Position numbers and translations under genes: made by a program
DNA from: Acidobacteriota bacterium
GTDB taxonomy: Bacteria > Actinomycetota > Actinomycetes > S36-B12 > CAIYMF01
NCBI GenBank assembly: GCA_025449595.1
Contig: JANWJC010000014.1
Span: 1-32,946 of the forward strand
DNA: 32,946 nucleotides
Direction: 5' to 3'
Shown here: positions 1-32,946 of the stretch, piece after piece
How the letters are laid out: each line of letters starts with the position of its first letter
Numbering within the stretch: the stretch's first letter is position 1
The notes under the pieces: model-generated
Databases searched by the model: none
Told to the model about the DNA's origin: nothing
What the model saw: only the letters and a program-made list of their open reading frames with translations

Positions 1-102
1 GCGAAGGCCGTCCACCTCGACCCCGCCCTGCTGCCGCAGCGCACCCCGGACACCCGCAGCCGAGACGACCGCCGCCCGAACACCCCCCGCCCCCGCCGCT
101 GA
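1..102 (+). CDS. C-terminal fragment of an unidentified protein, truncated by window start
   Basis: Frame 1 is open from base 1 to TGA at 100-102 (...AKAVHLDPALLPQRTPDTRSRDDRRPNTPRPRR*). Too short to assign. Confidence 0.35.
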   Translation, partial: AKAVHLDPALLPQRTPDTRSRDDRRPNTPRPRR

Positions 103-362
103 CCGTCCAGACCCGAGAACCTGCTCGGAATGTTGTAAACACCACGCTGACGGGCCGCGGCTCTGACCGCGCAGTTGGGACTGGGGATGGGCAACGGCGT
201 GGTCGCGGACCCGTTGGCCGACCTGTCGCCGCCAGGCTCTACTTCGTCATGGTGAACCTGGCCACTCGCGGGTCAGCCCGGTCATTGGATGGCCGGGGTC
301 CGCTGCCGTCGGGTTAGCCATTGGAGATGGGGGTGGCGGGAAAGACCGTCTATCCTGGGGTC

Positions 363-593
363 ATGCTATTCGAGCGCATCACCACGGACCCGGCGTTGAT
401 GGGCGGTGCCCCTACGATCCGCGGGCTGCGTATTCCGGTGGCGACGATCGTGTCGATGGTGGCGGACGGGATGAGCGTCGAGCAGATCTGCACCGACCTG
501 CCCGACTTGACGGCTGAGGACGTGGCCGAGGCCCTGCACTACGCCGCCGAGGCGGTTCGAGAACGCCAACTCCCGCTGCGCCCCACGGCATGA
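363..593 (+). CDS. DUF433 domain protein (antitoxin-like)
   Basis: Translation MLFERITTDPALMGGAPTIRGLRIPVATIVSMVADGMSVEQICTDLPDLTAEDVAEALHYAAE matches the DUF433 pattern (ITxDPxxxGGxPxIRGxRIPV...L..GxS.eqI..d.P.Lt.edv..al.Y). It abuts a DUF5615-like gene. Start chosen at the internal ATG 363. Confidence 0.88.
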   Translation: MLFERITTDPALMGGAPTIRGLRIPVATIVSMVADGMSVEQICTDLPDLTAEDVAEALHYAAEAVRERQLPLRPTA

Positions 594-957
594 GGTTGTT
601 GCTCGACAACAACGTTTCGCCACGGTTGGTCTCGCCGTTGTCCCGTGCTGGGTGGGATATGGTGCACCTCCGCGAGTTGGGTCTCCAGGCGGCACCCGAC
701 GCCGTCGTTCTGGATGCCGCCGAGGCAGACTCCCGTGTTCTGGTGTCAGTTGACACCGACTTGGCGCGTTGCTCGCAACCTCGCATGCCGTGGGACCCTC
801 GGTCGTCTTGGTCCGTCGTGTTGTCGGACGCCGGGTGGAACAGATCGCGGCGCTGTTGCTCGCCAACCTGCCCGCCGTCGTCGCCGACCTTCAGGCTGGC
901 AGCGCCGTCGCCCTGTCTGATGATCACATCCGGATCCGGCGACTTCCGATCGGTTGA
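590..957 (+). pseudogene. DUF5615 PIN-like protein (toxin-like), apparently frameshifted near 761-763
   Basis: Frame from 590 reads MRLLLDNNVSPRLVSPLSRAGWDMVHLRELGLQAAPDAVVLDAAEADSRVLVSVDTD. The family-like continuation (GALLATSHAVGPSVVLVRRVVGRRVEQIAALLLANLPAVVADLQAGSAVALSDDHIRIRRLPIG*) lies in a different frame, ending at 957. Restoring one base at TT[N]GGC joins them. The start overlaps the DUF433 stop (ATGA). Confidence 0.8.
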
Positions 958-1079
958 GCGCCGACGCCGACCTGTTCGAATCAGCGGCGGGTCTGGCTAC
1001 CCGTGGGCGACGAATGGTGAGGTTCACCGCGGTTTGACGACGTTACGAGCAGGTACTCGCGGGCCTTCGGCAGACGGGT

Positions 1080-1844
1080 TTATAGGACCTTGGACAGGAA
1101 CGACTTGGTGCGTTCGTGCTGGGGGTTGGTGAGCATCTCCCTCGGGCTGCCGCTCTCGACGATGACGCCACCGTCCATGAACACGACGGCATCGCCGACC
1201 TCGCGGGCGAAGCCCATCTCGTGGGTGACCACCACCATCGTCATGCCGTCCTCGGCCAGGCCGCGCATCACGTCGAGCACCTCACCGACCAGTTCCGGGT
1301 CAAGAGCTGAGGTGGGCTCGTCGAACAGCATGAGCTTGGGTTCCATCGCCAGCGCCCGGGCGATCGCGACGCGCTGCTGCTGACCGCCGGAGAGCTGGCG
1401 CGGGTAGGCGTCGTGCTTGCTGCCGAGACCTACGCGGTCGAGCAGCTTCTTGCCGCGCTCGATCACGACCGACTTCGACTCCCCCTTGACCTGGATCGGG
1501 GCCTCGATGACGTTGCCGAGCGCGGTCTTGTGCGGGAAAAGGTTGAAGTGCTGGAACACCATCCCGATCTCGGAACGCTTGGCGCACACCTCCCTGTCGC
1601 GGAGCTCGTACAGCTTCTCACCCTTCTGGCGGTAGCCCACGAGCTCGCCGTCCACGTAGAGCCGGCCCGCATTGACCTGCTCGAGGTGGTTGATGCAGCG
1701 CAGGAACGTGCTCTTGCCGGAGCCGGAGGGCCCGATCAGGCAGAACACCTCCCGGCGGGCCACCTCCAGGTCGATACCGCTGAGGACCTCGACACTTCCG
1801 AAGGACTTGCGTACGCCCTCGGCCTTCACCATGGGAACGCTCAT
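1080..1844 (-). CDS. Amino-acid ABC transporter ATP-binding protein (GlnQ/HisP-like)
   Basis: Walker [10 protein letters not shown], signature [15 protein letters not shown], Walker [15 protein letters not shown], switch His VVVTHEM. Start overlaps the permease stop by 4 bp. Confidence 0.96.
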
Positions 1845-2821
1845 CGGATGCCCTCGAGGTTGGGAGCGGGTGCCTCGCGGGCAGGGGGCAGCGGTGCCCC
1901 GCCGAACCGTCGACGCAGCTTCTGGATCGGGGTCAGCGGCATGGTGCGAACCGACCCGCGGGCGAAGTACCGCTCGACGTAGAACTGACCACCGGACAGG
2001 ATCGAGGTCAGGATCAGGTACCAGATCACCGCGACTATGAGCAACGGGATCGTCTGGAAGGTACGGCCGTAGATGATCTGCGCCGCGTACAGGAGCTCGG
2101 TCACCGCTATGACGCTCGCGAGCGACGTGGTCTTGAGCATGGAGATCGTCTCGTTGCCGGTGGGGGGCACCACGACCCGCATCGCCTGCGGCAGCACGAT
2201 CCGGCGCATGGTCTTGAGCCGGGACATCCCGAGTGCCTGCGCCGCCTCGGTCTGGCCTTGGTCGACCGACAGGATGCCGGCCCGGATGATCTCTGACATG
2301 TAGGCGGCCTCGTTCAGGCCCAGTCCCAGAATGGCGGCGACAAGGGGCGCTATGAGGTTGTTGGTGTTGAACGTGACGAACTCCGGCCCGAACGGGATTC
2401 CCAACGAAACGACCGAGTACAGAGCCGCGAGGTTGAACCAGATCAAGAGCTGCACGAGGACCGGTGTGCCGCGGAAGAACCAGATGTAGACCCAGCTGGC
2501 TCCCGACACGATCGGGTTGGTCGACAGCCGCATCACGGCCAGGACCACGCCCAGGACGACGCCGATGAACATCGCAATCACGGTGAGCTCGAGTGTCACC
2601 ACCAACCCTTTGAGGATCGGTTCGCTGAAGAACCATTGCTTGACGACGGCCCACTGGAAGTTCGGGTTTGTCACAAGACCGTTCACGAGCATCGCGATGA
2701 GCACCACGATGAGCACGGCCGACACCCAGCGGCCCGGGTGGCGTACCGGGACCGCCACGACGGGGGCCGAGCCGGCAGACTGGCCCGACTCGGTCCCCAC
2801 CGCGGGTGACACCTTGTCCAC
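1841..2821 (-). CDS. Polar amino-acid ABC transporter permease (HisM/GlnP-like)
   Basis: Multiple TM segments; [47 protein letters not shown] is the typical EAA loop of this family. GTG start proposed at 2821. Confidence 0.94.
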
Positions 2822-2832
2822 GGTCAGGCGTC

Positions 2833-3771
2833 CTAGCTGACGGCGCCGTTGACGACCGGAGTGGTGATGGCGCCGGACTGGACGCCCCACTTGGTCAGGA
2901 TGTTGAGGTAGACGCCGCTGGCGATGAGGTTCTTCATCGCCGCGAGCACCGGCTGGGTCATCCCAGTGGTCTTCGGGATCGCGATGCCGTACGGCGCGGT
3001 TCCGTACGTCTGCCCGGTGACCTGGAACTGCCCGTTCGACTGCTTCACCTGGTAGTCCACGACCGGGGAGTCAGCCATTCCGACCTGGGCGCGACCGCTG
3101 GACAGTGCCAGGTTCGCCGAGTTCTGGTCGGGGTACGCCTGGACGTCGACGGCGGCCTTGCCCGCTGCCGTGCACTTCGCGCTCTGGGCCGTGGCATCTG
3201 CCAGCTGCGTGGTGCCCTTCTCCACGGTGACCTTGAGCCCGCACAGATCCTCGAGGGTGTTGACCGTGACGCCGGACCCCACCTTGATGAAGAACGACGT
3301 ACCTGCGCTGAAGTACGTCACGAAGTCGACGGTCTGCTCACGCACCTTGGTGTCGGTGAACGAGGACATGCCCAGGTCGTACTTGCCGGAGGCGAGACCG
3401 GGGATGATCGTGTCGAACCCGGCGTTCACCACGTTCGCAGTCAGTCCCATGACCTGCGCGAGCGCCTTGGCCAGGTCGGCGTCCATGCCGATGACCGTGG
3501 TGCCGTCGCTGTCGAAGTACTCGTTCGGGGCGTACGAGGCATCCGCGGCCACTGTGAGCGTGCCCTTGGACGAGATCGCCGCGGGGACGGTCGCAGCGAT
3601 GGTCGCGTCCTTGGTCGCCGTGATGCTGCCGGTGCTGGCACCGGTCGACGGCGCGCTGGATGCGCTGCTGGAGCCGCAGGCCGCCAGCAGCAACGGCAGG
3701 ACCGTCGCCGCGACCCCTAAGGCAAGGAGTCGACCGTGACCTTTTCGTAACGTTCCCACAGTCCCTCGCAT
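2833..3771 (-). CDS. ABC transporter substrate-binding lipoprotein (family 3, polar amino acids)
   Basis: Signal peptide and lipobox ([12 protein letters not shown]); [41 protein letters not shown] is typical of SBP family 3. Upstream of the permease and ATPase genes. Confidence 0.94.
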
Positions 3772-3892
3772 GACACGTCCGCCTCTCGCCGCTGCCCGGG
3801 CGTCGCGTACGTCAGCGTCACGATCGACCGCGGGCATGATCACCATACGTATATCACCGATCCACAGGCGTTCGCGGACCCGTGATCAGAGC

Positions 3893-5800
3893 CTAATTGT
3901 TACTCCCGATGCCCGCCGCCCGGTCAGGGCGGCGAAGCACCTCACGGATGTCGTCGAGGACGGCTGTGTCTTCGATGGTCGCGGGGACCGGTTCGTCGCG
4001 GCCGTCGGCGATCGCGCGCATCGTGCCACGCAGGATCTTTCCCGAGCGGGTCTTCGGCAGTGCCTCGACCACCGTCACGTCACGGAACGCGGCCACCGGA
4101 CCGATGTCGCGACGTACCGCAGCCACCAGCTCGTCGCGCAGCACCGCGGGATCGATGACGACACCGGCCTTGAGGACGACAAGCCCGAGCGCGAGCTGGC
4201 CCTTGAGCTCGTCGTGCACCCCGATGACTGCGCACTCCGCGACCGCGGGGTGCGCGGCCAGCACCCCCTCGATCGCGCCCGTCGAGAGCCGGTGCCCCGC
4301 GACGTTGATGACATCGTCGGTGCGCCCCATCACCCGCAGGTAACCGTCCTCGTCGAAGAAGCCGGCGTCCCCGGTCAGGTAGTAGCCATCGAAACGTGAG
4401 AGGTACGAGTCGATGTAGCGCTGGTCGTCGCCCCAGAGGGTGGGCAGCGCACCCGGCGGCAACGGCAGCTTGATTGCGATGGAGCCGTCCTCGCCCTCCG
4501 GTGCCGGCTCGCCCTGCGGGTCCAGGATCCGTACGTCCCAACCGGGGACCGGGACGCTGGCCGACCCCGCCTTCGTCGGCATCGGGTCGAGACCGCGCAG
4601 GTTGGCGACGATGGGCCAGCCGGTCTCGGTCTGCCACCAGTGGTCGACGACGGGGACGCCGAGCTTGGCGCCGGCCCATTCGTACGTCTCGGGGTCCAGT
4701 CGCTCCCCGGCCAGGAAAAGTGTTTGCAGGCAGGAGATGTCGTACTTGCTCAACTCGGCCGCGTCCGGGTCGACGCGCTTGATGGCCCGCAGCGCGGTGG
4801 GCGCGGTGAACAGTGCCTTCACGCGGTGCTCGGCGATCACCCGCCAGAAGGCACCGGCATCTGGCGTACCTACCGGCTTGCCCTCGAACATGACGGTCGT
4901 CGCACCGACGATCAGCGGCGCGTAGACGATGTAGCTGTGGCCGACGACCCACCCGACGTCGGATGCCGTCCACCACACGTCACCGGGACCGATGTCGTAG
5001 ATCGCCGCCATCGACCAGGCGAGCGCGACGGCGTGGCCGCCGGTGTCGCGTACCACGCCTTTCGGGCGCCCGGTCGTGCCGGAGGTGTAGAGGATGTACA
5101 GCGGGTCGGTTGCTGTCACGGAGACCGGCGCTGCTGGTTCTGCCTGTGATACCAGGACATCCCAGTCGACGTAACCCTCCCCGAGCTCGACCCGGTGCTG
5201 CTCGCGCTGCAGCATCACGGTGTGCTTCGGCTGGTGCGAGCTGAGCCGCAGCGCCTCCTCGACCATCGGCAGGTACTCCACGATCCGCGACGGCTCGATC
5301 CCGCACGAGGCCGCCACGACGACCGTCGGCTGCGCGTCGTCGATGCGGGCGGCGAGCTCCTTGGCTGCGAACCCGCCGAACACGACGGAGTGCACCGCGC
5401 CGATCCGGGCGCAAGCCAGCATCGCGACGATCGCCTCGGGCACCATCGGCATGTAGATCAGCACCCGGTCGCCGTGACCCACCCCGAGCGAGCTAAGCCC
5501 GCCGGCGAATCGAGCCACCTGATCGAGCAGCTCGGCGTACGTGATGCGGCGCTGACTACCCGTGACCGGGGAGTCCCACAGCACCGCGACCTGGTCACCG
5601 CGACCCTGCTCGACGTGGCGGTCCAGCGCGTTGTACGACGTGTTCAGCTCCCCGTCCGGGAACCACCGGTAGATGGGAGCGTTGCTGCCGTCCAGCGAGC
5701 AGGTCGGCTCGCGAGTCCAGTCGATGGCGCGCGCGGCCTCGAGCCAGAAACCCTCGGGGTCATCGAGACTGCGCTGGTAGGCCGCTGCGTACCCACTCAT
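3893..5800 (-). CDS. prpE: Propionyl-CoA/acetyl-CoA synthetase-like acyl-CoA ligase (PrpE-like)
   Basis: AMP-binding motif ILYTSGTTGRPKGVVRDTGGH; WWTASDVGWVVGHSYIVYAPL; WWQTETGWPI; catalytic lysine motif PKTRSGKILRGTMR. The RDTGG context favours PrpE over Acs; the symbol is tentative. Confidence 0.9.
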   Translation of the reverse strand: MSGYAAAYQRSLDDPEGFWLEAARAIDWTREPTCSLDGSNAPIYRWFPDGELNTSYNALDRHVEQGRGDQVAVLWDSPVTGSQRRITYAELLDQVARFAGGLSSLGVGHGDRVLIYMPMVPEAIVAMLACARIGAVHSVVFGGFAAKELAARIDDAQPTVVVAASCGIEPSRIVEYLPMVEEALRLSSHQPKHTVMLQREQHRVELGEGYVDWDVLVSQAEPAAPVSVTATDPLYILYTSGTTGRPKGVVRDTGGHAVALAWSMAAIYDIGPGDVWWTASDVGWVVGHSYIVYAPLIVGATTVMFEGKPVGTPDAGAFWRVIAEHRVKALFTAPTALRAIKRVDPDAAELSKYDISCLQTLFLAGERLDPETYEWAGAKLGVPVVDHWWQTETGWPIVANLRGLDPMPTKAGSASVPVPGWDVRILDPQGEPAPEGEDGSIAIKLPLPPGALPTLWGDDQRYIDSYLSRFDGYYLTGDAGFFDEDGYLRVMGRTDDVINVAGHRLSTGAIEGVLAAHPAVAECAVIGVHDELKGQLALGLVVLKAGVVIDPAVLRDELVAAVRRDIGPVAAFRDVTVVEALPKTRSGKILRGTMRAIADGRDEPVPATIEDTAVLDDIREVLRRPDRAAGIGSNN

Positions 5801-6002
5801 GAGGGCCCCTCTCGCGCCAGTAGATCGCCGCCGCAATTCTCACACCACCCCCGGGCCAGTCGGGCGCCTCCCTCCGGTTGATCATGGAGTTGGGGTCGGT
5901 TGTGGCCGCGCCAGCGCACTCAAGCCCATGATCAGCGGAGCCGAGTCAGGTTCGGGCGACCGGGCGAGCGGCCGGAAGCGCGGCTCACGTGAGCCGCTCC
6001 AG

Positions 6003-6938
6003 TCAGGCGGCGACGGGCACGCGGTACTGCGCCACGACGGCGCGCCAGACGTCGGCTGGATCGGTGGCCTGCAGGCCCAGCTCGCGGGTGGCTGCCGTGG
6101 AGTCCATGACGAAGTCCGCGTCCCACTGGTAGCGGGTGTGCTTGAGCTCCCCCATGAACTTCACGACCAGGCCGGCGGTCCGTAAGACCGGCCAGGGGAT
6201 CCGGTTCACGGCCGGCGGGCTGACGTTCGCCGCGGCGGCCAGTTCGGCGACTGCCTCGCGCTGAGAGCAGGTGATCGCGGACGGTACGTGCCAGGCCCGG
6301 CCCCAGGCGCGTTCGTCGGAGCCGAGAGCGGCCAGCGTGGTGACCATGTCATCGACGTATGTATACGTGTGCCGGGCGTCGAGGTTCCCGACGAGCGTGA
6401 GCCGCTTGCCGGCCAACAGCCGCGGCATCAACATGTCGCCGAACAGGCTGTTGGGGCCGGCGCCGAGGTAGTCCGAGCCACGTGCCTCGGCGGTACGGAT
6501 CCGACCCTGCTCGTGCAACGCCAGCGCGTCTCGCCACATCGTCGCCCGGATCTGGCCCTTCTCGTTGCCGCGCAACGGGTCGTCCTCACGGATGGGGTGG
6601 TCGACGGGGCCATAGCCGTACAGGTTGGAGCAGCTGACCAGCACCGCGCCCGAGGACTCCGCGGCGGCCAGCAGCGAGGCCGCGATGGGCGGCCAGTCGG
6701 TGGCCCAGCGGTGGTACTGCGGGTTGGCGCAGTTGTAGATCACGTCGACGCCTTCGGCGAGCCTCGCCAAAACGTCGGAGTCCGACGCGTCGGCCGCCAC
6801 GCGTTCGATCCGCTCGTGAACTGGGCCTGCACCGCGACGAGTGACGACCCGGACCGGGACTCCGGTCCGAGCGAGCGACAGCGCCAGCCGAGTGCCGATG
6901 GGGCCGGCACCCAGGACGAGGTGGGTCCGCTGTGTCAT
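6003..6938 (-). CDS. NAD-dependent epimerase/dehydratase (extended SDR-like)
   Basis: N-terminal Rossmann motif LVLGAGPIGTRLALSLARTG, then ...VIYNCANP..., SCSNLYGYG, HTYTYVDDMV. Confidence 0.88.
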   Translation of the reverse strand: MTQRTHLVLGAGPIGTRLALSLARTGVPVRVVTRRGAGPVHERIERVAADASDSDVLARLAEGVDVIYNCANPQYHRWATDWPPIAASLLAAAESSGAVLVSCSNLYGYGPVDHPIREDDPLRGNEKGQIRATMWRDALALHEQGRIRTAEARGSDYLGAGPNSLFGDMLMPRLLAGKRLTLVGNLDARHTYTYVDDMVTTLAALGSDERAWGRAWHVPSAITCSQREAVAELAAAANVSPPAVNRIPWPVLRTAGLVVKFMGELKHTRYQWDADFVMDSTAATRELGLQATDPADVWRAVVAQYRVPVAA

Positions 6939-6975
6939 GACGTCCTCCGAGAGGTCCCGTCTCCCGGTCCATCCG

Positions 6976-6988
6976 AGAGCGGTGCTCT
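6976..6988. promoter_or_regulatory. Predicted TetR operator site 1 (AGAGC-GGT-GCTCT)
   Basis: Perfect 5-bp inverted repeat in the divergent epimerase/TetR intergenic region; a second copy lies at 7020-7032. Confidence 0.65.
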
Positions 6989-7019
6989 GAAGTGTGGTCG
7001 ATGCCCTCGAACCTTGTCA

Positions 7020-7032
7020 AGAGCGCTGCTCT
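7020..7032. promoter_or_regulatory. Predicted TetR operator site 2 (AGAGC-GCT-GCTCT)
   Basis: Same half-sites and spacing as 6976-6988; centres 44 bp apart. Confidence 0.65.
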
Positions 7033-7073
7033 CGTCTCTTGCCGCCGATCTGTTTATGCGCCATGATCGGGGC

Positions 7074-7811
7074 ATGCCGACGCCCAGTGACGCCGTCCGT
7101 GACGCCGCCCTGTCGGTGCCGCGCACCGCCCGCCAACGGGCCCGTACCGAGATAACCCGAGAGATCATCGAGACCGCCCGGCGTCACCTTGCCGAGAGCG
7201 GCGCTGCGGGGCTGTCGCTGCGGGCCGTGGCCCGCGACCTGGGCATGGTCTCCAGCGCGGTGTACCGGTACGTCCCGAGCCGCGACGACCTGCTGACGGC
7301 ACTGATCATCGAGTCGTACGAGCACCTCGGAGACGCGGTCGCGAGGTCCGAGGCGCAGCTGCGGCGCGGCGACCTGGTCGGGCGTTGGCTCGCCGTCTGC
7401 CACGCGGTGCGCGACTGGGCGCTGGCGAACCCGCACGAGTACGCGCTGCTGTACGGCTCGCCGGTGCCTGGTTACGCCGCGCCGCAGGACACGGTGCCGG
7501 CGGGCACTCGAGTGCCGATGCTCCTCATGCAGCTGTCCGCCGACATCATCGACGCGGGGATGTCCCCTGAACCGCAACGGGTACCGCGCGCCGTTCACGG
7601 ATCACTGGTGCCGTTGCGTGAGGGCAGCGGGCTGCCGGGGAGCGTCCCTGACGACAGCATCGTGCGCGGGATCATGGCCTGGACCACGCTGTTCGGCGCA
7701 GTCAGCCTCGAGCTGTTCGGCCAGTACGGCGACGGGATCGCCGACCCGCGGGCGCTGTTCGACCACGAGATGCACAGGATCGCGGCCCTGCTCGTCGCCC
7801 CCGATCAGTGA
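7074..7811 (+). CDS. TetR/AcrR family transcriptional regulator (WHG-type C-terminal domain)
   Basis: HTH region ITREIIETARRHLAESGAAGLSLRAVARDLGMVSSAVYRYVPSRDDLLTALI; C-terminal WALANPHEYALLYGSPVPGY. Confidence 0.94.
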   Translation: MPTPSDAVRDAALSVPRTARQRARTEITREIIETARRHLAESGAAGLSLRAVARDLGMVSSAVYRYVPSRDDLLTALIIESYEHLGDAVARSEAQLRRGDLVGRWLAVCHAVRDWALANPHEYALLYGSPVPGYAAPQDTVPAGTRVPMLLMQLSADIIDAGMSPEPQRVPRAVHGSLVPLREGSGLPGSVPDDSIVRGIMAWTTLFGAVSLELFGQYGDGIADPRALFDHEMHRIAALLVAPDQ

Positions 7812-7891
7812 CACCGCGAGGTCGCTGCGCCGCGGCCCAGGACCGGCGGCACGTACCGCCCCGATGATCGACGCGGTCGACTGCCGCTGGA

Positions 7892-8311
7892 TCAGCCGGT
7901 CGAGGCAGGTCCATCGGACGCCGCGTCGCTCCGGCGGGCGGCGCTCGTGACGTAGCCGGCACCGCTGACCAACGCCCGGCGCCAGGGTGGGACCCCCTCG
8001 ATCTCGATCTGCAGCGAGAAGCTGAGGAAGGTACGGATCACCACGATCAGCCCGAGGATGACCACGTTCTCCATCGTGGGCGCGACAGCGACGGTACGGA
8101 TCAGGTCGGCGGCAACGAGAATCTCCAGCCCGAGCAGGATGACGCCACCGAAGGCCTCCCGCAGCACCTCGTAGGCCAGTCGCCCGTCGTGCGATCGGTT
8201 CAGGGAGCGCAGGGCGAGCCCGGCCGACACGAACAGGCCGGCGAGCAGCACCAGCCCACCTATCGCCTCGAATCCCTGCGCGACGTGCTCCATCGTGCCC
8301 GTGAACGTCAT
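7892..8311 (-). CDS. DUF1622 family membrane protein
   Basis: About 139 aa with several TM helices; LEILVAADLIRTVAVAPTMENVVILGLIVVIRTFLSFSLQIEIEG is typical of DUF1622. Confidence 0.85.
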   Translation of the reverse strand: MTFTGTMEHVAQGFEAIGGLVLLAGLFVSAGLALRSLNRSHDGRLAYEVLREAFGGVILLGLEILVAADLIRTVAVAPTMENVVILGLIVVIRTFLSFSLQIEIEGVPPWRRALVSGAGYVTSAARRSDAASDGPASTG

Positions 8312-8487
8312 AGCGAGGCAGCCTAGGGTGCCGCGGCCCGCCTGCCCGGCGACGCGCGGATCGCTGGTCGCGCAGATCGCTGCTCGCGCGAATCACCGGG
8401 TTGGGGCGCGAACGGTGCTTCTAACGCACCGCACGCTGGGCCCGCTGGCGAGCGGAGCGAGTCAGTAGGGGATTCATGGCCGAACGG

Positions 8488-9312
8488 TCAGGAGGAGGTG
8501 CGGCCGTAGAAGAGCTGGGAGGTGAGGTCGTTGAGCTTCATGTCGGGGCGCTCGCCGTACGTCAGGACCGAGTTGAGGCGCGCGGTAGCGCCCTCGACCG
8601 GGGTGACGCGGTGCATGGCGTGGTGGCCACGGAAGATCGCCAGCGCCCCGGGGGTGCTGGGGAGGCGTACCGCTTCGATCCCGTTGCTCTGCAACGCCTT
8701 CTGCACCCCGGCGTAGTTCTCGTCGGTCTCCGAGCGCAGGCCCGGGTAGTAGTCGAAGTCGCCGCCGGCCTCGGCCTGCCGGTACATGACCGTCACGGAG
8801 AACTCGCTGCGGTCGAAGTGCCAGCCCAGCTCCTCGCCAGCACTGAACGAGGTGATCTGCAGCGCGTCGAGCGGGTCAGCGCTGCGGTACAGCACCGGTT
8901 TGCCCAGCACCGCGGCGATGAAGCGGGTCAGGTCGTCGGACTCGTACAACCGGCGCAGCGGGGCGTCCTGCGGGATGTAGTCGTACGCGATGCCGTGCTT
9001 GGCCGAGCGCACCTGGTGGGCGCGCGGGTCGGCCGGATCGACGGTCTCGTCGGGCTTCTCGAAGTAGACCGTGTGCGTCTGGTCCGAGGCCCATGCCTTG
9101 TCCGCCAGCGCCTCGCCGAGCTGCACCATCTCGGTCACCGCCGCGGGCGTGATGAACCCGGGGAGGGTGCAGACGCCGTGGGCGACGAGGTCCTCGCGAC
9201 ACTGCTGCAGGAAGGCGCGGCCGGTGGCGCTGTCCAGGTCACCGATGGGGTAGCGCTCGAGGTCGACGACGTCGGCATAGCCGTGCGGCGCGGAGACGGT
9301 GGACTGGCTCAT
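8488..9312 (-). CDS. BesD/HalD-like Fe(II)/2-oxoglutarate-dependent oxygenase with intact HxD motif
   Basis: ELGWHFDRSEFSVTVMYRQAEAGGDFDYYPGLR...GALAIFRGHHAMHRVTPVEGATARLNSVLTYGERP: proximal HFD, distal His (HRVTPV) and downstream Arg (ARLNSVL). Start proposed at MSQSTVSAPHGYAD. Confidence 0.82.
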   Translation of the reverse strand: MSQSTVSAPHGYADVVDLERYPIGDLDSATGRAFLQQCREDLVAHGVCTLPGFITPAAVTEMVQLGEALADKAWASDQTHTVYFEKPDETVDPADPRAHQVRSAKHGIAYDYIPQDAPLRRLYESDDLTRFIAAVLGKPVLYRSADPLDALQITSFSAGEELGWHFDRSEFSVTVMYRQAEAGGDFDYYPGLRSETDENYAGVQKALQSNGIEAVRLPSTPGALAIFRGHHAMHRVTPVEGATARLNSVLTYGERPDMKLNDLTSQLFYGRTSS

Positions 9313-9426
9313 GGTGTTCCTCTCGCAGATCAGCAGGACGGTCTGGGGATCGGGTTGCCGTTGGGTTGGTTTCTCCAGCATGGCGTTCCGGCGGGCATTA
9401 GCACAAATCACATTCATTCCTATGCC

Positions 9427-9443
9427 TATTAGGGCTGCTAATA
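9427..9443. promoter_or_regulatory. Candidate LysR-type regulator binding site (TATTAG-GGCTG-CTAATA)
   Basis: Perfect 6-bp inverted repeat with 5-bp centre in an AT-rich patch directly upstream of the LysR start, in the divergent region. Confidence 0.6.
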
Positions 9444-9451
9444 TGCGATCC

Positions 9452-10387
9452 ATGGTGGACGGCTGGGCCGGAGTGGAGCTGCGGCACCTGGCGTCGCTCC
9501 AGGCCTTGGCGGACGAGGGGTCGTTCAGCCGGGCCGCGGAGGCGCTGGGGTACACGCAGTCCGCGGTGAGCCAGCAGATCGCGCGACTGGAAAGGCTTGT
9601 GGGGCAACGCCTTGTCGACCGTCCCGGTGGACCCAACCCGGTGTCGCTGACGCCCGCAGGGCTGGTGCTGCTGCGATATGCGCACGCCATCTCCGGACAG
9701 CTGGCGCGGGCGGCCGCTGACCTGGCTGCGCTGGCTGCGGGCACCGCGGGGACGCTGCGGGTCGGGTGCTTCCAGAGCGTGGGGGTGCGGATCCTGCCGC
9801 GCGTGCTGAGCGAGTTCGCGGCCCGCTTCCCGCAGGTGACGGTACGGCTCACCGAGGCCGAGGACGACGGGGAGCTGCTGCACCAGCTCGAACGCGGCGA
9901 GCTCGACCTGACCTTCGTGGCGTACCCGATGATGCCCGGCCCGTTCACGACGGTCGAGCTGCTGGAAGACCCGTACGTCGTCGTCGTACGGCCGGACTCC
10001 GCCCTGGCCAACCAGGGCGGCCCGGTCGCGCTACGGCAGCTGGCCGATCTCCCGCTGATCACGTACGCCCAGATGCGCGAGGTGCACTCCATCGAGAACC
10101 GGCTCGGCCGCCCGGAGCTGACCGACCAGATCGTGTTCCGCTCCAACGACAACGGCACCATCCTGGGCCTGGCGGCCGAAGGGGTCGGCGCAGCGGTGGT
10201 GTCCTGGCTGTCGGTCGATCCGTACCGGGAAGGCGTACGGACCCTGGCCCTGTCCGGAGTGAGCCCGCGCATCGTCGGCATCGCCTGGCACAGCGAGCGC
10301 GAGCCCATCACGGCCGCGGAAGCCTTCGTGGAGCTGGCGAAGAGCGTCGCCGCGCGAGAGCAGGCGGAGGCACCCGCCCCGGCCTGA
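9452..10387 (+). CDS. LysR family transcriptional regulator
   Basis: N-terminal HTH: LRHLASLQALADEGSFSRAAEALGYTQSAVSQQIARLERLVGQRLVDR; periplasmic-binding-like effector domain follows. An alternative in-frame ATG lies at 9443. Confidence 0.95.
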   Translation: MVDGWAGVELRHLASLQALADEGSFSRAAEALGYTQSAVSQQIARLERLVGQRLVDRPGGPNPVSLTPAGLVLLRYAHAISGQLARAAADLAALAAGTAGTLRVGCFQSVGVRILPRVLSEFAARFPQVTVRLTEAEDDGELLHQLERGELDLTFVAYPMMPGPFTTVELLEDPYVVVVRPDSALANQGGPVALRQLADLPLITYAQMREVHSIENRLGRPELTDQIVFRSNDNGTILGLAAEGVGAAVVSWLSVDPYREGVRTLALSGVSPRIVGIAWHSEREPITAAEAFVELAKSVAAREQAEAPAPA

Positions 10388-10400
10388 CCCCGGTCGAAGA

Positions 10401-10502
10401 CCCGGCAAGGTGGCCTTGGCGCCGCGGCGCGCAGCCCCGGCAAGGTGGCCTCGCGCCCCGGCGCGCAGGCCCCGGCGAGGTGACCTTGCGCCGCGGCGCG
10501 CA
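10401..10502 (+). repeat. Three imperfect tandem copies (about 34 bp) of CCCCGGCAAGGTGGCCTTGGCGCCGCGGCGCGCAG
   Basis: Copies at about 10401-10434, 10435-10469 and 10470-10502, read directly. Confidence 0.8.
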
Positions 10503-10507
10503 ACTGA

Positions 10508-10644
10508 GGTTCACCGGCGTCTGGTCGACGACACGCCGTAGCGGCAGCCGAAAACGCGATCAAACGCCGGTGAACCTAGGCCAACGCGATCAAACGCCGG
10601 TGAACCCCCCGCCCTCCCAGCGCGCGATCAAACGCCGGTGAACC
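10508..10644. repeat. Clustered short repeat CGCGATCAAACGCCGGTGAACC: three direct copies plus one degenerate inverted copy
   Basis: Direct copies end at 10576, 10606 and 10644; inverted copy GGTTCACCGGCGTCTGGTCG at about 10508-10527. Confidence 0.85.
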
Positions 10645-10663
10645 CCGGGGCGCGAGCCACCCC

Positions 10664-11602
10664 TCAGGTCGCGCTCTCCCCGGGACCGTCGTCGAGGTCT
10701 CGCAGGAACTGCTCCAGCTGGGCGGCGATCTCGTCGCCGCTGGGGAGCGGGCCGCCCTCGTGGGTGGTTCCGTCCTGGGACGTGCCGGAGGCGCCACGGG
10801 GCAGGCCCACGAGCGCGTCGTACTGGGCCTCCAGCAACGCGATCGCCTCGACGTTCTCGGCGTTCTCGGCCACCTGCGCGTCGAGCGCGGTGTCGGCCTC
10901 ATCGGCCTTGTGCCGCAAGGCTTCCAGCGGGATGGACAGACCCGTGCTGTGCGAGACCTCCTCGAGCATCCGCAGCGCAGCGCGGGGATACTCGGCGCTG
11001 ACCAGGTAGTGCGGTACGTGCACCGCATATCCCATGGCCGGCTTGCCCGCCTTTCCCAGCGCCAGTTCGAGCACACCGGCGAGGTGGCCGGGCACCTCGA
11101 CCTGCCCGATCCAGCTGCGATGACCCACGATCAGGTCCGGTGACGTGGCGTGCGCCGTGACCCCGATCGGGCGGGTGTGCGGGGACGCCCACGGGATCGC
11201 GTTCAGGCCGACGGTGAGGCGTACGTCGAAACGGTCGACCAGCCCCAGCACGCTGCGGGTGACGCGCTGCCAGCCGAAGTCGGGCTCCGGCCCGTGCAGC
11301 AGCAGGAACGGGACCCCGTCGGCATCGGTGAGCCGGGACAGCAGCAGCTCGGGCATGGCGACCGAGTCATACCGGTTGGTGTCGAACACCATCCGGGGTC
11401 GCCGCGCCCGGTAGTCGAAGAGCAGGTCCACGTCGAACGTCGCGACGGTGCCATGGTCCAGCGTCTCCAGCAGGTGCGCGACCGCTATGTGCCGAGCCGC
11501 GCCGGCGTCCAGGAACCCCGACAGCGCGTGCATCATGATCGGGGTCCCCGAAATCGCCGCGCCCTCGGTCAGCTCGACGAGATCGTCCGGTCGTGGGTCC
11601 AC
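10664..11602 (-). CDS. PAC2 family protein (proteasome assembly chaperone-like)
   Basis: LVELTEGAAISGTPIMMHALSGFLDAGAARHIAVAHLLETLDHGTVATFDVDLLFDYRARRPRMVFD... matches the actinobacterial PAC2 pattern. Start uncertain (GTG 11602 or 11644). Confidence 0.86.
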   Translation of the reverse strand: MDPRPDDLVELTEGAAISGTPIMMHALSGFLDAGAARHIAVAHLLETLDHGTVATFDVDLLFDYRARRPRMVFDTNRYDSVAMPELLLSRLTDADGVPFLLLHGPEPDFGWQRVTRSVLGLVDRFDVRLTVGLNAIPWASPHTRPIGVTAHATSPDLIVGHRSWIGQVEVPGHLAGVLELALGKAGKPAMGYAVHVPHYLVSAEYPRAALRMLEEVSHSTGLSIPLEALRHKADEADTALDAQVAENAENVEAIALLEAQYDALVGLPRGASGTSQDGTTHEGGPLPSGDEIAAQLEQFLRDLDDGPGESAT

Positions 11603-11670
11603 GGTCGGTGCAACCGGAGGCAGCGCGGGGGCATTCCGGGGCACGTCCGGCCACCGGCGACGTCGCCAGC

Positions 11671-12486
11671 TCACGGCAGCCACCCAACCTTGCCGTGCAG
11701 GTAGAAGTAGCCCACGAAGCTCACGGCGTCCAGCAGGAAGTGGGCGACGACCATGGGCGTACAACGCCCCCATCGCCGATAAAGGACACCGAACACCAGA
11801 CCCATCGCGAAGTTGCCGACGAAACCGCCGAACCCTTGGTACAGATGGTACGAGCCTCGCAGTGCGGCGCTCGTCCCGATCGCCACCCAGGGCCGCGCCC
11901 CGAGCTGGCCGAGCCGGTGGATCATGTACCCGAGGACGATGACCTCCTCGAGGATCGCGTTGTACGCGGCCTGCAGCAGCAGCACCGGCACCGTCCACCA
12001 GATCGTGATCGTGGAGGCCGCAGCGATCTTCACGCTCAGCCCCAGCCGGTACGCGACGATGTAGAGCACCAGCCCGGCGCTGCCGATCACAGCCGCCAGG
12101 ACCATGCCGCGTACGACGTCACGCCCCGGCTGACTCGCGTCGAACCCGATGCCGCGCATGCCTTCCCCGCTGCGGTGCAGCAGGTGCGCCACCAGCAGCA
12201 CCGGGACCAGCGCCAGGGCGATCCCGGTCAGCTGGTAGGTCAGGTCGAGCCAGGGCCGGTCCGCGGAGTACGTCCCCACGATCACCGCGGTCTGGTCGGA
12301 CAGCGGCACGTTCTTGGTCAGCGAGTCCACCAAGGACAGCAGAGAGCGCAGCGCGGAGGCTGCGATCGACAGGAACAGCACGATCCACAGCTCGTCGCGC
12401 AGGACGCGCCGATCCAGCGGGCGCGCGCTGCCGACCGTGTCGACGACGCCGGTCGGGTCCGAGCTCACGAGCGCATCCTTCCCCAT
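11671..12486 (-). CDS. CPBP family intramembrane glutamic endopeptidase
   Basis: Polytopic; NAILEEVIVLGYMIHRL, SAALRGSYHLYQGFGGFVGNFAMGLVFGVLYRRWGR and MVVAHFLLDAVSF carry the EE, H and H motifs. Confidence 0.9.
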   Translation of the reverse strand: MGKDALVSSDPTGVVDTVGSARPLDRRVLRDELWIVLFLSIAASALRSLLSLVDSLTKNVPLSDQTAVIVGTYSADRPWLDLTYQLTGIALALVPVLLVAHLLHRSGEGMRGIGFDASQPGRDVVRGMVLAAVIGSAGLVLYIVAYRLGLSVKIAAASTITIWWTVPVLLLQAAYNAILEEVIVLGYMIHRLGQLGARPWVAIGTSAALRGSYHLYQGFGGFVGNFAMGLVFGVLYRRWGRCTPMVVAHFLLDAVSFVGYFYLHGKVGWLP

Positions 12487-12563
12487 GACGACGCCGACCC
12501 GGCCAACTCAGCCACCAGGCGCGCGCCCGGCGGAATCAGCGGGCCCAGCACCCACCGGCTGGA

Positions 12564-13535
12564 TCAGCCGGCCAGGGACTCCTTCGCCGTGGGGACGTGC
12601 GCCACGATGTTGACCACGACCGCGAACGGTCCGCCACCGGAGGTCGCGGGGATCTGCAGCAGCACCCGGCTGCCCAGCGGCAGCCCGACCAGTGCGTCGA
12701 ACGGGCCGGTGCCGCCCTTGGTGACAGAGGCGGAGTCCGGCGCACCGGCCTTCCAGCTCGACCCTGCGGTCGCGCCGGTCCAGTCGATGGCCTCGTACTG
12801 CAGCACCGTGAGCCCGTTCACCAGCGCCGCCCCGGTGCCACGAGCCAGGACGGTCGTGACGGGCTTGGTCGGTTTGGTGGTGCCCTTCTTGATGGTGATC
12901 TTCGGGCTCGCGCCGGTGGCGCCGGTGATGGTGATCCCTGCCGGCGGGCTCTGCGCCGGGGTGGACTTCGCGTCGGCACCGACGTTGCCGGAGTACGAGG
13001 TCACGATGTCGATGACGAACACGAGAGTGTCGGTGCCCTTGATGCTGCCGTCCTGGCTGCCGGTGGACCCGTACCCCTGCGCCGGCGGGATGCTGACCAG
13101 CAGCCGGCTCCCGGCAGTCATCCCCACGATCGTGTTGTCCCATCCCGGGATGACCTTCTGCACGCCGATCTGGAACCCCGCGGCGGAGTGCCGGTCGTAG
13201 GAGTTGTCGAACACCTTGCCGCCATAGATCTGGCCGAGGTAGTCGACGGCGACGAGCTGACCCTTCTTCACCACTGCGCCCTTGCCCTGGACCAGAACCT
13301 TGCGCATCAGCTGACCGGGGGCCGCGGCGGACGTGAACGTGAGCGTCGGCTTGTCGCCGAACCCGCCCGTGACCGTCGGGACGCTGTCACCGGTCCAGTC
13401 CACCGGCGCCAGGGTTCCGGTCACTGTGGTGGTGGGGGCAGGGGTCGCGTCGGAGGAGCTGGAGCTGCATCCGGCGAGCGCGACGACCATGCCTGCCACG
13501 AGCAGACCGGTCAGGACGGTGGAGGTACGGCGCAC
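12564..13535 (-). CDS. FKBP-type peptidyl-prolyl isomerase lipoprotein with a second degenerate FKBP-like domain
   Basis: Lipobox VALAGCSSSS; first domain VAVDYLGQIYGGKVFDNSYDRHSAAGFQIGVQKVIPGWDNTIVGMTAGSRLLVSIPPAQGYG; second region FDALVGLPLGSRVLLQIP...FAVVVNIV. Confidence 0.9.
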   Translation of the reverse strand: MRRTSTVLTGLLVAGMVVALAGCSSSSSDATPAPTTTVTGTLAPVDWTGDSVPTVTGGFGDKPTLTFTSAAAPGQLMRKVLVQGKGAVVKKGQLVAVDYLGQIYGGKVFDNSYDRHSAAGFQIGVQKVIPGWDNTIVGMTAGSRLLVSIPPAQGYGSTGSQDGSIKGTDTLVFVIDIVTSYSGNVGADAKSTPAQSPPAGITITGATGASPKITIKKGTTKPTKPVTTVLARGTGAALVNGLTVLQYEAIDWTGATAGSSWKAGAPDSASVTKGGTGPFDALVGLPLGSRVLLQIPATSGGGPFAVVVNIVAHVPTAKESLAG

Positions 13536-13600
13536 GACGAGGACCTTCAGACAGGGGGGAGGGGACGGTACAGCGTAGACGGCTCGGCAGTGGGACGAGT

Positions 13601-14569
13601 TCAGACCATGCGCTGGGTCCAGTAGAGCGCCGCGCAGCAGGCCAGCATCGCAGCGGCCAGGCCGATCCCGGTGAACAGCCCGGTCAGGTCGACCGTACGG
13701 ACCTGGTATGCCACGGCGCGCCCGATCTGGTCGTAGACCGACTTCAGCTCACCGGCCGACTGGGCCGAGAACGACTTGCCGCCGCTGTCCTGCGCGATGA
13801 GAGCCATCGTCGCGGGGTCGGACGGGACCGGGATGCTCTGGCCCTGCACGTTGACGACGCCCTCCGGGGTGCCGAACGCGATCGTGTAGATCGGTACGCC
13901 GGCCGCCTTGGCGTCCCGTGCCGCCGCCTCGGCGGACGCGACGGCCGCGGTGTCGCCGATGCCGATCGTAGGAGCGCCGTCGCTCATCAGCACGATGACC
14001 GCGGGGACGGGCTTGCCGGACGCGCTCGGCGGTCCAGCCTTGATCGCGGCGAGAGAGGCCTCGATGGCCGCGGCCGTGGCGGTGCCGCCGCCGACCTGCA
14101 ACGAGTCGATCGCGTCCACGGCCTGCGGGTAGTCGGTGGTGGGGGTGACGAGCGTGCGAGGTGTGGTGTCGAACGCGACGACCCCGACCTGCAGACCTTC
14201 CGGCAGCGTGTTCACGAAGTCCGTGGCCTGGGTCTGGGCGGCGACCAGCCGGCTGGGGTCGATGTCGGTCGCCTGCATCGAGCCGGACGTGTCGAGGGTG
14301 AGCATCACGGTGGCACGGTCCAGCGCGACCTTCTGCTGGCGGGCGGGTCCGGCGATCGCCAGGACCAGGACCACGAGCGCGGCGAGCATGCCGATCGCGG
14401 ACACGTGCCGCTGCCAGCCGGGCCGGCGCGGTGCCACCGATGCGAGCAGGTCCACGCTGGTGAACCGGACTACGGCCCGCTGCCGGGCGCGCTGCACGAG
14501 GACGTACGCGACGATGATCGCGATGGGGGCGAGCAGCAGCAGCAGCCACCACGGTGACTGGAACGTCAT
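13601..14569 (-). CDS. VWA domain membrane protein (BatA-like)
   Basis: N-terminal BatA-type TM region; VMLTLDTSGSMQATDIDPSRL (MIDAS DxSxS); VIVLMSDGAPTIG; C-terminal TM. Start overlaps the upstream DUF58 stop by 4 bp. Confidence 0.93.
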   Translation of the reverse strand: MTFQSPWWLLLLLAPIAIIVAYVLVQRARQRAVVRFTSVDLLASVAPRRPGWQRHVSAIGMLAALVVLVLAIAGPARQQKVALDRATVMLTLDTSGSMQATDIDPSRLVAAQTQATDFVNTLPEGLQVGVVAFDTTPRTLVTPTTDYPQAVDAIDSLQVGGGTATAAAIEASLAAIKAGPPSASGKPVPAVIVLMSDGAPTIGIGDTAAVASAEAAARDAKAAGVPIYTIAFGTPEGVVNVQGQSIPVPSDPATMALIAQDSGGKSFSAQSAGELKSVYDQIGRAVAYQVRTVDLTGLFTGIGLAAAMLACCAALYWTQRMV

Positions 14570-15618
14570 GAGGCACTTCCCGTTGGAGCAGTAACAGAAT
14601 GGGCGGGGTTGCGACGCGCGGTCGCGATATCGCCGGTGCGGCGACGGTTGTGGCGTCCGGTGACGAACTCGATGACATCAAGCACCCAGTCGCGGCCGGT
14701 GGACAGCTGCAGGTGCTCAGCGCCCGAGGCCCTGATGTCCTGGCCGATGCGAGCGTGGCGCGCGGCCGCCGCGGCGGAGTACTTCTGTCGCAGGTCCTTC
14801 GACTTCGTCTGCACGTGCAGCTCACGCCCGGACTCGGGGTCGACAACGGTCAGCATGCCGACCTCGGGCAGGGTGAACTCACGCGGATCGGTCACCTGGA
14901 CGGCGATGAGCTGGTGCCGCAACGCCAACGCGTGCAACGGGTGTTGCCAGTCGGAGGGGTCGAGGAAGTCCGACACCACGACGACCTGGCCGCGTCTCGC
15001 GACGGTCTTGCGCAGCTGCAGCAGCGTCGCCGCCAACGTCCCGCCGGTGCCCTGCGCCGCGCTCTGACGTGGAGTGACGTACAGATCGGACAACGCGGCC
15101 ATCATGGCGATCCGGCCGTTGGCCGACGGTCTCGGAGGCGCGGAGCCCGCACCGGACACGACGATGCCGAAGCGGTTCGCCGAACGCACCGTGAGGATCC
15201 CGAATGCCGCGGCGACCGCCAGGACGACCTCGCGCTTCTCCCGTTGCGCCGTACCGAAGTCCATGCTGGCGGACCGGTCGGCGACCACCCAGGTCTCGAG
15301 CTCGCGGTCCGCCTCGGTGGTGCGGATGTACGTGTCCAGCGACCGTGCGGTCAGGCTCCAGTCGATGCGGCGAGCGTCGTCACCGGGCTCGTACCGCCGG
15401 GCTCCGGCCCGCTCGCTGCCGGGTCCGATCGCGGTCGTGCGGTGGTCCCCGCTGCGCATACCGTCCAGGCGCCGGGTGATGTCGAGCTCGAGGCGGCGCA
15501 GCACCTCCGCCTTGTCGACGACCTGGGACGCGGTTGCGGACGGAACCGCCGAAACTCCTGCAACTGCAGTCGTTCCCGCGACCTGAGGCAGTCCTGCGGG
15601 CCGAACCTTGGTGCTCAT
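14566..15618 (-). CDS. DUF58 domain protein
   Basis: GARRYEPGDDARRIDWSLTARSLDTYIRTTEADRELETWVVADRSASMDFGT is the DUF58 core motif. Adjacent to MoxR with 4-bp overlap. Confidence 0.95.
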   Translation of the reverse strand: MSTKVRPAGLPQVAGTTAVAGVSAVPSATASQVVDKAEVLRRLELDITRRLDGMRSGDHRTTAIGPGSERAGARRYEPGDDARRIDWSLTARSLDTYIRTTEADRELETWVVADRSASMDFGTAQREKREVVLAVAAAFGILTVRSANRFGIVVSGAGSAPPRPSANGRIAMMAALSDLYVTPRQSAAQGTGGTLAATLLQLRKTVARRGQVVVVSDFLDPSDWQHPLHALALRHQLIAVQVTDPREFTLPEVGMLTVVDPESGRELHVQTKSKDLRQKYSAAAAARHARIGQDIRASGAEHLQLSTGRDWVLDVIEFVTGRHNRRRTGDIATARRNPAHSVTAPTGSAS

Positions 15619-16703
15619 CCGGCGGCCTGCTGCGACCAGCCGTCGGTCCCGGGAACCACAGCGGTCGCGGAGGGGACCAGCGTGCGTGTGACCTCGTCCT
15701 GGTGCGGCGCGACGCGGGGTGCCGGCACCGTCTCGAGGATCTGACCCAGCACCGTCTCGACGGTGACGTCCTGCGCGAGAGCCTCGTAGCTGAGCATCAC
15801 GCGGTGCCGGAGCACCTCCGGGGCGACATCGAAAACATCTTGCGGTACAAGGAACCTTCGGCCGCGCAGTACGGCCAGTGCCCGACCCGCAGAGATCAGC
15901 CCGAGGGTTCCACGGGGGCTGGCACCCAGCGCGATCAGCTCGGCGTGGGAGGTGACACCCCACTTCTCCGGCTCGCGCGTGGCCATGACCAGGCGGACCG
16001 CGTAGTCCTGCACCGCGTGGTGCACGAACACGTCGCGCGCCGCCCCCTGCAGCCCGACGAGCTGCTCGAGGGTGAGGACCTGCTCGGCCTTCGGCGGGCT
16101 CACGCTCATCCGGCGGGCGATGGCGTTCTCCTCGTCGTACGAGGGCTGGTCCACCAGCACGTGCATGAGGAAGCGGTCGCGCTGGGCTTCGGGCAGGGCG
16201 TACACGCCCTCGGACTCGATCGGGTTCTGGGTGGCAAGCACGAGGAACGGCTCCGGCACCCGGCGGGTCTGCCCGGCGATGGACACCTGGCGCTCGGCCA
16301 TGACCTCCAGCAGCGCGGACTGCACCTTGGCCGGCGCCCGGTTGATCTCGTCGGCGAGCACGAGGTTCGCGAAGATCGGGCCCCACTCGATGTCGAACGC
16401 CTCTGCGGAGGGACGCCACACCCGGGTCCCGACGACGTCCGCGGGCACCAGGTCGGGGGTGAACTGGATGCGTGCGAACTGCCCGCCCACCACGTCGGCC
16501 ATCGTGGACACGGTCAGCGTCTTGGCCAGCCCGGGCACGCCCTCGATGAGGCAGTGCCCCCCGGCGATCAGGCACAGCAGCGCACGCTCGACCAGGCGGT
16601 CCTGGCCGACGACGACCCGCTTGACCTGGAAGAGGGCATCCTCGAGCAGTTCGGCGTCCTGCCGGCGGTGGGGCTCGGGCATCGCTGCCGCGGGGTCAGT
16701 CAT
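15615..16703 (-). CDS. MoxR family AAA+ ATPase
   Basis: VVVGQDRLVERALLCLIAGGHCLIEGVPGLAKTLTVSTMADV; RIQFTPDLVPADVVGTRVW; ILADEINRAPAKVQSALLEVMAERQVSIAGQT; LATQNPIESEGVYALPEAQRDRFL. Confidence 0.97.
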   Translation of the reverse strand: MTDPAAAMPEPHRRQDAELLEDALFQVKRVVVGQDRLVERALLCLIAGGHCLIEGVPGLAKTLTVSTMADVVGGQFARIQFTPDLVPADVVGTRVWRPSAEAFDIEWGPIFANLVLADEINRAPAKVQSALLEVMAERQVSIAGQTRRVPEPFLVLATQNPIESEGVYALPEAQRDRFLMHVLVDQPSYDEENAIARRMSVSPPKAEQVLTLEQLVGLQGAARDVFVHHAVQDYAVRLVMATREPEKWGVTSHAELIALGASPRGTLGLISAGRALAVLRGRRFLVPQDVFDVAPEVLRHRVMLSYEALAQDVTVETVLGQILETVPAPRVAPHQDEVTRTLVPSATAVVPGTDGWSQQAAG

Positions 16704-16762
16704 CGTGGATCCGTCCGATCTGGGTCAGGTCTGGGGCTGGGACTGTGGGATCTGGATTGGTC

Positions 16763-16815
16763 TGCAGTGCTCGGGTTTGCAGTAGTGGTCGGAGTTTGCA
16801 GTGGTGCTCGGGGGT
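16763..16815 (+). repeat. About 3 degenerate tandem copies of TTTGCAGTRGTGSTCGGRG (15-19 bp)
   Basis: TGCAGTGCTCGGGTT / TGCAGTAGTGGTCGGAGTT / TGCAGTGGTGCTCGGGGGT, read directly in the MoxR/DUF2510 divergent intergenic region. Confidence 0.65.
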
Positions 16816-16994
16816 ACTGGCGGATAAGACTGCCGCATGAGTCTGTGGCCGTGCTGTGGGCCGCGTGTGGAGCCAGGAAGATGTCCTGTCCCGTTCTCAC
16901 AGCGCCCTGACAGGTTCCCCCAGCAGAATCGGCGGCACGTCAGGTCCGTACGCTTCGAGCCCAGGACGCAGCGGCCGACGGACAGCAGGAGGCT

Positions 16995-18296
16995 GTGGTG
17001 AGCCAGGACGACCGCCCGACAGCGGCGCAGCCTGTGCCCGCGGGGGCGCATGAACCCTCCGAGGCGGCTGGGGCCACTCACACCAGCGGGACTTCCGGCG
17101 ACGCCGCGGGCGTAGCGGCGACCGCGCCGGCCGTTGGGCCTTCCCGGGGGGCCGTGCCTATCGAGACGACCGCGCCGACTGCGATGGCGGTGCCGGCTGC
17201 GGTCGCAGTGATGGCGTCGGATGGCTGGTACCCGGACCCGTGGACGGCCGGTCAGCGCCGGTACTGGAGCGGTGAGCGATGGACCGCGCACGTGTTCACG
17301 GACCGTACCGTCGGCGACCAGGCAGGGTCCGCCGCACGCGAGGGCGCCACGAACCCGTTCCGCGACCAGCACGCCACACCGCCGGACCCCAGCTCCGCCC
17401 CACCCCCGCACTGGGTTGGGCCGTACACCGCGCCGGTTCGGCCCACGTACGACGCACCACCACCGGTCGAGCCACCGACCAGGAGCTCGCGCAAGCCCTT
17501 CATCTGGATCGCCGTCGCGGTGACCCTCGTCGTGGCCATGATCATCGGCTTCGCTCTGACCCGGATCCCCAGCAGTACCCCCGTCGCCACCCCACTGCCG
17601 GCACCGGCACCGGTGCTTCCGACGCCGACGCCGTCGGTGCCCGCCGCCCCCGTGCAGCCGGTCCCCGACGACCTGGCCCGGCTCGGGCTGCGCCAGTCCG
17701 ACGTCACCGGCACGGTCGTGGTGAGCCCGATCATCGGCGGCACGGACGTGACGGGCCAGACCACGCTGGATCTCTGCAACGCCAACTACCCCAGCGAGTC
17801 CCGCCGCCAGGAGCGCGTGCAGGTCGCCGCCATCGACATCACCGACCCATCGAGCATGTTGCTGAGCACCGAGGCCGTGCGGTACGACAGCACTGCCGGC
17901 AGCAACCAGGCGTGGGCGGAGATCCAGGCCGCGGTGGCTGCCTGCCCGAGCACCCCGGTCACCAGCCCGACCGAAGGCACGACACTGACCACGACGTTCG
18001 GCGGTCGCCCCGACTCGAGTTGGCCGGTGGTGGCAGGCGTGAAGCGGCTGGCGTACGACGTGAGCACCGTCGACAACCTGGGGACCACTCAGCACACCGT
18101 CGTGGTGTATCTGCAGCGCGGAAACATCTTGCTGGGCGTGTACTTCCCGCAGCCCGACCAACCCCAGCTCTCGGTGCAGGGCCAGACCACGATCCCGGGC
18201 ATAGTCCACGTCTTCGAGGAACGGCTCGCGGCCCTACCCCCGTCCGGATCCACCTCGACCGGCAGCGCCACCCCCGCCCCCGGCACCACAGCCTGA
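16995..18296 (+). CDS. DUF2510 domain membrane-anchored protein with extracytoplasmic C-terminal domain
   Basis: DGWYPDPWTAGQRRYWSGERWTAHV (DUF2510 motif); single TM FIWIAVAVTLVVAMIIGFALT; Pro/Thr-rich linker. GTG start at 16995 or 16998. Confidence 0.85.
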   Translation: MVSQDDRPTAAQPVPAGAHEPSEAAGATHTSGTSGDAAGVAATAPAVGPSRGAVPIETTAPTAMAVPAAVAVMASDGWYPDPWTAGQRRYWSGERWTAHVFTDRTVGDQAGSAAREGATNPFRDQHATPPDPSSAPPPHWVGPYTAPVRPTYDAPPPVEPPTRSSRKPFIWIAVAVTLVVAMIIGFALTRIPSSTPVATPLPAPAPVLPTPTPSVPAAPVQPVPDDLARLGLRQSDVTGTVVVSPIIGGTDVTGQTTLDLCNANYPSESRRQERVQVAAIDITDPSSMLLSTEAVRYDSTAGSNQAWAEIQAAVAACPSTPVTSPTEGTTLTTTFGGRPDSSWPVVAGVKRLAYDVSTVDNLGTTQHTVVVYLQRGNILLGVYFPQPDQPQLSVQGQTTIPGIVHVFEERLAALPPSGSTSTGSATPAPGTTA

Positions 18297-18350
18297 GCAG
18301 CCGCCATCGCGGCCCAGCGGCCCGGATTTCGTCCGGTTTCGTCTGCCCTT

Positions 18351-18459
18351 CATGATCAGTAGGCAAATGGTGAGGCGGCGACGACCCAAGCCCTGCCAGT
18401 CCGTGCGTAGCAGGCTCGAATTGGCACTGGCCTACCTCACGAAATGCCTACCGATCATG
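18351..18459. repeat. Long inverted-repeat element, copy 1 (about 109 bp)
   Basis: Left arm CATGATCAGTAGGCAAATGGTGAGG; right arm CCTCACGAAATGCCTACCGATCATG. 21/25 arm match. Confidence 0.85.
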
Positions 18460-19552
18460 GACCCGCCACCGAGGTGGCCTGCCTCGCGGCGAGGGTTCGG
18501 GCTGCTCTTCGACTCCAGGTCACCAGGCACAGGACTCCGATGGCTATCTGAGGCACGAAGGAGGCGGCTCGCCAGACCAGGGTGGCGGCGGTGGCGTGGC
18601 CGGTGGAGACTCCCATGCCGGTGAGCAGCGCGATCATCGTGGCGTCCACGGTGCCGAGCCCGCCCGGCGGCAGCGGGATCATCAGCCCGATCTGTGCCAC
18701 CGCGAACGCGCCGAAGGCGACCCCGATCGAGGTCGCCGGCCCGGAGTTCTCGACCCCTCGTAGCGCCGCAAAGAAGATGAAGAACTGGGTGATCGACACC
18801 CCGAGCTGAGCGGCGGTGATGGCCGACCAGCGGCGGCGTACCAGGTCGACGATGTCGGTCCGGAACTTCACGATGAGGGGCACCACGTCCAGGTCGCGGC
18901 CCTTGCGCAACCTGCGCATCAGTGGGCCGGCGATCTTGTTCGTCCAACGGCCGAGGGTGCGGGCCAGCGGTTCACTGCGCATGATCAGCGCGAACAGCAC
19001 GATCATGACGACGAGCACTACCAGCCCGATGACCCCGATATAGACGTATGAGCCGGCGGCCTGCCCGGACGCCGCGATCGCCATGACCCCCAGGATCGGC
19101 AGCAGCAGCGTCACGAACATGCTCCAGACTCCGACCGCGCCGATCGCGGCGGTGCTGGCGGTGGGGGTGACGTCGTACGACGCGAGCATCGCGTACTGGA
19201 TGCCAAGACCGAACGCGCCGCCGGCCGGCACCCCGTTGCTGATCGCGAACGCGGCCTGGTTCAGCTGGAAGCTGGGCCAGTAGCTCAGGCCGGGCACGGC
19301 GGCGACGAACGGCAGCCCGTACCACGCGAGGTAGAGCAGCACCGCCAGCACGATGCCCACCAAGGCCGCGGCGGTCATGCTCTGCAGGGCGGTGAGTGCG
19401 TCCTGGTACGAGCCGATCTGGGGGATGACCTTGATGAAGATGATGGCGATGATCACGAGCCCGATGGCCCCGAGGATCAGCGACTTCTTCTTGTCTAGCT
19501 GAGGCGGCGCCTGCGGTGATGGGGCCTGCGGTGCTGGAGTGACCTCCGCCAT
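18455..19552 (-). CDS. Flippase-like polytopic membrane protein (lysylphosphatidylglycerol synthase TM region / UPF0104-like)
   Basis: About 8 TM helices; LNQAAFAISNGVPAGGAFGLGIQYAML and GLMIPLPPGGLGTVDATMIALLTGMGVS are characteristic of LPG_synthase_TM. Confidence 0.88.
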   Translation of the reverse strand: MAEVTPAPQAPSPQAPPQLDKKKSLILGAIGLVIIAIIFIKVIPQIGSYQDALTALQSMTAAALVGIVLAVLLYLAWYGLPFVAAVPGLSYWPSFQLNQAAFAISNGVPAGGAFGLGIQYAMLASYDVTPTASTAAIGAVGVWSMFVTLLLPILGVMAIAASGQAAGSYVYIGVIGLVVLVVMIVLFALIMRSEPLARTLGRWTNKIAGPLMRRLRKGRDLDVVPLIVKFRTDIVDLVRRRWSAITAAQLGVSITQFFIFFAALRGVENSGPATSIGVAFGAFAVAQIGLMIPLPPGGLGTVDATMIALLTGMGVSTGHATAATLVWRAASFVPQIAIGVLCLVTWSRRAARTLAARQATSVAGP

Positions 19553-19648
19553 GACACCTCCTCCGAGCCGTGAAAGGGACGCCGATGCCGCCCCCTGAAC
19601 CTACTAAGGAGGCGACGCTACTACCCGGCGCCGGGCGCAGGCGAGTTC

Positions 19649-19755
19649 CTTGATCAGTAGGCGGATCGTGAGGTGCTACGAGGGCGTCCTGCGGGATCCG
19701 TGCGGGAGAAGCCTGCAGTGGCCCCGACTGACCTCACCGAATGCCTACTGATCAT
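19649..19755. repeat. Long inverted-repeat element, copy 2 (about 107 bp)
   Basis: Left arm TTGATCAGTAGGCGGATCGTGAGG; right arm CCTCACCGAATGCCTACTGATCATG. Confidence 0.85.
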
Positions 19756-19783
19756 GAACCGATGCGCTCGGGCCCGCGCAGGG

Positions 19784-21037
19784 TCAGGCCTGGGGCGGGG
19801 TCGAGTCGATGGCGACGCGGGCGGCTTGATCCGGGTGCTGGCGCAGCCACATGCGGGCGTACCGGCACACCGGCACGACCGTCAGACCCTCGCGGTCGGC
19901 CCGGTCGACGGCAGCCTGCACCAGGCTGCCCGCGATACCGCGGCCGCCGAGGGAGTCCGGGACCTCGGTGTGCACCAGGACGAAGCGGTCGCCGCGCAAC
20001 TGGTAGATCAGCTCGGCCACCTGCCCGTCGTCGATGTAGGCGAACCGGTGGTTCGGTACGTCGTCGAAGACTTCGGGCGCTTTGCTGTCGCCCGTCGATC
20101 CGACCGGCATCGGCTTTGCTTCCAGCGCGGCGCGGTCCCACTGGGCGAGGGTCGCTGCGGCTTCGTACGTGCTCTGCAGGAACTCCAGGAGCATCGCGTC
20201 AGGGTCGGCTGAGGTTCGTACCGCTTGGTACGGCAGGAGAAACTCTCCGAGGTCCTTGTCGAAGTACGCGGCGGCCGGGGCGACGGGCCAGTCCGCGAAG
20301 CCCTCCGGCGTCGGGTAGGCGTAAGAGTAGAAGGACCCCTCCTCACTCCCGCCGGGCCAGAAGCCGGCGCTGCTGAGCTCGTGGCTGTAGGCCAGCTCCT
20401 GCACGAAATCCGCGCAGTTCGGCACACCACCGGGATGCTTTGGCGCGAGCCGGCCGGAGAACCGGCTGACGGCAAGGTCGAAAGAGCCCCAGAAGAAGTG
20501 CACCGGGCTCACCTTGCCGATGAATCGCCCTCGGAACTCGTGCATCACGCGTTGGCTCTGCAGCAGGGCCCACCAGAACCGCTGTGCCGCATCGGGATCG
20601 TACGCACGCAGCTCGGTGTCGGCCGCGAACGGGATCGCCTCGGGCACTTCGACCGGGCGGGCCATCAGCTGCAGCGAGATCCCGAGATCGTCGAGCGCGG
20701 CGATCGTGGCCGCGTAGAAGTCGGCGACGGACTGCGGCTGCAGTCGTACCTCGCGGACCTCGCCGCGGGAGGTACGGATCAGCAGGACGTGGTCGATGAA
20801 GTCGAGCTCCAGCTCCAGCCCGCGGCCCTCGACATGCATGAGGGAGGTGGTCAGCCCGCGCGCCGAGACGTACAGCGGCACCTGCCACCAGTGGTTGATC
20901 ATCGGCTCCAGCGCGAGCCGTACCTTGCCGACGACCTGGCTCCACAGGTGCAGCGTGTCGCGGGTGTCCTCCCACTTCGACAGCGTCAGCACCGGCCACG
21001 GGTCGGTGCTGGCCGGCTCGCTTCGTACCTCGCTCAT
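19784..21037 (-). CDS. DUF5996 domain fused to a C-terminal GNAT (YjdJ-type) acetyltransferase-like domain
   Basis: N-terminal WPVLTLSKWEDTRDTLHLWSQVVGKVRLALEPMINHWWQVPLYVSARGL...; PVHFFWGSFDLAVSRFSGR. C-terminal VPNHRFAYIDDGQVAELIYQLRGDRFVLVHTEVPDSLGGRGIAGSLVQAAVDRADREGLTVVPVCRYARMWLRQHP. Confidence 0.85.
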   Translation of the reverse strand: MSEVRSEPASTDPWPVLTLSKWEDTRDTLHLWSQVVGKVRLALEPMINHWWQVPLYVSARGLTTSLMHVEGRGLELELDFIDHVLLIRTSRGEVREVRLQPQSVADFYAATIAALDDLGISLQLMARPVEVPEAIPFAADTELRAYDPDAAQRFWWALLQSQRVMHEFRGRFIGKVSPVHFFWGSFDLAVSRFSGRLAPKHPGGVPNCADFVQELAYSHELSSAGFWPGGSEEGSFYSYAYPTPEGFADWPVAPAAAYFDKDLGEFLLPYQAVRTSADPDAMLLEFLQSTYEAAATLAQWDRAALEAKPMPVGSTGDSKAPEVFDDVPNHRFAYIDDGQVAELIYQLRGDRFVLVHTEVPDSLGGRGIAGSLVQAAVDRADREGLTVVPVCRYARMWLRQHPDQAARVAIDSTPPQA

Positions 21038-21290
21038 TGCTGCCTCCCGCTACGTACCGCACATCTTGCCGCCACCCTGTTCCGCGCGCGCCCTGGGCTG
21101 GGCGGGCGCGGGTCCGGAGGTCGCCGCGGCTGACTCTGCGGCACGCGCGTGGGGGGTGGACCTGCGCGGGGTCTCGGCGCGGCTCACGGCGCGGCCCGCT
21201 CAGCGGCGCGGCGTCGCGGGTGCGCGTCGTGCAGGGTCCCGGGGTCTTGCCCGGGCGCTTCTGCGCGCCTCGAGGCGGGTCGATCTGAGG

Positions 21291-21366
21291 TGGAGCCGCC
21301 TAACGGAATCGAACCGTTGACCTATTCATTACGAGTGAATCGCTCTACCGACTGAGCTAAGGCGGC
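21291..21366 (-). tRNA. tRNA-Thr (anticodon CGT)
   Basis: Minus strand GCCGCCTTAGCTCAGTCGGTAGAGCGATTCACTCGTAATGAATAGGTCAACGGTTCGATTCCGTTAGGCGGCTCCA: 7-bp acceptor stem, D arm, anticodon stem ATTCA/TGAAT with loop CTCGTAA, T-loop TTCGATT, encoded CCA. Confidence 0.96.
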
Positions 21367-21478
21367 GTGCACGGTCCGTGGTCGGACAGCGCGGGCCAGC
21401 GTACCTGACCGGGCGCCCGCGCTCCGAACCGGCGGGAGCCCGGTGCTGCGTCGGTCAGTAGGGGATTCATCCCAGAAG

Positions 21479-23116
21479 TCAGAAGGCGGCGGTGCGGCAG
21501 ATGGTGCCGACGGGGGGAGTTGCGCCGGTGAGGAGGTACGTGTTGACGGCGTTGTCGATGCAGTCCGAGCCCATGCCGTAGGCGGTGTGACCGTCGCCGA
21601 TACGGGTCAGCAGGACTCCCTTGGAGAGCTGCTTGGCCAGTGCCTGCGCCCAGGGGTACGGCGTGGCGGGATCGTACGTCGTCCCGACGACCAGGATCGG
21701 CGGCGAGCCGGGGGCGGTGATGCGGTGCGGGGCGTCGGTGGCCGGCGCCTCCCAGTACGCGAACGGCAGGTTCGACCAGGCCATGAACGCGCCCCAGGTC
21801 GGAGCCTCCTTCGCCCACTGCTGGGCCAGCACGGCGATCTGGGCCGGTCCGGGGCGGTCGGTGTGATCGAGGGCGTTGACGGCGTTGAGCGCGTCGAGGG
21901 AGTTGTCCTGGTAGTGCCCGTTGTGGCCGCGGTTCAGGCGGTCGTCGAGCAGGCCCAGCAGCACCGAGCCGTCACCGGCGAACGCCGAGGCGAGTCCGTA
22001 CCGCAGCTGCTCCCAGTCGGTCGGCGGGAAGTACAGGTAGGACAGCACCGCGTTCATCGCCAGGGCCTCGGTCAGCGGTCGGCCGCCCTTCGTGGACAGC
22101 GGTTTGACGTTGAGCTGTGCGAAGAATGCGCGGATGCGCGCCAGGCCGGCCGCCGTACCCTTCGGCAGCGGACAGTCGGTCTCCACCGCACAGTCCTCGA
22201 CAAACCGTTGCAGGGCAACCTCAAATCCCTTGGCCTGGCCGCGAGCGAGCTCGGAGTTCGTCAGGGTCGGGTCGATCGCACCATCGAGGACCATGCGCCC
22301 GACGTTGGTGGGGAACAGGTCCGCGTACGTCGCACCTATGAACGTGCCGTACGACGAACCGAACCAGTACAGCTTCTTGTCGCCGAGCGCGGCCCGCAGC
22401 ACGTCGACATCGCGTGCCACGTCGACGGTGCCGATGTGCTGGTACAGCGCGGGCGACATCGTGGCGCAGCCGTCGGCGAACTGCTTGGCCAGACCCGCCA
22501 GTGTGTTGACCTCGGCGGGGGTGTCCGGGGTGGCGTCCGCGGACAGCTCCGCGTCGGTGAGCTTGTCGGTCAGGCAGTGCACCGGGTCGCTCGCACCGAC
22601 TCCGCGCGGGTCGAAGCCGACGACGTCGTACCGCGCGCGCAGCGACGCCGCGATGATGCCCGGCGCGGCCCGCGCATAGTCGACCCCGGACCCGCCGGGC
22701 CCGCCCGGGTTCAGGACCAGCGAGCCGATCCGCTTGGACGGGTCGGAGGCGCGCAGCCGGATCACCGCGAGCTGGATCGTCGCGCCGGTGGGCTGGGCGT
22801 ACGTCATCGGGACGGTGAGCTTGCCGCACTGGAAGCCGCCGCCGCACCCGGACCAGGCGATCTTCTGCTGGTAGAACTTCGACAGGTCGGCCGCCGGTGT
22901 CGCGCTCGGTGCCTGGGAGGCGGCGGCGGTAGGGGGGACGCTGGTCGCCGGGCCGCCGGGAGTGACGGTGGAGCTGGCGGAGGAGCACCCGACCAGCACC
23001 AGCGCCAGAGCTGCCAGCCCGGCGCCGATCTTGCCGCGCTGCCGGGTAGCCCGCGAGCGTGTGGCCGGCTCGAGTGCCACAGCGGCTCTGGCAGCGCGAT
23101 CCGGCGTGTTGCGCAC
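21479..23116 (-). CDS. Alpha/beta-hydrolase lipoprotein with TAP-like C-terminal domain (tripeptidyl aminopeptidase-like)
   Basis: Lipobox LVLVGCSSAS; GGPGGSGVDYAR oxyanion region; nucleophile elbow YWFGSSYGTFIGATYADLFP; C-terminal PPILVVGTTYDPATPYPWAQALAKQL and GDGHTAYG. GTG start proposed. Confidence 0.93.
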   Translation of the reverse strand: MRNTPDRAARAAVALEPATRSRATRQRGKIGAGLAALALVLVGCSSASSTVTPGGPATSVPPTAAASQAPSATPAADLSKFYQQKIAWSGCGGGFQCGKLTVPMTYAQPTGATIQLAVIRLRASDPSKRIGSLVLNPGGPGGSGVDYARAAPGIIAASLRARYDVVGFDPRGVGASDPVHCLTDKLTDAELSADATPDTPAEVNTLAGLAKQFADGCATMSPALYQHIGTVDVARDVDVLRAALGDKKLYWFGSSYGTFIGATYADLFPTNVGRMVLDGAIDPTLTNSELARGQAKGFEVALQRFVEDCAVETDCPLPKGTAAGLARIRAFFAQLNVKPLSTKGGRPLTEALAMNAVLSYLYFPPTDWEQLRYGLASAFAGDGSVLLGLLDDRLNRGHNGHYQDNSLDALNAVNALDHTDRPGPAQIAVLAQQWAKEAPTWGAFMAWSNLPFAYWEAPATDAPHRITAPGSPPILVVGTTYDPATPYPWAQALAKQLSKGVLLTRIGDGHTAYGMGSDCIDNAVNTYLLTGATPPVGTICRTAAF

Positions 23117-23324
23117 GGAAGTCCTCTCCTTCGGCCACCGCACGTCACGAGGCTGACTCAAGCGTCTCAGTACCTCAGTGGACGAACGCCACGGTGGCCG
23201 GGTTCCGGTCACGCGACCGCGCGCTGTGGCGCGCTTCACCCGCGGCCGAGCGATGCGGGTCGGAGTCTGCGGCCCACGCGGCCCCTGTCCCGGTGGACAC
23301 GGCTGCCGGGTCAGGCGCGGCGGG

Positions 23325-24149
23325 TCAGGGGCGACGTGAGTCGTACGCCTTGCGGGCGGCGCAGACGGAGGCTCGGTCGCAGACCTTGGGCTGGCCGGTG
23401 GCGGTGAGCTTGATGACGACCGAGTCGCGGGGTACGTCGTGGGCCAGGACGCGGCCGGGGCCCTCGGGGGTTTCGACGGGCTCGCCGACGGCCGGTACGT
23501 CGGCCTTGAAGGACGCGTACAAGGGGTGTTCGTACTTCAGACAGCACATCAGCCGCCCGCAGGCGCCGGAGATCTTCATCGGGTTCACGGGCAGGTCCTG
23601 GTCGCGCACCATGCGCATCGTCACCGGCTCGAAGTCCACCAGGAACGTCGAGCAGCACGTCTCGCGTCCGCACGGGCCGATGCCGCCCTGGATCCGGGCG
23701 TTGTCGCGGGCGCCGAGTTGGGTCAGCAGGACCTTGCAGTCCAGGGTCAGGGAGAGGTCGCGTACGAGCTGGCGGAAGTCCACCCGGGTCACCGAGGTGA
23801 AGTAGAACGTAGCGGTCGGGCGATCGGACTCGTGCCCGACGTCGACCCAGTCGACGGCAACGACCTTCATCGGCAGTCCGGACTCGCGTATCAGTCGCTG
23901 GGCGGACACCCGGATCTCGGCGCGGCGCCTGCGGTTCGCGTCGTCGCGCTCGAGCTGCGCGGGTCCGGCTGGGCCCGCACACACCGACAGGCCCCCGATG
24001 TCGTCGGCGACGTACTCCGGCGCCCACACGACCTGGGCGACCTCGGGACCGGAATCGGTTGGCGCCAGGACGAAGTCCCCGACCGCGGGCCGGTGGGGTC
24101 CGGGGTCGAGGTAGTACAGCCGTCCCTTGGGCGTGTACGTCACCGCCAT
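23325..24149 (-). CDS. PSP1/RicT-like regulatory iron-sulfur protein family (YaaT-like)
   Basis: ATFYFTSVTRVDFRQLVRDLSLTLDCKVLLTQLGARDNARIQGGIGPCGRETCCSTFL...PVNPMKISGACGRLMCCLKYEHPLY. Cys motifs CG..CC and CGRLMCC. Confidence 0.94.
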   Translation of the reverse strand: MAVTYTPKGRLYYLDPGPHRPAVGDFVLAPTDSGPEVAQVVWAPEYVADDIGGLSVCAGPAGPAQLERDDANRRRRAEIRVSAQRLIRESGLPMKVVAVDWVDVGHESDRPTATFYFTSVTRVDFRQLVRDLSLTLDCKVLLTQLGARDNARIQGGIGPCGRETCCSTFLVDFEPVTMRMVRDQDLPVNPMKISGACGRLMCCLKYEHPLYASFKADVPAVGEPVETPEGPGRVLAHDVPRDSVVIKLTATGQPKVCDRASVCAARKAYDSRRP

Positions 24150-24279
24150 GATCCAGCCCACGCGCCCTCCTTCGTCGCGGCCCACCGTACGACCTGGTGC
24201 CATGTCGGTAGCCAGTTCCGGCCCTGCCGTCGTGGCGATCACAGGAGCGCGGCGGTGCTGGGCGACGTACGGTGTCCGG

Positions 24280-25137
24280 GTGGGCAAGGCGTACCGCACC
24301 GGCTCGGTGACTCGCGTCGCCGACCGGGTCCAGGCGCTGCTCGGGCAAGGACTGGACGTGGTCGAGGCGTACGCGGCCGCACGGGCGGCGTCGTCCTCGC
24401 GCGAGCTGGTGCGCATCGAGAAGGCCCGGGCCAAGGCCGCGCTCGCGCACCAGCAGGCTGTCGAGCACCACGGGTCGCGGGTCGCGCGGTTGCACCGCAA
24501 CGCCGTGACGCTGATCGCGGTCTCGGGTGCCGCGGGGCTGCTCGGGGTCATCGACGTCGCCTCGCACGGGGAGGCGATGCCCGGGGAGCCGTGGTGGTGG
24601 CTCGGCGGATCCGCGGTCGCAGCGGTCCTCGCGGTGCGTTCCCGCTGGTCGGCCGAGCACGCCGCCGCGCCGGTCGAGCGCCCCTTCGTCGCGACCAGCA
24701 TCGCGCTGGACGCCCGGGCGCTGCGCCGGGAGGCCGTGGGTTGGTCGGAGGCGCAGGGACTTGTCGCCGTACGACGGCAGGTGATCACGATGGTGCCGGC
24801 CGTGGCTGCGCTGCACCCCGACGCCGGGCGCGAGCTCGCCGGTGCCGAGTCGGAGGCCGGGCCGGTGCTGGCCGCGCAGATCACCCGGCTCGTACTTCTC
24901 GATCAGGTCGCGCACGACCTGCCGGGCACCACCGCGGCGCAGGCTGCGAGCTCGTCGGCGGAGCGGGTACGACAGCGGCTCGCGGACGGGGTGACGCGGT
25001 ACGACACGTTGCTGGCCGCCGCCTCCCGGCTGCTCGCCGCGCCGGACCTGAGCCGGTCCACCGCCGACATCCTGGGTCCGGCCGCCGACGCCCTCACCGC
25101 GTACGCCCACGGTCTGGCAGTAGCCACCCCCGAGTAA
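24280..25137 (+). CDS. Uncharacterised membrane protein (two predicted TM segments)
   Basis: GTG-initiated ORF VGKAYRTGSVTRVADRVQALLGQGLDVVEAYAAARAASSS... with hydrophobic segments AVTLIAVSGAAGLLGVIDVA and WWWLGGSAVAAVLAV. No family recognised. Confidence 0.72.
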   Translation: MGKAYRTGSVTRVADRVQALLGQGLDVVEAYAAARAASSSRELVRIEKARAKAALAHQQAVEHHGSRVARLHRNAVTLIAVSGAAGLLGVIDVASHGEAMPGEPWWWLGGSAVAAVLAVRSRWSAEHAAAPVERPFVATSIALDARALRREAVGWSEAQGLVAVRRQVITMVPAVAALHPDAGRELAGAESEAGPVLAAQITRLVLLDQVAHDLPGTTAAQAASSSAERVRQRLADGVTRYDTLLAAASRLLAAPDLSRSTADILGPAADALTAYAHGLAVATPE

Positions 25138-25171
25138 CCCGGCTCGGGGCGCGGCCCGCTGGCGGGGCCAG

Positions 25172-25195
25172 GGTTCACCGGCGTTCGGTCGCGCG
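25172..25195 (-). repeat. Isolated inverted copy of the CGCGATCAAACGCCGGTGAACC repeat
   Basis: GGTTCACCGGCGTTCGGTCGCGCG; its reverse complement differs at 2 of 22 positions from the copies near 10.6 kb. Confidence 0.7.
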
Positions 25196-25239
25196 CTCCT
25201 GCAGAGGGCGAGGTGGGAGGGGCGGCATAGGGTCGCCGC

Positions 25240-25944
25240 GTGAGCCACAGCCCGCACGTCGAGCTGCCGACGCCGCCGCAACCGTCGTACCCCGGGACGT
25301 TCATCGCGTTCGAGGGCGGGGAGGGCGCGGGCAAGAGCACGCAGGTCCAGGCCCTCGGTCAGTACCTCGCCGGTGCCACCGCGACCGATCGAGAGGTGGT
25401 GCTGACGCGCGAGCCCGGCGGCACTCCCGCGGCCGAGGCGATCCGGGAGGTGGTGCTGCACCCGCGGTACGCCGGTCTGGACGCACGCGCGGAGGCGCTG
25501 CTGTTCGCGGCCGCCCGGGGGGAGCATGTCCGGGCCGTGATCATGCCGGCGCTGCAGCGCGGTGCGGTCGTGGTGTGCGACCGCTACCTGGACTCGTCCG
25601 TGGCGTACCAGGGGATCGCGCGCGGGCTCGGCCGTGACCTGATCGAAGGCTTCTCGCTGTGGGCCGCGGGTGGGCTCGTACCCGATCTCACGGTGGTCCT
25701 CGACGTCGACGAGGCGACCGGGCTCGGGCGGGTCGCGGCCCCGGACCGGCTGGAGTCCGAGTCGGTCGAGTTCCACCGGCTGGTACGGCGCGCGTTCCTC
25801 GGCCTCGCCGCGCGGGCACCGCACCGCTACCTGGTCCTCGACTCCGGGCAGGATCGCGCGGCGATCGCCGCGCAGGTCGCGGAACGCGTCGACGCGCTGC
25901 TGCCCTCACGCCCCACCAGCGAACCCAGCGGGCGGCCGGCGTGA
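25240..25944 (+). CDS. tmk: Thymidylate kinase
   Basis: GTFIAFEGGEGAGKSTQVQALGQYL (P-loop), LTREPGGTPAAEAIRE, VVVCDRYLDSSVAYQGIARGLG. Confidence 0.97.
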   Translation: MSHSPHVELPTPPQPSYPGTFIAFEGGEGAGKSTQVQALGQYLAGATATDREVVLTREPGGTPAAEAIREVVLHPRYAGLDARAEALLFAAARGEHVRAVIMPALQRGAVVVCDRYLDSSVAYQGIARGLGRDLIEGFSLWAAGGLVPDLTVVLDVDEATGLGRVAAPDRLESESVEFHRLVRRAFLGLAARAPHRYLVLDSGQDRAAIAAQVAERVDALLPSRPTSEPSGRPA

Positions 25945-27143
25945 CGGACGTCTTCGACGAGGTGGTCGGGCAGGAGCGGGTCGTGGCGCTGCTACGCGCC
26001 GCGGCGGCGGAGGCTCCGTTGTTGCGGGGCGCCGACGCGGTTCCCGGGTCGGGCGCCGGCGCGATGACCCATGCCTGGCTCATCACCGGTCCGGCCGGGT
26101 CCGGGCGCAGCACCGCCGCGCTGGCCTTCGCCGCGGCGCTCGTCTGTCCCCGCGGAGGCTGCGAGACGTGCCAGTCCTGCCTCGACGTCGCGCACTCCAC
26201 CCATGACGACGTGGAGCACGTGGTTCCCGAAGGGGTCACGTACAGCGTGGACGAGGCCCGCGAGCTGGTACGCCGGTCCGCGATGTCTGCCACCCGGTCC
26301 CCCTGGCACGTGTTCGTCGTCGAGGACGCCGACCGGCTGAACGAGACCGCGGCGAACGCGCTGCTCAAGGCGATCGAGGAGCCGCCGCCGGGCACGGTCT
26401 GGATCCTGTGCGCGCCCAGCAGCGAGGACGTGCTCCCGACGATCGGCAGCCGTTGCCGGCACCTGCTGCTCGCGACCCCGACGAGCCAGGAGGTCGCCAC
26501 CGCGCTCACCGAGAAGTTCGGCGTCGACCCTGCGATGGCAGCGTTCGCGGCCCGCGCGGCGCAGGGCCACATCGGCCGAGCGCGGGCACTTGCTACCGAC
26601 GAGCAAGCCCGCCTGCGGCGCGCGGACATCCTGCGCATCCCGACCTCGCTCGGTGCGCTCGGGGACTGCTTCGTGGTCGCGGCCGACCTCGCCACCACGG
26701 CGAAGGACATCGCGGCCGAACTGTGCGACCCGCGCGACGCGTCCGAACGAGCGAACCTGCTGGCGGCGTACGGCCAGGGTGGCACCGGCAAGGGAATCGG
26801 CACCGTCGAGCGCCGCGTCAAGGGGCCGCTCAAGGAGCTCGAGACCCGGCAGAAGCAGCGCCGTACCCGCGCCACCCGCGACCAGCTCGACCGACCCATC
26901 ACCGACCTCGTGGCGTTCTACCGCGACGTGCTGGTGCTACAGCTCGGCGCCAGCTCCGGGCTGGTCAACGAGGAGATGCGCCCCACGCTGGAACGCCTGG
27001 CCGCCGAGAGCCGGCCCGAGCAGACCCTGCGCCGTACCGCCGCCCTGGAGCGCACCCGAGGCCTGCTCGAGGCGAACGTCCCACACCTGCTGGCCCTCGA
27101 GGCGCTCATGGTCAGCCTCAAGGACCCGTCGCTGACCCCCTGA
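25941..27143 (+). CDS. holB: DNA polymerase III subunit delta'
   Basis: VFDEVVGQERVVALLRAAA; THAWLITGPAGSGRSTAALAFAAALVC; CETCQSC; DADRLNETAANALLKAIEEPPPGTVWILCAPSSEDVLPTIGSRCRHL. GTGA overlap with tmk. Confidence 0.96.
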   Translation: MTDVFDEVVGQERVVALLRAAAAEAPLLRGADAVPGSGAGAMTHAWLITGPAGSGRSTAALAFAAALVCPRGGCETCQSCLDVAHSTHDDVEHVVPEGVTYSVDEARELVRRSAMSATRSPWHVFVVEDADRLNETAANALLKAIEEPPPGTVWILCAPSSEDVLPTIGSRCRHLLLATPTSQEVATALTEKFGVDPAMAAFAARAAQGHIGRARALATDEQARLRRADILRIPTSLGALGDCFVVAADLATTAKDIAAELCDPRDASERANLLAAYGQGGTGKGIGTVERRVKGPLKELETRQKQRRTRATRDQLDRPITDLVAFYRDVLVLQLGASSGLVNEEMRPTLERLAAESRPEQTLRRTAALERTRGLLEANVPHLLALEALMVSLKDPSLTP

Positions 27144-27324
27144 CCCGACCTGCGCTGCGGCATCCGAAGGCTCTTCGTACCTGAGCGAACCGAGGAGTGC
27201 CGTGGCGGGCGGGTCGAAGCGCGCCGGACGGATCGCAGCCACGGGGAAGATCAGGCGCTGGGGAAGATCCGGTGGTCCTAACGCACCGCGGGGCACCTTC
27301 ATCCCACAAGGGGCGCGCGCCGTT

Positions 27325-27423
27325 CATGATCAGTAGGCATTTCGTGAGGTCTGACCCGGCCATTTCGTGCGTCCCACGCACGCGGGTACCGGCAACTACC
27401 TCACGATCCGCCTACTGATCATG
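27325..27423. repeat. Long inverted-repeat element, copy 3 (about 99 bp)
   Basis: Left arm CATGATCAGTAGGCATTTCGTGAGG; right arm CCTCACGATCCGCCTACTGATCATG; internal hairpin CGTGCGT-CCC-ACGCACG at 27366-27382. Confidence 0.88.
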
Positions 27424-27466
27424 GAATGCCCGACACCCAGCCCTGTTCGAACCGGCTCACCGCCCA

Positions 27467-27560
27467 CGCACGTCCGGAAGTGACTGGGCGCGTCAGCCGC
27501 ACGTCCGGAAGAGACTGGGCAGGTCAGCTGCGCGGCTCGCGTGACCGGGCCGGTCAGCTG
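27467..27560 (+). repeat. Degenerate tandem repeat of about 31 bp reaching the topA 3' end
   Basis: CGCACGTCCGGAAGTGACTGGGCGCGTCAGC / CGCACGTCCGGAAGAGACTGGGCAGGTCAGC / CGCGGCTCGCGTGACCGGGCCGGTCAGCTG. Confidence 0.7.
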
Positions 27561-30253
27561 CTGGTGGGCGACTTCTTGGCTGCGGTCTTCTTGGCTGCTG
27601 TCTTCTTGGCGGGAGCTTTTCGGGTGGTCTTGCGGGGGGTGGTTTTCTTGGCCACCGGGCCCTTGGCGCGGCGCTCGGCGAGCAGGTCGGCGGCGCGGTC
27701 GATGTCGATGGTGCGGGGGTCGTCGGCACTGCGCAGCGAGGCGTTGGTCTCGCCGTCGGTGACGTACGGCCCGAACCGGCCCTCCTTGAGCTGTACCTCC
27801 CGGTTCGTGGCCGGGTCGACGCCCACGATCGTGGCCGGGGTCGACGCCGCGGCCTGGCCGCGGCGCTGCTTGGGCTGGGCCAGCAGCGCCAGTGCCTGCT
27901 CCAGGGTCAACGTGAAGAGCGACGCCTCGTCCGGCAGGGTGCGGGAGTCCTTGTCCTTGGTGAGGTACGGCCCGTACCGACCGTTCTGCACCGTGATCGG
28001 CACGTCGTCGGCGGGGTCGCTGCCGACCGTGCGCGGCAGCGACAACAGCCGCAGCGCGTCCTCGAGCGTGACCGTGTCCAAGGACATGTCCTGGAACAAG
28101 GATGCGGTGTGCGGCTTGGCCTTCTTGGGGGCGTCGGGTTCGAGCACCTCGGTGACGTACGGGCCGTAGCGACCAGCCTTGGCCACGATCTCCCGGTTCG
28201 TCTCCGGGTCGATGCCGAGCAGCCGGTCACCGGACGGCATCGAGAGCAGCTCGAGCGCCTTGGCCTCGGTCAGCTCGTCGGGTGCGACGTCCGGCGGGAC
28301 GTTCGCGCGCTCGTCGCCGCGCTCGACGTACGGTCCATACCGCCCGACGCGCAACGTGATCCCGCTGTCGGCGATCGGGAAGCTGGCGAGCTCTCGAGCA
28401 TCGATGTCGCCGAGGTTGTTGACCAGCGGGTGCAGTCCGGCGAACGAGGTCGCCTTGTCACCGCGGTAGAAGTCGTCGAGCACGTCCACCCGGCGGCGCT
28501 GCCCACCGGCGACCGCGTCCAGGATCTCCTCCAGCCGCGCCGTGAAGTCGTAGTCCACCAGGGCGGTGAAGTGCTCTTCGAGCAGCCGTACAACCGAGAA
28601 CGCCACGAACGAGGGCACCAGCGCAGACCCACGCTTGACGACGTATCCGCGGTCCACGATCGTGCCGAGGATCGAGGCGTACGTCGAGGGGCGCCCGATC
28701 CCACGTTCCTCCAGCGCCTTGACCAACGACGCCTCGGTGTAGCGCGGCGGCGGGTTCGTCGCGTGGGACTGGACCTCCAGCCGCTGGCAGTCGACGGAGT
28801 CGCCGACCTTCAGCGGGGGCAGCCGGCGCTCGGCTGCCTTCGCGGCCGTGCTGCGGTCGGCGTCGTCGTCGACGGACTCCTCGTACGCGGCCAGGAAGCC
28901 GCGGAACGTGATGACGGTGCCGCTGACGGAGAACTCCCCGTCGCGGCCGTCGGCCGTCGTCGCGCCGAGCCGGATCGTCGCGGTCATGCCTCGCGCGTCG
29001 GCCATCTGTGAGGCAACAGTGCGCTTCCAGATCAGGTCGTAGAGCGCGAAGTCGTCGCCGCGCAGCTCGTTCGCGACCTGACCAGGGGTACGGAACACGT
29101 CGCCGGCCGGGCGGACCGCCTCGTGCGCCTCCTGCGCGTTCTTCACCTTGCGGTCGTAGCGCCGTGGCACCTCGCTGACGTGGTCCTGGCCGTACAGCTC
29201 CGCGGCCTGGGAGCGGGCCGCGTTCAGTGCCGACTCCGACAGCGTCGTGGAGTCGGTACGCATGTACGTGATGAAGCCGCGCTCGTACAGCCCCTGCGCG
29301 ACCCGCATCGTGCGCTGGGCACCCCAGCGCAGCTTGCGCGACGCCTCCTGCTGCAGCGTGGAGGTCATGAACGGCGCCGCCGGGGAGCGGCGGTACGGCT
29401 TGTCCTCTACCGAGCGCACCGCGAACGCGCGGTCCCGGAGGCCCTCGGCCAGGGAGGTGACGGTGGCCTCGTCGAGGTGCACGACGTCGGTACCGGCCTT
29501 GAGCTGGCCGCGGTCGTCGAAGTCCTTGCCGGTGGCGACGCGGCGGCCGTCGACGGCGACCAGCCCGGCATCGAAGGCACCGGGCTCGAAGAGCCCCTCG
29601 AGGTCCCAGTACGACGCGCTGCGGAACGCGATGCGCTCGCGCTCGCGGTCCACGACGAGCCGGATCGCGACGGACTGCACCCGACCGGCGGACAGCCCGG
29701 TCATGACCTTCTTCCACAGGACCGGGGAGACCTCGTAGCCGTAGAGCCGGTCCAGGATCCGGCGGGTCTCCTGCGCGTCGACCATGTTCGTGTCGAGGTC
29801 GCGGGTGTTCTCCGCCGCCGCCCGGATCGCGTCCTTCGTGATCTCGTGGAAGACCATCCGGCGCACCGGGACCTTCGGGGCGAGCACCTCGAGCAGGTGC
29901 CAGGCGATCGCCTCGCCCTCGCGGTCCTCATCAGTCGCGAGCAGCAGCTCGTCGGCGGCGGCGAGCTTCTTCTTCAGCTCGGCGACCTTGGCCCGCTTCG
30001 CGCTGTCGACGACATAGAGCGCCTGGTACCCGTCGTCGACGTTGACGCCGAGGCGGGCCCACGGCTCACCTTTGTACTTGGCCGGGATCTCAGCGGCCCG
30101 GGTCGGCAGGTCACGGATGTGGCCCACGGAGGAGTCGACCTCGTAGCCAGGCCCGAGGTAGCCCTGGATCGTCTTGGCCTTGGCAGGCGACTCGACGATG
30201 ACCAGCCGCTTGATCTGGCCGCCAGCGGCGGGCGACTTGGCCTTGGACGGCAC
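27554..30253 (-). CDS. topA: DNA topoisomerase I (type IA)
   Basis: KRLVIVESPAKAKTIQGYLGPGYEVDSSVGHIRDLP; active-site region ERGFITYMRTDSTTLSESAL; EERGIGRPSTYASIL; C-terminal repeats with GRYGPYVT and a Lys-rich tail. Confidence 0.98.
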   Translation of the reverse strand: MPSKAKSPAAGGQIKRLVIVESPAKAKTIQGYLGPGYEVDSSVGHIRDLPTRAAEIPAKYKGEPWARLGVNVDDGYQALYVVDSAKRAKVAELKKKLAAADELLLATDEDREGEAIAWHLLEVLAPKVPVRRMVFHEITKDAIRAAAENTRDLDTNMVDAQETRRILDRLYGYEVSPVLWKKVMTGLSAGRVQSVAIRLVVDRERERIAFRSASYWDLEGLFEPGAFDAGLVAVDGRRVATGKDFDDRGQLKAGTDVVHLDEATVTSLAEGLRDRAFAVRSVEDKPYRRSPAAPFMTSTLQQEASRKLRWGAQRTMRVAQGLYERGFITYMRTDSTTLSESALNAARSQAAELYGQDHVSEVPRRYDRKVKNAQEAHEAVRPAGDVFRTPGQVANELRGDDFALYDLIWKRTVASQMADARGMTATIRLGATTADGRDGEFSVSGTVITFRGFLAAYEESVDDDADRSTAAKAAERRLPPLKVGDSVDCQRLEVQSHATNPPPRYTEASLVKALEERGIGRPSTYASILGTIVDRGYVVKRGSALVPSFVAFSVVRLLEEHFTALVDYDFTARLEEILDAVAGGQRRRVDVLDDFYRGDKATSFAGLHPLVNNLGDIDARELASFPIADSGITLRVGRYGPYVERGDERANVPPDVAPDELTEAKALELLSMPSGDRLLGIDPETNREIVAKAGRYGPYVTEVLEPDAPKKAKPHTASLFQDMSLDTVTLEDALRLLSLPRTVGSDPADDVPITVQNGRYGPYLTKDKDSRTLPDEASLFTLTLEQALALLAQPKQRRGQAAASTPATIVGVDPATNREVQLKEGRFGPYVTDGETNASLRSADDPRTIDIDRAADLLAERRAKGPVAKKTTPRKTTRKAPAKKTAAKKTAAKKSPTSS

Positions 30254-30340
30254 TGTTCTCCTCCATCGTGACCCACGCGGCACCGAGGGATCGGCGCCGA
30301 TGTCGGTCGGCGGAGTGTCTCCACCTGACCGGCCTTCCTG

Positions 30341-32851
30341 TCAAACCGCGGCCCGCTCTCCGGCGTGTCGCAGCGCCGTGCCAACGGTGCAGCGACGCGA
30401 CCAGCCGGCCCGGGAGCCAGCCGCGCAGGTGAGGTCGGTTGCGTGCTCCTCCTCCGGGACCACTGCCTCGGCGGGGGCGTCGTCGTCGCTGGTGCCAGGC
30501 TCCGGGCCGGCCTCCTCGTACTCGTCACCGACCGCGATCGGGCGCCGCTTGCTGATGATCACGGCGATCACGACGATCGCGACGGCGACGATGGCGATGG
30601 TCCAGCGCAGGACCGTGTAGCCGTTGAGCGTGAGCGAGACGACCGCCGGCGCGACGAGCAGCGCGACGAGGTTCATCACCTTGATCAACGGGTTGATGGC
30701 GGGGCCGGCGGTGTCCTTGAACGGGTCCCCGACGGTGTCACCGATGACGGTGGCCTCGTGCGAGGGCGAGCCCTTGCCCCCGAAGTTGCCGTCCTCCACG
30801 AACTTCTTCGCGTTGTCCCAGGCCCCACCGGAGTTGGACAGGAACACGGCCATGAGCACACCGGTGGCGATGGTGCCGGCGAGGTACGAGCCCAGCGCAC
30901 CGATCCCCAGGCCGAAGCCGACAGCGATCGGGGTGAGCAGCGCCAGCAGGCCGGGGGTGGCCAGCTCCCGCAACGAGTCGCGGGTCACGATGTCGACGAC
31001 CTTGCCGTACTCGGGCTTCTCCTCGTACGTCATGATCCCCGGGTGCTCGCGGAACTGGCGGCGCACCTCGAAGATCACGGCACCGGCGGCGCGGGACACC
31101 GCGTTGATCGCCAGGCCCGAGAACATGAACACAACGGCCGCACCGATGATCAGCCCGACCAGGTTGCGCGGGTCTGCCACGTTGAGCACGCCGAGGTATT
31201 GAGGTACGTCGATCGAGGGCGGCTCGGCCACCCCGCCGCCGTTCACGGCCGCCTGCGTCGCACCGGTCACCGCATCGCGGAACGAGCCGAACAGCGCGGT
31301 CGCGGCGAGCACGGCGGTCGCGATCGCGATGCCCTTGGTGATCGCCTTCGTGGAGTTGCCGACGGCATCGAGGTTCGTGAGCACCTGCGCGCCCTCGCCC
31401 TCGACGTCGCCCGACATCTCGGCGATGCCCTGCGCGTTGTCCGAGACCGGGCCGAACGTGTCCATCGAGACGATGACGCCGACGGTGGTGAGCAGGCCGG
31501 TGCCTGCCAGCGCGATGCCGAACAGTGCGAGCACGACCGACCCGGCACCGAGCAGCGCGGCCGCGTACACCGCGGCACCGATCAGCAGCGCGGAGTAGAC
31601 CGCCGACTCCAGGCCCAGGGAGACGCCCGAAAGGATCACCGTGGCCGGCCCGGTGAGGGAGGACTTCGCGACGTCGTCGACGGGCTTGCGGTTGGTCTCG
31701 GTGAAGTAGCCGGTGAGCTGCTGGATCGCGGCCGCGAGCACGATGCCGATGAGGACCGCACCGATGGCGAACAGTCGGGGGTCGAAGCCGGCGAACTGGT
31801 CCGCCGTCATCCCGATGGAGTCGGCGCTGACGCCGGTGAAGCCAGTCAGGTGCGAGGGCAGCAGGACGAACGTCATGCCGGCCACGAGGACCGCGGACAC
31901 CAGTGCGGAGAGGAAGAATCCCCGGTTGATCGAGCTCATGCCGGAGCGGTCCGTGGAGCGCGGGGACACCGCGAAGATCCCGATGACCGCGGTGATGACC
32001 CCGATCGCCGGCACGACGAGGGGGTACACGAGCCCGAGCTCACCGAACGCGGTCTTGCCCAGGATCAGGGCCGCGACCAAGGTCACGGCGTACGACTCGA
32101 AGAGGTCCGCGGCCATGCCGGCGCAGTCGCCCACGTTGTCGCCGACGTTGTCGGCGATGGTCGCGGCGTTGCGGGGGTCGTCCTCTGGGATGCCCTGCTC
32201 GACCTTGCCGACCAGGTCAGCGCCGACGTCGGCGGCCTTCGTGAAGATGCCGCCACCGACCCGCATGAACATCGCGACGAGGGCGGCCCCGAAACCGAAG
32301 CCCTCCAGCACCGTCGGAGCGTTGCCCTTGTACGCGAGCACCACGACGGCCGCACCGAAAAGGCCGAGCCCGACGGTGAACATGCCCGCGACCCCGCCGG
32401 TGCGGAACGCGATCTTCATGGCCTTGTTCTGCACGTGCGGACCGGTCTCGGTCGCGGCGGCAGCCACGCGCACGTTGGCGCGTACGGCCAGCCACATCCC
32501 CACGTAGCCGGTGGTCGCCGAGAACACAGCCCCGACGAGGAAGAACGCCGAACGCCCGATCCGCTCCGACGTGGTGTCGGCCGGCAGCGCGAACAGCACC
32601 AGGAAGACGATGACCGCGAAGACCGACAGGGTGCGGAACTGCCGGCTCAGGTATGCCGCAGCACCTTCCTGCACGGCGGCGGCGATCGCCTTCATCGAGG
32701 GGGTGCCCTCGTCGGCCGCGAGCACCTCTCGGGCGAGGACCCCGGCGACGCCGAGCGCCGCCAGAGCGACGACCGCGACCACGACGACGAGAACGAGGTT
32801 CCCGCCGGCGAGGGTCAGCGTGCTGTCGGCAGCAAGAAGGGACCCGTGCAT
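30341..32851 (-). CDS. hppA: Membrane-bound proton-pumping pyrophosphatase (H+-PPase)
   Basis: Polytopic; GIFTKAADVGADLVGKVEQGIPEDDPRNAATIADNVGDNVGDCAGMAADLFESYAVT is the diagnostic H+-PPase motif; GNSTKAITKGIAIATA; GSPSHEATVIGDTVGDPFKDTAGPAINPLIKV. Confidence 0.98.
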   Translation of the reverse strand: MHGSLLAADSTLTLAGGNLVLVVVVAVVALAALGVAGVLAREVLAADEGTPSMKAIAAAVQEGAAAYLSRQFRTLSVFAVIVFLVLFALPADTTSERIGRSAFFLVGAVFSATTGYVGMWLAVRANVRVAAAATETGPHVQNKAMKIAFRTGGVAGMFTVGLGLFGAAVVVLAYKGNAPTVLEGFGFGAALVAMFMRVGGGIFTKAADVGADLVGKVEQGIPEDDPRNAATIADNVGDNVGDCAGMAADLFESYAVTLVAALILGKTAFGELGLVYPLVVPAIGVITAVIGIFAVSPRSTDRSGMSSINRGFFLSALVSAVLVAGMTFVLLPSHLTGFTGVSADSIGMTADQFAGFDPRLFAIGAVLIGIVLAAAIQQLTGYFTETNRKPVDDVAKSSLTGPATVILSGVSLGLESAVYSALLIGAAVYAAALLGAGSVVLALFGIALAGTGLLTTVGVIVSMDTFGPVSDNAQGIAEMSGDVEGEGAQVLTNLDAVGNSTKAITKGIAIATAVLAATALFGSFRDAVTGATQAAVNGGGVAEPPSIDVPQYLGVLNVADPRNLVGLIIGAAVVFMFSGLAINAVSRAAGAVIFEVRRQFREHPGIMTYEEKPEYGKVVDIVTRDSLRELATPGLLALLTPIAVGFGLGIGALGSYLAGTIATGVLMAVFLSNSGGAWDNAKKFVEDGNFGGKGSPSHEATVIGDTVGDPFKDTAGPAINPLIKVMNLVALLVAPAVVSLTLNGYTVLRWTIAIVAVAIVVIAVIISKRRPIAVGDEYEEAGPEPGTSDDDAPAEAVVPEEEHATDLTCAAGSRAGWSRRCTVGTALRHAGERAAV

Positions 32852-32946
32852 GACACTCCTAGTAAGGGGGATGCCGCGTTCGGGCGCGGAACATCCGATC
32901 GATCGGCGCGTGCGCGGGGCAGTTTACGCAGGCCCTGGGAGGCCGC

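Follow-up and report, generated by a model that had tools for sequence, protein, structure and literature searches.

Short palindromes dispersed through bacterial genomes are usually explained as RNA hairpins or as dead transposon ends. The MIRU of mycobacteria, short intergenic repeats of a high-GC actinobacterium that have been described as overlapping stop codons, and the attC sites of integrons, in which inverted arms are split by an unpaired spacer and which lie at the 3' ends of genes, each bear a likeness to the element that we describe here. So do the REPINs or BIMEs (REP doublets) of Pseudomonas and enterobacteria, in which a spacer of restricted length separates two conserved units in inverted orientation (PMC3116915; PMC3733652). 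REP repeats are intergenic, occupy mostly convergent and co-directional gaps and lend stop codons, their ends often supplying those of the flanking open reading frames (PMC3733652); the GTAG and CGTC repeats that the same study lists come from other phyla, and Actinobacteria go unmentioned in it. Correia/NEMIS and other bacterial MITEs are likewise dispersed and non-coding, measure ~100 bp, carry ~25-bp terminal inverted repeats and, as our element does, come in two size classes (PMC2229807).

The element is a non-coding repeat scattered between the ordinary genes of one high-GC genome, which is probably actinobacterial to judge by its composition and gene content, and three copies are present in the window, the whole 32,946-nt stretch of DNA that was analysed (Table 1). 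In the draft genome from which the window was taken (2.59 Mb in 228 contigs, 73% complete and hence with about 27% missing), the arm pattern has 31 forward and 28 reverse matches where its reversed-pattern control has 1 and 0, and a covariance model of the family finds ~33 loci, a few of them decayed. By both measures the repeats are far beyond chance. The elements are intergenic and lie beside unrelated housekeeping genes.

Table 1. Coordinates in the window of the three element copies and of the gene bracketed by copies 1 and 2.
Feature	Position	Strand	Remark
Copy 1, left arm	18351..18376	+	CATGATCAGTAGGCAAATGGTGAGGC
Copy 1, central GTGC	18403..18406	+	on dyad; 105-bp class
Copy 1, right arm (inverted)	18434..18459	-	CATGATCGGTAGGCATTTCGTGAGGT
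TGA stop of the PF03706 gene	18455..18457	-	bases 1-3 of copy 1 right arm
LPG_synthase_TM / flippase-like membrane protein gene	18455..19552	-	365 aa; PF03706
Copy 2, left arm	19649..19674	+	
Copy 2, central GTGC	19700..19703	+	104-bp class
Copy 2, right arm (inverted)	19731..19756	-	
Copy 3	27327-27421		95-bp class; between convergent genes; arm pattern match
Copy 3, left arm	27325..27350	+	
Copy 3, central GTGC and mirrored GCAC	27367..27381	.	GTGC 27367-27370; GCAC 27378-27381
Copy 3, right arm (inverted)	27398..27423	-	

Copy 1 extends from TGATCA to TGATCA at 18353-18457, or over 18351-18459 when the conserved CA/TG is included, and copy 2 covers 19651-19754, its arms with their outer bases reaching from 19649 to ~19756; the left arms start with CATGATCAGTAGGC at 18351 in copy 1 and with CTTGATCAGTAGGC at 19649 in copy 2. 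A sequence-only reading had already placed two inverted-repeat copies beside the 18455-19552 gene and the TGA stop of this gene inside the right arm of copy 1, and both placements are confirmed here. The gene product matches PF03706 (E 1.1e-23) and has orthologues in most of the relatives searched. Copy 1 occupies the gap in which a plus-strand DUF2510 protein gene (stop at 18296) and the flippase gene converge. Copy 2 lies upstream of the flippase start, at a distance of 98 nt, and downstream of a DUF5996-GNAT gene (19784-21037), 29 nt from the stop of the latter. None of the genes neighbouring the flippase gene was found within 1.5 kb of its orthologues in the relatives.

The same reading had raised the possibility that the two copies excise or invert the gene that they enclose. 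A functional pair of this kind would have one copy on each side of its gene, as is seen here, but we consider it hardly credible: the exact identity common to copies 1 and 2 amounts to only ~12-17 bp, their interiors differ, most other copies are solitary and stand beside unrelated housekeeping genes, and no recombinase gene occurs among the neighbours scanned. Given a third copy in the window and the ~33 loci in the draft genome, the bracketing of the flippase gene looks incidental.

Each arm begins with TGA, so that a gene reading into the element by the appropriate frame ends there. Among the 32 gene ends close to elements, this arm TGA is the exact stop of five (those of the flippase, a trehalose-phosphatase, a DUF3037 protein, a ThrE-like exporter and an unassigned protein), and none of the 32 stops on the arm TAG that is present in another frame. 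One of the two options raised earlier for copy 1, that the element supplied the stop codon of the flippase gene, is thus supported, and the same arm TGA serves at five loci. It did so without evident loss, since element-free flippase orthologues show the same conserved block followed by tails that vary in a similar way; this comparison of C-termini, which the sequence-only reading had suggested as a check, revealed no evident truncation. Stop-codon lending can thus recur, apparently without harm, as a by-product of repeats settling at the ends of genes.

Both neighbours could be called for 30 elements, outside the window with a simple codon-based gene caller, and 10 of these elements lie in convergent, 16 in co-directional and four in divergent gaps. 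Convergent gaps, which make up 11-15% of the background intergenic DNA, hold 10 of the 30 elements (P 0.001-0.01), and the location downstream of genes is real. Stop lending in combination with convergent and co-directional placement is precedented in REP repeats.

The inverted arms measure 26 bp (consensus CATGATCRGTAGGCRNNTSGTGAGGT) and most of their positions are invariant in the 54 arms of 27 good elements, a conservation that is inflated by the initial collection of the elements through their arms; it ends beyond -4 outward and +24 inward. When each element is compared with its interior-nearest relative, 23% of the aligned interior bases differ (plus gaps) as against 4.7% of the constrained arm positions, and several pairs whose interiors are ~81% identical show zero changes at the constrained positions, which suggests selection in place. 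In the copy at 4125 of locus L043, the arms are about as diverged as the interior. The unchanged arms of the pairs with ~81% identical interiors are at odds with the view that the family is a relic of MITEs, old transposon ends that have no present role and whose arms are conserved only because active copies needed their ends. Dispersal next to unrelated neighbours, TIR-like 26-bp ends, a length of ~100 bp, a patchy species distribution and a few decayed copies would all suit such a relic. Nevertheless, it lacks recent copies, a target-site duplication and a distant arm pair that would mark a parent element (none is present in the assembly, from which about 27% of the genome is missing), and we rate it as quite improbable.

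No consistent duplication of the flanks was detected at the elements, although old insertions could have lost it, and no pair of filled and empty sites was found; past mobility is consequently something that we only infer. The TGATCA at both ends was considered as a duplication and rejected, as it is a palindrome and the two arms vary independently of each other at its position 6. No binding protein was found and, among the genes neighbouring the elements that were scanned, no transposase; neither Y1_Tnp nor RAYT proteins were found in the 73% complete genome or in ten relatives including the congener, and the elements have neither paralogous neighbours nor a larger repeated unit around them, except that a few copies resemble one another locally in their flanks. 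At L043 (3997-4218), two tandem elements with similar flanks are 33 bp apart; a third element (L044, 1552-1646) would follow on the far side of the next gene if contigs C79 and C91 are joined, as is suggested by an identical gene stretch on both contigs. At L037 (contig C35), three or four related elements are clustered within 4.4 kb, two of them with similar upstream flanks (GGCCCATCTTCA), which suggests that they arose by local duplication.

The 30 paired elements fall into two length classes that are one helical turn apart, 20 elements at 94-97 bp and 10 at 104-105 bp, with none in between; decayed copies recovered only by the covariance model also fit both classes. In the alignment, the 10-bp difference is confined to one spacer. 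The classes could partly reflect two founder copies that have experienced few indels since. Of 33 elements (31 from the own genome and two from the congener G001), 27 carry a central GTGC at its expected offset, compared with a mean of 2.2 and a maximum of 9 in shuffles, a contrast that is to be read with the offsets having been chosen after the alignment was seen and with related copies being non-independent. In the long class this motif is half a base off the dyad, and in the short class it is displaced to one side by ~5.5 bp. By arithmetic, the inner arm motif is separated from GTGC by ~21.5 or 31.5-32.5 bp, equalling two or three helical turns. Arm types swapped between related copies had hinted at an inversion of the interior within elements; this idea was dropped, as the orientations of flanks and interiors agree.

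Whole elements are predicted to fold strongly as RNA (-52.6 to -65.1 kcal/mol, z -4.3 to -8.8), and to this extent the earlier suggestion of a bidirectional 3' hairpin or mRNA stabiliser is weakly supported. Such folds, together with the excess in convergent gaps and the closeness to stop codons, are what one would expect of a bidirectional terminator or 3' stabiliser acting between genes as an RNA hairpin. The details of pairing, however, speak against it. For the interior, folding does not exceed that of shuffles (mean z -0.27), and in-register pairing amounts to 267 of 663 positions vs 262.5 in shuffles. Arm pairing and covariation scored on the alignment are below all 500 shuffles, the variable arm positions when pooled being paired in 48 of 135 cases vs 67.5 expected (a further decayed copy, with an assumed length of 105 bp, is counted here and in the other 27-element figures on arm pairing). 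An interior that is not folded beyond chance and arms that pair below chance count against an RNA hairpin under selection and favour helically phased duplex-DNA sites. By eye, no run of T is seen after the arms in the listed flanks, so that the U-run of a terminator is missing; four elements are in divergent gaps, and an RNA hairpin would need neither a fixed central motif nor helical length steps. Taken together, we find an RNA role of this type distinctly improbable.

Pairing is depleted at arm positions 13, 14, 15 and 17, which are paired in 32 of 108 pooled cases vs 51.4 expected. Position 14 is paired in only three of 27 elements (10.6 expected) and has a purine in one arm and a pyrimidine in the other in 22 of 27 (P 0.0006), an excess that persists after related copies are collapsed (13 of 18, P 0.03). 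Below-chance pairing at this position could denote a hairpin with a required internal loop, and the purine/pyrimidine excess is the best support for a REPIN- or attC-like reading, according to which the functional form is a folded single strand (an ssDNA hairpin or a cruciform) with an unpaired internal loop at positions 13-17 that is recognised by a trans-acting enzyme. Arms that are almost fully complementary except at these positions are consistent with it, and REPINs likewise have conserved ends and a length-critical spacer (PMC3116915). Against it stand the absence of Y1_Tnp/RAYT noted above and the behaviour of a single arm, which barely folds (0 to -7 kcal/mol) and has no common stem. 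Moreover, REPINs are reported to show compensatory changes, but the interior of the element pairs only at the chance level, and a single-stranded loop would not predict the 10-bp length step. We therefore regard a folded-strand form as unlikely. On balance, what is kept is the sequence of the arms, irrespective of pairing, along with the total length.

The family has a narrow distribution. With up to two mismatches, the arm pattern matched neither the congener nor any of 15 other family members among the 59 relatives searched, in which its single match lies elsewhere in the order; a looser pattern yielded one extra match in another family of the same order that is probably fortuitous. The covariance model recovered two elements with diverged arms, 105 and 106 bp in length, from G001, and this congener is the only one of the relatives searched that has elements. 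Pattern and protein scans of the genome collection brought up no other carriers, viral contigs did not match the element, and BLAST searches of plasmids and phages gave chance-level matches only. No Rfam family matched the element above its gathering score, the only such match being a tRNA at 21294-21366.

The genome also contains a second, unrelated dispersed family with a 20-bp unit (CGATCAAACGCCGGTGAACC), which is represented in the window at 10508-10644 and 25172-25191 and which 71 sites in the own genome match with three mismatches or fewer. Its units form inverted clusters in which those on the same strand are separated by 29-31 bp (38 in one case) and the gap across the dyad is 49 bp in every cluster read. 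A one-sided ACGACACGCCGT is often present close to the centre; the cluster in the window sits between convergent genes. In addition, a 31-bp unit (CGCACGTCCGGAAGTGACTGGGCGCGTCAGC) present in two tandem copies of 90% identity (27467-27528) adjoins copy 3 of the element.

We propose that the family was probably amplified long ago in the form of small non-autonomous mobile elements, and that intergenic DNA, for the most part downstream of genes, is where the elements would now be kept. Each of them would constitute a tripartite protein site in duplex DNA that is built from two inverted 26-bp arms and the GTGC on or near the dyad, with spacings of ~2+3 turns (94-97 bp) or 3+3 turns (104-105 bp) holding the three parts on one face of the helix, where a putative arm-bridging protein, either a recombinase or a nucleoid protein, might engage them. 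The 10-bp step, the fixed central motif and the absent covariation all point to duplex-DNA spacing as the conserved trait. Judged from sequence, we give even chances to this reading of the elements as putative phased sites within an old dispersed family. A wider proposal is decidedly speculative and, to our minds, rather improbable: a genus-restricted chromosomal site system, in which phased dyad sites, mainly at gene ends, and a dedicated arm-bridging protein would organise or insulate the chromosome between genes, with the second inverted family as a sibling.

To our knowledge, MIRU have not been described as dyad elements with phased arms, and the element differs from them in this respect. 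From attC sites it is set apart, at the loci seen, by arms that lack the GTTRRRY/RYYYAAC core and by copies scattered beside housekeeping genes instead of cassette arrays. The element shares terminal inverted repeats, a length of <200 bp, non-coding character and dispersal with bacterial MITEs; the Correia size classes, however, are ~50 bp apart whereas those of the element differ by 10 bp, the TA ends and target duplications typical of Correia elements were not found, and the sequences are unrelated (PMC2229807). REPINs are closest in plan to the element, but a REPIN unit is a short REP palindrome while a single arm of the element is no hairpin by itself; in addition, RAYT was not found and the spacer is devoid of compensatory pairing. 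With these differences, and with neither a target duplication nor a parent element found, we file the element as a REPIN/MITE-like variant that is a member of neither group. The family is a narrowly distributed one of this type with an unusual spacing, and the fixed central GTGC and the 10-bp length step are features of its own.
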